Position numbers and translations under genes: made by a program. This document shows positions 1 through 64,000 of a DNA stretch of 64,000 nt, in pieces. Each line of letters opens with the position of its first letter. Positions within the stretch are counted from its first letter, which is position 1. Origin of the DNA: Pseudomonadota bacterium (lineage in GTDB: Bacteria > Bdellovibrionota > Bacteriovoracia > Bacteriovoracales > Bacteriovoracaceae); assembly GCA_027488375.1 (NCBI GenBank), contig JAIYBW010000001.1:124001-188000 (forward strand), read 5' to 3'. Under the pieces are notes generated by a model that ran no database searches, had not been told where the DNA came from, and saw only the letters and a program-made list of their open reading frames with translations.

Positions 1-1350
1 GCCAATATAAAACTCATCTATCAGATTAACTCCATAAACTTGGTTTATGACTGACCATGACACAATACCCAAACAGCCTAAAGAAACGGCCCGGCAAAAC
101 TGTTTTTCGCTAATGACCCCGGGTTTAAATTGGGCCACAAGCATGGGAAAGAGGAGGCAAGCTGCCGAAAAAGTCCCTAAGGTTTTCCAAACAGCAATCA
201 CATTTCCTTGAAAAAAATAACTTAGAACGATTGAAGTGAGAGCGACATAAATGAGCGCCACATGATGATGCCAGAGTTTGAATTTTTCTTTGAAATTAAA
301 AAAATCAAAACTAATACAAGTTGCTGCATTAAAAAGATACGAGTCCAGAGTGGAGAGAATGGTGGCAAGAATTCCTGCTAAGATCAGCCCCCTGACTCCT
401 TCTGGAACAATTTGCATAGAGAAAATGAGGTAAGCATTTTGCGAGGATGCCTCTGGCAAATAAGCTCGAGCATAGAGTGCCCCTAGAGTGGTGCAACAAT
501 CAAAACAGAACCAAATAAATGTTGAAATCAAGATCCCATTTTTCGCCACTTTTTCAGTCTCAGCGGCCAGACAACGCTGATAAAAATTGGGATCTACTAA
601 AGTTGAAAGAGCGATAAATCCCCACACTAGAACTGAAGAGATCGATTCACCACCCATTAAATCAAAATGACTTGGTGGCAATTTATCAACCAGAACGCTC
701 GGGTCACCAAATTTGAGCCAAGCAAACACGACAACTAAAACGACACCTAAAATCATAAAGAAAAACTGAACGACATCAGAAAAGACGACGGCCCTAAAAC
801 CACCCCATAGGGACCAAAGGGTGACTAAGCTCACACCTAAAATAGTGTTCATGATGTAGCTTCCGCCTAAGAGTGTTTGCAAAAATATTCCCAAACTCAT
901 AGTGTACGCAACAGGGAGAAGAGTGAGAAAGTTTAGAGTCGCAGTTAGCTTTTCAGCAGTGGGACCAAATAATTTCCCGGCCATCCCGGCCAGGGTGAGA
1001 GATTGAGTTTGCCTAATTTTTTTTACAAGGAAAAAAGCAAAAACAAGATAAGTGATGTACCAAAAGACCCCTTGAGTGAGAAAATTATAAATACCTTTCT
1101 CAAAAGTAAGCGCCGTTACGCCAAATATTCCACCATACCAAGTGGCGACTAAAGTCGCGACGAAAAGGGGAAGAGTTAAACGTCTGCCCATGAGAAGGAG
1201 TTCAAGGGGGCTTTCTTTTTCTTTTTCTGATAATTTATTTTTTAAAGACTGACCGTACAACACGGAAGCCAAAGTCAACAAAAGTACGGCCAGGAATACA
1301 ATCCAGTCGATAGTCGTGATAAAAGGTAGAATTTCAGAGTGAGAAACCAT
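1..1350 (-). CDS. Sodium:solute symporter (SSS family), C-terminus beyond window
   Basis: Read on the minus strand, an open frame of about 450 residues starts at ATG 1350 and runs off the left edge, so the C-terminus is missing only because the window ends. It is almost entirely hydrophobic, with about a dozen membrane segments. The N-terminal region has the LMGRRL...VATWYGG pattern of sodium/solute symporters, where a gating GR...W motif follows the first helix. A later SLWGGFRAVVFSDVVQF segment is also typical of the family. It would import a small solute with Na+ across the inner membrane; the substrate cannot be read from sequence. Only 34 bp separate it from the divergent gene at 1385. 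Confidence 0.85.
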   Translation of the reverse strand, partial: MVSHSEILPFITTIDWIVFLAVLLLTLASVLYGQSLKNKLSEKEKESPLELLLMGRRLTLPLFVATLVATWYGGIFGVTALTFEKGIYNFLTQGVFWYITYLVFAFFLVKKIRQTQSLTLAGMAGKLFGPTAEKLTATLNFLTLLPVAYTMSLGIFLQTLLGGSYIMNTILGVSLVTLWSLWGGFRAVVFSDVVQFFFMILGVVLVVVFAWLKFGDPSVLVDKLPPSHFDLMGGESISSVLVWGFIALSTLVDPNFYQRCLAAETEKVAKNGILISTFIWFCFDCCTTLGALYARAYLPEASSQNAYLIFSMQIVPEGVRGLILAGILATILSTLDSYLFNAATCISFDFFNFKEKFKLWHHHVALIYVALTSIVLSYFFQGNVIAVWKTLGTFSAACLLFPMLVAQFKPGVISEKQFCRAVSLGCLGIVSWSVINQVYGVNLIDEFYIG

Positions 1351-1384
1351 GGCGTGATTATATGTTTTCGTTTATCATTTTGCT

Positions 1385-2164
1385 ATGAAATATGTTTGGA
1401 TACTTGTTGCTATTATCATCCTGGTAAGAATTGATATGGTTCTCAATTTCGTTGAGAAGACATTTAGAAAAGTGAATTCTTCCCAGGAAACAGAACTAAA
1501 ACCTGGTGAAGTTCCGGAATCGACTAACCTCATCCCTTTAAATTCAGATCTCACCCTTAAAGTTAGTCCTCGAAACCAGTTTTTAAGCCTCTTGGGCGAT
1601 TTTTATGTCCTCCCTGACAAAGCCGCGATGGAAAAAGGGTTAGAGATTTTAAAAAATAATCCAACTCTTTTTAATGAAAAACTAGATCGTGAACTCGAAG
1701 TTAAAATTTATCGTTGGCGTGAACACATTCAACAAAAAAACAAGGTTGTGTATGAATTCATTTTTGCGATGATGAAAATCCTCAAGGGTGAAAATCTAGA
1801 AATGTTAAAAAGATTTTCAACTCTTCTTATTGATTATGATTTGCCAGAGTTTTTAAATTACACATCCCTATCATCAGATACGTCTTGCTTGGTTTCTATT
1901 ACAATAGCGGACTCATTACCAGAGGAAGAAAAGTATAATGAGTTGGTTGAAAGGTTAACCCTATTTCAGACTTATATTAATTCACAGGGAGTCACTCCTG
2001 GGCAAAAAATGTACGCTGAGAAATGTTTTAATCTGATCAAATTTCAAGTTGATAAAATGAAGCCAACTTTTGAACCTTCAATTGAAGAGGGGAGCGCTGA
2101 ACCTACAGCAAGTCCCACTTCTGCAGAGGACGCCGATCAGGGCAGTAATGGAACGACTCCATGA
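1385..2164 (+). CDS. Membrane-anchored hypothetical protein
   Basis: I do not recognise this 259-residue protein. Residues 1-19 are a hydrophobic anchor or signal segment. The rest is soluble and mostly charged and helical, and the last 35 residues are a low-complexity Glu/Ser/Thr/Pro tail. No clear Shine-Dalgarno precedes ATG 1385, so the start is uncertain. Its TGA overlaps the ATG of the ABC-F gene (ATGA), so the two are probably translationally coupled, although nothing in the sequence links it to translation. Confidence 0.6.
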   Translation: MKYVWILVAIIILVRIDMVLNFVEKTFRKVNSSQETELKPGEVPESTNLIPLNSDLTLKVSPRNQFLSLLGDFYVLPDKAAMEKGLEILKNNPTLFNEKLDRELEVKIYRWREHIQQKNKVVYEFIFAMMKILKGENLEMLKRFSTLLIDYDLPEFLNYTSLSSDTSCLVSITIADSLPEEEKYNELVERLTLFQTYINSQGVTPGQKMYAEKCFNLIKFQVDKMKPTFEPSIEEGSAEPTASPTSAEDADQGSNGTTP

Positions 2165-3996
2165 TTCAGTGTGAGGGTGTTGCTAAAAGCTTTGGGACTC
2201 AACTTCTTTTTCAAGGAATTAGTTTTGTTATCGGTAAAGGAGAGAGAGTTGGGCTCGTTGGCCGCAATGGATCTGGGAAGTCTACGTTATTTAAATTAAT
2301 CCTTGGTGAAGAATTACCAGACTCTGGTCAGTTCATCGTCCCTCGAAATTATCAGCTCGGAACACTCAAGCAGCATTTAGAATTTAAGCATCCAACAATT
2401 TTAGAAGAGTGTATGACTGCTTTAAAGGGCGAGGCTATTTATGATCAATATAAAGTTGAGAAAATGCTTCTTGGACTTGGTTTTAAGCAGCAAGACTTTA
2501 ATCGCTCCCCATCAGATTTTTCTGGTGGATATCAAATCAGACTTAATTTAGCTAAAGTCCTGCTTGGAGAACCAGATTGTTTACTTCTCGATGAACCTAC
2601 CAACTATCTCGATATTGTTTCTATGCGCTGGCTTTCAAAATTTCTTCGTCAATTTAAGGGCGAGCTCGTCATTATTACTCATGATCGTGGTTTTATGGAC
2701 GAGGTGACGACTCATACAATGGGTATATGGCGCGAGAAAGTGGTTAAAATAAGTGGCAATTCAGATAAATACTTAGAACAAATTTTGGCCGAAGAAGAAA
2801 TCTATGAAAAGACTCGTCAAAATAATGAGAAAAAAAAGAAGGATCTCGAAGAATTTGTGACTCGCTTTAAATCTAAAGCGAGTAAGGCCACTCAGGCCCA
2901 ATCGCGCATGAAGATTTTAGAAAAGATGCCCGAACTTGAAGCTTTGGCCATGATCTCAAGTCTGGACTTTGAGTTTAATCATCAAGAGTGCCCGGGAAAA
3001 ATTTTAATGGATGTGAAAGGTTTGGGCTTTGGGTATAACGACGATGATCTTTTTAATCAGGTTGATTTCACAATCGGGCGAAATGATAAAATTGCTATTA
3101 TTGGAAAAAATGGCAAAGGAAAATCAACATTACTCAATCTCCTCTCTGGTGATTTAGTGCCACGTGATGGTTCCCTCACAAAAAATGTGAACCTTCTGAT
3201 TGGTCACTTTGGCCAGACAAATATTAATAGACTCAATTTAGAAAATACCATTGAAGAGGAAGTCTCTAGTGTTGATCAGACTCTTGGTCTTCAGCGCGTG
3301 AGAAGTTTATGTGCGACGATGATGTTTTCTGGTGACCTTGCGAAGAAAAAAATAAAAGTCCTTTCTGGTGGTGAAAGAGCTCGGGTCCTTCTGGCCAAAC
3401 TTCTTGCAAAACCCTCAAATCTCCTCTTGCTAGATGAACCAACAAACCATCTTGACCAAGATTCTGTCGATGCATTGACCTTAGAATTAGAGAATTATCC
3501 TGGAGCTGTGGTTATTGTCACTCACTCAGAATCCATGCTCAGACAAGTGGCAAAAAAACTTATCGTTTTTCACCAGAATAAAGTTGATTGTTTAAATCTT
3601 GGGTATGAGGAATTTTTAAGTAAAGTTGGTTGGGAAGATGAGATTGAATCAGGAGTTCCTGATAAAATCAAAGATAGACCTTCGAGGCAAGAAATCAAAA
3701 GGCTTCGAGCAGAACTGATTGTCGAGCGCGGGAGAGAACTAAATCCACTAAAAAAGAAGATTGAAACTTTAGAAAAAAGAATTATCACGCATGAGCAAGA
3801 ACAGCAAAAGCTAGAGACTGATATGATTTCATGGTCAACTCAAGGAGAGTCAAAAAAAATCCAGGATGCCTCTCAAAGACTAGGAGTTGTAAAAAAATTT
3901 ATCGATGAGGATTTTGAGTTGCTGTCTCAAATATCCAGCGAGCACGATGAAATTTTTAATAGGTATGAATTAAAACTCTCTGAGCTTATCGAATAA
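2161..3996 (+). CDS. ABC-F family ATPase (Uup/YheS/EttA-like)
   Basis: This is a soluble protein of 611 residues with two ABC ATPase domains and no membrane segments, the ABC-F layout. Domain 1 has Walker A GRNGSGKS at residues 34-41, signature FSGGYQIR and Walker B LLLDEPTNYLD. Domain 2 has GKNGKGKS near 320, LSGGERAR and LLLLDEPTNHLD. A charged linker separates the domains, and the last 80 residues form a Lys/Glu-rich coiled coil. ABC-F proteins bind the ribosomal E site and relieve stalling or tune translation. Which subfamily this belongs to (YheS, Uup or EttA) cannot be settled by eye. The 3' end overlaps the convergent gene by 11 bp. Confidence 0.92.
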   Translation: MIQCEGVAKSFGTQLLFQGISFVIGKGERVGLVGRNGSGKSTLFKLILGEELPDSGQFIVPRNYQLGTLKQHLEFKHPTILEECMTALKGEAIYDQYKVEKMLLGLGFKQQDFNRSPSDFSGGYQIRLNLAKVLLGEPDCLLLDEPTNYLDIVSMRWLSKFLRQFKGELVIITHDRGFMDEVTTHTMGIWREKVVKISGNSDKYLEQILAEEEIYEKTRQNNEKKKKDLEEFVTRFKSKASKATQAQSRMKILEKMPELEALAMISSLDFEFNHQECPGKILMDVKGLGFGYNDDDLFNQVDFTIGRNDKIAIIGKNGKGKSTLLNLLSGDLVPRDGSLTKNVNLLIGHFGQTNINRLNLENTIEEEVSSVDQTLGLQRVRSLCATMMFSGDLAKKKIKVLSGGERARVLLAKLLAKPSNLLLLDEPTNHLDQDSVDALTLELENYPGAVVIVTHSESMLRQVAKKLIVFHQNKVDCLNLGYEEFLSKVGWEDEIESGVPDKIKDRPSRQEIKRLRAELIVERGRELNPLKKKIETLEKRIITHEQEQQKLETDMISWSTQGESKKIQDASQRLGVVKKFIDEDFELLSQISSEHDEIFNRYELKLSELIE

Positions 3997-4462
3997 AACG
4001 CACAGTCTCGAGTACTTCTTTAAGTAATTCGTCCGTCCAGTCTAGTCTTCCGTTCACGACATCAGGTCTGAGATGAGTGGCTTCCATTCTTTTTAATTCA
4101 GAATTATTTTTCAAAAGAATAACTGTTGGCCTGGCATGAATTTGAAAATAGGAGGTTGTCTGATAATTCTCAAAATAAGTATTAAATCCTACCACCTTTA
4201 TTCTTGGAGAGAAGCTTGGAATAAAATAATCTAATTTTTTTTCAAATAAAAAGCATGAGCGGTCAATAATCGTTCTCTCCAGACAATCCTTAGAAGAGAA
4301 AACTAAAAGTATATATTGATCTGATTCTCTGACTTCACGGTCATATTCAAAATCAGTGATGTATTGATAGTTTTTAACTGGGTATTCGACAGGAAAATTT
4401 TCAACTGAAGACCAAGCAGAATAGACAAAAAGAAATGCAATAAGGATAAGAAGACCCTTCAT
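3986..4462 (-). CDS. Exported thioredoxin-fold-like protein
   Basis: The ATG at 4462 is preceded by AGGAG with 6 nt spacing and is preferred over the upstream TTG. The protein has 158 residues with a signal peptide (about residues 1-18). The mature part resembles a thioredoxin fold: strand YILLVFSSKDC where the active site would be, and a later ARPTVILL segment like the cis-proline strand. There is no CxxC: the two cysteines are 10 residues apart, so a redox role is doubtful. It lies 71 bp downstream of another exported-protein gene on the same strand, so they may be cotranscribed. The fold assignment is an inference. Confidence 0.55.
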   Translation of the reverse strand: MKGLLILIAFLFVYSAWSSVENFPVEYPVKNYQYITDFEYDREVRESDQYILLVFSSKDCLERTIIDRSCFLFEKKLDYFIPSFSPRIKVVGFNTYFENYQTTSYFQIHARPTVILLKNNSELKRMEATHLRPDVVNGRLDWTDELLKEVLETVRFIR

Positions 4463-4533
4463 CAAAAACTCCTGATAAATTTAAGGGGAAACTCCCAAAA
4501 ACATCAGAGATCGGCAAGACGAATGTAAAGAAT

Positions 4534-5676
4534 TCAGGGATGAAAAGGGTTGATATTATTGGCCGCAAAGTAAAACCAAGTTGTTCCGGCCACAGAAGAT
4601 GAGGTTGTAAAGTCAGGATTCTCTGCAGAAGTGGCATAGGCAATCCCACCGTCTGATGTCATCATTTTCTTCACTTCTTTGAGGAAATCAGTATTTTGCT
4701 TAGATGAACAAGAAAAATGAGGGCTTGTTTTCTTCATGGCGAGGATTTGTCCTGCTGAACCTTCAGACCACACAAACTGGTAGGCAGAGGGTCTATTGGC
4801 AGGACGTGAGTCCATAAAACCTTCAATTTCTCCATCCTGAACCAGAAAATTTTTGCAGTTGAATTGAAGAGCTTTGTGAGGATTAATCATTTTTAATAAA
4901 CTTTCATCCATCGCCAGAAGACTCCATGACTGATTATCTAAATACATCTCTTCTTTATTAATCATTCCTTGGGTTGTATCAGCGCCTGACCAAAAATGCT
5001 GACGATCTTTATCCCAAAGAGACAGAATGAATTCACCGACGTGATGAATAATTGGTTTAAACTCTTCTGATTTCTCTGCGTTGATGAGTTGAAAGTTTAA
5101 AAAAGCACGGTAGGCATCTAAATTATGCTCTAAAGCCGCTACATTATTTTCGTTCCAAGAAGTCGTTTTTAAATCATGAGGGGCAAATGCAACGGCCCAG
5201 ACTTCTTGATTTTTAATCTTGAATTTTTTCATCTGCGATTGAAGATAATTTAAAACTTTTTCATTAAATGGTTTAAATTCTTTTGAATGAAAAGCTGACT
5301 GGTAGTGGCTCGCTGCAATCCCAACCCAGGCAATGGCACCGGCAAATCGCTTATCACCTTCTGTCGGGTAAGGTGAGCTCCCATCTAAATAATAAGAAAA
5401 ATAAAGTGACCCGTCATGGAGTTGAAGTTTTTCTAAAGCTTTAAGAAGTTCTCTGGCCTTGGCTTTTTTCTTTGCCTTAGAAAAAGCAATAATGGCGAGG
5501 GCCTGATCATAAATATAGCTTTGAGAATGGTGCGGATAACTTTTAATTAAAGCTGCTTCTGTAGATAGCGAGGCGAATCTTTCCTCAAGATTCTTAACAA
5601 GCTTAAAATTTGAGTCGGCACTGATTTGAAAACTCAACGCCAACATCATGAATATAAATAGGCTCTGGCCTATCAT
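4534..5676 (-). CDS. Exported alpha/alpha-toroid (six-hairpin glycosidase-like) protein
   Basis: The protein has 380 residues and an N-terminal signal peptide (about residues 1-20). The mature part has motifs recurring in alpha/alpha-barrel carbohydrate enzymes: YIYDQALAIIAF, DGSLYFSYYLDG, an AWVGIAASHY helix, and NNVAALEHNLDAYRAF. I infer a periplasmic or secreted glycan-acting protein, but see no catalytic acid that I can assign to a known glycoside hydrolase family. The small thioredoxin-like gene follows on the same strand. Other six-hairpin functions, such as binding or a lyase, are equally possible. Confidence 0.55.
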   Translation of the reverse strand: MIGQSLFIFMMLALSFQISADSNFKLVKNLEERFASLSTEAALIKSYPHHSQSYIYDQALAIIAFSKAKKKAKARELLKALEKLQLHDGSLYFSYYLDGSSPYPTEGDKRFAGAIAWVGIAASHYQSAFHSKEFKPFNEKVLNYLQSQMKKFKIKNQEVWAVAFAPHDLKTTSWNENNVAALEHNLDAYRAFLNFQLINAEKSEEFKPIIHHVGEFILSLWDKDRQHFWSGADTTQGMINKEEMYLDNQSWSLLAMDESLLKMINPHKALQFNCKNFLVQDGEIEGFMDSRPANRPSAYQFVWSEGSAGQILAMKKTSPHFSCSSKQNTDFLKEVKKMMTSDGGIAYATSAENPDFTTSSSVAGTTWFYFAANNINPFHP

Positions 5677-5760
5677 AAAAGTCCCCTAGCAATCCAGTAT
5701 TTGGATTCTTTTCGTCAGGTATTAAGAAAACTTTAGCAATTTACTTGGGGACCTGTGATT

Positions 5761-6597
5761 TTAAGGAGTTAGTAGTCGCTTATAATAGGATGAGCTTAGG
5801 GAAAGCTTCTCAATATAGGGTAAGATATCTGATTGTTGAGGGGCGGGAAGCTTCTCGTAAGGGATAATGTGCTCTTCAGGGACATAACGGAAAGTGAAAT
5901 TAATCCTTCTTGTATTAAAATTTTCTATCTTTGGGCCCAGACTTTCTTTTCTTTTGTCTTCCACTCTCTGAACCCTGTGAAAGGTTTTATTTTTCCATTT
6001 ATCTCCAGCAAATAGTTGAAGGGAAGAATCCTCTAGCCATTGGGAGAACACCACATTCTCTTGTCCCATTTGGGTTTTGCCATTCACAAATTGGAAGAAG
6101 GCCCGATCACCAAATGAAAGAGAGCCGACAGGGCCTGGTTCAAAGTCCTTATGCTCTCCAACTCTTGCTCGGTCAATCCAACGGTCCTCTTCAAATTTAC
6201 TCCCATAAAAATTAATAAGGCAGGTGTTTAGCTTCCATTTCTCTGGGATAAAACTTTTTGGGAAGCGCTTTTTAGCAATAAATTCAATTCTATCGACGAT
6301 AAGTTGAAGTTCTTTGGGGTATTTTTCCGCTTGGACACATCGGTTTAAAATGCCTTGGGGTGGATGATAATAATCCAAGCAAGCAAATTGCCAATTACCT
6401 AACCAATAAACCGGTCTCAAAAGAGGGCGTTGTTTATCACCCTCGGGTGGTGGGTTATGTTCAGAAAACCTCATTTCCCAGAGAGGGACAAGAGTTTCAA
6501 GCCATTGGAGTAGGCGAGAGCGTTCTTGACGATCTATAAAGGGAAACTGGTAATAGAGTCCTGTGGGAAGAGGGGCCTGCTTAGTCATTTCGGCCAC
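5761..6597 (-). CDS. AlkB-like 2-oxoglutarate/Fe(II) dioxygenase
   Basis: In this 278-residue protein the jelly-roll motifs of the AlkB family are visible. LINFYGS precedes the HxD iron ligands (H149, D151 in GEHKDFEPG), FFQF follows, the distal iron histidine is H207 (KTFHRVQRV), and the C-terminal RRINFTFR (230-237) matches the RxNxTxR 2-oxoglutarate/substrate motif. AlkB enzymes oxidatively demethylate nucleic acid bases; some relatives act on proteins, so the substrate is open. The frame begins at GTG 6597 with an ATG at 6588, and neither has a good Shine-Dalgarno. It is divergent from the GNAT gene across a 91-bp gap. Confidence 0.78.
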   Translation of the reverse strand: MAEMTKQAPLPTGLYYQFPFIDRQERSRLLQWLETLVPLWEMRFSEHNPPPEGDKQRPLLRPVYWLGNWQFACLDYYHPPQGILNRCVQAEKYPKELQLIVDRIEFIAKKRFPKSFIPEKWKLNTCLINFYGSKFEEDRWIDRARVGEHKDFEPGPVGSLSFGDRAFFQFVNGKTQMGQENVVFSQWLEDSSLQLFAGDKWKNKTFHRVQRVEDKRKESLGPKIENFNTRRINFTFRYVPEEHIIPYEKLPAPQQSDILPYIEKLSLSSSYYKRLLTP

Positions 6598-6688
6598 GAA
6601 GCTACTATGAGGGAGGTAGAGTGGTCAAATACCTTGTAAAAAGGACTATGCCCCCTACGAGATTTTTCAAAATAAGGTATATTGGGCC

Positions 6689-7828
6689 ATGGAAAAAATC
6701 TTGGCCACCGAAAGTGATATCTTTCAAATATCACAACTTTATTTTGATGTTTATGAAGGGATGTATCCAGATCCTTTGATGAAAGATGTTTCTCTCATTA
6801 AAAACTTCATTAATTCCCATCAGGGTTTTTGGTTTATCACAAAAGATGAAAAAAATAATATCATTGCCTCTGTTTTGGCCTGCTATGATCAGGAAAATTT
6901 AATAGCAAAAGCTTTTGGGGCCGTTGTTCGCCATGAATACCGCGGACAAGGAGTGATGGAAGATTTGCTGGGTTTTGGGATTGAGTACTTAAAGAGTCAT
7001 ACTCCTGCGGGGGTGGATGTTATTTACTCAACAACGAGAACTGTTAATGAAGCTGCACAAACCCTAACGGAGAAACTTGGATTTAAGAAATTAGGAATTT
7101 TTCCTAATGCTCATAGAACAAATGATTATGAGACTCACTGCCTGACGGCGATTATCACCCCAGCAGCTCTTGAAAAACGATTTAAAAATTATCGTCTTCA
7201 CCATAATCTACAATCTTTGTATCAAGTGGTTAATTCGGAAATCCCTCTAGGGGAATTAGAAACGGTTGTGCCAGAAGCTCCTACAAAAGTATTGATCATT
7301 CCAGGAGAACTTGAAGTCATTCAGTCTCCAAAGTTTGTCGCTTTTAGATATGAGACTCTCAAGTCAGAGAAAAAATTGGAATTTGAATTCTTTCCATTCC
7401 ATCAACCCAACCTCATGATTATTTCACCAGATCAAAGCATTGAGCTCTTTTGCCATCTCTCGGCAGTTGATGGGTATTGTGTGATCATTGGTGGAAAAAT
7501 GCCAAGCAATCTTAATTTTACAGAGCTCTTCTTAAAAACAAACCGACTTTTAAGAGATGCTGGTGCTCGTTATATAGAAGTTATTGTAAGAGCGGATCGT
7601 CCCAAAATTTTAGAAAGCATTCTCAAGTCAAAGTTTATCCCTTGTGGTTTTTTTCCTGCCTTTCAATTAATTAATAATCAGCGCTATGACTTCTTAGTTT
7701 TAAGTCGATCGTTTGAAATTTTTGATTTTCAGAATGTAAAACTCAAAGGTCTTAATCAGATTTATCTTGAGGAATACTTTAAGGCCTGGAAGAGGATGTC
7801 GCTGAATCCTAAACTCCTTCAATTATGA
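6689..7828 (+). CDS. GNAT-family acetyl/acyltransferase with C-terminal extension
   Basis: Residues 1-155 are a GNAT domain: strand 4 AKAFGAVVRHEYRGQGV carries the acyl-CoA pyrophosphate-binding RGQGV (85-89), then a helix and the NEAAQTLTEKLGFKK motif. Residues 160-379 form a second region with some GNAT-like features but no clear acyl-CoA loop. It is the first gene of a cassette: its TGA overlaps the ATG of the LuxE-like gene. It could pass an acyl group to or from the LuxE/LuxC pair, but the substrate is unknown. Confidence 0.75.
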   Translation: MEKILATESDIFQISQLYFDVYEGMYPDPLMKDVSLIKNFINSHQGFWFITKDEKNNIIASVLACYDQENLIAKAFGAVVRHEYRGQGVMEDLLGFGIEYLKSHTPAGVDVIYSTTRTVNEAAQTLTEKLGFKKLGIFPNAHRTNDYETHCLTAIITPAALEKRFKNYRLHHNLQSLYQVVNSEIPLGELETVVPEAPTKVLIIPGELEVIQSPKFVAFRYETLKSEKKLEFEFFPFHQPNLMIISPDQSIELFCHLSAVDGYCVIIGGKMPSNLNFTELFLKTNRLLRDAGARYIEVIVRADRPKILESILKSKFIPCGFFPAFQLINNQRYDFLVLSRSFEIFDFQNVKLKGLNQIYLEEYFKAWKRMSLNPKLLQL

Positions 7829-8937
7829 AATCTCATCATCCTAAAACTCAAGCCCTATTGGATTCAGAGCCTTTTCAGAAAAATAATCAGGCGAGTCTCC
7901 TCTTTGTCGAAAGTTTTAAAGAGAATGCTCTTTTTCATTATGAACATCATCTTTTTACCAAAAAACTCTGGGACAAGTTTGGTTTTCATCCGGATCAACT
8001 CAATCATGAAGATGATTTAAAAAAGGTACCTGGCACCATGGTCCATCTTTATAAGGAGCATGAGTTTTGTTCTGTTCCACGAGAAGAGCTGGCCTTGGTT
8101 TTAACGAGTTCTGGTACTGGAGGGCAAAAGTCCCAACAATTTTTGAGTCAAGAAAGTCTGGATAATGTGAAGAAACTAGCTCTCTCTATTCACCGCTCAT
8201 TAGGGATGGCGAGCGAGAAAAAATACAATTATTTATGCTTCACTTATGACCCCGCCATTGCCAATGATCTCGGAACAGCATTTACAGATGAGCTTTTAAC
8301 AAATTTTACGGGAAAAAATGAAGTCTATTATGCCATTCAGTGGCATGAAGAAAGCAAAAATTTTGAACTGAATGAAGATGGGGTCCTGGAAACTTTGAAG
8401 AGATTTGCGGCTTCGGATATTCCGACTCGTATTTTAGGATTCCCAGCTCTGCTCTTTGAAATAATAAAAAAATATGACCTCAATATAAATCTCGGCAAAG
8501 AATCATGGCTGCAGACAGGTGGGGGATGGAAAGGAAAGGCCGATCAAGAAATTCCTAAAAATGAATTTCGTCATTTTATTCAAGAGAGATTAGGCATTCC
8601 TCTTGAGCATCAAAGAGATCTCTTTGGTATGGTTGAGCATGGCATACCTTATGTAGACTGCACAAAAGGAAATCTCCACATTCCAAACTTTGCGCGAGTT
8701 TTTGTGAGAAATCCTCACAATTTAGAAATTGTTCCCAAAGGTGAGCGAGGACTTTTGCATTTTTTGTGTTCTTATAATTTTAGTTATCCGGCCCCAAGTT
8801 TGTTAACCACAGACTATGGACGTTTAGGAAGTTGTGACTGCGGTCTTCCGGGAGAGACTCTCATTCTTGAAGGAAGGGCCGGTGTGAGTAAGCATAAAGG
8901 GTGCGCCTTAAAGGCCCTTGAAGTGATAAGGTCATAG
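7825..8937 (+). CDS. LuxE-like acyl-protein synthetase
   Basis: This 370-residue protein matches the LuxE family. It has the ATP/adenylate-binding TSSGTGGQKS (about 94-103), the QTGGGWKG segment, a region around MVEHGIPYVDC, and a C-terminal GCALKALE with Cys360 ten residues from the end. In luminous bacteria LuxE activates fatty acids as acyl-AMP, takes the acyl group on a cysteine near its C-terminus and hands it to LuxC for reduction to aldehyde. Cys360 sits in the equivalent place by position, which is an inference. The start overlaps the GNAT stop and its stop is 1 nt from the LuxC-fusion start. Confidence 0.85.
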   Translation: MKSHHPKTQALLDSEPFQKNNQASLLFVESFKENALFHYEHHLFTKKLWDKFGFHPDQLNHEDDLKKVPGTMVHLYKEHEFCSVPREELALVLTSSGTGGQKSQQFLSQESLDNVKKLALSIHRSLGMASEKKYNYLCFTYDPAIANDLGTAFTDELLTNFTGKNEVYYAIQWHEESKNFELNEDGVLETLKRFAASDIPTRILGFPALLFEIIKKYDLNINLGKESWLQTGGGWKGKADQEIPKNEFRHFIQERLGIPLEHQRDLFGMVEHGIPYVDCTKGNLHIPNFARVFVRNPHNLEIVPKGERGLLHFLCSYNFSYPAPSLLTTDYGRLGSCDCGLPGETLILEGRAGVSKHKGCALKALEVIRS

Positions 8938-8938
8938 T

Positions 8939-11368
8939 ATGTACTGGTTTGGTAAAGTTCTTGATCAAAATGATGAATGGAAGCAATCAGAAGATTGGGA
9001 AAAACTCACGACCCAAAAAAGAAAACTGGCCCGGACTAAAATTGATGACATTATAACATTCCTGGATGCATTTTCTCAGCTCTGGCACCCAGGTTCTCAA
9101 ATATTTGAAGAGTCGATTGAACCACTTAAGCTTGAGTCTGGTTTTACTGAAGATGAGGTACGTTCTACTCTGGCCATCTTACCTCTCTTATTGGGCAGAG
9201 AAAGTTTAGAAAAAAGACTTCGCTCCGAATTTAATCAGGAAAAACTTTTAGATGATTTTACTAAAACATCAAATTTTTCAGGCCTTGTTAAAGCAGTCCC
9301 AAGAGGAATCCTTTTACATGTGACGGCCGGAAATGTTTTTCTTAGTAGTATCGATTCTCTTATCATGGGATTTTTAACAAAAAATCTCTCCATGCTAAAA
9401 GTGAGCAGCTCAAATACATTCTTTCCGTTGTATTTTGCTCAAAAGTTAAAATCATTTGATCAAGAGCAAATCCTTTCAGACAAATTCGCCATCCTCCACT
9501 GGAAAGGTGGCGATCTTGAAACAGAAAATTTTATTAAGCAAAAAGTGAATACGATTTTGGCCTGGGGTGGAGAGGAAATGATTCGAAGCTATGCTCAGAA
9601 TCTCCCTTCATCAATTAAGCTTCTAGACTTTGGCCCAAAAATTTCAATCCAAGTCATTTCAAAACAGGCACTCGCTCAATCAAGTCTGGAGAAAGTGGCC
9701 GCGGCCATCGTTAAGGATATTATCCCTTGGGATCAAGGTGCCTGTGCTTCTCCTCAAAATCTCTTCGTGGAAGAGGGAGCGAATATAAATTTATTGCTTG
9801 AGGCGATCGATAAAGCCTTTATTCAAGCACCGCCTCGGGGTCATCTCTCGGATGACGAAGCTGTTGAGATATTAAAAGAAAAGTACCGCGGGTATTTTTC
9901 CGAATTAATGAATGAGGGAAAAGTTTTAAGTGGTGAAAATCATCTTCTGCATTTTGAAGAAAATCGATTCTTAAAACCTTCTCCACTCGGTAGATCACTC
10001 ATCATCAAGCAATTTAAAGACCTCGATGAACTTTATCATTTGATTGAACCTTTCTCTTATTATCTTCAATCTTGCTCATATCTACTGACTGATGAAGAGA
10101 AAAAGAACTACCTGAATGAACTCTCTTTAACTGGTTTGAAACGTTTTGCTCCTTTAGGGACGATCACTTATGGTATGGATGGGGCGCCTCATGACGGACA
10201 CTATGTTCTTAGGGAGCTTGTCCATTTTATTGGTGATGAAGTTAGAATTCAGGATTATGGTGAAAAGCATTCTCTCTTACAGACCGCTAGTAAACTCAAA
10301 GAAGAATTCGAAAACCATCGTCACCCAGAAGGTTATGTCTTCTCATCCGGTGGAACAACTGGTGACCCGAAATATGTTCACTTTAGCTATGAGGAGTTTG
10401 ACTTAACAACTGATATGCTCGCCTACAATTTTGAGGCCCAAGGAATTAAGCGAGGCATGACAGTCGCAAATCTTTTTGTGGCGGGAAATTTATGGTCATC
10501 GTTTCTGGCCGTTGAAAAAGCCTTAGAGAAAATTGGCGCTATCCAACTCCCTATCGGTGGCTTGTGCCCATCTGAAAATATCCTTACTTATTTAAATAAA
10601 TTTAAACCAGATGTTGTTTTAGGGATTCCCTCGCTCCTTGTGATGAATGCAGAACAATCTCAAGTTATGGGCCTTAATCTGAAAATTCCTAAAATATTTT
10701 ATGCGGGTGAAGCGATGTCTCAGACTCGCCGTGAATATTTAGAGAAAGTCTGGGGCACAAGTTATTTCGGCTCCGCTGGTTACGCCAGTGTCGATGCCGG
10801 TGTGATCGGTTATCAATGCTTACATTCAGAAACGGGAGTCCATCATCTTTTTAGTGATCTGGTGGATTTGAAAATTATTGAAGGTGAGGGGGTTGTGACT
10901 TCACTGACACGCGCCTCAATGAAAATTAAAAATTATGCCACCGGAGATCGACTTGAGTGGGTTGAAGGGGATTGCTCATGCGGACGAAAAGATCGACGTT
11001 TTAAACTCCTCGGACGCATCGATAATTTAATTCAAATTTGGTCCTGTCGGATTTTATTAGGCGATATAGAAAAATCTATAACGACGATTGATCCAAATAT
11101 TTTATCTTATCAATTAATTCTCTCTGAGAAAAATGAGCTTGGTAAAATATCAGAGCACATGCAATTAACAATAGAAGCGGATTCCAAAGATCATCTTGAT
11201 CCTTCGGCCCTTGCTCAATTAATTTATCAAAATTCTCGTGATCTTAAAGACACCATTTCTCTTGAGCAGTTTCTTGATAAATTTGAAATCCTTATTGTCA
11301 GCCACGGCGAAATTAAAAGAAATTCACGGACAGGTAAAATTAGTTTGATTGTTGATCGTCGGCATTAA
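8939..11368 (+). CDS. LuxC acyl-CoA reductase fused to AMP-binding (LuxE/PaaK-like) domain
   Basis: This is a two-domain protein of 809 residues. Residues 1-430 are LuxC-like: PRGILLHVTAGNVFLSSIDS (121-140) and a catalytic Cys269 in QGACASPQ, as in aldehyde-dehydrogenase-fold fatty acyl reductases. Residues 460-809 are a second acyl-adenylating domain with SSGGTTGDP (469-477), the YFGSAGY segment and a CSCGRKDRRF...GRIDNLIQ C-terminal part like phenylacetate-CoA ligase and LuxE. One chain could thus activate and reduce a fatty acyl group, alongside a separate LuxE. No luxA/luxB is nearby, so luminescence is not implied. The 3' end overlaps the convergent gene by 29 bp. Confidence 0.85.
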   Translation: MYWFGKVLDQNDEWKQSEDWEKLTTQKRKLARTKIDDIITFLDAFSQLWHPGSQIFEESIEPLKLESGFTEDEVRSTLAILPLLLGRESLEKRLRSEFNQEKLLDDFTKTSNFSGLVKAVPRGILLHVTAGNVFLSSIDSLIMGFLTKNLSMLKVSSSNTFFPLYFAQKLKSFDQEQILSDKFAILHWKGGDLETENFIKQKVNTILAWGGEEMIRSYAQNLPSSIKLLDFGPKISIQVISKQALAQSSLEKVAAAIVKDIIPWDQGACASPQNLFVEEGANINLLLEAIDKAFIQAPPRGHLSDDEAVEILKEKYRGYFSELMNEGKVLSGENHLLHFEENRFLKPSPLGRSLIIKQFKDLDELYHLIEPFSYYLQSCSYLLTDEEKKNYLNELSLTGLKRFAPLGTITYGMDGAPHDGHYVLRELVHFIGDEVRIQDYGEKHSLLQTASKLKEEFENHRHPEGYVFSSGGTTGDPKYVHFSYEEFDLTTDMLAYNFEAQGIKRGMTVANLFVAGNLWSSFLAVEKALEKIGAIQLPIGGLCPSENILTYLNKFKPDVVLGIPSLLVMNAEQSQVMGLNLKIPKIFYAGEAMSQTRREYLEKVWGTSYFGSAGYASVDAGVIGYQCLHSETGVHHLFSDLVDLKIIEGEGVVTSLTRASMKIKNYATGDRLEWVEGDCSCGRKDRRFKLLGRIDNLIQIWSCRILLGDIEKSITTIDPNILSYQLILSEKNELGKISEHMQLTIEADSKDHLDPSALAQLIYQNSRDLKDTISLEQFLDKFEILIVSHGEIKRNSRTGKISLIVDRRH

Positions 11369-11909
11369 AAAAATCGACTAAGGCGACTGGCAGAGGGAGT
11401 TTATCCCAATATATTTTATATTGGTTTTTGACCCTTTCATTTTCCATCTCTTCTTGCTTACTAAAGAGCTCATCTCTCTCCATCAATAATTTTTTTTCTG
11501 AATAGCAAAACTCTTTGGCCTTAATTGTTTCATGATGGGCATTGAAGGCCAGGCATCCATAGGGTTTGACTTCCTTGGGGAGAGCACAGCCTAATTCTCG
11601 ATGATGAAAAAAGGGACATGTATAGGTCCGTCGGATAAAAGAGCGTTTTCCATTTCCTGTTGATTGATCAAGCCTAAATTCCTTAATCGTTTTGAAGATT
11701 TTTTCCTTAAGATTTTGATCAATGAGGTCACTGGACTTCAAAAATTCAAAAATTTCCCAGGCTTCAAGGGGTGTCACCATCATGGAATTGGCCTCAAAGG
11801 TACAACAAGTTCCAGCACAGTTTTGACAATCCTGGCCCTGGCCAGCAAGCTCTTCCATGCGATCGATGAGGATTTTTCTTCTTTCATGTGACTTCATGGC
11901 CACCACCAT
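11340..11909 (-). CDS. YkgJ-type cysteine cluster (metal-binding) protein
   Basis: A CxxCxGxCC motif (CQNCAGTCC) is followed by CPFFHHRELGC and GCLAFNAHH, the conserved cysteine set of the YkgJ/UPF0153 family. These proteins are predicted to bind zinc or an Fe-S centre; their role is not settled. The C-terminal 60 residues are charged and helical. The frame opens at TTG 11933, but ATG 11909 is preferred (about 189 residues). Its 3' end lies inside the 3' end of the LuxC-fusion gene. Confidence 0.75.
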   Translation of the reverse strand: MVVAMKSHERRKILIDRMEELAGQGQDCQNCAGTCCTFEANSMMVTPLEAWEIFEFLKSSDLIDQNLKEKIFKTIKEFRLDQSTGNGKRSFIRRTYTCPFFHHRELGCALPKEVKPYGCLAFNAHHETIKAKEFCYSEKKLLMERDELFSKQEEMENERVKNQYKIYWDKLPLPVALVDFFNADDQQSN

Positions 11910-12063
11910 AGGAATTGCTTCCCCAATCGTCAATAAACCACAAAAAGAACTCGGTTTTTGCGTTGCGACTAATTAATATTTGTTTTCCTCTTTAAGGTTT
12001 ACGAAAAAGCTCAGATTTAGTACACCAAAGGTTCGCATTTTATTAATTATTCGGGAGATCAGC

Positions 12064-14136
12064 ATGATGGATTCTTGGTTGAACTTGTGGGTAAAGACCC
12101 CAGTGATCTTTGGTGTATTGGCACTTGTGATTGCTGCTTATTTCTATGCCAAAGTAATGAAGCTAGGTAAGGGGACAGAAACAATGGAGCGCATCGCGGG
12201 TTATATCCGTGAAGGTGCTATGGCCTTCTTGTTCACTCAGTATAAAACACTTGCTGTATTCGGTGCAGTGGTTGGAGTTTTAATTGGTGTTTCGCTGGGC
12301 CCAATCGCAGCCGCTTCATTTGTTCTTGGTGCTTTCCTTTCGCTACTTGCTGGTTTCATTGGTATGAAAGCTGCAACGTATGCCAACGTTAAAACAACTC
12401 AAGCTGCTCGCTCAGGTGTAAAAGCTTCAGCACTTCTCACTGCTCTAGATGGTGGTGCGGTTATGGGTCTTTCAGTTGCTGGTCTTGGTGCAATTGGGCT
12501 TGGAGTTCTTTATCTTTATTTCAAAGAAGCTGATGATAAAGTTCTTTCATCAGTTCTTCACTCTTTCGCCGTAGGTGCTTCATCGATCGCTCTTTTTGCT
12601 CGAATCGGTGGTGGTATTTATACCAAGGCTGCTGACGTAGGTTCAGATATTGCTGGTAAAGTGATCGAAAACATTCCTGAAGATGATCCTCGTAACCCAG
12701 GTGTTATCGCAGATAACGTTGGTGATAACGTTGGTGACGTCGCTGGTATGGGTGCAGATATTTACGAGTCTATGGTCGCTGCAATTGTAGCTTCTATGGC
12801 CATTGCGATCACTTCTGCTGAGCTTCCGATGCTTATTAGTTCCGCTGATGTAGCTATGAATAAAATTGTTGCTGTTGGCCTTCCACTTGTACTTTCAGGT
12901 GTTGGTCTTGCTGTTTCAATCATTTGTATCTTTATCGCTCGTATGATGAAAAACATGGATCCTGCGAAAGTTCTTCGTGGTGCCCTTATTCTTCCACCAA
13001 TCACTTTGGCCATTGCTTCATATGTGATCATGAACATTCTTGGGATTAATCAATCAGTAACAGCAGTTATGACTGTTGGGGCGATCGGTGGAACAATCAT
13101 CGGTCTTATCACTGATTACTATACAGGTATCTTCAGACCAGTTGCTCGTATTGCTGAATCTGCTAAAACAGGTGCAGGGACTAACGTCATCCAAGGTCTA
13201 GCTGTAGGAATGGAATCAACTGCGATTCCAATGATCGTGGTTGCTCTTGTTGCTTACTTCGCTAACAAATATCTTGGTCTCTATGGTATCGCTCTTTCAG
13301 CGGTTGGTATGCTTGGTGGTACTGCAGTTGTTATGACAGTGGATGCTTACGGTCCAATTTCAGACAACGCTGGTGGTATTTCTGAAATGTCAGGTCTAGG
13401 TCCTGAAGTTCGCGCTATCACTGATGAGCTTGATATGGTGGGGAATACAACGGCTGCGATCGGTAAAGGTTATGCTATCGGTTCAGCGATTCTTACTGTG
13501 CTTGCTCTTTTTTCTGCTTATAACATTGAAATCAACCATGTTCGCTCAATGAATGGTCTAGGTGCTGTTGAACTAGTTCTTACAGATCCAAAAATCCTCA
13601 TAGGTATTCTTCTTGGTTCAATCCTCCCATTCTTAGTTGGTTCCTCTACAATGCTTGCAGTTGGTAAAGCTGCTGGTGCCATTGTTGTTGAGATTGGTCG
13701 TCAGTTCAGAGAAATTCCAGGTCTTATGGAACTTAAAGCTGAGCCTGAGCCTAAGAAAATCGTAGATATCGCAACAAAAGCTGCGATGAAAGAAATGATT
13801 TTCCCAGGTGTTATTGCTATCGTTGCTCCAGTGCTTGTTGGTTTCTTCATGGGCCCAGCTTCACTTGCTGGTCTACTTGCTGGATCACTTGCTGTTGGTG
13901 CAACTATGTCTCTCTTCATGGCCAATGCTGGCGGTGCTTGGGATAACGCTAAAAAGTATATTGAAAAAGGTAAACTTGCTGGTGAGAAGAAGGGAACTGA
14001 TACTCACAAAGCAGCGGTTGTTGGTGATATGGTGGGAGATCCATTTAAAGATACATCTGGTCCAGGGATTGCGATCCTGATCAAGGTGATGTCAGTTGTT
14101 TCTCTCCTGATTGCTCCTTTGATTGCTCTTCTTTAA
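12064..14136 (+). CDS. hppA: Membrane-bound ion-translocating pyrophosphatase, K+-dependent type
   Basis: The protein hydrolyses PPi to pump H+ or Na+ across the inner membrane. The ATG at 12064 has GGGAG upstream, giving 690 residues; a longer frame from 11980 lacks such support. About 16 membrane segments are present, with the PPi/Mg site motifs [20 protein letters not shown] and [13 protein letters not shown]. The K+-sensor motif reads [10 protein letters not shown], with alanine where K+-independent enzymes have lysine (GNTTKA), so it should be K+-dependent. Whether it pumps H+ or Na+ cannot be decided here. It is a single gene followed by a strong terminator. Confidence 0.96.
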
Positions 14137-14148
14137 AAAATCAAATCA

Positions 14149-14174
14149 GGCCCACTTCGGTGGGCCTTTTTTTT
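14149..14174 (+). terminator. Rho-independent terminator of hppA
   Basis: A GGCCCAC/GTGGGCC stem with a short TTCG-containing loop spans 14149-14166 and is followed by eight T. The T tract reaches the stop codon of the convergent gene at 14173. Confidence 0.93.
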
Positions 14175-15087
14175 ATCTGCCGCCAAAAAGTGCTTCGATT
14201 TGAAGAAGAATAAATGGGGTTCTTCTAAACGACCACATCTTAGGAAAATCAAGTCCTGGAGTTAAGTCAGAATATAACCACTGCTTATAAAGATTTCGTC
14301 TGTATGTTGTACTCAATCTGTAGTTCGAGACAAACCATATACCATTATCCACTGTGGTGGATAGTGTTGTGGCATAAGAAACAGCGTCGTCTTCCGTAAA
14401 GCGATGTAGGATTGAAGGACCATGGGAAGTGACAAAGTCATGAGAGGTGATTTTCCAGTCAGCAAGATTACGAAAGCGAAAAAGTAAATTTTCTTCGATT
14501 GTGTAATCTGAGTCTAGAGTCGTTCTTTCTTCCCAGCCCTCTTTTATTGACCACACATCATTTGAATACCAGGCAAACTCTTCAACAAAACGATGAATAA
14601 GATGCAAGGCCTCCCAGTTTTTACGAACTCGGGCGCGGGTAAAAGTTTGCGGGGGCACACTTGCGACAACTCCGATATCAGATCTAAATTGCCACTGAGT
14701 ATTTATTCGATTTAGATTTTGATTGGTTGGAGACGTTTGAGTCAATGGTCCTTTAGGTTTCGTCTTTTTATTTTGAAATTCAAATTTAAACTTCTCTTCT
14801 AAGTTTGGAAGACGAATGTTGAATCTAAATTGCGTTTCATCTCTTAATTCAGCTCTTTCACGGACTTCATAAATACGCTTCACTCGAATACGACTTCGCC
14901 CCAACTCATCATCTGCTCGTTGATCCGCAAAGAACATATCAAGTTGGTTGGCGACTCGGTTCATATTTAAACCAAGTAATTCCTGAGCAGATTCAAGGAT
15001 TGGGATATTATCATCAGCTGGTTCTTCGGCCGGTGAGGCTAAAGCGACCAGAGGAGCAATTAAAAGAAGAAGTCCTAAAAGGTACAT
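14173..15087 (-). CDS. Exported protein, possible outer-membrane beta-barrel
   Basis: The 304-residue protein has a signal peptide ending near LVALASPAEE. The mature part has many alternating Arg/aromatic strands (for example FRSDIGVVAS, ATTLSTTVDNGIWFVSNYRLS), as expected for a barrel, but no family motif that I recognise. Upstream (15088-15273) is an AT-rich divergent promoter region shared with the gene at 15274. It is convergent with hppA, whose terminator touches its stop. Confidence 0.5.
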   Translation of the reverse strand: MYLLGLLLLIAPLVALASPAEEPADDNIPILESAQELLGLNMNRVANQLDMFFADQRADDELGRSRIRVKRIYEVRERAELRDETQFRFNIRLPNLEEKFKFEFQNKKTKPKGPLTQTSPTNQNLNRINTQWQFRSDIGVVASVPPQTFTRARVRKNWEALHLIHRFVEEFAWYSNDVWSIKEGWEERTTLDSDYTIEENLLFRFRNLADWKITSHDFVTSHGPSILHRFTEDDAVSYATTLSTTVDNGIWFVSNYRLSTTYRRNLYKQWLYSDLTPGLDFPKMWSFRRTPFILLQIEALFGGR

Positions 15088-15273
15088 ATGATTTTATTTT
15101 AAAACGAGTTCACCTTAAAGTGCCAATTATTCGTGCCGTTTTAGTCAAAAAAAGGACTCCATTGAAAAAACATCTCTAGTGGCAAGGACTTGATTTTAAG
15201 ACTCTTTTAAATTTATTAAAATCTGAATCCAAAACCCGCTAGAATACAACTTGTTATTTTCAAGGAGTAGAAA

Positions 15274-16095
15274 ATGAACAAGAAGATTCAAGTTTTATCA
15301 CTCTTTTTATCCCTTTCATTTTTGTCGCTATTACTCTTACAGCCTCTCTTATTGGATGAGAGTCAAGATGACATAAATGACCAAGCTTACTTAGCGATTG
15401 TCAAAAATGATCAAAAATCCTTTGAGGATTTCCTTGATCGTGGAGGTAAGCTTGAAAGTTTTGTGGTGATGCCGCAGAAGAAGAAATCACTCGGCCGGTT
15501 GCTGGTTGAATATGAAAGAGTTGATCTCATTAATTTAGCTGCAAAAAAGAAAAAACAATTTCAACCCGATGATCAAGAAATGCAATCCATTTGGGAAACA
15601 ACGGTGACAAAAAATAATTCAGAACTCTATCAGGCGATCCGTCGCTTAAATCCTAAAGAAAAAATAAAAAACAGACGGGTTGGGAAAGAACATCGGACTC
15701 TACTTCAGTACGCAAGCTCTAAGTGCTCCCATAATTTGATTAAGAATCTGGAATCGGAAGGATTAAGTCTGTCTGAAAAAGATAAGAATGGAGTGAATTC
15801 TTTCCATCTCGCAGAGAAAAATAATTGCCACCCAGTCCTTAGTTATTGGAAGAAGCGTGGAGCGATGGATTCCATAAAAACCAATAAAGATCTTAGTCTT
15901 CCAGAATTAACAAAATCTCTTCAGAAAAATGATGCCCCTACAAAGCCAATAGTTAATGTCGTGACTAAGATTCCAGAATTTTATAAGAAGCGTTCTATTC
16001 CAAAAGAAAGCTATAATCGCTTAGAACTTGTAGAACCAGTAGAGCGTCCTCGTGAATCGATCCAAACTGCTGAGTATTCAGAATTTAGTGATTAG
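15274..16095 (+). CDS. Membrane-anchored ankyrin-repeat-like protein
   Basis: The ATG has AAGGAG upstream. Residues 1-28 form a signal or anchor helix. The following 130 residues read as degenerate ankyrin repeats: DQAYLAIVKNDQKSFEDFLDRGG and RTLLQYASSKCSHNLIKNLESEG...DKNGVNSFHLAEKNNCHPVLSYWKKRGA. The last 60 residues are Lys/Pro-rich and probably unstructured. Such repeats mediate protein binding; the partner is unknown. The small regulator at 16184 follows after 88 bp. Confidence 0.6.
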   Translation: MNKKIQVLSLFLSLSFLSLLLLQPLLLDESQDDINDQAYLAIVKNDQKSFEDFLDRGGKLESFVVMPQKKKSLGRLLVEYERVDLINLAAKKKKQFQPDDQEMQSIWETTVTKNNSELYQAIRRLNPKEKIKNRRVGKEHRTLLQYASSKCSHNLIKNLESEGLSLSEKDKNGVNSFHLAEKNNCHPVLSYWKKRGAMDSIKTNKDLSLPELTKSLQKNDAPTKPIVNVVTKIPEFYKKRSIPKESYNRLELVEPVERPRESIQTAEYSEFSD

Positions 16096-16183
16096 GAGTT
16101 GGTGGGGGCAATCCACTGAATTTTAAAATCATGATTGCAGAAATTTGGATTGAGCATAAAATAAGATCAAAAGGGGGAATAAC

Positions 16184-16423
16184 ATGGATGTTATTCGTCG
16201 GACAAATGCTGAAATAGAACGAAATATTGGAACTGTTGCCTATTTCATCCGTAAGAGAAGAAAAGAGCGTGGTTTAACTCAAGAAGAGTTGGCAAAATCA
16301 TCAGGTGTAGGCCTTGCCTTCCTTAAAAGACTTGAAGGCGGAGATGAAAACCTTCACCTTGCGAAAGTCCTTCTTGTGATGAGAAATCTCAACGCAGATT
16401 TATTTCCTAAAGAGTATCAGTAA
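16184..16423 (+). CDS. XRE-family helix-turn-helix regulator
   Basis: The 79-residue protein has a Cro/CI-type HTH: VAYFIRKRRKERGLTQEELAKSSGVGLAFLKRLEGG, with residues about 30-60 forming the DNA-binding helices. It resembles HipB-like solo regulators or antitoxins, but no toxin gene is adjacent. The start is well supported by AAGGGGG before ATG. It abuts the convergent terC stop with no spacer. Confidence 0.82.
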   Translation: MDVIRRTNAEIERNIGTVAYFIRKRRKERGLTQEELAKSSGVGLAFLKRLEGGDENLHLAKVLLVMRNLNADLFPKEYQ

Positions 16424-17152
16424 TTATTTTGCTGAATTTTTTCTTCTGTAGCGCATATTGAGAAGCTCTACTCCAAGTGAAAATGTCATTGCAAAATAGA
16501 TATATCCCTTAGAAATATGGGCCCCAAATCCTTCACCTACGAGCATCACTCCAATCAGGAGTAAAAAAGAAAGAGCAAGGATTTTGATGGTAGGGTGTTT
16601 ATCTACAAAACCACTAATCTTATTGGCAGAAACCAGCATGATCACCATCGAGATTAACATGGCGACAACCATGATTGAAACCTGACTCGACATTCCGACA
16701 GCAGTGATGACTGAGTCTAATGAGAAAACAATATCTAAAACTAAAATTTGGGCGAGCATCATCTTCGCACTTACTTTCTTTTTCAAATTATCTTCTGCAT
16801 GATGCAAATGAACTTCAGGATCACCCTCAACTTTATGATGAATCTCGTACGTAGATTTTGCAATCAAAAATAGTCCACCAAATAAAAGAATCAGATCTCT
16901 TCCAGAAAAAGTTTGACCCCAAATTGAAAAAAGCGGTTCTTTTAAAGTCATGATCCAGCTGATGGAAAAGAGGAGTGCAATTCTGATAATAAGGGCCAGC
17001 GAAATGCCTAATTTTCTGATCTTATCTTGTTGATCTTTTGGCAGTCGGCTGACCAGGATCGCAATAAAGATGATGTTATCAATTCCTAACACCGTTTCCA
17101 TGGCCGTGAGTGTGACAAGGGCCGTTAAAGATTCTGTGGTGAGTGAAAACAT
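16424..17152 (-). CDS. TerC-family integral membrane protein
   Basis: This 242-residue protein has about seven membrane helices. The N-terminal METVLGIDNIIFIAIL and the later LDIVFSLDSVITAVGM are the two conserved acidic TerC motifs, where membrane-buried Asp residues are thought to bind metal. TerC relatives are linked to tellurite resistance, Mn2+ export or metalation of exported proteins; the exact role here is unknown. The start has AAGGAA upstream. The last helix ends in a basic tail. Confidence 0.87.
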   Translation of the reverse strand: MFSLTTESLTALVTLTAMETVLGIDNIIFIAILVSRLPKDQQDKIRKLGISLALIIRIALLFSISWIMTLKEPLFSIWGQTFSGRDLILLFGGLFLIAKSTYEIHHKVEGDPEVHLHHAEDNLKKKVSAKMMLAQILVLDIVFSLDSVITAVGMSSQVSIMVVAMLISMVIMLVSANKISGFVDKHPTIKILALSFLLLIGVMLVGEGFGAHISKGYIYFAMTFSLGVELLNMRYRRKNSAK

Positions 17153-17251
17153 AAAAAATTTCCTTAGAAATTGATAAAATTAATTTATTCTCTACAATTA
17201 CAAACTTTTTGACTAGTCTTCTTATGAGTTTGTTATTGAGGAGGAGGGAAA

Positions 17252-17644
17252 ATGAGAGACTTTATTTTGCTTTTAGCGCTCATGAGTTTTACGTCTTGTG
17301 CTTCTCGTCCTAAACTTTACCCCAATCAAAAATTAAAATCTGTAGGCAAAGAAATTGCCAAAAAAGATATTGATAAATGCATCGCTGAAGCGGAAGACTA
17401 CCTAGAAAGTTCTAAGGGTAAAAAAATCGCCAAAGGGGCCGGAGCCGGTGCTGCTATCGGAGCCGCGATGGGTGCCGTTAGTGGAATGTTTACGGGAAAT
17501 ATGGGAAGAGGTCTTCTACGAGGTGGGGCGATCGGTGCAGCTGGTGGTGGTGTGGCCGGAGCTCTTTCTCCCGATGAAATTAAAAAAAGATATGTTAACC
17601 AATGTTTGGCCGAAAAAGGCTATCAAGTTTTAGGATGGGATTAA
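17252..17644 (+). CDS. Glycine-zipper lipoprotein
   Basis: Signal peptide with lipobox FTSC (Cys16) and a GAGGAGGG ribosome site. The middle (about residues 60-105) is a glycine-zipper membrane segment of repeated GxxxG with many Ala, as in outer-membrane glycine-zipper proteins. A pair of flanking cysteines (CIAEAEDYL and NQCLAEKGY) may form a disulfide. It is followed after 1 nt by another exported-protein gene, so they form an operon that probably continues into gloA. Confidence 0.72.
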   Translation: MRDFILLLALMSFTSCASRPKLYPNQKLKSVGKEIAKKDIDKCIAEAEDYLESSKGKKIAKGAGAGAAIGAAMGAVSGMFTGNMGRGLLRGGAIGAAGGGVAGALSPDEIKKRYVNQCLAEKGYQVLGWD

Positions 17645-17645
17645 A

Positions 17646-18224
17646 ATGAATCGATTTCTTTATCTATGCGTCTTCATGTTTTTCAGTTCAGTGAATTCTT
17701 TTGCGGGTACGGGGCTAATTTATGATGCTCAAAAGAAAGGCATTAATCTTAGTGAAAAGGATAAAGAAGTTTTAGATATTGGAGAAATTTCAACCACTCG
17801 CTATGTGATTGGTGGTGTGCTAGGAACATACCCTCTTGGTCTTGGCCTTGGGCATGCTGTTCAGGGGCGCTGGAGTGATCAGGGCTGGATATTTACTGCA
17901 GGTGAGTTGGGAAGTTTAGCCGTTCTTGTCACTGGTATTTCTGGTTGTATTGATAAAGAAATCAATAATGGATTAAATGGCAAAGATGATTGTACAGGTT
18001 TTAATGAGGCGATGATTATTACAGGTATGCTCGGATTTGTAGGATTTCGTATATGGGAAATTGTCGATGTTTGGGCCGGAGTTCCACAGCAGAATAGAAA
18101 ATACAATGAACTCAAAGATTACATTAACAAATCCACGATTAAGGAAGAGAAGACCAGTTTATATCTAACACCACTTTATCATAGAGAAATGGGTCAGGGG
18201 CTAGGACTCACGCTGAGGTTTTAA
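17646..18224 (+). CDS. Exported membrane-associated hypothetical protein
   Basis: The 192-residue protein has a signal peptide cut near NSFAG. A hydrophobic region has STTRYVIGGVLGTYPLGLGLGHAVQGRW, then two further hydrophobic helices, and a short hydrophilic C-terminus ending in an alternating LTLRF strand. I do not recognise the family. It lies between a glycine-zipper lipoprotein and gloA with gaps of 1 and 2 nt, so it is operonic; the context suggests the envelope. Confidence 0.6.
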   Translation: MNRFLYLCVFMFFSSVNSFAGTGLIYDAQKKGINLSEKDKEVLDIGEISTTRYVIGGVLGTYPLGLGLGHAVQGRWSDQGWIFTAGELGSLAVLVTGISGCIDKEINNGLNGKDDCTGFNEAMIITGMLGFVGFRIWEIVDVWAGVPQQNRKYNELKDYINKSTIKEEKTSLYLTPLYHREMGQGLGLTLRF

Positions 18225-18226
18225 TA

Positions 18227-18613
18227 ATGATGAAATATCTTCACACGATGATTCGAGTCAATCATCTCGATGAATCGATTAAATTCTATACTGACGTTTT
18301 AGGGATGAATCTTGTTTCAAAAACAGATTACCCGGCGGGAGAGTTTACACTGGCCTTCGTAAGTTATGGCACAAGTAAAAATGATCCCTGTATTGAATTA
18401 ACCTACAACTATGGAAAACATTCTTATCAAATTGGTGATGGCTTTGGTCATTTAGCTTTCGGAACTGAAGATGTTGCAGGTGTGTGTGAAAAAGTAAGAG
18501 CTTCTGGCGGAAAAGTGACAAGAGAACCAGGGCCAATGAAGCATGGAACCACAGTGATAGCGTTTATCGAAGATCCAAATGGTTACAAAATTGAGTTAAT
18601 TGAGAGGAAATAA
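18227..18613 (+). CDS. gloA: Lactoylglutathione lyase (glyoxalase I)
   Basis: The protein is 128 residues, the usual length for bacterial glyoxalase I. It has two beta-alpha-beta-beta-beta modules with the expected metal ligands: His near residue 6 (YLHTMIRV), Glu in CIELTYNY, His in GFGHLAFGT and Glu in YKIELIE. It converts the methylglyoxal-glutathione hemithioacetal to lactoylglutathione in the cytoplasm. Two ATG codons in tandem make the exact start ambiguous by one codon. It is the last gene of a three-gene run. Confidence 0.9.
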   Translation: MMKYLHTMIRVNHLDESIKFYTDVLGMNLVSKTDYPAGEFTLAFVSYGTSKNDPCIELTYNYGKHSYQIGDGFGHLAFGTEDVAGVCEKVRASGGKVTREPGPMKHGTTVIAFIEDPNGYKIELIERK

Positions 18614-18780
18614 GTCTTCAGTGAAATTTATTGAATTTAAAATGTCTTTTCATCAATTATTTAAAAATTAACAAAGACTTAAGAATTCTCTACTAAAATG
18701 CAATTTTTTTTGACGCAGTTTTTTTAGCTCATCTTCGAGAGAAAAAGATCGAAAAGTCTTTATTCTCTGGAGGTCATTTC

Positions 18781-19959
18781 ATGAGTCGTCTTGGTTTTTC
18801 ATTCATACTTTCTACTCTCTTAACTACCACTGCTATCGCCGAGATTAGAAGTTCTGCGGATGATGATGTGCTTGCAATCATCTCAAAGAAATTAAATCAA
18901 ATTGATAATCGTCTTCAGGATCATCGTATCTCTGTTTCTTCGGCCAAAATTGATTGGAAGGAGTGGGATCAATTTAAATCGGACCTCATCTTTACTGTCG
19001 CTCATGATCCTCACGGCCCAACTAGTAAGGAGGTTGACCTCGAACTCACTCCAACTCATCTTACACAAAAGCTCAAAGATTCTTGGCTGGCTCTCGAAAT
19101 TAGTGTGAGAGAGATTGAAATTCTTACGACTGATACAGAATGGGGAAATCTTCAAACAGAAATGACTCAGTTTTTTAAATTACGAGATCAGTTTCTTTAT
19201 CAGCCAGCTCGAGCGATGGTGAGATCTGGACTTCTTACTGATAAGCTTGAGAAAATAAAGCAAACAGCCTCTACGTTTTTTAAAAGGGGCAAAGAGAATG
19301 GAGAAGTCAGTGTTAAAGTGATTGATCCAAAGATTGTTGAGATGACTCATGAGTTAAAAAAACTTAATGATTCTATCCAGCAGCTTGATGAATTGAGAAA
19401 TCCACCTCCAGCTGAAGTGCCAACGATCTACCAGGCCAAATATTATCAAGAATTGTTTGTTTTTGGTTTTGCCCTCATAACCTCAGGTTGCCTCCTTACC
19501 TTCTCCTTTATGTGGTTAAAGCAAAAAATGGTTAAAAAGCCAGAAGCTCAGGCTCCAGTTCCACCAAAAAATACATTTAATTATTACGAGTGGCTCAAGC
19601 GACTTGAGTCCAATCTTCAAGCGCTTAAAAATCATGAAGAGAATACGAGTGAGCAGTATATTAATCTAAAGGCCATGGCCCATCAGTTAAACGAAGCTCG
19701 TAAAAATCTTAATCTGGCAGACAATCAGCAGGATTATTACACAAGTTTAGAGTGCTTAAACATGGCCGCACCAAAAATTGAAGAACACTTTGAAAAGGCC
19801 AATCTAAAAAAACATAGTGAAGCGACCAGAAGGATTATTTCTCAAATTGTTCAATTGTGTGACGCCATCGAAAATAAAAAAGAAATGAGTTTTGAAGATG
19901 AGAAACCGAGACTCAAGGTCATAAAGTTAGAACAAGTTCACCCATATAAAGTTGCTTAA
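18781..19959 (+). CDS. Exported/membrane protein with coiled-coil domains
   Basis: The 392-residue protein has a well-supported start (GGAGGTCATTTC before ATG) and a signal peptide ending near AIAEI. The helical region at residues 25-215 is presumably periplasmic. One transmembrane helix follows at about 226-246 (FVFGFALITSGCLLTFSFMW), then a cytoplasmic helical domain to 392. I do not recognise it; the layout fits an envelope scaffold or signalling protein. It stands alone with its own terminator. Confidence 0.6.
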   Translation: MSRLGFSFILSTLLTTTAIAEIRSSADDDVLAIISKKLNQIDNRLQDHRISVSSAKIDWKEWDQFKSDLIFTVAHDPHGPTSKEVDLELTPTHLTQKLKDSWLALEISVREIEILTTDTEWGNLQTEMTQFFKLRDQFLYQPARAMVRSGLLTDKLEKIKQTASTFFKRGKENGEVSVKVIDPKIVEMTHELKKLNDSIQQLDELRNPPPAEVPTIYQAKYYQELFVFGFALITSGCLLTFSFMWLKQKMVKKPEAQAPVPPKNTFNYYEWLKRLESNLQALKNHEENTSEQYINLKAMAHQLNEARKNLNLADNQQDYYTSLECLNMAAPKIEEHFEKANLKKHSEATRRIISQIVQLCDAIENKKEMSFEDEKPRLKVIKLEQVHPYKVA

Positions 19960-19964
19960 AATAA

Positions 19965-19990
19965 AAAAGCCCCGCATTCGCAGGGCTTTT
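19965..19990. terminator. Bidirectional terminator next to attL
   Basis: The GCCC/GGGC stem (19969-19972 and 19983-19986) is flanked by A6 on the left and TTTT on the right, so it works for the gene at 18781. On the minus strand it is a GCCC/GGGC stem followed by TTTTTT. It sits 15 bp from the left copy of the tRNA-Glu 3' end, so it was probably the tRNA-Glu terminator before the element inserted. Confidence 0.8.
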
Positions 19991-20000
19991 CTTTATAAAT

Positions 20001-20014
20001 TTGGTACTCCCAAG
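20001..20014 (+). other. attL core (left copy of tRNA-Glu 3' end)
   Basis: This is 14 bp identical to 29800-29813. The flank just left of it (ATAAAT plus a terminator) also resembles the flank of the right copy. To the right, element sequence continues with a TTTCGAACC segment reminiscent of a tRNA T-arm. Confidence 0.75.
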
Positions 20015-20223
20015 TATTGGAGTTTCGAACCGCTTGTACGGGATTTAAGTGTGATTCAATGCATTAAGGTGGGATAACTGGTTGGATGTTCCTTTCGACT
20101 TAAAAGGCCCTTATTTTTTGCGTAAAATGAACTAAGTTCATGAATTAGAAAGGAAAACTAAGCAACATCATGCACCATATGATGATTTTTAAGCTAGGTC
20201 TATTTCCTTAAGAATCTTGAAAA

Positions 20224-20496
20224 TCACTCCTCATTATACTTTGATTCCATAATCTCGCTTATTCGCGTCATTAGCAATAGAACGATAAAGCGGTTCTTGA
20301 CTCCTGCTTCTTCCCACTGATCTCTAGTCTGATAGCAATCGGGATTATTTTGAAGAAATTCATAATAAGCCTCCTGCTCTTCAAGTAGGCTTTGGTATAC
20401 TTCTTCAGGTATGTCATACCTTTCAGAATACTCATCAACTTTTTTTACAAGTTGTTCAAGTTCTTCTATTGGTATCACTCTTCCCTTGCTGTTCAT
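20224..20496 (-). CDS. Small acidic cytoplasmic protein of unknown function
   Basis: A 90-residue, Glu-rich, helical protein with no signal peptide, and the last gene of the element's leftward operon. Its ATG overlaps the stop of the upstream membrane-protein gene by 4 bp, so the two are coupled. Its acidic character and partner could suggest an accessory or immunity-type role, but nothing in the sequence proves it. Confidence 0.55.
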   Translation of the reverse strand: MNSKGRVIPIEELEQLVKKVDEYSERYDIPEEVYQSLLEEQEAYYEFLQNNPDCYQTRDQWEEAGVKNRFIVLLLMTRISEIMESKYNEE

Positions 20497-20978
20497 GATT
20501 GCGAGTCATTGTTGTTGCTTGCTAACTTCTTCAAGTCTATAAATTTTGCTGCAAAAAAAATAATTCCAATAGCCCAGCACCAACCAAGCTTTGTCTTTAT
20601 CATTGAGTTTGAGTTTCCTCCAAATATGGCAACATTAGCAAAAATGATTACAGTTAAAATTATTGGAAATATCAATGGTAAATTTTTTTTAAATGGTTCA
20701 TTGATAGCATTCTCAATTCTTGGAGCATACTTATAAAGAAGTACGGCGTATCCAAAATATATTCCAGGGTAGAGGACCGATGAAAACCAAATGCTTAATG
20801 GTAGGTTGTGGGGCTCAAATATGAAAAGGAATGATTCAAATGAGAATTCATTTGGTCTTGGAAATCCGAAATATCTATATAACTTTTTTGCATAATCAAC
20901 GTAATAAAGAAGAGGAAGAAGGCTGACGAATAGAGGTATTGATGTCTTAATTTTTACTTCATTGGGATTTTCTTTCAT
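20493..20978 (-). CDS. Small integral membrane protein
   Basis: The 161-residue protein has about four hydrophobic helices (around residues 12-27, 58-80, 97-116 and 132-148) and basic loops, with no enzyme motif. It sits in the element's lipoprotein operon, 47 bp downstream of one lipoprotein gene and overlapping the 90-residue gene by 4 bp. The function is unknown. Confidence 0.6.
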   Translation of the reverse strand: MKENPNEVKIKTSIPLFVSLLPLLYYVDYAKKLYRYFGFPRPNEFSFESFLFIFEPHNLPLSIWFSSVLYPGIYFGYAVLLYKYAPRIENAINEPFKKNLPLIFPIILTVIIFANVAIFGGNSNSMIKTKLGWCWAIGIIFFAAKFIDLKKLASNNNDSQS

Positions 20979-21025
20979 CTGTTTTCCTTGTTGGTAAATA
21001 TTTAATATGTTTTACAAATCCCAAA

Positions 21026-21397
21026 TTACGGCATTTCAGTGCCTGGTTCTGGTTGATAAAAGGCCCGTGGATATTTCTTTTTAAGCTCATGACAACTTTC
21101 AGGAACTCTAGAGTTCCATTCTGCCAAAAGATTTTTCTGAGCCTCATTTTTACATGGTATTATTGAGTAAGTGCAGTCTACACCAGGTGCCATCCTAATT
21201 AGTCTTTGTGCACATGAGGTTTCCATTTCATTGCACCATACTTGAGTAAAGTCAGGCTTAGTTTCTGAAATGACCTTTCTACAATTCTCAATTTTAACTT
21301 TTATGAAATTGTTACTTATTCTCTCTTTGAGTGAAGAGCAACCACTGAATAAAAGTAGAAACAAGTTCAGCATTAACGTTGTATTTAAGAATTTCAT
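21026..21397 (-). CDS. Small Cys-rich lipoprotein (element cargo)
   Basis: The 123-residue protein has a lipoprotein signal with lipobox FSGC (Cys20) and AAAGG before the ATG. The mature domain has several cysteines (CRKVI, WCNEMETSCAQRL, VDCTYSIIPC, ESCHELK), suggesting disulfides in the periplasm. It is spaced 9 bp from the next upstream lipoprotein gene. The family is unknown. Confidence 0.6.
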   Translation of the reverse strand: MKFLNTTLMLNLFLLLFSGCSSLKERISNNFIKVKIENCRKVISETKPDFTQVWCNEMETSCAQRLIRMAPGVDCTYSIIPCKNEAQKNLLAEWNSRVPESCHELKKKYPRAFYQPEPGTEMP

Positions 21398-21406
21398 GAA
21401 AGCCTT

Positions 21407-21697
21407 TTATTTATTTAAGAAAGGTCCACAATGATAATCATAGTCAAGTGTGATTCGGTTCTTACTTGAGCTGCTGAAACAGTCGAAGAATCGCTGACAT
21501 GTGGCTCCATTGTCTCTATCATAATTTGAAAAGCAATATGAGTGGTCCTTCCGAATACGTTCACACATAGGTAACTGACTATTTTCATGTTTTTGACAGT
21601 CTTTTATGCTTCGAGAATCTTGGGCGAATTCCATTTTTTTTGCAAAAGTAGAGCAGCCAGTTACGAATAAAATAAAAATGAGTCCAATTAAGTGCAT
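21407..21697 (-). CDS. Small Cys-rich lipoprotein (element cargo)
   Basis: The 96-residue protein starts at an ATG with AGGAG upstream and has lipobox VTGC (Cys15). The mature part has the cysteine pattern DCQKHENSQLPMCERI...YCFSNYD...TCQRFFDCF...HCGPF. It resembles the neighbouring 123-residue lipoprotein in style (short, Cys-rich) but not in obvious sequence. The 9-bp gaps on both sides show operon organisation. Confidence 0.6.
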   Translation of the reverse strand: MHLIGLIFILFVTGCSTFAKKMEFAQDSRSIKDCQKHENSQLPMCERIRKDHSYCFSNYDRDNGATCQRFFDCFSSSSKNRITLDYDYHCGPFLNK

Positions 21698-21706
21698 GTA
21701 ATTCTC

Positions 21707-22486
21707 CTAATTTTGAGTTGAAATCTCTTGTTTTAATTTAAAATAAAATTGATCAGTACTTCCATTCCATACGTTGGGTAGTCTAAAGCAGTAAAAGGAG
21801 TCGTAATCTATTGGGCTTGTATTTGAAGATCCTGCCAAGAAAGGACACTTTATTCTGGGCCTTAATCTAACAGAAATTGCTTCTTTCCCATTAAATATGA
21901 AGGGTACAATGTACCACCCTATGATTGGGATTAATTGAAGAGATTTTTCCAAACGTGCAGTTTGATCTTTGCAGCGTGCAACTTCGAAAGCATCATGTGG
22001 AATTATTACGTGACGAAGATCTTTTGACTCCGCTTTCTCCATGAACTCACTTTTATTTTCATTAAATTTTTCAATAGAGTAGTCTTCGATATGAGCATAA
22101 CGTCTAACAAAAAATGAATAAAAAGTTTTGGCCGTATAAGAATGATCATACCCAAGTTCTTGGAATCTGCTTTTGGTATCCCAGTGTATTTGTAGTTGCT
22201 CTTCTAGGTGTGCAGCTGATTCATCATATAGAGTGTAAATAATTCTTTCATCTGTATTTTCAAAGCAGTGATCATCCTGGTTTCTGTCTTTGTTACTAAT
22301 TACAGAGTCGAAATTTCCAGCATCCTCTCGAAGCATTTTAGATTTTAGTGAGTTTTGATAAATTTCACTGGTGTCTCTTCCCGCATTAAAGAAATAAGGA
22401 TCAATTTTTCCTTTATTACGTCCAACAAGTCTTGAGCTACAAGAGGTAAGGATAAAGATTCCGATTATTAAGCATAAATTGTTCAT
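21707..22486 (-). CDS. Lipoprotein of unknown function (element cargo)
   Basis: The 259-residue protein has lipobox LTSC (Cys16). The mature domain is mixed alpha/beta with a hydrophobic segment near residues 185-200 (LIPIIGWYIVPFIF) followed by a cysteine pair (KCPFLAG and FYCFRLP). No known family. A strong hairpin lies just upstream of its ATG, separating it from the preceding lipoprotein gene. Confidence 0.58.
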   Translation of the reverse strand: MNNLCLIIGIFILTSCSSRLVGRNKGKIDPYFFNAGRDTSEIYQNSLKSKMLREDAGNFDSVISNKDRNQDDHCFENTDERIIYTLYDESAAHLEEQLQIHWDTKSRFQELGYDHSYTAKTFYSFFVRRYAHIEDYSIEKFNENKSEFMEKAESKDLRHVIIPHDAFEVARCKDQTARLEKSLQLIPIIGWYIVPFIFNGKEAISVRLRPRIKCPFLAGSSNTSPIDYDSFYCFRLPNVWNGSTDQFYFKLKQEISTQN

Positions 22487-22494
22487 AAAATATT

Positions 22495-22518
22495 AAGGGT
22501 GAGAATCAACTCACCCTT
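22495..22518 (-). terminator. Intercistronic hairpin, possible partial terminator
   Basis: A perfect 9-bp inverted repeat (AAGGGTGAG / CTCACCCTT, 6-nt loop) lies between the stop of the 215-residue lipoprotein and the next ATG. On the minus strand it is followed by AATATTTTATG, which is T-rich but not a clean T run, so it may attenuate rather than end transcription. Confidence 0.5.
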
Positions 22519-22538
22519 TAAATTCATAGCCTAATAGT

Positions 22539-23186
22539 TTAGTTACCATTACTTGTGCTAGAGAGTTGGGTTCCTTGAGTGTTACCCAGAATCTCTTTCA
22601 TCATTTCTTCTTTTACTTTTTTCTGGAGATCCCCTTGTTCAGAAATTCCATATTTCTTAGAAAGAGTAAATTTAAACGCTTTATCCAGGTTTGCTAGTGG
22701 AACTCTAACAATCACTCTGCATTCAGTGACATATGAATATTTTAGATCCATGTTTGGATTTGCCGTTTTTACACATTGAGTGTCTGAAAATTGTGTTTTC
22801 ATTCCTGTTAAAGCTTTAACCTCAGTCACAGAATAGCTATTGATGTCGACAGATTCATCTCCTGTAACGGTTGAAATTGCCCTTTGAACAATCTTTTTAT
22901 ATTCAGTTGGTGCAGATGTAAGAAGCCTTCCTGTCGCATCGGTTTCTGCGAAAACTTTCATGGTTTCTTCTTTCATGTTGTTTGAATCTTTTTTTGAACC
23001 AATCGCAACAAGCTCATCTCCGATTATTCCATCTTTGGAGAATTTCTCATCCCAATCTTTTCCAATTACAATTGGGCCCTTAGACATATGGCCAATTACT
23101 GCATCAGTACCTTGATCTCCTGTTTTTTGTGGTGAAGCACATGATGCAAGTCCTAGGATTGAAATAGTTAAAATTATGTTTCGCAT
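22539..23186 (-). CDS. Lipoprotein of unknown function (element cargo)
   Basis: The 215-residue protein starts at an ATG with AGGGGGATTC upstream and has lipobox LASC (Cys16). The mature domain has an EYKKIVQRAIST...YSVTEVKALTGM segment and a C-terminal VIVRVPLANLDKAF strand region, vaguely like LPP20/LPOB-type envelope proteins. It is the first cargo gene after the XRE repressor (31-bp gap), so the repressor may control it. Confidence 0.6.
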   Translation of the reverse strand: MRNIILTISILGLASCASPQKTGDQGTDAVIGHMSKGPIVIGKDWDEKFSKDGIIGDELVAIGSKKDSNNMKEETMKVFAETDATGRLLTSAPTEYKKIVQRAISTVTGDESVDINSYSVTEVKALTGMKTQFSDTQCVKTANPNMDLKYSYVTECRVIVRVPLANLDKAFKFTLSKKYGISEQGDLQKKVKEEMMKEILGNTQGTQLSSTSNGN

Positions 23187-23217
23187 GAATCCCCCTGTTT
23201 AAAAGAATGAGATTAAA

Positions 23218-23514
23218 TTAATCCTCATCCTGATCTTTTTTCGTTAATTTTGTTATTTGTATTTTGTAATGTCCCGTATGGATAAGGACTTCCGAGAATA
23301 TGTCTTCAACAGATACTTTTGGTTTCCTGTTAAATACTAATTCATCTAAAGTCATGTTAAAAATATTACAGAGTTTATCAAGCTCGTAGACTGATGGTTT
23401 GGTCCCAGAGGTCCAACTTTGAATAGTCGTTCTGCTAATTCCAGTTTTTTTTGCAAGATCTGTTACTGACATATTGTGTTCTTTCAAAAGAACTTTAAGT
23501 CTTTTATCAAACAT
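23218..23514 (-). CDS. XRE-family repressor-like regulator of the element
   Basis: Residues 1-60 of this 98-residue protein form a CI/Cro-type HTH: LLKEHNMSVTDLAKKTGISRTTIQSWTSGTKPSVYELDKLCNIF. The C-terminal 35 residues are variable. The start has GGAG 4 nt upstream. It heads the leftward cargo operon, and a 10-bp perfect palindrome TTGTCGACAA at 23600-23609 lies in its upstream region as a candidate operator. Confidence 0.8.
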   Translation of the reverse strand: MFDKRLKVLLKEHNMSVTDLAKKTGISRTTIQSWTSGTKPSVYELDKLCNIFNMTLDELVFNRKPKVSVEDIFSEVLIHTGHYKIQITKLTKKDQDED

Positions 23515-23599
23515 AGAACTCCGTAAGTGATAGATCTTTATCGGTTGAAACGAGGTTTCCCAAACTTAATGTTATCTTCTCGTCTTTTGTGACGAGATG

Positions 23600-23609
23600 T
23601 TGTCGACAA
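23600..23609. promoter_or_regulatory. Palindrome upstream of the XRE gene, candidate operator
   Basis: A perfect 10-bp palindrome TTGTCGACAA lies in the 160-bp gap between the resolvase stop and the XRE start. Its position suits autoregulation by the repressor; there is no other support. Confidence 0.3.
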
Positions 23610-23660
23610 GCTATGGTTAATGGCAAAACTTCGTCTTCTTATAATGATTTTTTGTTTTTT

Positions 23661-23731
23661 GATTCGAAAAGAATTCATTTTGAATCATCTAGTTCTGATT
23701 CGAAATGGTTTTTGCTTTTTTGTTTCGAATC
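23661..23731. repeat. Cluster of GATTCGAAA inverted repeats at the resolvase 3' end
   Basis: A 26-bp imperfect dyad (23661-23686, 11 of 13 base pairs symmetric) with an EcoRI-like centre, and a perfect 9-bp inverted pair GATTCGAAA / TTTCGAATC (23697-23705 and 23723-23731). They overlap the last codons of the small serine recombinase. The size and shape of the 26-bp dyad match crossover sites of small serine recombinases, but this is only an inference. Confidence 0.45.
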
Positions 23732-24304
23732 ATGCTTCTTAAGAGTTCTGGCGACAGTTGCCTGACCGATATTAAGCATCTTCGCAATTTCCCTTTGATT
23801 GTAACCTTCATGATGAAGGGTCATAATCAACTCAGGTTTAATGGTTGAAGGGCGTCCTATGCGTTTCCCTTTAGCTTTAGCTGATAACATACCATTCTTG
23901 ACTCGTTCAGAGACTAGGTCACGCTCTAGGGTTGCAATAGCACTAATAATCGTAAATAGGGCCTTACCGATGGCAGAGCTGGTATCTACTTGCTCACTCA
24001 GGCTGACAAATTCTACATTTAAAAGCCGAAATTCTTCTAACGCACTTAAAAGCTGAGTTGTTGATCTTGCAAATCTACTGAATGAATACACCACAACACG
24101 CTTTATTTTCCCTGATCGCACTTCGTTCATCATCTTGTCGAGACTAGGACGACTTACCTTGGTCCCAGATACGGCAAAGTCTTCATACAGAACATAATCT
24201 GTAATAGATTTTGTCTCGCACCAGTTTTTAAGGGCCATCCTCTGGCTCTCTAACCCAGTTTGTTGAAACCCAGTGCTTACTCTTCCATACAAAGCGGTAG
24301 TCAT
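23675..24304 (-). CDS. Small serine recombinase (resolvase/invertase)
   Basis: ATG 24304 has AAGGAG 6 nt upstream and the protein begins MTTALYGRVST, so the longer frame to 24400 is rejected; it is 209 residues. The catalytic Ser is S10 (YGRVST), followed by EDFAVSGTKVSRPSLDKMM, VVYSFSRFARS and AIGKALFTIISAIATLERDLVSERVK, all standard for Tn3-type resolvases and DNA invertases. The C-terminal HTH is GYNQREIAKMLNIGQATVARTLKK. It may resolve multimers of the excised circle or invert DNA; it is distinct from the integrase at the right end. Confidence 0.92.
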   Translation of the reverse strand: MTTALYGRVSTGFQQTGLESQRMALKNWCETKSITDYVLYEDFAVSGTKVSRPSLDKMMNEVRSGKIKRVVVYSFSRFARSTTQLLSALEEFRLLNVEFVSLSEQVDTSSAIGKALFTIISAIATLERDLVSERVKNGMLSAKAKGKRIGRPSTIKPELIMTLHHEGYNQREIAKMLNIGQATVARTLKKHDSKQKSKNHFESELDDSK

Positions 24305-24407
24305 AATTGCTCCTTTTGTTAAAAAGAATTGGGATGAGCCGTTAGGACATAGCTCATCCCTTTGAACTGTTAAGTTCAATTCGTTAGTAATGGTTTTCAT
24401 GAATTTT

Positions 24408-24459
24408 GCGTTAGCTCTCTAGTGGTTCTTTGGTTACAAAGAGGAAGAGCGTTAGCTCT
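24408..24459. repeat. 11-bp direct repeat upstream of the resolvase gene
   Basis: GCGTTAGCTCT occurs at 24408-24418 and 24449-24459 (41-bp period), with the small inverted repeat CTTTG/CAAAG between. It lies just upstream of the resolvase start, where res sites of Tn3-type systems are found. Confidence 0.4.
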
Positions 24460-24471
24460 GACTCCTGTGAG

Positions 24472-25791
24472 CTATGCAGATTTGCCAGACTTGGCAGAAC
24501 GGAGACGGAGTAGGCGATCTTTCAATTGGAAGTAGTATTCTTTTCTATCAGGTAAAATGCGAATACCTAAGTTTGACCAGAGGACAGAGAAAATTTCTTC
24601 TAGAACAGTTAGGTTGAGAAGGTGAACTTCCACTAGCTCTCCACGATTTATCTTTTGGAGTATGGAGAGTGCAATAGAATTGCGATCTTTGAGCATCTGA
24701 ACCTTGTATTTTGTAACAAGTGACCTCACCTGGATATAAACAGTGGCGTTATTGATTCTTTCATTACATTTTTCAGCAAGATAAAGAATGTCCTCCAGTA
24801 CAGTTGGTTTTAAAGTGTAAAGGGTCTTCAGTAGGTCTTTCCCTGAATTGATCCCAATAATAAATTCACGTGCCTCTTTGTAACGGTCAAGAAACTCGTT
24901 TTGTTTCTTAACAAAAAGAGTTTCCTTTTTTGAAAAATGTAAAAGGTTTATTTTCTCCAGTTCTTCCTCCTGTATCTCCTCTAATCTGGCCTGAGTTAAT
25001 TCCCAATGTCCGATAGTAGAACGGCTAACATTTGGCTGAATTCCATAGAGTATTCCATCTTGGATTTCTTTATTGATCCAGTCGTAAATGCTGTCCTCCG
25101 ATTCACAATCTTCCATAGAAGGAGTTGCCAATAATATCTGGTAATTTCCTTCCAGTAGCGGAATGAATTCTTTTGCTTCTTTAGGCCGATAGATCTTTGA
25201 GCCAATTAAGGATTCAAGACTTGGGCTGTAAATGACCATGCGTAATGTATCATTTAGAAAATATCCTTTGGTTTCGGCCATGGCATACAGCCTTTCAGGA
25301 TGGAAAAGATCATCAAATTCAAAGATGATTTTTGATCCAATACTCCGCCAGTTCTCTTTGAAATTTCCCTGAGAATCAAAAGTGGCTCCTTTGTATTGTT
25401 GAACAAAAGCTGTGACCCATTCAACCTCATTAGACTCTTCTACTATTGAATAAACATTCGGATTACTGAAGTAAGCTTGGGCCACAAGCTCAAGCTGATC
25501 CACGTTGTCTACATTTGGTGAGCCTTCATCTAATTGCTCCTGTTCATAGCGTTCTCTTGATTGAATATCTTTTTCTGAATCAAGGTTGTAAATAAAGCGA
25601 TCTTCCATTACCTCAAATGAGTCATCTGGTTTAAAGCCAAATTCTTCCTCAAGAATTTCAGCTAAAAGATTTAATAATTGGTCATTTTCTTCTGTGTGAT
25701 CTGTGCAGTCTGTGTCTTGATTTAAATCCTCCGCAGTTAAATCAAGGTTAAGTTGAACATCAGAAACTAGAGATTGATTCTTGAAAGACAT
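24472..25791 (-). CDS. Unrecognised 439-residue protein of the element
   Basis: The start is ATG 25791, with GGAGG 5 nt upstream; the frame extends to 25803 without support. The first 110 residues are very acidic (long runs of D, E and N). The rest is helical with Leu-rich segments and a basic C-terminus (LRLRSAKSGKSA). No motif that I recognise: no Walker A, no HTH clear enough to call, and no membrane segment. It is transcribed divergently from the replication genes, with its own promoter-like sequence. A DNA- or replication-linked role is possible from context only. Confidence 0.62.
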   Translation of the reverse strand: MSFKNQSLVSDVQLNLDLTAEDLNQDTDCTDHTEENDQLLNLLAEILEEEFGFKPDDSFEVMEDRFIYNLDSEKDIQSRERYEQEQLDEGSPNVDNVDQLELVAQAYFSNPNVYSIVEESNEVEWVTAFVQQYKGATFDSQGNFKENWRSIGSKIIFEFDDLFHPERLYAMAETKGYFLNDTLRMVIYSPSLESLIGSKIYRPKEAKEFIPLLEGNYQILLATPSMEDCESEDSIYDWINKEIQDGILYGIQPNVSRSTIGHWELTQARLEEIQEEELEKINLLHFSKKETLFVKKQNEFLDRYKEAREFIIGINSGKDLLKTLYTLKPTVLEDILYLAEKCNERINNATVYIQVRSLVTKYKVQMLKDRNSIALSILQKINRGELVEVHLLNLTVLEEIFSVLWSNLGIRILPDRKEYYFQLKDRLLRLRSAKSGKSA

Positions 25792-26267
25792 AGAGACCTC
25801 CATTTGTTTGATGAAACCCTCTGGATTTAACCCCCACTACCTCGAATGAAAGGTGGTAATGGAGACAGCTTCCAGATTCGTCACCTAGGTCCAGTCTCAA
25901 GAATTTTTTGGGATGATTGGCCTTTTATGGCCGACAAGAAAATTAAAATTTCAAAAAAAATAACAATTCTATTTTATCACACCAATATTTGTTTTGTCAG
26001 AGGAGGCAATGTAAAAAATACACGTTTGTCATGAAAAGGATTACTTCATCTAAAAAAAAATTGATGTAAGAGACTTACTCTTGACACATCACATGTTGAT
26101 AAGGGTCGAGCGAAGCGAGGGGATTATTTTTTTTTGCGATTTCATTTTTTGTAATTTGTAAGACTTTTTTTTGAAAATAAACCTACTTCCATTTTAGTTT
26201 TTTCAAACTTACAAGGCTGCTCATAAGTGCAACTGGAAATCTATTTTCCAATACCAAGGAGTTAAAT
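25792..26267. other. Divergent intergenic region, candidate replication origin
   Basis: These 476 bp lie between the divergent left and right arms and just upstream of the SSB-helicase genes. They are very AT-rich, with A and T runs, a TTGACA at 26081 without a good -10, and one GC-rich island (about 26104-26122, GTCGAGCGAAGCGAGGGG). I saw no clear iterons. This is where an element origin would be expected; a short open frame at 25846-26034 lacks support. Confidence 0.35.
25971..26000 (-). promoter_or_regulatory. Sigma70-like promoter for the 439-residue gene
   Basis: On the minus strand, CTGACA (25995-26000), an 18-bp spacer and TAAAAT (25971-25976) give near-consensus -35/-10 boxes. They leave a leader of about 170 nt before ATG 25791. 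Confidence 0.45.
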
Positions 26268-26600
26268 ATGCACTATGAGTTTTGTTCTGTTACTACTGTC
26301 GGCACCTTGATTAGAGAGCCACGAAAAGCCATCGGTTACAACAACGCAGTCTGTTTAAATGGGACTCTTGCTATTAAGAGATTCTATACAGATTTGGAGA
26401 ATGTTGCTCAATCAACTACGACTTTTATTGATTGGAGTTATTGGTGTGAAGCAAGCGAGGCCGAATCGCTTAAGCTGATGCAGGGTGAGCATTTAAAAAT
26501 AGATGCAGACTTACACTTAGACACTTGGAAATCTCAAGCAGGTGAAAAAAGATACAAGCATGTACTAAAAGTAAAAAAACTTGAAAAACTTGGAATATAA
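26268..26600 (+). CDS. SSB-like single-strand DNA-binding (OB-fold) protein
   Basis: The 110-residue protein starts at an ATG with AAGGAG upstream. The pattern GTLIREPR, a TTFIDWSYWCEASEAESLKLMQGEHLKI segment and DTWKSQAGEKRYKHVLKVKKLEKL follows the strand order of bacterial SSB (an OB-fold ending after strand 5). It lacks the acidic C-terminal tip of host SSB that recruits repair proteins. Next comes the SF3 helicase after 2 bp, so both form the replication module. Confidence 0.7.
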   Translation: MHYEFCSVTTVGTLIREPRKAIGYNNAVCLNGTLAIKRFYTDLENVAQSTTTFIDWSYWCEASEAESLKLMQGEHLKIDADLHLDTWKSQAGEKRYKHVLKVKKLEKLGI

Positions 26601-26602
26601 AA

Positions 26603-28090
26603 ATGAGCAGAAACATTATTAAAAACACGATGAAACTGATCCAGTTGAAAAACTGGATCGGTCCAAATGGAGAACTACGGATTTTTTATTATAGGAGATA
26701 TTTTTACATCTGGGATAATCGTAAATGGGTGAAAAAGACAAAGGATTATCTTTTTGATGAAATTATTAAAACAGCGAAGATTCATGACGATTTCTTAGAT
26801 GAAACAAAGGAAAGTGTTGTAAGGAATATTATCCGAAATCTTCGAGCGATTTGTGGAAGAGAGGAAGCTGTTTTTAACAAACCCCTCTCCAATCCGCATG
26901 AGGAATTTGTTTACTATAAGCCCCTAATAAATGGTGTTTTACGTTTCCAGGTAAAAGACAACTATGTTGGGGTTACTCTGAAACCACACAGTCCAGATCT
27001 TTTCAATACGTGTGTGCAAGATTTTCCTTACGACTCAAAAGCTGGTTGTCCTGAATTTCTTAAATTCTTGAATGAGATCCTTGGGCCAATGGAGATTAAG
27101 TTAGTTCAAGAATGGATGGGATTGTCCCTTATTCCAATAAATCCCACACAGAAATTTATGGTTTTTTTTGGTATTGGTGCTAACGGAAAATCAACTTTAT
27201 TAAAGGCTCATCGTTCATTAGTTGGGGAAGATAATGTTTCGCATGTGCCACTGAAAGATTTTCTACCCAACGCTAAGTTTGGACTTATACTTACTGAGGG
27301 AAAACTTCTTAATATTGCTGAGGAACTGGATGATTATGGATATTTAGTTTCATCTGTTCTTAAAAATTATGTTTCTCAAGGTGAAGTCCCTGTTCAAGCA
27401 AAACATCAAAACATATATCCAATAAAACCAACTGCTCGGCTAGTGTTTGCGACTAATTTATTACCTCGCTTTAAGGATGAATCTGAAGGCTTAACGAGGA
27501 GAATGATTATACTTCCTTTTCTAAATCAATTTTTAAATCCTAAGGATCAGGACAAACGTTTTATTGATGATAACTATTGGTTGAAAATTGGTGAGCTTCC
27601 AGGGATTTTAAACTGGGCAATCAAAGGATTAAAAGATCTAGCCCTGAATGACTGGTGCTTCACTGAACCGCAGAGTGTAATAGATACGATGGATCAATAT
27701 AAAAGGACAACAAATCCTGGGATTCAATTTCTTAAAGACTATGTCGAAGTTGGTGAAGGTTATATAATTGGTCGTGACCTTTATCAGGTTTATGCCAGAC
27801 ATTGCAAAATATTCAATTTAATACCTGAAGATGAAATTGCATTTGGAAGACTAATTTCTAAAGTTTTTATTACGACTGAGCAGTCTAAAGGGACTCGGAT
27901 TTCGAAAGATAGAATAAGGTCTAGATATTGGAAGGGGATTACTTGGAGAAAGGATGAATCTGATCTTCCAATATATGCACAGATTGCACAGCAATCTCAA
28001 CCAACGTCAAATAATTTAAATGAATTACTGAAAACTGAAAATCTTGAATTCAAAAAGGGGGATTATGAATCAGAAGAAGCACCATTCTAG
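26603..28090 (+). CDS. D5/P4-type SF3 replicative helicase
   Basis: The 495-residue protein has Walker A GIGANGKST at 190-198, NIAEELDD (acidic box) near 237-244 and LVFATNLLPRFKDESEGLTRRMIILPF (sensor/motif C region), the pattern of phage P4/D5 helicases. Residues 1-180 are too short for a full primase domain and show no primase catalytic motif, so it is probably helicase only or relies on host DnaG. It should unwind the element's origin after excision. The 3' end overlaps the next small gene by 26 bp. Confidence 0.9.
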   Translation: MSRNIIKNTMKLIQLKNWIGPNGELRIFYYRRYFYIWDNRKWVKKTKDYLFDEIIKTAKIHDDFLDETKESVVRNIIRNLRAICGREEAVFNKPLSNPHEEFVYYKPLINGVLRFQVKDNYVGVTLKPHSPDLFNTCVQDFPYDSKAGCPEFLKFLNEILGPMEIKLVQEWMGLSLIPINPTQKFMVFFGIGANGKSTLLKAHRSLVGEDNVSHVPLKDFLPNAKFGLILTEGKLLNIAEELDDYGYLVSSVLKNYVSQGEVPVQAKHQNIYPIKPTARLVFATNLLPRFKDESEGLTRRMIILPFLNQFLNPKDQDKRFIDDNYWLKIGELPGILNWAIKGLKDLALNDWCFTEPQSVIDTMDQYKRTTNPGIQFLKDYVEVGEGYIIGRDLYQVYARHCKIFNLIPEDEIAFGRLISKVFITTEQSKGTRISKDRIRSRYWKGITWRKDESDLPIYAQIAQQSQPTSNNLNELLKTENLEFKKGDYESEEAPF

Positions 28091-28247
28091 TCTTTCTGAT
28101 GAAGAGTTTAAGCAATTAGTTGTTTTCTTTGCTTGGCTGAAGATGATCAGAGATCGTGTAACCAAAGGAGATACTTTCGAACCATTAAATGAGTTGAGTT
28201 CTGGTGTCGATGAGGTAAAAGAAGAACTTTTGGAGAAATGGTCATGA
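28065..28247 (+). CDS. Small protein between helicase and integrase
   Basis: The ATG at 28065 is preceded by GGGGG (3 nt spacing), giving 60 residues (helical, charged, EEFKQLVVFFAWLKMIRDRV). It overlaps the helicase by 26 bp and the integrase start by the ATGA junction. An excisionase or directionality-factor role is possible because it is small and adjacent to the integrase, but no motif shows this. Confidence 0.5.
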   Translation: MNQKKHHSSLSDEEFKQLVVFFAWLKMIRDRVTKGDTFEPLNELSSGVDEVKEELLEKWS

Positions 28248-29857
28248 AAAATAATATCTTTTACTCTAATAAGAAATCGATTGCTGTAATTCGAATCAGT
28301 AGCGTTAAACAAACTGATGGCTCATCCCCTGAGGTTCAGAGGGAAGCAGCGGAAAGGCACTGTAAGAAGTATGGACTTGAGCTAATTAGATGTTTTGAAA
28401 TTGTTGAGAGTGCAAAAGCTTCCCAAAACAGAAAGCAGTATCAAGAAGCTATTCGTTTTGCTGAAAAGAATAAGCTTGGAAATATTCTTTTTTACATGCC
28501 AGATCGCTTGAGTCGAAACTTTTCTGATGTAGAGAATTTAGAAATTAAAATTCTAGATGGGATATTCAATGTGCATTTTGTGCAAGAGGGATTGATTCTC
28601 CATCGGTACTCGCCTGATTCTGATTTTATGAAGTTGGATTTTCAGACAGCCGTCAATAAACACTTCATCCGAAATCTTAGAACTAAAGTGATTGATGGAA
28701 TGGATGGAAAAGCTGAGAGTGGTCATTTCCCAAATGGCAAACCTCCCCTTGGGTACATTATCCAAGAGTTGTCTGCTTCTGAAAGAGAGAAGGGGGGCTA
28801 TCGTAAGATAGTTGCTATCGATCCCAATCCTATAAACAAATTAATTGTGTTACGTGAGTACCAATTAAGGGCCGAAGGACTTTCTTTAGAAAAAATTCGA
28901 AAGAAGATAATCGCAGAAGGATTATTGCTAGGAAGTAAGGCAAAACTCACCAGCTATACTTCAACAGCGATTCACAAGAGGCTGATGAACCCATTTTATC
29001 GTGGTAAGGTTCAATGGAAGGGGAAGATCTATGATGGTAAGCATGAGGTTTTTATTCCTAGGGATGTTTTGGATAAAGTTGATGCAGCATTTGGACTCAG
29101 AGGAAGTGGAATAAAACGTACTGAAAATGAATTTACTGCTCTCATGGGAGGTTGGCTTCGTTGCTCCTGTGGGTGCCATATTGTTTATGATCCAAAAATA
29201 AAGTTTAATCGTAAAAAAGGAACCACTAAGACTTATCATTACTATCACTGTGCTAATGGTAAAAAGGCCCACGATTCATTACGTGGGTTTAATATTACCG
29301 ATAATCAAATTTGGGTCCAGTTGGGATCAGTAATCGATGACATTTCGATTTCTCCTGAGTTTGCTAAGGATATTGCTGATGCTTTAAACCAAGTTGAAAC
29401 AAAAGCTCATGCAACCACTAAGAAGCAGATTGAGCAGTTCAAGCTACTGGAGGCCGATCTTCAATCAAAAGAAGATCGGCTTATGGATATGAGACTCTCT
29501 GGGGAGATTGATCGAGATACCTTTGATCTTACTTTGAAGCGTATTAGGACCGAGAGAAGGAATTACACTGATCAAATTGAAACCCTACAATTAACTTTAT
29601 CCTCTGCTGTTGTAGAAACCGTTCAATCTATTCTCGAACTTTCTAAGAATGCGAAATCTTTCTGGAATTTAGTATCAGTGACTGAAAAGAAAAAAGTCTT
29701 GGATATGATACTTTCGAACCCGATTTTAGATGGTGTAAATATGCGATTTGAAATAAAAAAGCCCTTCAAAATCTTGGTAGAAATGAAGGGCTCTATAAAT
29801 TGGTACTCCCAAGGGGATTCGAACCCCTGTTACCGCCGTGAAAAGGCGATGTCCTAG
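28244..29857 (+). CDS. Large serine integrase, 3' end inside tRNA-Glu
   Basis: ATG 28244 (ATGA overlap, GGAG upstream) is better than 28238; the protein has 537 residues. The N-terminal catalytic domain has IRISSVKQ (catalytic S19) and FYMPDRLSRNFSDV. The recombinase domain includes GKPPLGYII and RLMNPFYRGKV, and a zinc ribbon has CSCGC and YHYYHC. A coiled coil follows before the end. The last 18 codons after Asn519 lie in the tRNA-Glu gene in antisense. The family recombines attP with attB unidirectionally without host factors. tRNA 3' ends are usually targets of tyrosine integrases, so the site is notable. Confidence 0.93.
   Translation: MKNNIFYSNKKSIAVIRISSVKQTDGSSPEVQREAAERHCKKYGLELIRCFEIVESAKASQNRKQYQEAIRFAEKNKLGNILFYMPDRLSRNFSDVENLEIKILDGIFNVHFVQEGLILHRYSPDSDFMKLDFQTAVNKHFIRNLRTKVIDGMDGKAESGHFPNGKPPLGYIIQELSASEREKGGYRKIVAIDPNPINKLIVLREYQLRAEGLSLEKIRKKIIAEGLLLGSKAKLTSYTSTAIHKRLMNPFYRGKVQWKGKIYDGKHEVFIPRDVLDKVDAAFGLRGSGIKRTENEFTALMGGWLRCSCGCHIVYDPKIKFNRKKGTTKTYHYYHCANGKKAHDSLRGFNITDNQIWVQLGSVIDDISISPEFAKDIADALNQVETKAHATTKKQIEQFKLLEADLQSKEDRLMDMRLSGEIDRDTFDLTLKRIRTERRNYTDQIETLQLTLSSAVVETVQSILELSKNAKSFWNLVSVTEKKKVLDMILSNPILDGVNMRFEIKKPFKILVEMKGSINWYSQGDSNPCYRREKAMS
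29755..29791 (-). terminator. tRNA-Glu/Lys terminator embedded in integrase codons
   Basis: On the minus strand GCCCTTCA (29784-29791), a 15-nt loop and TGAAGGGC (29761-29768) are followed by TTTTTT (29755-29760). It starts 9 bp after the tRNA-Glu CCA. It mirrors the chromosomal terminator at 19965-19990 next to attL. Confidence 0.82.
29800..29813 (+). other. attR core inside tRNA-Glu
   Basis: This 14-bp copy equals 20001-20014 and includes the CCA end and the 3' acceptor strand of tRNA-Glu. Confidence 0.8.
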
Positions 29858-29878
29858 ACCGGGCTAGACGATGGGAGC
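29801..29878 (-). tRNA. tRNA-Glu (anticodon TTC)
   Basis: The minus-strand cloverleaf has acceptor GCTCCCA/TGGGAGT, anticodon stem TCGCC/GGCGG with loop TTTTCAC (anticodon TTC), T-arm CAGGGGTTCGAATCCCCT, and an encoded CCA. Its 3' end is the integration target of the element. It lies 33 bp downstream of tRNA-Lys on the same transcript. Confidence 0.97.
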
Positions 29879-29911
29879 ATAACCGGATTTAAGATTTCTT
29901 CAAATTTAAAA

Positions 29912-29988
29912 TGGTGATCTCGCTGCGACTCGAACGCAGGACCCCCTCCTTAAAAGGGAGGTGCTCTAACCAACTGAGATACGAGACC
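29912..29988 (-). tRNA. tRNA-Lys (anticodon TTT)
   Basis: The minus-strand cloverleaf has acceptor GGTCTCG/CGAGATC, anticodon stem CCTCC/GGAGG with loop CTTTTAA (anticodon TTT), T-arm CTGCGTTCGAGTCGCAG, and an encoded CCA. It is the first gene of the tRNA-Lys/tRNA-Glu unit. Confidence 0.97.
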
Positions 29989-30346
29989 ACTTTCAAACGA
30001 AGGACTACAAATTACGGTTCTAGAGAAAATTTGTCAAACAGATTTTCGCACAATTTCTGAAAAAAATTCACTTCTCTTGTCTTTCAAGCCCCAGATCGTT
30101 ATTTATCCCCAAGTTTTTGAAAATATTCATGAATATTTAAGGGGTTTATAGGTCTTTTTCGCCTGTTTTTTGTTTATCTACTCGTTCATTCATCTGGCCA
30201 TTGGGGCCCATATTAAGGCGCTTAAGAATCTCTTTGAATCAACTTGGACATCGAATGATGTGGAGAATTAGTGTGGTGAGGACAAAGGGAAAGAATTCAA
30301 ATATAAAGAGTCCAAAATATAAGATGTTAGTTAAAAATGGGTCATT
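29989..30346. other. Intergenic region between the tRNA unit and mtaB
   Basis: These 358 bp hold the tRNA promoter and an 18-bp perfect palindrome at 30121-30138 (AAATATTCATGAATATTT) with a near-DnaA-box TTATCCCCA just before it. I see no protein gene. A minus-strand frame of about 40 codons near 30244-30364 with a hydrophobic middle lacks an ATG. Confidence 0.5.
30009..30037 (-). promoter_or_regulatory. Promoter of the tRNA-Lys/Glu operon
   Basis: On the minus strand a perfect TTGACA (30032-30037) is followed by a 17-bp spacer and a weak -10, TAATTT (30009-30014). This predicts a start about 14 nt before tRNA-Lys. Confidence 0.55.
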
Positions 30347-31648
30347 ATGAATACTGATCAAGCTTTAAATAAGAAAAAAGTTTCATTCCATACATTAGGA
30401 TGTCGACTCAATTTTTCAGAGTCTGGTTCTATTGCTCAAGGCTTTGTGGATCGAGGCTATGAAGTTGTAGAGTTTGGTGAGAATGCTGACGTGGTTTTTC
30501 TTAATACTTGCACTGTCACTGATGGAGCTGACTCTAGCTGTAGGAATCTTATCCGTAAGGCGCAAAATGCAGCCCCTGAAGCCAAAATTGTTGTGGCCGG
30601 TTGCTACGCTCAGATGGAAGCGGAGAAAATAAAACAAATGCAGGGTGTGGACCTTATTCTAGGCACATCAGAAAAATATAAAGTTTTTGATTATCTAGAA
30701 TCTGAGGATGATCTCCAGGTTCATATCGATAAATCATCTGATTTTAATGGAGCGGCGACGACTCTTTCTGACTCCCATACACGAGCGTTTCTTAAGATTC
30801 AGGATGGTTGTAACTATGTTTGCTCTTTCTGTATCATTCCTTTTGCCCGTGGAAGATCAAGAGCTATTTCTGTTGATGTGGCTTTGAAAGAAGCAAAGTC
30901 TTTAGCTTCTCAGGGCTTTAAAGAAATTGTTCTGACAGGTGTGAATATCGGTGAATATGAAAGTGCGAGCGGGGAAAAATTAACTGATCTTGTGAAGGCT
31001 ATTGTAGAGCTTCCAGATATTCAGCGATTGAGATTGGGTTCTGTTGAACCTAATACGATGACTAAAGAGTTATTAGAAGTTCTAAGGGACTCAGGTAAAT
31101 ATCAAAACCATTTTCATATTCCGCTGCAAAGTGCATCGGATTCGATACTGACTTCAATGAGAAGGAAGTATACGAAAGACGATTATAAAAAGATAACAGA
31201 GCTGGTGAAGAGCTACTTCCCAGAAGCAGCCTTCGGTGCGGATGTCATTGTCGGCTACCCTGGAGAGACTGAAGAGCAGTTTCTTGAAACATTTAATTTC
31301 CTTCGCTCAAGTCCGATCACTCATTTTCATATTTTTCCTTATTCAAAAAGAAAAGGAACGACTGCTGCAAGACTGGAAGATCAAATTCAAAGTAGCGTAA
31401 AGAAAGACAGAGTAAAAACTCTGATGATGTTAGGTCAGGCGAAATTGGATGAGTTTTCTTTTAATCAGGTTGGTAAAACGACTGAGGTTCTTTTTGAATC
31501 ATGTGTCGATGGTTATTGGGAAGGTTATTCGAGTCACTACTTAAAAGTAAAAGTTAAATCAGATTTTGATCTTAAGAATTCAATCTATCCAGTGATATTG
31601 AAAAATTATGTGGGTGGAAATCTCTATGGTGAAATTATTGTTCACTAA
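30347..31648 (+). CDS. mtaB: tRNA t6A37 methylthiotransferase (MtaB)
   Basis: This 433-residue protein is a MiaB-family radical-SAM enzyme. The N-terminal UPF0004 domain has cysteines in TLGCRLN, NTCTVT and AGCYAQ for one Fe-S cluster. The radical SAM triad is CNYVCSFC (CxxxCxxC), followed by GRSRA, ILTGVNIG and PLQSASD, with a C-terminal TRAM-like region. GCRLN and the domain order point to MtaB, which makes ms2t6A on ANN-decoding tRNAs, rather than MiaB. It neighbours tRNA-Lys(TTT), a known substrate class. A terminator follows. Confidence 0.92.
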   Translation: MNTDQALNKKKVSFHTLGCRLNFSESGSIAQGFVDRGYEVVEFGENADVVFLNTCTVTDGADSSCRNLIRKAQNAAPEAKIVVAGCYAQMEAEKIKQMQGVDLILGTSEKYKVFDYLESEDDLQVHIDKSSDFNGAATTLSDSHTRAFLKIQDGCNYVCSFCIIPFARGRSRAISVDVALKEAKSLASQGFKEIVLTGVNIGEYESASGEKLTDLVKAIVELPDIQRLRLGSVEPNTMTKELLEVLRDSGKYQNHFHIPLQSASDSILTSMRRKYTKDDYKKITELVKSYFPEAAFGADVIVGYPGETEEQFLETFNFLRSSPITHFHIFPYSKRKGTTAARLEDQIQSSVKKDRVKTLMMLGQAKLDEFSFNQVGKTTEVLFESCVDGYWEGYSSHYLKVKVKSDFDLKNSIYPVILKNYVGGNLYGEIIVH

Positions 31649-31699
31649 GCGAATGCCATTCTCGTACAGAAATAAAAAAGAATAAAAACACTCATCTTG

Positions 31700-31750
31700 A
31701 AAACGACCATAAGTTCCTCCAGGAATCATTATGGCCGTTTTTATTTTTTT
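31700..31750. terminator. Terminator between mtaB and purA
   Basis: A stem of AAAACG and CCATAA (31700-31712) pairs with TTATGG and CGTTTT (31729-31741), interrupted by one bulge, with a T-rich tract after it on the plus strand. The A/T flanks make it usable for the convergent purA as well. Confidence 0.85.
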
Positions 31751-31791
31751 CTTAAGTCGGTAAGTTTTTCACTTCGTTAAAGAATCTTAAA

Positions 31792-33108
<1,317 letters not shown>

Positions 33109-33143
33109 TTATGATACGTTTTTTAATGTGGGATTTTAACAAT

Positions 33144-33179
33144 AAAAAAAAAGGAGAGTGGCATGGTCCGCCACTCCCC
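33144..33179 (-). terminator. Terminator of the 114-residue gene
   Basis: On the minus strand GGGGAGTGGC pairs with GCCACTCTCC (33153-33162 and 33170-33179, one mismatch, 7-nt loop), followed by nine T. It insulates purA from the gene at 33219. Confidence 0.93.
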
Positions 33180-33218
33180 AGAAAGGCCTTAATGCATATC
33201 CTGGGAGGGAACAATGCA

Positions 33219-33563
33219 TTAGGCAATTGAGCGAAATTCTAATCGTGTCTGAAGAGCATCTAGAACATGTTGGAATTCACTTAAAGTTGGTAAATTTCCA
33301 AAATGAGTATTGTCATTCATATTCATTGAAACAAAGTCAAAAATTTCAATGGGTGATGATTTCTCTGCCCCTTTAGTAAAAGCGCGCCAATTTGATTTTC
33401 CCGTTTTTCGGTAATTCTCAAATAAATTTTCTACCAGTTCTTTTTTACTTTTGACTCCAACTCCTACGACTTGACCGCATTCATCAATTTCCAAATACCA
33501 AACACGGTATTCGTTCTGGTTTTGAGGATGCTGCTTGGATTCAACTGCGATGGCAAGAAACAT
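33219..33563 (-). CDS. Hypothetical protein with structured leader
   Basis: A 114-residue cytoplasmic protein with a mixed alpha/beta pattern (YRVWYLEIDECGQVVGVGVKSK, ENLFENYRKTGKSNWRAFTKG) and no family that I recognise. The ATG has a very good AAGGAGGACCAC site. Its upstream 120 nt form several strong hairpins, and it has its own terminator, so it is a separate transcription unit that may be regulated at the RNA level. Confidence 0.68.
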   Translation of the reverse strand: MFLAIAVESKQHPQNQNEYRVWYLEIDECGQVVGVGVKSKKELVENLFENYRKTGKSNWRAFTKGAEKSSPIEIFDFVSMNMNDNTHFGNLPTLSEFQHVLDALQTRLEFRSIA

Positions 33564-33585
33564 GTGGTCCTCCTTGTGTCTCGCT

Positions 33586-33690
33586 CAGGAAACATCTTGT
33601 TTCCTGATGTGTGTTGTGTGTGGGACAATTAAGGTGCGATCCATGAACTTCTTCCTGAAGTTGTGAGGGATGCACCTTTCCAGCATCCTG
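33586..33690 (-). promoter_or_regulatory. Structured 5' leader with nested and competing hairpins
   Basis: It lies just upstream of the 114-residue gene. CAGGAAAC/GTTTCCTG (33586-33606, perfect 8 bp) is next to the gene. Farther up is a long stem in which AAGGTGC (33631-33637) pairs with GCACCTT (33672-33678), then ATCC with GGAT, then AACTTC/GAAGTT (33646-33662). GGATGC (33668-33673) can instead pair with GCATCC (33683-33688), so the two folds exclude each other, as in attenuators or riboswitches. No known riboswitch consensus is recognised. Confidence 0.55.
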
Positions 33691-33940
33691 CTTGAGACCA
33701 TCGTATCAAAAACGCCCCTATGATTGTAAGTGTTAAACTCCTAACATCGGCTAGCCTTTTTGAGAGGGAAAGTAAGAGAAGACTAGTATCAAAAAGTCTC
33801 TTACTCAGTTGCTTCATATATTTAAAGCACTTGCCCCGATGCTTCATCGGGGCGAAATAGAACCAGTACTTGATTAATAAACTTTAAATTTAAAATTAGT
33901 TTTAATAGGCAAGCTCTTGCGTCTGAGTCAAAATAAATTT
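33691..33940. other. Rest of the 33.56-33.94 kb intergenic region
   Basis: It holds two further strong inverted repeats: GTAAGAGA...GACT / AGTCTCTTAC (33772-33804, 10 bp with a bulge) and the perfect 8-bp GCCCCGAT/ATCGGGGC (33833-33853). Neither has a T run. No supported gene; a small RNA is possible. Confidence 0.4.
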
Positions 33941-35503
33941 ATGTCAGTTTTAAAATCCTCTCTCAAAATGGCGATAGCCACTTTTTTTTCTCGTATTCTT
34001 GGTCTTGTTCGTGAGCAAGTGATGGCCGCATATTTTGGTGCCTCTGGTTTGACGGATGCATTTTTAGTCGCGTACCGAATTCCAAATTTATTGAGAGATC
34101 TTTTTGCTGAAGGGGCTTTCTCGTCAGCTTTTGTGCCTACATTTGTTGAGGCCAATCAAGAGTCTAAAGAGAAAAGCCGCGAACTCATGTGGCAACTTTT
34201 TTGGCTACTCTTTTTTATTACGGGCACTATTTGTCTTGGAATGATGATTTTTGCTCCTGAACTTATTGGCCTATTCGCACCCGCTTTTAAAAATGATCCA
34301 GAGAAATTTAAACTTACAGTCAACTTAACCCGAATCATGGCCCCATTCTTGACTTTTGTTTCTCTCGCAGCACTTTTTATGGGTGTGCTGAATTCACTCA
34401 AAGTATTTTTTATTCCGGCCCTTGCACCCGCTTCTTATAATGTGATGAGTATTGTGTGTATGCTGGGCTTGAGTGGCCTTCTGCAGTTGAATGGGTATGA
34501 GCCGATTTACTCTCTAGGTATTGGGGCCATGCTAGGTGGGTTTATGCAGGCTGCAGTTCAAGTACCTCTCATTTATAAGTACCATCTTCAACCACTCTGG
34601 CCGAAAAAATTTTGGAGTGATCGATCAAAAAAAGTCTTTCGCTTATTAGGTCCTGGTTTATTTGGTTTTGCCGCCACACAGATAAATCTACTCGTAACGA
34701 CTATTCTGGCCACTGGCACTCTCGTTGGTGCAACGTCTTGGCTCAATTACAGTTTCCGTCTTTTTCAATTACCTGTTGGTATTTTGTCAGTGAGTATTGG
34801 TAATTCTAATTTAGTTCATTTTTCAGAAGCTTGGAAAAAAGGGGATAAAGACCTGGCGAAGTCGACACTTGCCTCAAGCTATTTTCTTTCTTTCTTAACT
34901 GTGATGCCTGCCTTGGTCATTTTATATGGTCTGTCTGATGAAATCGTTAATCTTATTTTTGAACGAGGACGGTTTGATCGTCAAAGTACCATCTACACCG
35001 GAATGGCGCTTAAGATGTATGCCATAGGTTTACCTTTCTACGGACTCTATAAAATTTTAGTTCCTACTTTTTATGCGCTTGATCGCCAAAAAGTTCCCGT
35101 CCTGGCTTCGATCGCATCCATTTGTTTAAACATTAGCTTTTGCCTAACACTCACTCCACTTTATGGTTTCAAGATTCTTGCTCTCGGCACAACACTTTCC
35201 GTTTTAGTTAATTCTATAATCCTGAGTATTGCCCTCGGAAAATACCTTGAGTTGCCACTGAGTTTTTATTTCACTCCACGCTTAATAAAAATCTTGATTG
35301 CTTCACTCAGCTCTTTTGGGGCTTTGCAATTATGGGGAATGGTAGAGTTTTTCAATCAATCAATTTGGCTAAAGGCTCTCATTCTAAGCCTTGAAATCCT
35401 CAGTATTTTATTTACCTATAGTTTGGTTCTTCTGATTCTTGGCGAACGCTCTGCTGTTGAGGCACTCGTGGGTAAGTTTCTTAAAAAAATAAAAAGAAGT
35501 TAA
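33941..35503 (+). CDS. murJ: Lipid II flippase MurJ
   Basis: A 520-residue integral membrane protein of the MOP/MVF superfamily with about 14 helices. SRILGLVREQVMAAYFGASGLTDAFLVAYRIPNLLRDLFAEGAFSSAFVPTF is the family N-terminal signature, including the Arg residues of the lipid-II cavity; FERGRFD is also conserved. It moves lipid II across the inner membrane for peptidoglycan synthesis. The frame opens at TTG 33917, but ATG 33941 is the more typical start. It stands alone. Confidence 0.96.
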   Translation: MSVLKSSLKMAIATFFSRILGLVREQVMAAYFGASGLTDAFLVAYRIPNLLRDLFAEGAFSSAFVPTFVEANQESKEKSRELMWQLFWLLFFITGTICLGMMIFAPELIGLFAPAFKNDPEKFKLTVNLTRIMAPFLTFVSLAALFMGVLNSLKVFFIPALAPASYNVMSIVCMLGLSGLLQLNGYEPIYSLGIGAMLGGFMQAAVQVPLIYKYHLQPLWPKKFWSDRSKKVFRLLGPGLFGFAATQINLLVTTILATGTLVGATSWLNYSFRLFQLPVGILSVSIGNSNLVHFSEAWKKGDKDLAKSTLASSYFLSFLTVMPALVILYGLSDEIVNLIFERGRFDRQSTIYTGMALKMYAIGLPFYGLYKILVPTFYALDRQKVPVLASIASICLNISFCLTLTPLYGFKILALGTTLSVLVNSIILSIALGKYLELPLSFYFTPRLIKILIASLSSFGALQLWGMVEFFNQSIWLKALILSLEILSILFTYSLVLLILGERSAVEALVGKFLKKIKRS

Positions 35504-35583
35504 AAAATTTCAACGCTTTATCTTGTAGGCAAGGCACTTTTTAGTTATCCTGATTAGGTAATACCTTTATTAAGGATGATGAA

Positions 35584-36027
35584 ATGAAAACTGACTTTGA
35601 AACGCTTAAAGCGCTCTCGACTTATACAATCAATCACCTCAAGCAGGCCGAAATGATTGACTTTGCTGCTGATGCGCGTGCGGATCTTATTGAAGCTTTA
35701 GCAACAGAGTATGGTGTGAGCTTTGCTACTGATGAGAACATTAAAGAGCAAGCCATTGAAGAGGTTGAAGAGAAGTTTGGGGAAGATATCCCTGGAGATA
35801 TCACTGAGACTGAAATGTTTAACCATGCTCGTAAAGAAATTATTAAATCTTTTAATGGAGAGAACATCGGTGGACTCTACTTGATGGAATCTCTTCACAA
35901 TATCGCTATTCGAGTAAAAAACTTTCTTCTCTCGAATGAACTTGTAGAAGATGTTTTTGCTTCTGATGAAGAAATTATCGATTTCATTGTAGATAAAATT
36001 CGCGGATTTGCGCCTAAGCGTAACTAA
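35584..36027 (+). CDS. Small acidic helical protein (DUF507-like)
   Basis: A 147-residue cytoplasmic protein, start with TAAGGATG upstream. It seems to have two similar helical halves: TYTINHLKQAEMIDFAADARADLIEAL and HNIAIRVKNFLLSNELVEDVFASDEEIIDFI. The second recalls the DUF507 family, whose function is unknown; the match is by eye only. It is convergent with the gene at 36040, with a 12-bp gap. Confidence 0.6.
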   Translation: MKTDFETLKALSTYTINHLKQAEMIDFAADARADLIEALATEYGVSFATDENIKEQAIEEVEEKFGEDIPGDITETEMFNHARKEIIKSFNGENIGGLYLMESLHNIAIRVKNFLLSNELVEDVFASDEEIIDFIVDKIRGFAPKRN

Positions 36028-36039
36028 AGTTTAGCGGAA

Positions 36040-36624
36040 CTAAGATTCACGGATGAAACTTAGTTCCGATAAGCTTTCTTCAAAGTAAGGGCCTTCAACT
36101 AATCCATTTAAAACTGAACTTCGACTCTCAAAAATAAAATAGCCTTTATCACCAAGTTTTCTCATTAAATAAACATCATAATAAATTCTATCGACTACAT
36201 TCTGAGAGGCTTTCCCTTCAACTCTAATCACTTCTTGGAATTGTTCTTGAACTAAATCATCTCTAAATAACACTCTAGAGTCAGTTTCAAAAACTACGTC
36301 CATGTCAAATTCAATGCCTTCAGAATTTAATTTTTCCTCTAAGAGTTTAGGGAGATCTTTATTTTCATGATCAGGAAAATAGCAAAAGTGAGCATACCAA
36401 TCATAACGAGTATCAGTTCTTTCAAATTTTAAAAGGTGGTCTGACTGCTGTGTAAGAGTCCACCAATTTGGAATCATCAAGGCCAGATTGCCAAATTGAA
36501 CCTCATAAGAGTCTTGCTTGAAACTCGACTTTTCTTGTCCAATAATTTTCAAAGTATAAAATGCTGCACCTAATAGAATAAAAAGGGTGAGCCATTCTGC
36601 AAAATGTTCTGTGAAGATCTCCAT
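36040..36624 (-). CDS. Membrane-anchored hypothetical protein
   Basis: The 194-residue protein has one N-terminal transmembrane helix (about residues 10-28) and a soluble domain (YEVQFGNLALMIPNWWTLTQ, then alternating strands RDDLVQEQFQEVIRVEG and IYYDVYLMRKLGDKGYFIFESR). No family recognised. Its upstream side faces the glycine-rich gene, with inverted repeats between. Confidence 0.6.
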   Translation of the reverse strand: MEIFTEHFAEWLTLFILLGAAFYTLKIIGQEKSSFKQDSYEVQFGNLALMIPNWWTLTQQSDHLLKFERTDTRYDWYAHFCYFPDHENKDLPKLLEEKLNSEGIEFDMDVVFETDSRVLFRDDLVQEQFQEVIRVEGKASQNVVDRIYYDVYLMRKLGDKGYFIFESRSSVLNGLVEGPYFEESLSELSFIRES

Positions 36625-36643
36625 AACAACTTGAGATTATAGT

Positions 36644-36687
36644 ACTTTAATCGTTCCGGCCATATAGACAAAGATTAAAGTCCGGAA
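36644..36687. repeat. Two interleaved inverted repeats upstream of the glycine-rich gene
   Basis: ACTTTAATC (36644-36652) pairs with GATTAAAGT (36673-36681), and TTCCGG (36654-36659) pairs with CCGGAA (36682-36687). They alternate, so both cannot form as simple hairpins at once. It could be a protein-binding site for either neighbouring gene. Confidence 0.45.
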
Positions 36688-36825
36688 GGGAATTTGCCGA
36701 AGAGGTAACGATTTTGGTGGATCATGAGGCTATTTTTGCCCAGACATGCCCCAATTCTATCAAGTGTTATGATGTTAATAGGTAAAACTCCCTCGTTGGG
36801 AGATTAATAATTGGGTAGGACAAGT

Positions 36826-39063
36826 ATGATGAAGTTTATCCCTCTGTTTCTCAGTCTTATTATCCCTTTGAGTGGAGCATTTGCAGATGACTTCACTGAT
36901 CAGGCGATACAGTTTTGTCGTGACAAGGGTGGAACATACACCATGGGTGATATGGTTCTCACTGGGGATAAATATTGTAGACAAGTTACCTGTAAGAAAA
37001 CCAATTCTGAAAAGTATGTTATAGACGAGAAAGATAAGGGGCCAGAGGCGAACGTTGAAGCAACGAAGCCTGTGTGTGTCGCTAAGTCTGTGATCGATGG
37101 CAATTTTTCTGGTTCTGGTGGAATTGATGTCAACGGTGACGGCAAAGTAGATTCAAATGATGATATCAATGGCGATGGCGTGATTGATGGAAAAGATTTG
37201 GAAGAGTGGCGTCGTAAAAATCCAGGTAACGGAAACGGCAGCGGAAACGGAAACGTGAATAGTGGCGATGGTGGTATTCACTGCGAATTCGTTATTTCTG
37301 GAACCATTCCTTCTTCGCACCCATGTGCTAGAAAATGTCGCAAGAATCTTTGGGGCAGAGAAGGTGTTGAGAGAAAAGCATGTCGTGAATGTATTGAGCA
37401 ATATGCCACTGATAATGGTGGAGATCTTGTTGTTGATTGGACAAAAATTCCAGGTGGAAAACCAAATAAGAAAACAGTTGTGATTGGTGGTGTTGGTGTA
37501 AAAACTGGCGAAATTATTTGTTATGACAGCAAAGGTAATATTGTTACAAGAATTAATTCTGGAGCTAATTGTCCTAACGGTTCTTCAACAAACCCTAGCG
37601 GTGGAGTTGTTATCGTTAATGGAAATGGTTCAGGAACAGGTACAGGCACGGGCACAGGCACAGGAACTGGCACAGTTGTCGTGAATGGCAGTGGTTCAGT
37701 ATCTCTTCCAGCTTTCTGCCAGTCGAATAAAAGAAAAGATAAAACAGCATGCGAAAACTGGATGAGAGCAAATGCGCGTTTTGCTTGTTCATCAAGTGCA
37801 AACCCAACTGGTTGTATGGGATCAGATTATGCTGATATTCAAAGCCGATACAATTATGATGGTTGCGTAAACTGTGGTGGTCGCGGTCGTGGAAGAGATA
37901 ACTCATGGCTAGGAGATGCACTCGGAGGTCTTTTCCTTGGAGCAGGTTCTGCTGTAGGTGCTTACTTTAACGGTCAAGCCTATGTGAGAGGTCAAGAAGC
38001 TTGGGCAAGTGCTGCTGCTGCAGGATTTGAGCAATGTCAGATTCATAATAATAATTATCTTCAATATCTTCAGGCCAATGAGTTGCCTTCTATGTCTCCA
38101 GATCAACAAGCGGCCATGGGTTGTAATGGATTTGGTCTAAATCAGTATGGTGGTTTAGGTTATGGCGGTATGGGTGCTTGGGGTGGTGCTGGTTACTCTA
38201 ACGGTTTCCTAGGTGGATTGATGGGTCCTTATGGGGCGTATAATCCTTACGGAATGGGTGGAGTTGTTGGTGGTGCTGTCGGCGGAATTTCTGGTGGAAT
38301 CGCTGGAGGTTATGTCGGTGGTTATCCAGGTGGAATTGCCGGAGGAATCGCTGGTGGATACCCAGGTGGTATCGCTGGTGGAATCGTAGGCGGAGCTGTT
38401 AATGGTGCAGTCGCTGGTGGTTACGTTGCTGGTGGCTACCCTGGTGGAATTGCCGGTGGCTATGTGGCCGGCGGATACCCAGGCGGTATTGCAGGTGGAA
38501 TTGCCGGAGGACTTGCTGGTGGTTACCCTGGTGGAATTGCTGGTGGCTATGTTGCTGGGGGATACCCTGGTGGAATCGCTGGCGGTTATGTGAATGGTGT
38601 TTCAATTGCTGGTGGAGTTGCTGGGGGTTACCCTGGTGGAATTGCTGGTGGCTATGTCGCTGGTGGAATCGCAGGAGGATACCCAGGTGGTATTGCCGGT
38701 GGAATTGCTGGTGGCTACGTGAATGGTGGATATATGGCCGGTGGTATAACTGGTGGTGGCTGGGGCCAAGGCGGTTGGGGTCAAGGCGGCTGGGGATCTG
38801 GAGCTGGCCAGTGGGGTGGAGCTGGTTATGGTGGTCAAGGAAACTACTGGGCCGCAAGTCAGCAAGCTTCAAGCTATGATCAAATGTTACAAAACCAAGG
38901 TGTCTCTTATCAAATGGGCATGAACTCTGGTGCCTACGGAGGCGGATTGGGTGGTTACGGTGGCTATAATGCTGGATTTAGCCCTTACAACGCTGGAGCA
39001 AATTTTGGAGCAAACCTTAATGTTGGTCTAGGCGGCGGTGGCGGCTGGTATGGCGGTTTCTAA
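36826..39063 (+). CDS. Secreted glycine-rich repeat protein with calcium-loop motifs
   Basis: ATG 36826 has TAGGA 5 nt upstream and starts a clear signal peptide (about residues 1-20); the protein has 745 residues. Residues about 101-124 hold two adjacent EF-hand/dockerin-type loops (DVNGDGKVDSND, DINGDGVIDGKD). A linker GNGNGSGNGN, a Cys-rich domain with CARKCRKN and CRECIEQ, and a GTGTGTGT tract follow. Residues about 480-645 are a low-complexity array with eight copies of YPGGIAGG mixed with YVAGG and YVNG. The tail is Gly/Trp/Tyr-rich. It is probably a surface or extracellular structural protein; no enzyme motif. Confidence 0.75.
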   Translation: MMKFIPLFLSLIIPLSGAFADDFTDQAIQFCRDKGGTYTMGDMVLTGDKYCRQVTCKKTNSEKYVIDEKDKGPEANVEATKPVCVAKSVIDGNFSGSGGIDVNGDGKVDSNDDINGDGVIDGKDLEEWRRKNPGNGNGSGNGNVNSGDGGIHCEFVISGTIPSSHPCARKCRKNLWGREGVERKACRECIEQYATDNGGDLVVDWTKIPGGKPNKKTVVIGGVGVKTGEIICYDSKGNIVTRINSGANCPNGSSTNPSGGVVIVNGNGSGTGTGTGTGTGTGTVVVNGSGSVSLPAFCQSNKRKDKTACENWMRANARFACSSSANPTGCMGSDYADIQSRYNYDGCVNCGGRGRGRDNSWLGDALGGLFLGAGSAVGAYFNGQAYVRGQEAWASAAAAGFEQCQIHNNNYLQYLQANELPSMSPDQQAAMGCNGFGLNQYGGLGYGGMGAWGGAGYSNGFLGGLMGPYGAYNPYGMGGVVGGAVGGISGGIAGGYVGGYPGGIAGGIAGGYPGGIAGGIVGGAVNGAVAGGYVAGGYPGGIAGGYVAGGYPGGIAGGIAGGLAGGYPGGIAGGYVAGGYPGGIAGGYVNGVSIAGGVAGGYPGGIAGGYVAGGIAGGYPGGIAGGIAGGYVNGGYMAGGITGGGWGQGGWGQGGWGSGAGQWGGAGYGGQGNYWAASQQASSYDQMLQNQGVSYQMGMNSGAYGGGLGGYGGYNAGFSPYNAGANFGANLNVGLGGGGGWYGGF
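38272..38757 (+). repeat. Glycine-rich tandem repeat array
   Basis: This array of units built on YPGGIAGG (eight copies), with IAGG, YVAGG and YVNG insertions, is coded with varied glycine and valine codons, so it is not a recent DNA-level expansion. It is part of the gene at 36826. Confidence 0.85.
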
Positions 39064-39089
39064 ACCTCACCAAAATAATTTACTCTCAA

Positions 39090-39117
39090 GGGACATCTTC
39101 GGATGTCCCTTTTTTTT
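39090..39117 (+). terminator. Terminator of the glycine-rich gene
   Basis: A perfect 8-bp stem GGGACATC/GATGTCCC with a TTCG loop (39090-39109), followed by eight T. Confidence 0.95.
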
Positions 39118-39162
39118 GGCCGGCACTGAATCTGCAGATTGTTTTCTATCAGTGAGGTGCTT

Positions 39163-39492
39163 ATGCTTAAAAATAAAATCGTTAATCTTTATCATCAGAT
39201 TTTTAAATCAAAGCTGAAGAAATCAGCTTCAGTTGGAGATGGTCATCTAACTGAAACAGTTAATATGAATAGAGATGAGACTGTAGGAACAGCTCCACGA
39301 ACAAAAACTCCAATAGAAAACGCATCGTTAAGAGCTCAAAATTTAGTTTGGGAAAATGAAGATGCCTCTATGCAGGACAAAAGCTACACCTTTGATGAAG
39401 AAGTGACGGATGCCGACTACGATGAAGAAGACAGTTTAAATTACTATGATAGCGATGATGAGAGAGATTTAAATCGAGGTCGTTTGGAATAA
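39163..39492 (+). CDS. Small acidic hypothetical protein
   Basis: ATG 39163 is preceded by GAGGTG (4 nt) and gives 109 residues. The N-terminus is basic (MLKNKIVNLYHQIFKSKLKKS), the last 45 residues strongly acidic (DEEVTDADYDEEDSLNYYDSDDERD). It is likely disordered and cytoplasmic; no family recognised. It has its own terminator, so it is a single-gene unit. Confidence 0.58.
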   Translation: MLKNKIVNLYHQIFKSKLKKSASVGDGHLTETVNMNRDETVGTAPRTKTPIENASLRAQNLVWENEDASMQDKSYTFDEEVTDADYDEEDSLNYYDSDDERDLNRGRLE

Positions 39493-39495
39493 AAA

Positions 39496-39522
39496 AAGGG
39501 GGCTTAAAGCCCCCTTATTTTT
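39496..39522. terminator. Bidirectional terminator
   Basis: The AAGGGGGC/GCCCCCTT stem (39496-39516) has A7 on the left and TATTTTTT on the right. It sits between the convergent genes ending at 39492 and 39525. Confidence 0.93.
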
Positions 39523-39524
39523 TG

Positions 39525-39941
39525 TTATTTATTATGAACAAGAGTTTTAATTTCGTGCCTGAAGATAACTTCAATTTTATCATCCACAACTTTTTCAACA
39601 ATTCCCGGGCCAAATTTTACATGATCAATCACATCACCTTGATTGAACTTTAAATCCATAGAGTAAGGAGTTGATTTTTTCTTTGTGTTAGACATTTTTT
39701 CCATCCAAAGATCAGAGACTGAAATAACTTTTGATGGAGTAATGCCACTGGCCTTCGTGCGAGTCTTATTCTGCTTAGAAGAAAGAGAAGGGTCTTTAAA
39801 AGAGTGGAGCGATCCGCAAGTATTACATTTAACCTTTGCAATATGAGTAGCATCTTTCATCGCAACGATGATGTGACCCAGGTTAAGCTTGCATTTGGTG
39901 CAGTAGGAGAGAACGTCCTTACCAACCGTTAACTGAGACAT
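39525..39941 (-). CDS. Zinc-ribbon protein with C-terminal barrel domain
   Basis: The 138-residue protein has an N-terminal zinc ribbon: CTKC (14-17) and CNTC (38-41). A Lys/Ser-rich linker leads to FNQGDVIDHVKFGPGIVEKVVDDKIEVIFRHEIKTLVH, an SH3/Tudor-like barrel of the CarD/helicase-tail kind (GD.V.H..FG.G.V). A nucleic-acid or RNA-polymerase contact is possible but unproved. The start has AAAAGGAAAATT upstream. It is divergent from uvrC. Confidence 0.65.
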   Translation of the reverse strand: MSQLTVGKDVLSYCTKCKLNLGHIIVAMKDATHIAKVKCNTCGSLHSFKDPSLSSKQNKTRTKASGITPSKVISVSDLWMEKMSNTKKKSTPYSMDLKFNQGDVIDHVKFGPGIVEKVVDDKIEVIFRHEIKTLVHNK

Positions 39942-40048
39942 AATTTTCCTTTTAGTTTATAATTGAAGCGAACCAGAGAACGCATCATTCGGGCATAATC
40001 TATCTATTATAGCCTAGATGTGCATTATCCGTAAAGTGAACTCAAACA

Positions 40049-41917
40049 ATGAGCTTAAAACTTAAATTACTTGATAAGGCCCAATCACTACCACAGGATG
40101 CTGGTTGTTATTTAATGAAGGACAAGAATGGTCGGGTGATTTATGTGGGTAAGGCCAAGAAGTTAAAATCTCGAGTGACCTCGTACTTTAATGAATCCGC
40201 CAAAAGTGTAAAAACTGAGTATATGGTGAGTCACGTAAGTGATTTTGATTTCATCATCACTCGTTCTGACGCAGAGTCATTCGTGCTTGAGAATAACCTA
40301 ATTAAGGAACATTCACCTAAATATAACATCCGCTTAAGAGATGATAAATCTTATCCCTACGTTCAAATCAATTGGAATGAACCTTTTCCGAGAATTGAAT
40401 ATGTTCGTCGTCCTAAAAAAGCTAAGGGGAAAGAGCTTTATGGGCCTTTTCCAAGTGGCTCAAATATTTCTCTCGTGATGAGGATTTTAACCAAATCTTT
40501 TGCTTTGAGAGATTGTTCATTGACTGAATTTAAATCAAGAAAAACTCCCTGCTTATTACATCAAATGAAGCAGTGTTCAGCTCCCTGCGTGGGGCTTATC
40601 GATGAAAAAAAATATCAAGAGGATTTAAATCTTGCTCTGGGACTTTTTCAGGGATCTACTAAATCCAAAAGAACCATTCAGAAACTTCAAACGAAAATGC
40701 AGTCTTTTGCTGAGTCTGAGGAGTTTGAGATGGCAGCAATAACTCGAGATAATGTTCAATTCCTTGAAAGCTTTTTAACTCAGTCTTATGATCAAAAAGT
40801 AGAGTCACTAGAGTCAGATAAAAACGTCGATTTGTGGTCATTCTGGCAAGGTGAAGAAGAAGTTGATTTAAGTATCTATTTAATTCGTTCAGGTATGCTT
40901 TTGGGGCAAAAAAATTTCAATTTTATGAAAAGCGAGATGATTGAAGATTTAGAATCTGAAATCCTCACCAAAATTATGCAATACTATTCCACTTCTGATG
41001 AGTTAAACCCAGAAATCGTCGTGCTTGATTTTTCAGATGAGACGATGAGTGAATTTAAAGAAGCCTTAATGACCCTAGGGATTGATAAAGTTTTAGGTCT
41101 CACAAAAAAATACGCTCCTCTCATTGAAATGTGTCGTAAGCATGCTCAAGAATCTCAGCGTGTTCGGCTCGCAAATATGGATAGTGTTTATATTGGACTC
41201 AATAAGCTCAAAGATTTACTTGGTTTAAAAGAACGCCCGAGAATCCTTGAATGTTTTGATGTGGCCATTTGGCAGGGAACATCTCCCACTGCTTCTCAAA
41301 TCGTCTTTGAAGAAGGTGTTCCAGACAAAACTAAATATCGCTATTACCACTTACAAACTCGCCCAGAGGGGAATAATGACTTTGCCATGATGAAAGAGGT
41401 CATATCAAGAAGAGTAGATAACGGAGCATTGCCAGATCTTTTTGTGATTGATGGTGGGGTGGCCCAAGTTAATACCGTGGTAGCCGTTCTCCAAGAATGT
41501 AAAATTGATTTACCAGTGGTAGGAATTGCTAAATCGAAAGATCTTACGAGTGGTGATTATCGAGCTGAAGAGATTGTCAGATCAGAGGAAAGACTGATTA
41601 TTCCTGGAAGGACAAATCCTTATATCCTTACAAAATGTCCATCCTTATTCAAAATTGTAGTAAGTATGAGAGATGAGGCTCATCGCTTCTCGAGAAAATT
41701 ACATCACAAAGCTGAATCAAAAAGAGTGATGTCGAGCTGGATTGATGAAGTCAAAGGTTTAGGGGACGATACGAGGAAGAAAATATTATCTCAATTAACT
41801 GTTTCAAAAGAAGAACTACTAGAATTTTCAGTGACGGAATTAATGAATTATTTTGGTATCAAAAGTCCCCAAGCAAAAGCCGTTTGGGCCTACTTACATG
41901 GGGACTCAAAGAATTAA
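40049..41917 (+). CDS. uvrC: Excinuclease ABC subunit C
   Basis: The 622-residue protein has the family layout. A GIY-YIG nuclease at the N-terminus (GCYLMKDKNGRVIYVGKAKKLKSRV) makes the 3' incision. A UVR/UvrB-binding helix follows around EFEMAAITRDNVQFLESF. Then comes the RNase-H-like endonuclease domain with LECFDVAIWQGTSPTASQIVFEEGVPDKTKYRYY and DLFVIDGGVAQ for the 5' incision, and a C-terminal helix-hairpin-helix (VKGLGDDTRKKIL). It acts in nucleotide excision repair. The 3' end overlaps the convergent gene by 4 bp. Confidence 0.97.
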   Translation: MSLKLKLLDKAQSLPQDAGCYLMKDKNGRVIYVGKAKKLKSRVTSYFNESAKSVKTEYMVSHVSDFDFIITRSDAESFVLENNLIKEHSPKYNIRLRDDKSYPYVQINWNEPFPRIEYVRRPKKAKGKELYGPFPSGSNISLVMRILTKSFALRDCSLTEFKSRKTPCLLHQMKQCSAPCVGLIDEKKYQEDLNLALGLFQGSTKSKRTIQKLQTKMQSFAESEEFEMAAITRDNVQFLESFLTQSYDQKVESLESDKNVDLWSFWQGEEEVDLSIYLIRSGMLLGQKNFNFMKSEMIEDLESEILTKIMQYYSTSDELNPEIVVLDFSDETMSEFKEALMTLGIDKVLGLTKKYAPLIEMCRKHAQESQRVRLANMDSVYIGLNKLKDLLGLKERPRILECFDVAIWQGTSPTASQIVFEEGVPDKTKYRYYHLQTRPEGNNDFAMMKEVISRRVDNGALPDLFVIDGGVAQVNTVVAVLQECKIDLPVVGIAKSKDLTSGDYRAEEIVRSEERLIIPGRTNPYILTKCPSLFKIVVSMRDEAHRFSRKLHHKAESKRVMSSWIDEVKGLGDDTRKKILSQLTVSKEELLEFSVTELMNYFGIKSPQAKAVWAYLHGDSKN

Positions 41918-42123
41918 TTTAAAACGTGAATGACGCGGCGGTTTCCACATCCACAATCCATACATCGGGCCGTTTCTTGAACGAGTAAGTTCTTATAATC
42001 TGGCATATGGGAAAGAAGTAATTTTGATCCGCAGACCTTACACTCATCAATCGTTTTTTTGACTTGCTCTGCTCCACCAAAATATTCTTCAAAGTTTTCG
42101 AATTTAAAATCAATATCAGACAT
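41914..42123 (-). CDS. Small zinc-ribbon-like protein
   Basis: A 69-residue protein with CKVCG (28-32) and CMDCGCGNRR (54-63), two metal-binding pairs, and an acidic N-terminus. GAGGAG is upstream of the ATG. It overlaps the uvrC stop by 4 bp, convergent. The function is unknown; nucleic-acid binding is a guess. Confidence 0.65.
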   Translation of the reverse strand: MSDIDFKFENFEEYFGGAEQVKKTIDECKVCGSKLLLSHMPDYKNLLVQETARCMDCGCGNRRVIHVLN

Positions 42124-42223
42124 AAAAATCTCCTCGATTAAAGAACTTTTCGGTCGAAATGTTGGGTAATTTAGAATTTTTACTGCTAGGAAATATCGAC
42201 CTGTTTATGCTAAAAACGTACCT

Positions 42224-43066
42224 ATGAAGGACTTGTTTAATCGAAATTTATTGAGAATCAGAGAAGAGCAAAAACCCCAAACTTTTGCTCAGGCACTTTT
42301 TGGAGCTGTTGATTGGGGCCATGGGATTCCTAAAGCACCTTTTCCAAAAGAAAATATCTCGTCTCCCGCTTTCGAATTTAGTGAAAAAGTTCAAGTTTTA
42401 GAGTCTCTAGAAAGATTTGCGAAAGAGAAATTTGAAGAAGAAAAAAAGACAATTTTGAAAATTCCAGGTGGAGAAATTCAGCTTAAGGAAGATCCAACTT
42501 GGGATGGAGTAGAGACTTTTTCTAATTTTGCTGATCTTAAAAATACCTTAAGTCTTGATCAACAAACCTTGGAGATTTGTTTCGCCTCAAAAAATTCCAC
42601 TCAAGTGAAAGTCATGTTTGTCTCTGAAAGTTTTAGGAATTATGAGGATTATGCTCAGGAACTCAAAGATTCTTTTCTCAATCAGTTGCTTCCAGCTTTT
42701 CCCCTTAAAACAGCTGAGTTTTTTAGTCGAATGATTGCTGCCATGAAATTGGTCGAGTCAGAAATTATTATTTACCCTACAGCTTTTGGAGATAAAGATC
42801 TGACAAATGAGGCTTTAGGTGTGGCCGCTTTTTATCGTCCAGAAGTTATTTTAACTCTCGGGGCGACTCCCTCTCATAAAATATTGAAAATTCAGGATCG
42901 CCTGAGTCAAATTCACGGACAATTTTTTCAAAGAAAATTGAGCGATGACACCAATTTTTTAGTTGTCCCTCTCTTTCATCCAAGCATTATAGAAACAAAT
43001 CAGAACATGAAGAAAACCGCCTGGATGGATATGCAGAAAATCATGAAACAGTTAAAAAAACTCTGA
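42224..43066 (+). CDS. Uracil-DNA-glycosylase-fold-like protein
   Basis: In this 280-residue protein the last 130 residues resemble the UDG superfamily: VKVMFVSESFRNYED where families 4/5 have GExPG..ED, a central helical part, LTLGATPSHKIL (like the GATA segment) and LVVPLFHPSIIETNQNMKKTAWMDMQKIMKQL (like the HPS...W motif). The catalytic loop is divergent, so activity is uncertain. The N-terminal 100 residues have no assignment. A repair role would fit its position after uvrC. Confidence 0.5.
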   Translation: MKDLFNRNLLRIREEQKPQTFAQALFGAVDWGHGIPKAPFPKENISSPAFEFSEKVQVLESLERFAKEKFEEEKKTILKIPGGEIQLKEDPTWDGVETFSNFADLKNTLSLDQQTLEICFASKNSTQVKVMFVSESFRNYEDYAQELKDSFLNQLLPAFPLKTAEFFSRMIAAMKLVESEIIIYPTAFGDKDLTNEALGVAAFYRPEVILTLGATPSHKILKIQDRLSQIHGQFFQRKLSDDTNFLVVPLFHPSIIETNQNMKKTAWMDMQKIMKQLKKL

Positions 43067-43137
43067 TATTTTTTGCCGCTTTCCTGTATGATCATTTAAG
43101 GCTCTGTAAATAATTTCCACGGATAAGGGAATTGAAT

Positions 43138-44265
43138 TTGAGAACAGGAAGTTTGCTATTCTTTTATTTGTTTTTTTCATCAGCACAAGCTGCTGTTCCT
43201 TCAGTTAAAGTCCTCATTGCGAAATCTCTGAATCATGTACAAGTTGAAGGAATGGATCTTCGCAAAACAATCCATACTCAAAAAACATCTCAACAGTATA
43301 GTGGAAAGAAATTAATCAGCTTCAAATGTCGACCTGGTCATAAAAGAGTCTTAGGTAAACAATCCCTTCTTGTAGCCTCTCTAAGCTCACCAACAGGGCT
43401 TATTTCTTGGGGAAAAAATAAATATCAAGGCGAGTTACAACTCTTGGCCGATACTTCTTCAAATAGTTGCGACCTTGTGAACTCCATTCCACTTGAAGCT
43501 TACATTACGACTTTATTAGCAAAAGAAATGAATGGAACCTGGCCCGTTGAAGCCTTAAAGGCACAAGCCGTGGCAGCAAGAACTTATGCTTTTGAGAGAT
43601 TAAAGCGAGGCAGTTCGGATAAACTTTATCATCTTGAATCATCTGAAAAAGATCAGGTGTCAGGTACCTTTTTCGATGCCACAGAGAAAACGGTCATGGC
43701 TTCTCGTGAAACAGAAGGGGAGATTCTTGTTGGACCAACGGGAAAAATTTCTCCCGCTTTTTTTCATTCAAAATGTGGCGGAAAAACCCTTAGGCCAGAT
43801 CAGGTTTGGGGAGGAGTTGAAGAGGGCTACAGATCTGTTAACTGTACTTTTTGTCAGAAAACAGGAATGAAAGATTGGAATGGTAAAATTCAAAATAAAA
43901 AACTCATTTCTATGGTCGATCAAGTTCTAAAAAAATACTACTCTGATCAGATTGCTGATAGTGATTTAAAGATAATGCCTGATTCTGTTCATAATTCGGA
44001 ACTCAGGCTCTATGCAGGTGATCGGTTACATATCATAAAAAAATCATACCTTCGAAATCTTGTAGGAAGAGAAGTTCTTCCTTCGAATAATTTTGTCATG
44101 TCAATGCGTGATAAGCATATTCATGTAGAAGGACAGGGATATGGCCACGGCGTAGGATTGTGCCAGCTTGGTGCTCTCGAATTAGCGAAGCGTGGTTATG
44201 ATTATCGACAAATCCTTTCATTTTATTTTCCAAGACACAAAATTAAAACTGCCTACGCACCATGA
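43138..44265 (+). CDS. SpoIID/LytB-domain protein (peptidoglycan lytic transglycosylase-like)
   Basis: A signal peptide (about 1-18) is followed by the SpoIID domain: PLEAYITTLLAKEMNGTWPVEALKAQAVAARTYAF (Glu in KEM as candidate catalytic acid), SPAFFHSKCGGKT and a C-terminal GYGHGVGLCQLGALELAKRGYDY. SpoIID of Bacillus cuts glycan strands freed of stem peptides. TTG 43138 fits an AAGGGA site better than TTG 43132; about 375 residues. The stop overlaps the amidase start, so the pair may act in sequence in the periplasm. Confidence 0.87.
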   Translation: MRTGSLLFFYLFFSSAQAAVPSVKVLIAKSLNHVQVEGMDLRKTIHTQKTSQQYSGKKLISFKCRPGHKRVLGKQSLLVASLSSPTGLISWGKNKYQGELQLLADTSSNSCDLVNSIPLEAYITTLLAKEMNGTWPVEALKAQAVAARTYAFERLKRGSSDKLYHLESSEKDQVSGTFFDATEKTVMASRETEGEILVGPTGKISPAFFHSKCGGKTLRPDQVWGGVEEGYRSVNCTFCQKTGMKDWNGKIQNKKLISMVDQVLKKYYSDQIADSDLKIMPDSVHNSELRLYAGDRLHIIKKSYLRNLVGREVLPSNNFVMSMRDKHIHVEGQGYGHGVGLCQLGALELAKRGYDYRQILSFYFPRHKIKTAYAP

Positions 44266-44984
44266 ATTTTTTAAGTTTTCTTTTTCTCATCCTCATAGTG
44301 AGTTCACAAGCTAAAGTTGTATTGATTGATCCTGGCCATGGTGGTGAGGAATCCGGTGCTGTTGGTAAGCTTGATGAAAAAGGAACTCGTAAGATATTTG
44401 AAAAAGATCTTTCACTCAGGCTTGCTAAAAAAATTAAAGAAGAACTTTCAAAACATACGACCACCTATTTAACTCGAAGCCTTGATCGATTAGTCAGTTT
44501 GCAAGAGCGGGCCGATCTGGCTGACCTTGTGAAAGCGGACCTATTTCTCTCAATTCATTTTAATTCATCGCCTAATATAAAAAGCCATGGATTTGAGCTC
44601 TATTATTTAGATAACAATTCAAATGTTGCCACTCAAAAAGTAGAGAGAGCTGAAAATCTTAATTTAAAAGGTGAAGAACTCATCGTGAATCAGATTTTAG
44701 TTGATCTTGTTGTCCAACAAACAGTTCACCATTCAAGACAGCTTTCAACTTATGTTCATGAAAAAGTGAAACCTGTGATCAAAAAAAATCAAATTGAAGA
44801 CAGGGGAATCAAGCCGGGATTATTTTACGTCTTAGCTCTGTCTAAGCGACCAGGACTCTTAGTTGAGGTAGGGTTTGTTTCAAATCGTCTTGAATTAAAG
44901 AAAGTAAATGAGGATAGATTTATGGATGAAATGGCCAAAGCCATTTCATCTGGAGTTGTTGCATTTATCAATAAGAGTAAGTAG
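44262..44984 (+). CDS. N-acetylmuramoyl-L-alanine amidase
   Basis: This 240-residue zinc amidase (Amidase_3 family) has a signal peptide (about 1-17), the zinc-site motif VVLIDPGHGGEESGAVG, LFLSIHFNSSPN (second His) and a C-terminal LLVEVGFVSNRLE with the catalytic Glu. It cuts the stem peptide from MurNAc. ATGA overlap with the SpoIID gene indicates coupling; the pair matches the sequence amidase then SpoIID known from spore engulfment. Confidence 0.92.
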   Translation: MNFLSFLFLILIVSSQAKVVLIDPGHGGEESGAVGKLDEKGTRKIFEKDLSLRLAKKIKEELSKHTTTYLTRSLDRLVSLQERADLADLVKADLFLSIHFNSSPNIKSHGFELYYLDNNSNVATQKVERAENLNLKGEELIVNQILVDLVVQQTVHHSRQLSTYVHEKVKPVIKKNQIEDRGIKPGLFYVLALSKRPGLLVEVGFVSNRLELKKVNEDRFMDEMAKAISSGVVAFINKSK

Positions 44985-44996
44985 CTAATTTAGTTT

Positions 44997-45596
44997 TTAA
45001 CGCTGACAGAATGAAAATCTTTGTCTTAAAGATGATCCACCTGGGGAGAGAGCTCTAAAGTTCGCCTGTGTACCATCTGGAAAGGCCATATTGGCAGCTG
45101 TTATGTATTTAACTGCACAGTCCGTAGCATTTCCTAAGAGTATTTGAGGGAATAAAGTACCTTGACCAGAAACTGGACGAGGGCAAAGATAAGCGACAAA
45201 TGTTGGGTTATTAGAGCCGTCGCCAATAACAGCGGCAACATCTCCGAAAGATGTTACACCAACGTACATCTCTCCTCTCGTCACGATATAAGGCATTGAA
45301 ACGCGAGTCGTGACTAGCTGTCTGTTAAAAACTGATTGGCCATAGTATCCAGCTCCACTCAAAATACACGGATTTTCCTGCTGTACCTGATTAAGGCTGA
45401 CTCCACCAAATGAGTAGGGAGAGTTAAAGTTATTAATACTGTAGTTTTGATACTGTAAACATTGTCCATTAGGTCCTGGACTCACACAGTAGCGAGAGCT
45501 ATAAACTCCACCTGCTCGGCCAGATTCATTATTTTTACCACACCCAAAGAGGGCCAAAAGGGATGAGAGAATGAGTGTAGAAGACAATAGTTTCAT
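44997..45596 (-). CDS. Lipoprotein of unknown function
   Basis: ATG 45596 has AAGGAG 7 nt upstream and gives MKLLSSTLILSSLLALFGC, with lipobox LFGC; the longer frame to 45626 is rejected. It is 199 residues, Cys-containing (YCVSPGPNGQC, CILSG, YLCPRP, DCAVKY, FCQR), Tyr/Asn/Ser-rich, and beta-like. No family recognised. It is convergent with the amidase gene. Confidence 0.68.
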   Translation of the reverse strand: MKLLSSTLILSSLLALFGCGKNNESGRAGGVYSSRYCVSPGPNGQCLQYQNYSINNFNSPYSFGGVSLNQVQQENPCILSGAGYYGQSVFNRQLVTTRVSMPYIVTRGEMYVGVTSFGDVAAVIGDGSNNPTFVAYLCPRPVSGQGTLFPQILLGNATDCAVKYITAANMAFPDGTQANFRALSPGGSSLRQRFSFCQR

Positions 45597-45760
45597 GTAA
45601 AGACTCCTTCGTCCTAGACGATTCATGGACCATATCGGTTAGTTACCCCTGAGAACTTTAGTAAAAAATTTTTAGCGGCATTTATTTGAGTTATTTGATC
45701 CAATAGAAACAGCCATTTCTGCCTAGTTTTAAGTGCTTAGATAAGGTATATACTCAAGTC

Positions 45761-46708
45761 ATGACGATTCCATTTACTAAAATCAAACAAGAACTACGTC
45801 GAGTTTTTAAAACTGAAGACTCTCGATTCATTATCTCGACTGGAATAAAAGTCACGGCTATCTCTTTTATTATCAATATTATTGTTTATGGTTTTCTTTT
45901 CCAGGTAATGCGTCTTAATCATGCCTTTTTTAAGGCCAATGGTTTTTCAGATATCATTGATGAGTCTGTTTTTTATGATTTCTTGATTTCTGAGGTGGTT
46001 GAAAATCTAACTCTCTTTTTTATATTCCACATTGTCCTCTTTTTTATTGGGACATATGTTGGTTGGCTCATTTTGCGACCTTTCAAAAATATTGGGGATT
46101 ATTGTGAGCAGGTGATTGAGAATCCCAACTTTGTTTATAAGGTTGATGAGTATAGTACTTATAAATTATTAACTCGATTCTCTGAATTCTTTTTTGAGTT
46201 CCTTCGTGAGTCTAGAAGAAAAGGCGAGATTGTTTCTAATAGTATTCCGCCTCAGTACGCAAAAATTCATCAGCCTGTTCCGGATAGAATTTTTATGCTC
46301 CACTTCGGGATTTTGCTTATCATTATCGCTTTAGCAACAAGTGTTTTTATGATCCAGAATACTTCAATCATTTTTCAAAATATGATTGAGCTTGCTCAGC
46401 ATAATCTACACAATCCAAAGATTTCAAATCGCTTCTTCAATCATCAGATGTTTATTATTGATGATACTGTGGCCCTTAGTATTATTCTCATCGCTATTTT
46501 TTATATTGCTCTTGGTTTTCATCTTTATGAAAAAGTTTCTGGTGCAGCTTTTGGAATTTTTTCGACCATGAGATCTTTCATGAAAGGCAACCGGTTTAGT
46601 CGGGTACACCTTGTTGGTTACGCCTATATTCGAGATTATACGAGAAAATTTAACAAGTACTTAGATTACATGCAGAATAATTTTGATAAAGATAAGCCGA
46701 AAGGTTGA
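45761..46708 (+). CDS. Four-helix integral membrane protein
   Basis: The 315-residue protein has hydrophobic segments at about residues 25-50, 80-105, 180-205 and 235-260, a duplicated helix-loop-helix with LRPFKNIGDYCEQVI after the second helix and a similar basic stretch after the fourth, as in HAMP-like linkers. No histidine kinase or methyl-accepting domain is present. The function is unknown. The next gene, a DsbA-like lipoprotein, is 75 bp on. Confidence 0.6.
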   Translation: MTIPFTKIKQELRRVFKTEDSRFIISTGIKVTAISFIINIIVYGFLFQVMRLNHAFFKANGFSDIIDESVFYDFLISEVVENLTLFFIFHIVLFFIGTYVGWLILRPFKNIGDYCEQVIENPNFVYKVDEYSTYKLLTRFSEFFFEFLRESRRKGEIVSNSIPPQYAKIHQPVPDRIFMLHFGILLIIIALATSVFMIQNTSIIFQNMIELAQHNLHNPKISNRFFNHQMFIIDDTVALSIILIAIFYIALGFHLYEKVSGAAFGIFSTMRSFMKGNRFSRVHLVGYAYIRDYTRKFNKYLDYMQNNFDKDKPKG

Positions 46709-46783
46709 AAAGCTTTATTACTTTCATTACCATAGACTCAATATTTTAATACCTCCCCTTCATTTGTTAAAAGGAAACTAAAA

Positions 46784-47563
46784 ATGAAAACTAGCATGCT
46801 TTTAATTGCAGCTCTTTTTGTTGTGACTGCTTGTACATCAAAAGATGATCTCAAAAAATTAATCAAAGATAATCCTGAAATTATCACTGAAGCCATCGAA
46901 GCTCATCCTGAGAAATTTATCGATGCTTTAAATAATGCTGTTAAGGTTGCTCAAGAAGGGCAAGGTAAAAAGCGTGAAGAAGAAGAGAAGAAAGCTCTTG
47001 AAGAAAGTTTTGATAAGCCACTTCAGGCAATATTAGCTCCAAATGAGGCTTTCCGTGGTGATGCTAATGCACCTATTACTCTAATTGAATACTCTGACTT
47101 TGAATGTCCTTTTTGCTCTCGTGGTTTCAACACTGTTATGGAGCTTATGGAAAAGTATAAAGGCAAAATCCGTTTTGCTTATAAGCATCTTCCATTAAGC
47201 TTTCACCCACAAGCGATGCCAGCTTCTCAGTATTTTGAAGCTATTAAATTACAAAGTGCTGAAAAAGCATGGCAGTTTCACGATGAAATTTATAAAAATC
47301 AAAGAAAGCTTCAGAATGGAGAAGCTTTCCTTAAAGATATTGCTAAGAAGTTAAAAGTAGATATGGCCAAACTTGCTAAAGATGTTAAATCTGAAGTGGT
47401 TCAAAAGAAAATTGATGCTGATATGGCCGAAGCTGCAAAATTTGGTTTCCAGGGGACTCCAGGATTTCTCTTAAATGGTATCCCTGTTAAAGGTGCTTAC
47501 CCAACTTCACATTTTGATGGATTAATCGATGAGTTGAAGAAGCGTGGTAAAATTACTCTTTAG
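46784..47563 (+). CDS. DsbA-like thioredoxin-fold lipoprotein
   Basis: Lipobox VTAC (Cys17) anchors it. After a helical N-terminal part (about 20-80) comes a DsbA/thioredoxin domain: SDFECPFCSRGFNTVMEL, active-site CPFC, with FAYKHLPL and cis-proline FQGTPGFLLNG. It is 259 residues. It should catalyse disulfide exchange in the periplasm, tethered to a membrane. The start has AAAGG upstream. A strong terminator closes it. Confidence 0.9.
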   Translation: MKTSMLLIAALFVVTACTSKDDLKKLIKDNPEIITEAIEAHPEKFIDALNNAVKVAQEGQGKKREEEEKKALEESFDKPLQAILAPNEAFRGDANAPITLIEYSDFECPFCSRGFNTVMELMEKYKGKIRFAYKHLPLSFHPQAMPASQYFEAIKLQSAEKAWQFHDEIYKNQRKLQNGEAFLKDIAKKLKVDMAKLAKDVKSEVVQKKIDADMAEAAKFGFQGTPGFLLNGIPVKGAYPTSHFDGLIDELKKRGKITL

Positions 47564-47588
47564 TATTTTAACAAATGTTTTAATCAAG

Positions 47589-47616
47589 AACCCCGGCCTG
47601 TGCCGGGGTTTTTTTT
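47589..47616 (+). terminator. Terminator before the flagellar operon
   Basis: The AACCCCGGC/GCCGGGGTT stem with a CTGT loop (47589-47610) is followed by T8. Confidence 0.96.
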
Positions 47617-47658
47617 ACTCAAAAATCTTACCTGAGCATTTCGCCATGTCATTTACCG

Positions 47659-47675
47659 GTAGGCAATTTTTGCCT
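47659..47675. promoter_or_regulatory. Inverted repeat upstream of fliL, candidate operator
   Basis: TAGGCAA, a 3-nt spacer, TTGCCTA: a 7-bp perfect inverted repeat about 50 bp upstream of the predicted -35. Confidence 0.4.
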
Positions 47676-47720
47676 ATTCTAAGAAAAGAGGAAAAATCTT
47701 CCACCATGATAGGGACGTTC

Positions 47721-47749
47721 TTGCTTGAATTGCCTAGGAAAGTTATAAT
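47721..47749 (+). promoter_or_regulatory. Sigma70-like promoter of the flagellar operon
   Basis: A perfect TATAAT (47744-47749) with a 17-bp spacer to TTGCTT (47721-47726). It gives a leader of about 40 nt before fliL ATG 47796 (site AAAGG). No clear sigma54 or FliA consensus was seen. Confidence 0.45.
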
Positions 47750-47795
47750 TTTGACTGAGGCTCCCGAGGATTGGGAATTAAGCTAAAAGGTACAA

Positions 47796-48350
47796 ATGGC
47801 CGAAGAAAATAAACCAGGACAGGTTACTCCACCGACAGAGGGCTCCTCGTCTAAAAATCCGCTACTCATGATACTCATGTTGGTTAATATCGTGGCCATG
47901 GGAATGGTGGCCTATCTTCAGTTTCAATTCATGCAATTAGAAGCAAAACGTCCTGATCTTACCCAACTCTTAAAAGAGAAAGATAATCCGTCCCAACCAC
48001 AAGGTGAGGCGGCGACTGAACAAAAAACAACAGAAGTTGTTAAAAAAGAAAATCTTCTCACTTTAGATAGCTTTACTGTGAATCTTGCTCAAGGTGAAGG
48101 GCCTCGGCGCTATGTGCGACTAGATGCTGTTTTAAAAATGAGTGCTGATGCGAAAGCTCCTGAGTTTGAGGCAAGAAAGCCTCAAATTAGAGATACTATC
48201 ATTAGTATTTTAAATACTAAAAGAGCTGAGGACCTTCTCAAAAAAGAAGGAAAAAGTTTTTTGAAAGAAGAGATTAAAGCTTCAATTAATTCATTTTTAA
48301 TAGATGGAAGTGTTGAAGATATTTACTACATAAGCTTTCAAATTAACTAA
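47796..48350 (+). CDS. fliL: Flagellar basal body protein FliL
   Basis: The 184-residue protein is typical FliL: a Pro/Thr/Ser-rich cytoplasmic start, one transmembrane helix (about 24-43), a linker, and a C-terminal stomatin-like domain: LDSFTVNLAQGEGPRRYVRLDAVLKMS and RDTIISILNTKRAEDLLKKEGK. It stabilises stators around the rotor. It is the first gene of the operon and ends in a hairpin before fliM. Confidence 0.93.
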   Translation: MAEENKPGQVTPPTEGSSSKNPLLMILMLVNIVAMGMVAYLQFQFMQLEAKRPDLTQLLKEKDNPSQPQGEAATEQKTTEVVKKENLLTLDSFTVNLAQGEGPRRYVRLDAVLKMSADAKAPEFEARKPQIRDTIISILNTKRAEDLLKKEGKSFLKEEIKASINSFLIDGSVEDIYYISFQIN

Positions 48351-48369
48351 TAAGCAGGATGCTTATTAG
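48347..48369 (+). promoter_or_regulatory. Intercistronic hairpin fliL-fliM
   Basis: The perfect 9-bp repeat CTAATAAGC/GCTTATTAG with a 5-nt loop begins at the fliL stop codon. There is no T run, so it is more likely an mRNA-stability or processing element than a terminator. Confidence 0.6.
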
Positions 48370-48393
48370 ATTAAATTCCCAGGAGGGGAGACT

Positions 48394-49386
48394 ATGGCCC
48401 AAGTATTGAGCCAAGATGAAGTAGACGCCTTACTGAACGCTGTAAATGATGACAGTGATGGTGGTGGACAGTTAGGCGGAGATTCAGGTTTTGATGAGGC
48501 AGAGGAAAGCGATGCCAATATTCAGCCTTATGATCTTACGAACCAAGATAGGGTTATTCGTGGTCGAATGCCTATTTTGGAAATTATTTACGAAAGATTT
48601 ATTCGTCAATTTCGTGTATCACTCTCAAACTCTCTTCGAAAAATTTCAACGATCTCTATGATTTCAACGGATCTTTTGAAGTTTGGTGAATTCGTCAATA
48701 CACTCCCGATTCCTTCTTGCATGTGTATTATGCGATTCAACGAACTCAGAGGCCCGGCCCTGATTGTATTTGAATCAAAACTTGCCTATGCCATTATTGA
48801 TTCTTACTTCGGTGGCACAGATCGACCATTCACAAAAATTGAAGGCAAAGAATTTACATCCATTGAACTGTCTTTCATGAGAAGAGTCATGGATATGGCC
48901 ATCAGTGATTTAGAGGATGCCTGGGCTCCAGTTCATAAAATTGATGCTCAATACTCTCGAACAGAAATCAATCCACAGTTTGTGGGTGTTGTTCCTCCGT
49001 CAGATGTTATTATAACAACGACCTTTGAAGTTGAGTTTGAATCAGCTTCAGGGACAATCATGGTTGTTATTCCCTATTCAACTATTGAGCCCATTAAGCA
49101 AAAACTTTCATCTAGTTTTCAGGCCGATAACGATGTTGTTGATACTTTATGGACACGTTCGATGCAAGGTCATGTTCACGAATCTGAGGCCACAGCGATC
49201 GTAAAATTAGGCGAAACAGAGATGTCTATTGGGGATCTTATTGGTCTTCAAGTAGGAGATATTATCCCTCTCTCTCAAGAAGTTTCTGGTGAATTAGATC
49301 TTGAGATAGAAGATGCTAAAAAACTTAAATGTCTGATCGGTGTCTATAAAGGAAACAGGGCCGTACAGATCACCCGTCGAATTTAA
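48394..49386 (+). CDS. fliM: Flagellar motor switch protein FliM
   Basis: The 330-residue protein begins with LSQDEVDALLNAV, the CheY-P-binding N-terminal motif. The middle domain contains FGEFVNTLPIPSCMCIMRF and YFGGTDRPF. The C-terminal SpoA domain binds FliN. It forms the rotor C-ring with FliG and FliN. AGGAGG is 8 nt upstream. The 15-bp gap to fliN shows coupling. Confidence 0.96.
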   Translation: MAQVLSQDEVDALLNAVNDDSDGGGQLGGDSGFDEAEESDANIQPYDLTNQDRVIRGRMPILEIIYERFIRQFRVSLSNSLRKISTISMISTDLLKFGEFVNTLPIPSCMCIMRFNELRGPALIVFESKLAYAIIDSYFGGTDRPFTKIEGKEFTSIELSFMRRVMDMAISDLEDAWAPVHKIDAQYSRTEINPQFVGVVPPSDVIITTTFEVEFESASGTIMVVIPYSTIEPIKQKLSSSFQADNDVVDTLWTRSMQGHVHESEATAIVKLGETEMSIGDLIGLQVGDIIPLSQEVSGELDLEIEDAKKLKCLIGVYKGNRAVQITRRI

Positions 49387-49401
49387 TAAAAGGAAATAAA
49401 T

Positions 49402-49758
49402 ATGGCGTCAACAGAAATGGCAGACAACAGTAAAGATGCAATTCGTGAACTGGCCGACCAAATAAAGGCTGGAGATGATGCTCTCAATAAATTAAAAGTA
49501 CAAAACTTAGATTTCATTTTAGATATTCCTCTAAAAGTAAGTGTGGAACTAGGGCGAGCGAAAGTTGTGATCAAGGATTTACTACAACTTGGACAAGGGT
49601 CTGTGCTAGAGCTAGATAAGTTGGCCGGTGAACCACTTGAAGTCCTTGTTAATGGCAAGCTCGTTGCAAGAGGTGAGGTTGTGGTCGTGAACGAAAAATT
49701 CGGTATTCGACTCACAGATATCATAAGTCCACTAGAGCGTATCGAATCTTTAAAGTAA
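49402..49758 (+). CDS. fliN: Flagellar motor switch protein FliN
   Basis: The 118-residue protein has a helical N-terminal part and a SpoA domain: [69 protein letters not shown], the FliN signature. It forms the lower C-ring and binds FliH for export. Confidence 0.96.
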
Positions 49759-49795
49759 GTATAAGTTTTCTCGTCAACCAGGAAGGATGACTGTT

Positions 49796-51022
49796 ATGAA
49801 AAAGTTTTTAGGATTTTCAATTGTAGCCTTAATGGCATCATTTAATTCTTTCGCTGGTGTCAAAGTGACTTCAGTGGATCTAACCACCAATGGATCAAAT
49901 GGGTTTGTAAACATTTCATTGGATGGAAGAACAAATGATCTTCCAGATGTAAAAGTTTTTGGAAGAATGATTGAAGTCACACTTACTGGTTCAGAGGGCT
50001 TTAATGCCATCTTTAAAAATGTCCGTGGAGCTCAACTTTCGGCCAATAGTTTAAATGGAAAAGCGGTTATAAAGGCTATTTTACCTTATGAAATTCCTTC
50101 TCAATCAGTCGAAGTTGGTTTTAAAAATTCTCAAATAGAAGTGATCTTTCCAAGAGGAAATGCGGCCCTTAAAGAAGCAAAAACGGCTTATGAAGGCTCA
50201 GCGATTTCTCCTCAGGAAATTAAACCGGTTAAAATCCAAACCCCACCTGTTGCTCCTAAGGCGACTCAAAACACGGCAGCGCCTGTGATTGATAAAGTAA
50301 CTGAGAATAAAGTTTCGAAAGAAATTCTTAATGAAGATTATCTCAATAAATTGATGAAGGAAGAGGGGACAAAGAAGGTTGAAGAAAAAGTAGATCAGGC
50401 TCAGGCCACTGACGTCGTTAATGTAAAACAATCTGCCATGGCAAAAGTTGATACAAAAATTAATAACGCCCGCTCAGGAGCTGTTCCAAAAGCTTCAGAG
50501 TCTAATAATCAATTCTCATTTGCTGGTTATGCTTTTAAGTTTACGATTTTTTTAGCTTTTGTTTTAGGACTTTTTTATGGAATTGTTCAACTCTTGAAAA
50601 AAGGTGTTTTTAAAAGAGGAAAACTTGGTTTTTTAAATAATTCTCAGATGATTGAAGTCTTAAGTACGACTTATGTTGCTCCAAAAAGATCATTATTAGT
50701 TGTTAAGGCCCATAAGCAAATTTTTTTAGTGGCGAACTCTGAGAGTGGACTCACTTTTCTTTCTGAAATGACGGATACAAATGGACTCATTAAAGAAGGC
50801 GAAAAGTTTGTCACAGGTACGAATTTTGATATGAATTTAGGAACTGCAGAACAAAATCCAGATATTGAAAACTTTTTAAAAGTTAAAGAAAATATCATGG
50901 AATCGACTCCAATAAACGAAGATAAAGGCCTCGCTAAGATTGCAGTCGCGAAGGATATCGTTAAGTTTTCTGATGAGCTTAAGAAAAAAGCAAAAAAATT
51001 AAAGCCGATTGAGTTCAATTAA
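49796..51022 (+). CDS. fliO: FliO-like export protein with periplasmic AMIN-like domain
   Basis: ATG 49796 has GGAAGGA about 8 nt upstream and starts a signal peptide (about 1-20, NSFAG); 408 residues. Residues about 20-125 are a beta-rich domain like AMIN (VNISLDGRTNDLPDVKVFGRMIEVTLTG). A Lys/Ala/Gln-rich linker leads to a transmembrane helix near 245-270, then a FliO domain: QMIEVLSTTYVAPKRSLLVVKAHKQIFLVANSESGLTFLSEM. FliO helps assemble FliP in the export gate. It is far larger than usual FliO (about 100-150 residues). Confidence 0.82.
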   Translation: MKKFLGFSIVALMASFNSFAGVKVTSVDLTTNGSNGFVNISLDGRTNDLPDVKVFGRMIEVTLTGSEGFNAIFKNVRGAQLSANSLNGKAVIKAILPYEIPSQSVEVGFKNSQIEVIFPRGNAALKEAKTAYEGSAISPQEIKPVKIQTPPVAPKATQNTAAPVIDKVTENKVSKEILNEDYLNKLMKEEGTKKVEEKVDQAQATDVVNVKQSAMAKVDTKINNARSGAVPKASESNNQFSFAGYAFKFTIFLAFVLGLFYGIVQLLKKGVFKRGKLGFLNNSQMIEVLSTTYVAPKRSLLVVKAHKQIFLVANSESGLTFLSEMTDTNGLIKEGEKFVTGTNFDMNLGTAEQNPDIENFLKVKENIMESTPINEDKGLAKIAVAKDIVKFSDELKKKAKKLKPIEFN

Positions 51023-51038
51023 GACTAAAGGTCTAGAC

Positions 51039-51782
51039 ATGAAGTTATCTCCTAAAGTTGTCTTATTCTTCATGTCAGTTCTCCTGGCTTCACCAGTTTA
51101 TGCTCAGAATGCGAACTTGCCTGGCGTTAATGTAAATTTTGGTCAGGGCACTAATCTCGTGGATACGATGGAAGTGCTCTTGCTCTTTACAGTTCTTACT
51201 CTCGCACCGGCCATCATCATTCTTTGTACTTCTTTTACTCGAATCGTTGTGGTTCTTTCATTTATGAGGCAGGCCCTTGGCACACAGAACATGCCACCGA
51301 ATCAGCTCTTGATTGGTTTTGCTTTATTCCTCTCTATATTTGTGATGATGCCAACTGGTGAAAGCATTTATAAAAATTCAATTCAACCTTATCAGGCGAA
51401 ACAAATTGACGCCACTCAAGCACTTAAAGGATTAGAGAAAGATCTTCGTGCTTTCATGGAAAAACATGTAAGAAAAGCTGATATCGGACTTTTTTATGAT
51501 GTCACTGGAGCTGCTGCTCCGGAAGATATTAGAGGTGTTCCCACTCATTATCTCATTCCCGCCTTTATCATTTCAGAACTTAAAACAGCTTTTCAGATTG
51601 GTTTTTTACTCTACATCCCCTTTATTGTTTTAGATATGGTTGTAGCTTCAGTTTTAATGGCCATGGGGATGATGATGTTACCTCCAATGCTTGTATCGAT
51701 GCCTTTTAAATTATTACTTTTTGTACTTGTTGATGGTTGGCAGTTAGTAACGGGAGCGATTCTTCGCTCTTTTAATACTTAA
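51039..51782 (+). CDS. fliP: Flagellar export gate protein FliP
   Basis: ATG 51039 is preferred over an upstream TTG; 247 residues. Signal peptide, then VDTMEVLLLFTVLTLAPAIIILCTSFTRIVVVLSFMRQALGTQNMPPNQLLIGFALFLSIFVMMP, the FliP signature, and GMMMLPPMLVSMPFKLLLFVLVDGW at the end. It is a core subunit of the FliPQR pore. Confidence 0.97.
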   Translation: MKLSPKVVLFFMSVLLASPVYAQNANLPGVNVNFGQGTNLVDTMEVLLLFTVLTLAPAIIILCTSFTRIVVVLSFMRQALGTQNMPPNQLLIGFALFLSIFVMMPTGESIYKNSIQPYQAKQIDATQALKGLEKDLRAFMEKHVRKADIGLFYDVTGAAAPEDIRGVPTHYLIPAFIISELKTAFQIGFLLYIPFIVLDMVVASVLMAMGMMMLPPMLVSMPFKLLLFVLVDGWQLVTGAILRSFNT

Positions 51783-51793
51783 GGGAGTTCGCC

Positions 51794-52066
51794 ATGGAAA
51801 ATGACTTTGTTGTTGAAGTAGTTAGTCAGGCGATGAAAGTCACCCTCATGCTCTCAGCTCCCATGCTTATTGGAGCCTTAGTTGTGGGTGTGCTCGTCTC
51901 TATTTTTCAGGCCGTCACTCAAATCAACGAACAAACGCTTTCCTTTATTCCAAAAATTCTAGTTATCATTGCTGCTCTTGTTATTTTTAGTCCCTGGATG
52001 ATGGAAACAATGGTTTCTTATACCCAGGATCTTTTCACCAGCATTCCAGAACTTATTAGGCGCTAA
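51794..52066 (+). CDS. fliQ: Flagellar export gate protein FliQ
   Basis: The 90-residue protein has two membrane helices and the conserved SAPMLIGALVVGVLVSIFQAVTQINEQTLSFIPKI. It is a subunit of the FliPQR pore. Its last base is the first base of fliR. Confidence 0.96.
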   Translation: MENDFVVEVVSQAMKVTLMLSAPMLIGALVVGVLVSIFQAVTQINEQTLSFIPKILVIIAALVIFSPWMMETMVSYTQDLFTSIPELIRR

Positions 52067-52845
52067 TGAATATATCCATTCTTGATCAGCAGGTTTTCCT
52101 TGCCTTCTGGATGGGGTTTTCTCGTTGGATTGCTGTGCTTTTCCAGCTTCCTTTATTTGATAACGTCTCAGTTCCCATGATTGTAAAAATTCTCACGAGC
52201 TTTCTCATCGCTTTTGCCTTTTTTCCAGAAACTCAGGGCACACTTCTTGCAGAAGTACAAATGGTGGGAGTTGATAACATTTGGATTCTCATGATGTTTC
52301 ATACAACAACTGGGTTAATTATTGGATTTTTGGTGAAGTGTATTATGAGTTTATTTGTGGCAACTGGTAATATTCTGACCCAACAAGTAGGGTATGCTTC
52401 AGTAAGCTATTTTGACCCCACTCAAGGTCAGCAAGTTGGCCCTTTTGAAAGATTGGTAGAATGGACCATGATTATTCTCGTTCTTTCATCAGGAGCATTG
52501 GTACCGATGTTTAAAGGTGTTTTTGAGTCCTTCTTTTCTGTCAATTTCTTAAATGCGGATAAAATGCTCAAAACGCCAGAGTATTTTGTGTTATTCTTTA
52601 AGTCAGCATTTACTGCCTCGATCCTTTTGGCGGGGCCACTTATTTTTGCAAATTTATTGATGAATTTAGTGATGGGAATTTTGGCCCGAACTGTTCCTCA
52701 GATGAATGTTTTGCAAGTAAGCTTTGTAGTGAATATTGGACTTGGGTTACTTCTTTTCTTAGGAATAGCAGAGGAGTTTTTCCAGGTAAGTTTTGAACTA
52801 TATGTAGAAAAACTAGGGAATTGGTATCAATTTCTTTCCCGATAG
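52066..52845 (+). CDS. fliR: Flagellar export gate protein FliR
   Basis: The 259-residue protein has about six hydrophobic helices with conserved VKCIMSLFVATGNILTQQVGYASVSYFDP and GILARTVPQMNVLQVSFVVNIGLGLLL. It completes the FliPQR pore. The start overlaps the fliQ stop; flhB starts 9 bp after it. Confidence 0.96.
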   Translation: MNISILDQQVFLAFWMGFSRWIAVLFQLPLFDNVSVPMIVKILTSFLIAFAFFPETQGTLLAEVQMVGVDNIWILMMFHTTTGLIIGFLVKCIMSLFVATGNILTQQVGYASVSYFDPTQGQQVGPFERLVEWTMIILVLSSGALVPMFKGVFESFFSVNFLNADKMLKTPEYFVLFFKSAFTASILLAGPLIFANLLMNLVMGILARTVPQMNVLQVSFVVNIGLGLLLFLGIAEEFFQVSFELYVEKLGNWYQFLSR

Positions 52846-52854
52846 AGGCATAGG

Positions 52855-53934
52855 ATGGCCGACGAAAGCGACGACGACGAAAAAACGGAAGAACCCTCCC
52901 AGCATAGGATAGATGAATCCCGTAAGAAGGGTGATGTTGCAGTTTCGAAAGAACTTTCGAACGTTCTTTTATTATCTGGTTCACTTCTCACTCTTATTTT
53001 ATGTGGTTTTTTCGTTTACGAACAATTCACTGAGTACATTGACTGGCTCTATCGCTTAGATTTTAAAAATATTTATACTACCAAAAAGTTTGTGGATGTT
53101 ATTAATCAAACAGCTTGGACACTCGTTAAATGTGTTGGGCCATTCTTTGTGGCATCAGCGTGTTTGGGTTTTGTTTCCTCTTTCATTCAGATCGGCTTTC
53201 TCTATTCACCAGAAATTCTTGAAGTCAAATTTGAGAGACTTAATCCAATCCAGGGATTTCAAAGACTATTAAGTAAAAAAGCGATTGTTGAAGCCATTAA
53301 AGGTGTTTTTAAATTCACTGTTGTCATCATGATTACTTACAGTGTGATGAAAGATAATATTGGAAGCTTCCTCGGTTTTCTCCATGCAGATGCTGCTCAA
53401 AGTATAGGTTTTGGTAAGTACTTGATGGTTAAACTTGGCTTTTCAGTCTTACTTGGTTTGGGTGTGATTGCTATTGCAGACTTTGCTTGGGAGAAATGGA
53501 GCTATCGTAAGAAAATGATGATGACCAAGCAACAGGTTAAGGAAGAAGCGAAAGAAAAAGATGGTAATCCTGAAGTCAAAAATAAAATACGCCAAATTCA
53601 AAGACAAATGGCCCAAAAACGCATGATGGATGATGTAAAAAAGGCCGATGTAATTGTTACCAATCCAACTCATATTAGTGTAGCATTAAAGTATGATGGG
53701 GAGAACATGGTGGCCCCATCAGTCACTGCTAAAGGTGCAGATCATTTGGCCTTAAGAATTCGAGAAATTGCTAAGGAAAATGATATACCTGTTGTTGAAA
53801 ATATTATGTTAGCGCGTACTCTTTATAAAACAGTTAAAGTGGGACATGGAGTTCCTCGAACACTTTATAAAGCCGTCGCAGAAGTTCTAGCTTTTGTTTA
53901 TAAGTTAAGAAGAAAACAAAAAGCTTTAAAATAA
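52855..53934 (+). CDS. flhB: Flagellar export switch protein FlhB
   Basis: The 359-residue protein has a charged N-terminal tail, KTEEPSQHRIDESRKKGDVAVSKEL (family start), four membrane helices, and a cytoplasmic domain with the autocleavage site NPTH (270-273). It switches export from hook to filament proteins. Confidence 0.97.
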   Translation: MADESDDDEKTEEPSQHRIDESRKKGDVAVSKELSNVLLLSGSLLTLILCGFFVYEQFTEYIDWLYRLDFKNIYTTKKFVDVINQTAWTLVKCVGPFFVASACLGFVSSFIQIGFLYSPEILEVKFERLNPIQGFQRLLSKKAIVEAIKGVFKFTVVIMITYSVMKDNIGSFLGFLHADAAQSIGFGKYLMVKLGFSVLLGLGVIAIADFAWEKWSYRKKMMMTKQQVKEEAKEKDGNPEVKNKIRQIQRQMAQKRMMDDVKKADVIVTNPTHISVALKYDGENMVAPSVTAKGADHLALRIREIAKENDIPVVENIMLARTLYKTVKVGHGVPRTLYKAVAEVLAFVYKLRRKQKALK

Positions 53935-53962
53935 AATTTAGCCCAGGATGGGCGAGGTATCT

Positions 53963-56038
53963 ATGGATGGATTACTAGGTAAACTCAAAATTTTATCTCA
54001 AAATTCTGACCTTGCAATTGCATTGGGACTGATGATTGTTTTAGGTGTGATGGTTGTACCTATACCACCACTCCTTCTCGATCTTTTTCTGGCCCTCTCT
54101 ATTGCTGTTTCAGTAGCTATCCTTTTAGTTTCTGTTTATTCAAGAAAGCCTTTAGATTTTTCTACTTTCCCAACAGTGCTTTTAATAACAACTCTCTTGC
54201 GACTTTCTCTCAACGTTGCCTCGACTCGTAACATCCTTCTTCATGGGGCCACTGATGGGACTGCAGCTGCTGGAGAAATTATTAAATCCTTTGGTGAGTT
54301 TGTGGTGGGGGGAAATTACGCCGTCGGTATTATCATATTTATTATCCTTGTGGTTATTAACTTCATCGTTATTACAAAAGGTGCTGGGCGAGTGGCCGAA
54401 GTTTCAGCACGATTCACATTAGATGCAATGCCTGGAAAGCAAATGGCCATTGATGCCGACTTAAATGCAGGTCTTATTAACGAGGCCGAAGCAAAAAAAC
54501 GTCGAGCAGAAGTAGCACAAGAAGCAGATTTTTACGGATCGATGGACGGTGCTTCGAAGTTTGTTCGAGGAGATGCTATTGCAGGTATCTTGATTACAGC
54601 GATTAATATTGTGGGTGGTATCATTATTGGTGTTGCTCAAAATGACATGAATTTTTCTGATGCTGCTAAAACGTTTACACTCCTCACGGTAGGTGATGGT
54701 CTTATCGCTCAAATTCCAGCACTCATTATCTCTACTGCTGCAGGTATTATTGCTACCAGAAATTCAAACTCTGAAGCGCTTGGAAAACAAGTCGGAGAAG
54801 AATTTACGGCCCACCCTAAAGCTTTCTATATCACGGCAGGATCTCTGGCGATGTTTGGACTTATTCCGGGATTTCCTGGCCTTCCTTTCATGTTGATGGG
54901 TGGTCTTATTGCGTTTGCTGGATTTAAAATTGAAAAAAATAAAGAGCTGGCCAAAACTGCAGAGCAAACAAGCGCTGTTCAAGAAACAAAATCAAAAGCA
55001 GAAACTCTAGAATCTCTTCTTCCAGTTCAGCTGGTTCAACTAGAAGTCGGTTATGGAATTGTCAGTATTGTAGATGCAGAACAAAATGGCGATCTCCTAG
55101 AAAGAATTACACAAATTAGAAAACAATTTGCTCTCGATTGGGGTGTTATTATTCCTTCTGTTCAAATTAAAGATAATCTTGAACTTAAGCCCGGTGGCTA
55201 CTCAATTAAGATGAAGGGTGTCGAAATTGCAAAAGGCGAGCTCGTAGCTGATCATCTTATGGCCATGGATCCAGGAACAGTGATTGAGCAAATGGAAGGG
55301 ATTCCAACTAAAGAACCAGTATTCGGCCTTCCTGCGATTTGGATTACTGATGATAGAAAAGATGAAGCTCAATTTAATGGATATACAGTTGTTGATCTTT
55401 CTACCATCGTCGCAACACATTTAACTGAAGTCCTTAAAGCGAATCTAAGTGAACTCTTCGGAAGACAAGAGCTTGTGAAAGTTATGGATAACTTTAAAGA
55501 AGATAATCCAAAAGTTGTCTCAGATCTTGTCCCTGATATTATGACTTTAGGGACAGTTCTTAAAGTGCTTCAAAATCTTTTAAGAGAGGGTGTCTCTGTT
55601 AGAGATCTCAGAACAATTCTTGAAACTCTTGCTGAATTTGGTCCAAGTTCTAAAGATCCAGATGCCTTAACCGAGTATGCTCGCCAATCACTCTATCGTT
55701 CTATTACAGAGAAAATTAAAAACGGATCTGGTGAAGTCACTCTTTTCACTTTGGATCTTGGACTTGAGCAGGCCGTGGCGAGATCAATCATTCAGACCGA
55801 TGGTGGCTCACAACTTAATCTTGATCCTAAAGTCACTCAAACAATTCTTGCCTCACTCAATGAAAAAATTGAGGAAGCAACCTCTCAAGGTGAGAAGATG
55901 GTGGTCCTATGCAGCCCTGTAATTAGGAGACATTTCAAGAGGTTAACTGAGAAATTCATTCCCAACCTGATTGTGGTCAGTCATAATGAATTAAGTCCAG
56001 ATGTTAATATTAGATCACTAGGTACGGTGAGGTTATAA
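53963..56038 (+). CDS. flhA: Flagellar export protein FlhA
   Basis: ATG 53963 has GAGG 5 nt upstream (the longer ATG at 53948 has none), giving 691 residues. The membrane domain has the FHIPEP signature (RLSLNVASTRNILL, GKQMAIDADLNAGLINEAEAKKRRAEV), followed by the large cytoplasmic ring domain. It forms the nonameric export ring. The flhF start lies 3 bp after the stop. Confidence 0.97.
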   Translation: MDGLLGKLKILSQNSDLAIALGLMIVLGVMVVPIPPLLLDLFLALSIAVSVAILLVSVYSRKPLDFSTFPTVLLITTLLRLSLNVASTRNILLHGATDGTAAAGEIIKSFGEFVVGGNYAVGIIIFIILVVINFIVITKGAGRVAEVSARFTLDAMPGKQMAIDADLNAGLINEAEAKKRRAEVAQEADFYGSMDGASKFVRGDAIAGILITAINIVGGIIIGVAQNDMNFSDAAKTFTLLTVGDGLIAQIPALIISTAAGIIATRNSNSEALGKQVGEEFTAHPKAFYITAGSLAMFGLIPGFPGLPFMLMGGLIAFAGFKIEKNKELAKTAEQTSAVQETKSKAETLESLLPVQLVQLEVGYGIVSIVDAEQNGDLLERITQIRKQFALDWGVIIPSVQIKDNLELKPGGYSIKMKGVEIAKGELVADHLMAMDPGTVIEQMEGIPTKEPVFGLPAIWITDDRKDEAQFNGYTVVDLSTIVATHLTEVLKANLSELFGRQELVKVMDNFKEDNPKVVSDLVPDIMTLGTVLKVLQNLLREGVSVRDLRTILETLAEFGPSSKDPDALTEYARQSLYRSITEKIKNGSGEVTLFTLDLGLEQAVARSIIQTDGGSQLNLDPKVTQTILASLNEKIEEATSQGEKMVVLCSPVIRRHFKRLTEKFIPNLIVVSHNELSPDVNIRSLGTVRL

Positions 56039-56041
56039 AGA

Positions 56042-57592
56042 ATGTTCGTTAAGAAATTCGAAGCCGATACATTAGAAGAGGCCTTAAAAGCGGTCAAGTT
56101 AGAGCTTGGCCCTGATGCTATTATTCTTAAAACAATCACAAATAATGGTCTCAAGGGTGCTTTTAAAAAAAAGAAGATTGAAATAACAGCCGCTATATCA
56201 GAAAGAAGTTTTGAAAAAAAGTCAAAGGTGGATAAAGTGCTAAATGATGATCAAAAAGAAGCTTTTTATCAAAAACCTGCTAAATCAATTAAAGATACTA
56301 TTCATCAATATGCTGGTCCGGAAAATTCGATGCAATCAAATTCAGGAGCAGGGTATGGAAATATTGGACTTAATAAAGTTGTAAATACGATTGCTAAAGG
56401 TTCTGCTAGCCTGGCCGAGGTTACGACTAAAACGACTTCAATGATTAAGAATAGCCTCGATGAATTTCTCACTGATGGAGAAGAATCATCTTTTGATTTT
56501 GATTCAAATGATGTTGAACCAGTGATGGCAAAACCTAAGGCCACTCATGGTAAGTATTCAGAGCCACCATCTGAGAGAGTTTTAACTCAAAAATCTAATC
56601 AGGCTGCCTCTGCTCGTCCTACTCAGAATGAAACGACCTCATCTCCTAGAGAATATTCGCAACCAAATCAGCAAACACCTGCTCAATCTGTTTCACGTGA
56701 AGCTTATAATGAATTGCGCCAAGAGATGAAAACGCAACAGCATAAAATCGCTCTTCTCGAGCAAAAAATTTTAGAGCTCTCTCAAAATTATCAATTCAAT
56801 CAAAAACATCTCAATGAAGCTAATGGTCTTTTTCAGCTTCGGACGACTCTTAAAACTCTTGATGTGGATGAGTCACATATTTTGGATCTGATGAAAAAGG
56901 CCAATTATGAATTGGCCAAAGAGGATCTCGAAAATCCTGATGTGGTCTTTGAATTTGCACTCAAAGAAATGGCCGGATCCATTTTTACAGATATTCCGCT
57001 CTTTGCAAAAATCGGTAATGGGGAACCCGTAGTGACCATCCTCGTCTCAGAAGCAGCCTCGGGTCAAAGTTCCATGGGGATGAAAATTGCCGTCTTAAAG
57101 AAAGATGTCACACTGATCCAGTACTCTCAGGATGCTCAAAATTCTGCTAGTACTGACTTTGCTGCTCAGGTTTTTGGCATAAAATCGGAAAAGGTTCAAA
57201 ACTTTTCTGAAGTTGTCGGTCTCTGTCGTAAAGCTACAGAAGCAGGGAGGTCTGTCCTTGTGGATCTCCGTCTAAATACAAAAAATGGCGATGAAACAAA
57301 AAAATTCATTGAGACTATGAAACGTGGTTTCCATCATGTGGAAGTGCTAGGCACACTTTCGGCGATTCACTCAGAACTTTATAACAGAAAAATTATTGCC
57401 CGATATAAGGATATAATTGACGGTGTTATCATATCTCATGTGGACCTTTGTATGAACTTTGGGGCCCTCTTCAATGTTCATAAGGCCCACAATAAGTTGC
57501 CTCTCAAATTCTTTGGAACAGGTCCAGTAGTTCCGGATGATATTGAGGCAGCGACGGCCGAAAGATTAATGGCCGGTCTTTTTCAGTTCTAG
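56042..57592 (+). CDS. flhF: FlhF-type protein with degenerate GTPase motifs
   Basis: The 516-residue protein starts with the FlhF N-terminus (FVKKFEADTLEEALKAVKLELGPDAIILKT). A long low-complexity linker (140-220) and a coiled coil follow. The C-terminal NG-like domain keeps the FlhF end (FGTGPVVPDDIEAATAERLMAGLF). The GTP-binding motifs are missing. The P-loop position (336-344) reads SEAASGQSS instead of GPTGVGKTT, the DTAGR segment is VDLRLNT (407-413), and TKxD is SHVD (465-468). FlhF normally dimerises with GTP and sets flagellum position and number. Here it may be a non-GTPase version; the rest of the operon is intact. Confidence 0.88.
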   Translation: MFVKKFEADTLEEALKAVKLELGPDAIILKTITNNGLKGAFKKKKIEITAAISERSFEKKSKVDKVLNDDQKEAFYQKPAKSIKDTIHQYAGPENSMQSNSGAGYGNIGLNKVVNTIAKGSASLAEVTTKTTSMIKNSLDEFLTDGEESSFDFDSNDVEPVMAKPKATHGKYSEPPSERVLTQKSNQAASARPTQNETTSSPREYSQPNQQTPAQSVSREAYNELRQEMKTQQHKIALLEQKILELSQNYQFNQKHLNEANGLFQLRTTLKTLDVDESHILDLMKKANYELAKEDLENPDVVFEFALKEMAGSIFTDIPLFAKIGNGEPVVTILVSEAASGQSSMGMKIAVLKKDVTLIQYSQDAQNSASTDFAAQVFGIKSEKVQNFSEVVGLCRKATEAGRSVLVDLRLNTKNGDETKKFIETMKRGFHHVEVLGTLSAIHSELYNRKIIARYKDIIDGVIISHVDLCMNFGALFNVHKAHNKLPLKFFGTGPVVPDDIEAATAERLMAGLFQF

Positions 57593-57652
57593 TTCCAAGT
57601 CTTTGTTGTGAGGCCCGACAGGATGTTAGGCCAGTGCAGTGACAGGAGGTTT

Positions 57653-58528
57653 ATGCACAAGACTAGTGAGTGGTTGCTTTCTTTTAGTTCAAATCAAAAA
57701 TTAAACTCTCGTAGTTTATCTCTCGAAGACTTTAGGCCCTGTACTAAGATTTCAATTACTGGTGGCAAAGGTGGGGTAGGAAAGACCTCTATTTCTTTAA
57801 AGGCTGCTCAAGAGCTAGCGAAATCTGGCCATAGAACATTACTGATTGATTGCGATTCAAATCTTTCAAATACGGCCATCAAATTAGGTTTACCTCTCGA
57901 TAATAAATTTGAAAAACTTCTTTCTGCTGAAGCAAGTTTTGAAGATGTACTCATTCAGCAAGGAAATTTTCACCTTCTACCGGCCTGTAATGGATCAATT
58001 TCTCTATTTGAAAGTAAATTAAATTTTGCCGAAATCATTATTGATATTATCAATTCTCACGAGCATGAGTATGACTATATTCTTCTCGATTGCCCTGCAG
58101 GTGTATCACGAGAAGCCCTAACACTTAATGCCTTTTGCGATTACCGTTGGGTTGTTGTCACTCCAGATAAGTCTTCAATCACTGATTCTTATTCTTTAAT
58201 TAAACTTTTACACAATCGCTTTGGTACAAAAGAAAACCACTTAATTGTGAATATGTTTCAAACTGAAAAACAAATGCAAAAAGTGGTTTCAACTCTGGGG
58301 CAAACGATTGAAAATTTCATCGGGATTAAGACTTCTTTCCTCGGTGGCGTGAAAAAAGCGGAAATTTCTGCCGATGGATTTGATACTTTTTTCCTATCTG
58401 AAACAAATAATGAATGGCAAAAAAACTTCGTTAAACTTTTATATGAGTTCACCGAAAAGAACGGTGGACCGATGGCCGCTCGATTACAGGGCACAAGCCT
58501 TATGGCCCATGAACACGATGTTCATTAA
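57653..58528 (+). CDS. flhG: FlhG/MinD-like ATPase
   Basis: ATG 57653 has AGGAGG upstream; 291 residues. Deviant Walker A GGKGGVGKTS (37-46, signature Lys39), LLIDCDSNLSNT and LLDCPAGVSREAL are as in MinD-type ATPases. The C-terminal FVKLLYEFTEKN may be the amphipathic membrane helix. The N-terminus (1-30) lacks the DQAxxLR motif that in other FlhG stimulates the FlhF GTPase. It limits flagellum number together with FlhF. fliA follows after 28 bp. Confidence 0.9.
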   Translation: MHKTSEWLLSFSSNQKLNSRSLSLEDFRPCTKISITGGKGGVGKTSISLKAAQELAKSGHRTLLIDCDSNLSNTAIKLGLPLDNKFEKLLSAEASFEDVLIQQGNFHLLPACNGSISLFESKLNFAEIIIDIINSHEHEYDYILLDCPAGVSREALTLNAFCDYRWVVVTPDKSSITDSYSLIKLLHNRFGTKENHLIVNMFQTEKQMQKVVSTLGQTIENFIGIKTSFLGGVKKAEISADGFDTFFLSETNNEWQKNFVKLLYEFTEKNGGPMAARLQGTSLMAHEHDVH

Positions 58529-58556
58529 ACGGAAAAAAAGCTAAGGAGAGCATTTC

Positions 58557-59342
58557 ATGTCATCACTCACGGCCAAACTTAAAAATTTAAAAGACTACCG
58601 CTCTACAGTTGATCCTAAGGTCAAAGATGAAATAATTCTTGAATATGCTCCTCTTGTAAGATTTATTGCACAAAAGATTGCTTCAAGACTTCCACCAAAT
58701 ATTGAACTTGATGACATGATTTCTTGTGGTGTTATTGGTCTCATGGATGCCATTGAGAAGTTTGATCCATCTAGAGATAATAAGTTTAAAACTTATGCAG
58801 AATTCAGGATTCGTGGAGCGATTTTAGATGAACTTCGTTCTCAGGACTGGGTCCCTCGTTCTGTAAGAGAGAAGGCAAAAGTAGTTGAAAAAGCCTACGC
58901 AGCCCTAGAAAAAGATCTTGGTCGTCCAGCGACAGATGAGGAAATGTGCGAGCATCTCCAATGCTCAATGGATGAGTTCCATGAACTCATTAATAAATCT
59001 AAATCAGTGTCTTTATTAAATATTGAAGATGCTGCGGCCATGAGCAAAGGCGATAAGAAGCTTATGGTTTCCCTTATGGAAACTTCTCGCTCTGCCAATC
59101 CTCAGACAGCTGTTGGATATAAACGTGCCCAAGAAATTATAAAAGATGGCATTAAGTCACTTCCTGAGAAGCAAAGACTAGTTCTATCTCTTTATTACTT
59201 TGAAGATTTAAATTTAAAAGAAATTGGCCAGGTTTTAGATGTAACTGAGTCCCGAGTATCTCAACTTCATACTCAAGCGATCTTGAAGTTGAAAGCAAAA
59301 CTTCGTAACCAGTTTGAGTCTCACGAAGATATCGCTAGCTAA
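58557..59342 (+). CDS. fliA: Flagellar sigma factor FliA (sigma28)
   Basis: The 261-residue sigma factor has region 2 (EYAPLVRFIAQKIASRLPPNIELDDMISCGVIGLMDAIEKFDPSRDNKFKTYAEFRIRGAILDELRSQDWVPRSVR), typical of the FliA/WhiG group. Region 3 follows, and region 4 has FEDLNLKEIGQVLDVTESRVSQLHTQAILKLK. It directs transcription of late flagellar genes. It is the last gene before the terminator. Confidence 0.97.
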   Translation: MSSLTAKLKNLKDYRSTVDPKVKDEIILEYAPLVRFIAQKIASRLPPNIELDDMISCGVIGLMDAIEKFDPSRDNKFKTYAEFRIRGAILDELRSQDWVPRSVREKAKVVEKAYAALEKDLGRPATDEEMCEHLQCSMDEFHELINKSKSVSLLNIEDAAAMSKGDKKLMVSLMETSRSANPQTAVGYKRAQEIIKDGIKSLPEKQRLVLSLYYFEDLNLKEIGQVLDVTESRVSQLHTQAILKLKAKLRNQFESHEDIAS

Positions 59343-59370
59343 CGATTAATTAAAAATAAGTTCAATCAAG

Positions 59371-59397
59371 AGGCCCTCTTTTTGAGGGCCTTTTTTA
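59371..59397 (+). terminator. Terminator of the flagellar operon
   Basis: The AGGCCCTC/GAGGGCCT stem with a T5 loop (59371-59391) is followed by a T run. Confidence 0.95.
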
Positions 59398-59494
59398 TTT
59401 GCCCCCACGTCTGCCCCTATGTGTTTTAAGCTTTTCAATGCGTCAGCATTTATCAGAGAATTAAATATTGATCTTCTCAAATAAAGGGTGCGAT

Positions 59495-61780
59495 ATGGAC
59501 TGGAAAAGAACTTTTACTCAAGGACAATTTGCCATACATACATTTTTTGTTATTGGGATACTCGCAACAACAGGTGCTACTCTTTATTCTTTTAGAATGG
59601 GGAATATGCAAAAAGTTGAAGAGCAACAAATTCTTAAAGTAAACCAACTCACGCAAAATATAAAACAAGATAAAAGTTTTGATAAGATTACTAAATTTCT
59701 CTCATGGGCAGAGGCGAACAAGGCCCATGAACTCATGAAAGAGTTTCATAATAAAATTGCAAGTACAGAGGAGATTCTTGAAATTAAAGTCTCTAAAGAT
59801 CTTGCTAAAGAAATGACAAAGTTTGATGAGCTCATTAATTTGAATTCAGGACTGAGTAGCCCTGATGATGTTCTCAAAATATTGAAACAAAAAGTCAAAA
59901 ATCTTGAAGATCTATCAAAACAAAAAAAATACCGTTCAGTTGAATCAATATCTTCAAAAATGACGGAACGTCTTAATAATTTAAATACAAAGAATGTAGG
60001 ATCTTCAATTCAAGTAAATTATCTTAAAAGTGATATCGCCCAATTAAATTCTATTGTCGAAAAGTCAACAATTGAAGCTTCTGAAAAAGCAGGTCTCCAG
60101 AATCGTTTTTCATCCATGACTAATGAACTTGAATTACTTTCGAATTTGAATAATCAATCTCGAAATTTAAAAATGAGTGCGAATCAAGCCAATCTTGCAT
60201 TGGCCAAATGGATGAAAGATGTTGATAAGAAGGCTTTAAGTTTTAAAAATATACGAGTTCAAAAACAAAACAATCTTATCATCATGCTTTCGAGTGTTGT
60301 AGCCTTTCTTGTCTTATCTTGGATGGGAATGGCCTATCTATTTAGATGGCAAAAACAAAAAATTTCAACACAGCTTGAAGGGGAAGTTAAATCAGTTATC
60401 TCAAATGGTATTTTAAATGATCAGCGTTATATGATTGATCAATATACTGATGTAACGAGAGCTGAAATTATCGCTCTCATGGATGGATTAAAAGTAAAGC
60501 TTAATCTTGGAACACTTCTTCATGAGGGATTACCATTTGCTGGTTGCATGATTGATCACAATTTTAAGCTTGTATGGCATAATCAATTATTTCTTGATCA
60601 ACTTTACTTGAGTGATGAAGAAGTTCGATCTGATGCTTTCAATTGGGACTATGTTCGAGATTATCTCAACTTAGATCAAGACCCGATCTATCAAGCACTC
60701 GTTAATAAAATTGCAGGAATTTATCCTGTGAAAATTAAGCAAGACGAGCTTTCACCTTCTCTTCCATATGAAATGTACGTGACCCCTGTTGTGGCCAATA
60801 GAGAAGAAAGAGTGATGGTCTTTCTTTATCCACTGGTTTCAGTTAAAGATGCTATTAACGAACAAGTTAATGTTTCTCAGAATGCGATGGTTCGGTTTAT
60901 TGAACTTTGGAATGCTGAAAGATTAGATGAAGACGAGCTTGGTCTGCTTGAGAGAGATTTCTCAAATAATGATTTAAAAAACCTATATGTTGAGTTGCAC
61001 CAAGTGTTTAATCGAGTCACTGATGAGAAAGTCGAATATCTTCACACTATAAATAGTCTTGAAAAAGAAAATAGTGAGCTCAAAGAAAAAATCAAATTTA
61101 TGGAAGAATTTGAAGCTGAAAGGAAGTTTATCGTTAAGGATGAAGCTCGAATTGCTAGTGAATTAAAGCATTCCTTTGTGACTAATATTGAATCGAATGA
61201 GTCCTTAATTCAAATTAACAAAACAATTTTACAGCAATCCGATGATCTTAAAAATGAAGCCCATCGTTTGCATCTTGTTTCTCAGGAAGCATTGAAGAGG
61301 GCCAAGGAATCTGGCGAGATTATTCACCAACTTGAATCCATGAAAGGGGAGTATAAAAAATTAAAGTTTGAATTAATGGAAATTAAAGTGAAATTAATTT
61401 CTATGAATAATTCACTGCTTGGACAACTCCCAGCTTTGGATGAAAATCAACAAAAACTAGCAACTCGCTATAAGGATGAGTTAGCACGTTTGGATTTTAC
61501 TGTTGCAGCCTTTGACAAAAAACTTATGCAGCTCGATGTTCAAATTTCTAAACTTTCTATGATTCATGAGAAGTTGCCATCTGAGCAGATTTCTTTTTCA
61601 TTCCAGACAACCCAAAAAGACCATGAAGTTCGTGAAGCTTTGATTGACGTCCAAAAGAGACTAAATATTGAAGAAGGGCGAGTGCTTGAAAATTTTAAAA
61701 GCCTATTCTCGCTTTTAAAAAAGGAATATAAATCTGAAAGGATGGTCACGAATTCAAATAGTGATCAATTTCTATCCTGA
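59495..61780 (+). CDS. Membrane coiled-coil protein with PAS-like segment
   Basis: ATG 59495 has AAGGGTG upstream; 761 residues. A membrane helix at about 12-33, a long helical periplasmic part, a second helix near 270-290, then a PAS-like segment (LHEGLPFAGCMIDHNFKLVWHNQLFLDQLYLSDEEV...FNWDYVRDYLNL) and about 350 residues of coiled coil. The layout resembles a chemoreceptor, but I see no methyl-accepting hairpin signature and no HAMP I could call. It follows the flagellar operon behind its own terminator; the coupled pseudouridine synthase gene is unrelated in function. Confidence 0.68.
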   Translation: MDWKRTFTQGQFAIHTFFVIGILATTGATLYSFRMGNMQKVEEQQILKVNQLTQNIKQDKSFDKITKFLSWAEANKAHELMKEFHNKIASTEEILEIKVSKDLAKEMTKFDELINLNSGLSSPDDVLKILKQKVKNLEDLSKQKKYRSVESISSKMTERLNNLNTKNVGSSIQVNYLKSDIAQLNSIVEKSTIEASEKAGLQNRFSSMTNELELLSNLNNQSRNLKMSANQANLALAKWMKDVDKKALSFKNIRVQKQNNLIIMLSSVVAFLVLSWMGMAYLFRWQKQKISTQLEGEVKSVISNGILNDQRYMIDQYTDVTRAEIIALMDGLKVKLNLGTLLHEGLPFAGCMIDHNFKLVWHNQLFLDQLYLSDEEVRSDAFNWDYVRDYLNLDQDPIYQALVNKIAGIYPVKIKQDELSPSLPYEMYVTPVVANREERVMVFLYPLVSVKDAINEQVNVSQNAMVRFIELWNAERLDEDELGLLERDFSNNDLKNLYVELHQVFNRVTDEKVEYLHTINSLEKENSELKEKIKFMEEFEAERKFIVKDEARIASELKHSFVTNIESNESLIQINKTILQQSDDLKNEAHRLHLVSQEALKRAKESGEIIHQLESMKGEYKKLKFELMEIKVKLISMNNSLLGQLPALDENQQKLATRYKDELARLDFTVAAFDKKLMQLDVQISKLSMIHEKLPSEQISFSFQTTQKDHEVREALIDVQKRLNIEEGRVLENFKSLFSLLKKEYKSERMVTNSNSDQFLS

Positions 61781-62607
61781 TGAAAGTTTTCGATCTTCAA
61801 GTTAAGAAGTTTTCATCTAACAATATTAAAATAGGTGAATTGCTGGTTTTAGCAACACAGCTTCTTGAGATTGATTTGAAAGATGCTGCAGAGAAAGGCG
61901 CAGTCTGGATTCAAAAGAGAAGTGCCGGGAAAATTTTGAGACTTAGAGATATAAACGTTATCGTGAGACCCGAGGATAAGGTCACTCTGTATTATGATAA
62001 AAAAATTCTTTCTTATCCTGAAATAACCCATGCGGAATGTCTTCTTACAAATAAGAACTATAGTATTTGGATAAAAGAAGCTGGCGTTCTCGCTCAGGGG
62101 TCTCAAGCTTCAGACCATACTTCAATATTAAGATTCATTGAGCGCCAGAAGGGTCACGAAGTCTTTCTCATCCATCGTTTGGATCGTGAGACTGAAGGGC
62201 TTATGATTGTAGGCCATCATTCTCAAGCTGCTGCAAAACTGAGTGACATGTTTCAAAAAAACTTAGTAAAAAAAACTTATGAGGCAGTCGTTAAAGGCCA
62301 GATGAAGCCAGGATCTACACATCTGATTGATAAAAAATTGGATGGAAAAGCTGCCACTACTGAGGTTGAAGTGCTTGATTCTCAGGGGAATTTATCCCTG
62401 CTTAAAGTTGAAATTAAAACTGGTCGGCTCCATCAGATTCGACGGCATCTTGAATCCATCGGTCACCCGGTCATGGGGGATCCAAAATACGGAAAAGGTA
62501 ATAAAAATCGAGAGGGCCTTAAGCTACTAGCTAAGTCATTGGAATTTAATGATCCATGGTCTCAATCTCTCGTCTCAGTTTCGCATCATCACTCATTGGG
62601 CCTGTAG
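61780..62607 (+). CDS. RluA-family pseudouridine synthase
   Basis: The 275-residue protein has an N-terminal S4-like part and the catalytic motif IHRLDRETEGLMI with Asp, then KTYEAVVKG and KTGRLHQIRRHLESIGHPVMGDPKYG. It isomerises uridine to pseudouridine in rRNA or tRNA; the target site cannot be read. Its ATG overlaps the stop of the preceding gene. Confidence 0.93.
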   Translation: MKVFDLQVKKFSSNNIKIGELLVLATQLLEIDLKDAAEKGAVWIQKRSAGKILRLRDINVIVRPEDKVTLYYDKKILSYPEITHAECLLTNKNYSIWIKEAGVLAQGSQASDHTSILRFIERQKGHEVFLIHRLDRETEGLMIVGHHSQAAAKLSDMFQKNLVKKTYEAVVKGQMKPGSTHLIDKKLDGKAATTEVEVLDSQGNLSLLKVEIKTGRLHQIRRHLESIGHPVMGDPKYGKGNKNREGLKLLAKSLEFNDPWSQSLVSVSHHHSLGL

Positions 62608-62711
62608 TTAAATTTTGCTCAATCCTGTAAAAAGTTCAAATCCCTCAAAAGACTAAAAAAATTCTCATTAATCCGGATACTATTTCGCTACGCATTATTA
62701 AGGAGCTTTTC

Positions 62712-64000
62712 ATGCTTAATTATCGTTGGCTATTTCTATCCTTGTTGGTTTCAACCTCCGGTTTTGCCAGGGTTGATTTTAAGACCAAACAGGCCCGAGT
62801 GGATTCACTCATGAAGCTGCAAAAGCAAGCTCCTGCATTTGCTTTTGATTCCTTTCAACGTGAACTTGAATATGAAAAGCAAGGTTTAAGTCTTGATAAG
62901 AGGGCCAAAAAAGAGGCCAATCTCCTGGCGGATCAAATTAGAGCTCGAGTCATTGATGCCTATGAAGCTGCACTTAAAAAATATGAAAATCCTGAGTCTG
63001 CAAAAGAAGAAATTAGATCTGCCATAGATAAAGACCTTTCTCTTGTGGCCCCTGCCTTGAGAGATGAACTTTCTCTTCTTGCTCACAAAACTCTAGATCA
63101 AGTTGAAAATGGCGCCGTTAGCGAATCTCTTGATCTGGTTAAAGTGCAAGAGAGTTTTAAAAAAGATGCGATCAGTAGATCAAATTTTCTTAACCAAGAA
63201 TTTGGATTAGACTCTCATGAAGCTGGCAATAAGCTCGCTACACCATCAAACGATTCAGAAAGAAAAGAATACAATAATAAACAAGAAGTTATAGAATCAC
63301 TGGTTTCTGATAGGGAGAGTAGCCGTTGGGTGTCTTCTAGTAATCTTACTGTTCGAACTGCAGAGATAACATCAACCTCATCCAATGTCTCAATGCAACT
63401 CAAAGTTTCCTTTTTAGGTGCCACAATCAATGCTGGACCTTCTATTCGATTTAAAAAGACCTACAGTACGAATGCCACGATTATGGCAGATGGAATGAAT
63501 CCTATTTTTGCAGATGGTGGAAACTTTGATTATCACAAGAGAGACTCAAGTGGAAAAATCTTGGTTAAAAATGGAAAACAGCAAAAGAGGTACATGTTCT
63601 TTACATGTGATGCCGATTTAACTTTTGAGACAGACTACGAAGGATCTGGCGGTTTTAGTTACATGGGCTTAGGTGGAAATGCTTCAATTACAAAAAAGTT
63701 TTCTAATCAAGTCGATATTGCCTCCCGAAGAATTGCTCTTCCTGAGTATGTCGCCAATAAATCAGTTACAGTAAAATTCATCTCAGAACTTTGCCATAAT
63801 GATTTCCTGGTCGCGAAATTTAATAATTCTCTAACTGTTCAAAAATCATTGGATATGATGATGAAAAGTGTCGTGGCCGGTTTAACTTTCTCTCACCCAA
63901 AAACCAAGTGTGCTATCGATGAGCACTGCTATAACTGGTTTAATAACGAGATCATTTCTCTTGTGAAAATCAAGAATTTCCCTCGCTGCCGTGAGGAGAA
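62712..64000 (+). CDS. Exported protein of unknown function, C-terminus beyond window
   Basis: Open from ATG 62712 (AAGGAGC upstream) to the right edge, at least 429 residues. A signal peptide ends near GFAR. Residues 25-170 are helical and charged, residues 200-345 beta-like (SNVSMQLKVSFLGATINAGPSIRF), with Cys pairs near the cut end (KCAIDEHCYNW). No family recognised. It stands alone after a 104-bp gap. Confidence 0.72.
   Translation, partial: MLNYRWLFLSLLVSTSGFARVDFKTKQARVDSLMKLQKQAPAFAFDSFQRELEYEKQGLSLDKRAKKEANLLADQIRARVIDAYEAALKKYENPESAKEEIRSAIDKDLSLVAPALRDELSLLAHKTLDQVENGAVSESLDLVKVQESFKKDAISRSNFLNQEFGLDSHEAGNKLATPSNDSERKEYNNKQEVIESLVSDRESSRWVSSSNLTVRTAEITSTSSNVSMQLKVSFLGATINAGPSIRFKKTYSTNATIMADGMNPIFADGGNFDYHKRDSSGKILVKNGKQQKRYMFFTCDADLTFETDYEGSGGFSYMGLGGNASITKKFSNQVDIASRRIALPEYVANKSVTVKFISELCHNDFLVAKFNNSLTVQKSLDMMMKSVVAGLTFSHPKTKCAIDEHCYNWFNNEIISLVKIKNFPRCREE

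Follow-up and report, generated by a model that had tools for sequence, protein, structure and literature searches.

FlhF is described as a GTP-dependent dimer, with an FlhG-driven GTP cycle setting the place and number of flagella; canonical FlhG stimulates FlhF via a glutamine in its N-terminal DQAxxLR helix, and SRP GTPases act as pairs that share their sites (PMC12826062). In Shewanella, the B domain of FlhF is necessary and sufficient for FliG binding, with the start of the domain contacting FliG, the NG-HubP contact is affected by neither GDP nor GTP, and FlhG action on FlhF controls FliG-FliM/N assembly (PMC11236974). In Pseudomonas aeruginosa, FlhF and FliG form a complex in the presence of GMPPNP, and GDP disturbs it (PMC12713375). 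In Vibrio, the R334A variant, which is without GTPase activity, indicates that hydrolysis can be dispensable for localization, and with mutants losing GTP binding localization or flagellation fails (PMC6092412). From these Vibrio, P. aeruginosa and Shewanella results, nucleotide control usually matters. Point mutants of FlhF without GTPase activity are reportedly also the subject of work by Schniederberend in 2013. Among GTPases of the eukaryotic Ras type, the class i pseudoGTPases, including p190RhoGAP pG1/pG2, CENP-M and fungal dynein LIC, have non-enzymatic roles (PMC5593906).

The window, i.e. the entire 64,000-nucleotide stretch of DNA analysed here, has the gene order flhA-flhF-flhG around 56042-57592, with the following genes.

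53948..56038, + strand: flhA (TIGR01398, 900 bits)
56042..57592, + strand: flhF, putative pseudo-GTPase form, 516 aa
57653..58528, + strand: flhG, MinD-type ATPase with KGGVGKT and without DQAxxLR; likely ATG start (the mechanical ORF runs from GTG 57608)
58557..59342, + strand: fliA-type sigma factor (TIGR02479), the homologue of which in the genus g51 still lies beside flhF
59468..61780, + strand: 770-aa protein with one hydrophobic segment, 3' of fliA; a distant homologue follows fliA in g51

The flhF frame (56042-57592) is open throughout, with zero internal stops. Its TIGR03499 N-terminus, the FlhA on one side and, on the other, a MinD-type ATPase placed where FlhG is expected, with a FliA-type sigma factor next in line, bear out the identity and the place between flhA and flhG that an earlier, sequence-only reading had assigned to it. 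From about 47.8 kb to flhA the window also encodes FliP, FlhB and FlhA as identified by family search, and FliL, FliM, FliN and others as identified by eye; FliG is present in the same genome. Within the class, which we take to be Bacteriovoracia, FlhA and FlhG generally flank flhF: outside g51, same-strand FlhA is found at 138 of 141 loci and same-strand FlhG at 138 of 142, some loci sharing one genome. The 770-aa protein (59468-61780) has zero Pfam or NCBIfam matches over cut-off, and a similar protein was detected at 31 of the 73 class loci with room for it, which is probably a lower bound.

Residues 1-87 of FlhF match TIGR03499 positions 1-91 (E 6.7e-15), and the B domain, whose residues 1-60 have a mean column entropy of 0.72 bits, is better conserved in the class alignment than any other domain. 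The complete protein scores 55.8 bits against TIGR03499, below the equivalog cut-off of 174.15 bits, and its Pfam SRP54 match is restricted to residues 402-514. An AlphaFold2 model (mean pLDDT 74.6) has high pLDDT across residues 261-490 and the greater part of the B domain, and low pLDDT in the linker (94-216) and at the C-terminal end (about 491-516). The top Foldseek match of the model is the Shewanella putrefaciens FlhF-GDP structure 8r9r (E 2.4e-11, target TM 0.74), followed by Ffh and FtsY structures, with Bacillus subtilis FlhF at rank 13; the NG domain is thus predicted to retain the SRP-GTPase fold. Hemagglutinin HA2 matches in the profile search, at profile positions 171-291 (read as the linker and N-domain helices), were taken as coiled-coil noise. 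Compared with canonical FlhF (B. subtilis 2px0/2px3, S. putrefaciens 8r9r; TIGR03499), the B domain, linker, predicted NG fold, G5 region and place between flhA and flhG are the same, whereas the G1 to G4 motifs are replaced in the class and class FlhG is without DQAxxLR. The regions concerned are as follows.

56042..56311, + strand: N-terminal B domain, residues 1-90 (TIGR03499 match, residues 1-87)
57047..57073, + strand: altered P-loop SEAASGQSS, residues 336-344
57065..57067, + strand: Gln342, replacing the Walker-A lysine in 108/108 class proteins covering the position
57257..57280, + strand: G3 equivalent LVDLRLNT, residues 406-413; Asp408 retained, Gly and Arg gone
57359..57391, + strand: class-specific motif SAIHSELYNRK, residues 440-450 (mean entropy 0.66 bits)
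57434..57445, + strand: G4 equivalent SHVD, residues 465-468; Asp in 109/109, Lys gone in 107/109
57500..57565, + strand: G5 region PLKFFGTGPVVPDDIEAATAER, residues 487-508, retained and well conserved

Rereading of the sequence confirmed the residues first quoted for this protein, namely SEAASGQSS (336-344), VDLRLNT (407-413) and SHVD (465-468). The accompanying claim that every nucleotide motif is changed holds for G1, G3 and G4, which are replaced, but not for Asp408, Asp468, the glycine preceding the Walker lysine and the G5 region, which are kept. In a profile alignment against B. subtilis FlhF (2px0) the class consensus GQSSM aligns with GKTTT and SHLD with TKID, and the length of the P-loop is unchanged in alignment with other FlhF proteins. 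We inspected 109 distinct proteins of the Bacteriovorax/Halobacteriovorax group, with no pair 99% identical, rather than the copy of every genome. At the Walker-A position 108 of these have Gln and one truncated piece has a gap; the preceding Gly is retained in 107/108, the sole exception (ASAQFS) being FlhF of L161 in genome G065. At position 336, 106 proteins have Ser and 2 have Gly, Ser/Thr343 is present in 105/108, Asp408 in 108/109, and Asp468 and Lys348 each in 109/109. The G4 lysine position holds His in 75 proteins, Asn in 17, Tyr in 10, Lys in 2 (L136 and L152) and other residues in 5. Six G-domain positions are invariant class-wide (Q342, K348, D468, P487, G494 and D500), and the G2 equivalent, at 2.99 bits, varies more than the other five motif stretches measured. 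As judged from this alignment, the nucleotide site is remodelled, not eroded, with Gln342, Lys348 and Asp468 invariant.

The altered protein is widespread among relatives. In the relatives search 47 of 58 genomes matched, the source genome included; within the genus 26/26 genomes match, 23 of them across residues 1-516, the 25 relatives being 67-89% identical. Matches were found in 101 of 110 genomes in the family search and 119 of 129 in the class search, all 129 class genomes bearing one family label. In another collection, the best 80 of 207 related loci are mostly from Bacteriovoracaceae, Bacteriovorax and Halobacteriovorax(-aceae), with some of broader label (Bdellovibrio sp., Oligoflexia, Proteobacteria). 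FlhF of other families in the phylum has the Walker lysine in 39/39 distinct proteins, and GK[TS] at 42/42 loci. A tree with 14 class rows and 39 rows from elsewhere separates the class on a single branch (support 100/100, stem 2.65 changes per column), although it carries a long-branch warning and places the sister group of the class weakly; the motif change arose on one branch.

Ordinary decay of a dispensable gene, or sequence error, would explain the motif loss itself and accords with the few broken or cut class copies, which have an in-frame TAG in G097 and a TGA beside masked bases in G012. The data contradict this explanation, and we consider it extremely improbable: the majority of class copies run full length without interruption, the substituted residue never varies, and over the 23 genus members the G domain has a mean pN/pS of 0.125, the altered P-loop 0.089, the G5 region 0.035 and the linker 0.41, ratios that are rough because pS is near saturation. 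The gene evolves under purifying selection, as had been proposed when the change was first described as selected loss, and the genus-wide matches and low pN/pS leave no room for local accident or chance. The possibility raised with that proposal, that relatives would have normal motifs and a frameshift would be found here, does not apply, since relatives share the change.

A canonical second FlhF, also raised by the sequence-only reading, was found neither in the source genome nor in the class, as far as tested. In the source genome, which is 91% complete, all 50 first-look candidates were scored and none proved to be one; the SRP54 (PF00448) matches are two strong canonical genes, the window flhF and one weak match (L004), which is a KGGVGKTT ATPase rather than an FlhF. 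The two strong genes are presumably Ffh and FtsY. Among the matches listed, TIGR03499 is over cut-off in 0/129 class genomes, several of which are 98-100% complete, with 17 candidates scored per genome; in a phylum sample it is over cut-off in 55 of 144 genomes and in 0 of the 34 class rows. The TIGR03499 failure is weak evidence alone, because only 55 of the 110 non-class sample genomes pass, and some non-class FlhF proteins below the cut-off still have a P-loop. Two class-type FlhF copies (G129:C1:215374-216843 and G129:C20:46016-47473) were observed in G129, a genome with 9% contamination. The presence of these two strong SRP GTPase genes, together with the shared-site pairing of SRP GTPases (PMC12826062), would allow pseudo-FlhF to pair with Ffh or FtsY instead of itself, the other GTPase completing a composite site; we regard this as very improbable.

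Parts of the GTP circuit are eroded elsewhere in the phylum, because the G4 lysine is gone as well in a further Bdellovibrionota family, f6, which we guess to be Bdellovibrionaceae. All 7 distinct f6 FlhF proteins aligned are without it, having TSLD, TGLD, SGLD or NDLD instead (loci L044, L186, L189, L192, L193, L195 and L196), and the f6 FlhG examined is, as in the class, without DQAxxLR. In contrast with the class, f6 FlhF keeps the P-loop, GP[AS]G[SA]GKTS, and the G2 region, so GTP binding by f6 FlhF stays plausible. Stepwise loss via f6 finds no support, as the tree does not place the class beside f6.

FlhG of the class is itself altered. DQAxxLR occurs in 0 of the 98 distinct class FlhG proteins readable before the P-loop, whereas a Trp-Leu pair lies at most 75 residues before the P-loop in 96/98 (96/99 counting L026; FlhG of L151 is masked). 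In the window this pair is as follows.

57671..57676, + strand: Trp-Leu of the new N-terminal FlhG motif (MHKTSEWLLSF)

In 87 of the Trp-Leu-bearing class FlhG proteins, the distance from the pair to the P-loop is 19-42 residues and a Met lies at most 16 residues upstream of it. The window FlhG has its deviant Walker A motif, KGGVGKT, intact; a model of it, built from 45 rows chosen for having Trp-Leu, has residues 2-9 as a helix of low confidence (pLDDT 54, residues 1-10) on a disordered linker. Outside the class, DQAxxLR is present in 10 of 24 distinct FlhG proteins and absent in 14, Trp-Leu is present in 0/24, and the FlhF proteins paired with these 24 all keep the P-loop GK[TS]. Since 14/24 non-class FlhG proteins are also without DQAxxLR, its loss is too unspecific to be attributed directly to the change in FlhF. 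The case for the 440-450 motif of FlhF as an FlhG docking site is likewise weakened: the motif is not an FlhG dock alone, because g51 keeps it without a neighbouring FlhG. It is missing from FlhF of L038, where FlhG is without Trp-Leu, and from that of L039, where there is no adjacent FlhG.

Some individual FlhG and FlhF proteins depart from the class pattern. At L026:3163-3939, FlhG of G002 has the P-loop AGSPGSGKT and is without Trp-Leu, FlhF of G002 being class-typical. At L039:2419-4774 (reverse-complement coordinates) in G026, FlhA is present and flhF is followed directly by fliA, without FlhG; FlhF there has Asn at 408 as well as lacking the 440-450 motif. Canonical FlhG is reported to have a membrane-targeting sequence at the C-terminal tail position; the class FlhG C-terminus is often of an EQEV/EHDV type (consensus EQEV; window 58505-58528).

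We favour, with a probability of about 0.6, the reading that class FlhF is a pseudoGTPase, most likely a polar scaffold uncoupled from nucleotide, and that the nucleotide switch still in place is FlhG. On the basis of the sequence, class FlhF would neither bind nor hydrolyse GTP. With the DxxG glycine and the phosphate-binding lysine replaced, and the G4 lysine too in nearly every protein, FlhF would be uncoupled from the GTP cycle; the B domain would grip FliG and, through FliG, also FliF, and the NG domain would grip a polar partner. FlhG, with its ATPase motif intact in the window and its activating motif lost, would remain as the nucleotide switch, touching FlhF or its partner through the new N-terminal Trp-Leu motif. 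We infer the scaffold action, the role of Trp-Leu as a contact and the identity of any polar partner; in a search for FipA (DUF2802) the control was silent. A single polar sheathed flagellum is reported for Bacteriovorax stolpii and B. starrii (PMC7175336), and a single polar flagellum for Bacteriovorax sp. As-1 (PMC12642874), so placement and number work in Bacteriovorax members, which suggests that placement can work without canonical FlhF GTPase chemistry. It is from these members, together with the contacts of the B and NG domains described in Shewanella, which a scaffold free of nucleotide could keep, that a pseudoGTPase scaffold with control left to FlhG is favoured. The class differs from the GTPase-dead FlhF mutants, each of which carries one change made in the laboratory, in a protein believed to have kept its GTP binding. 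It also differs from the class i pseudoGTPases, in that the latter are of the eukaryotic Ras type with nucleotide non-binding measured or supported (PMC5593906), whereas class FlhF has a bacterial SRP-type domain predicted not to bind nucleotide.

The nucleotide control seen in Vibrio, P. aeruginosa and Shewanella counts against the scaffold reading, as does the retention of Asp408, Asp468, Lys348 and Ser/Thr343, which a plain scaffold need not keep. Invariant Gln342 is the strongest reason for doubt, because something selects for it, and it is not obviously needed by a constitutive scaffold. Because the pocket appears remodelled and frozen, an altered ligand or residual nucleotide binding is conceivable; it may be that the pocket is still occupied, with GTP, GDP or another ligand bound in a new way by Gln342, Asp408, Asp468, Lys348 and Ser/Thr343, and that FlhF still switches. 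The kept P-loop length, and the fact that three of the six invariant G-domain positions (Q342, K348 and D468) lie in or beside the old pocket, with D408 in 108/109, would fit such a site, but the G1 lysine, the G4 lysine (in 107/109), the DxxG glycine and the G2 motif are lost together, the G2 equivalent is highly variable, and the activator motif of FlhG is absent. On balance we consider an occupied, switching pocket unlikely.

If the pseudoGTPase scaffold reading is true, a class without a canonical GTP site separates the tether role of FlhF from the contribution of GTP, and provides a natural experiment in what the FlhF/FlhG circuit cannot do without. Bacteria would then have an SRP-family pseudoGTPase, with the GTP-binding signature lost across a bacterial group with known predators and a single polar flagellum seemingly placed without the usual switch. 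In what was mainly openly accessible literature, we found no report of class FlhF as a pseudoGTPase or of an SRP-family pseudoGTPase in bacteria. The class-wide extent, the single-branch origin, the missing FlhG activator motif and the presence of pseudo-FlhF in a genus where FlhA was not found go beyond the sequence-only reading.

That genus, g51, is probably without a flagellum. In genome-wide searches, which covered FlhA and FlhG, FlhA was not found in any of its four genomes (99, 98, 94 and 88% complete), and the best FlhG-model matches were 1.4e-20 or weaker; FlhG proteins adjoining flhF in G016, G027, G028 and G109 match the same model at 2.5e-56 or stronger. Pseudo-FlhF is nevertheless retained in three of the four genomes, G128 showing none, and at all three loci (L200:9544-13570, L201:10541-14434 and L202) flhF is adjacent to a fliA homologue directly 3' of it, without export-gate genes and with no FlhG after flhF. 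Homologues of the window genes at 43.1-47.6 kb lie just 5' at all three loci, so the window stretch from about 47.8 kb to flhA is missing from the syntenic place. For FlhF, pN/pS is 0.14 in the closest g51 pair and 0.42-0.43 in the two more distant pairs; for FliA the corresponding values are 0.03 and 0.15-0.17.

The persistence of an adjacent pseudo-FlhF and fliA, syntenic with the window and with low pN/pS in the closest pair, where FlhA was not found (4/4 genomes) and no FlhG follows flhF (3/3 loci), could mean that FlhF now serves something different from flagellar placement, for example cell polarity or FliA regulon control, its place in the operon being a relic. We think this improbable for the class, given that FlhA and FlhG accompany flhF on the same strand at nearly all other loci, that conservation is highest in the B domain, and that 9 of the 10 class genomes without a pseudo-FlhF match are also without an FlhA match. 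Six of these nine are <89% complete, G128 of g51 being among them, and since completeness across the ten spans 56 to 99% some of the FlhF and FlhA absences may be gaps; the tenth genome, G148, has an FlhA match across model positions 3-608 of 678. A wider form of the scaffold reading takes in g51: the FlhF/FlhG switch of the class would be rewired, FlhF being a polar scaffold free of nucleotide whose pocket is rebuilt and frozen, all nucleotide switching having passed to FlhG via Trp-Leu, and a further role having let the scaffold outlive the flagellum in g51. This extension is tentative, and we hold it to be doubtful as a whole.

At the g51 loci flhF is preceded by a gene of 169-173 aa, the 173-aa form of which has zero significant family or window matches. 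The g51 homologue of the 770-aa protein was not found in L201 at 1e-6 and is present in L200 and L202, with 22% identity.
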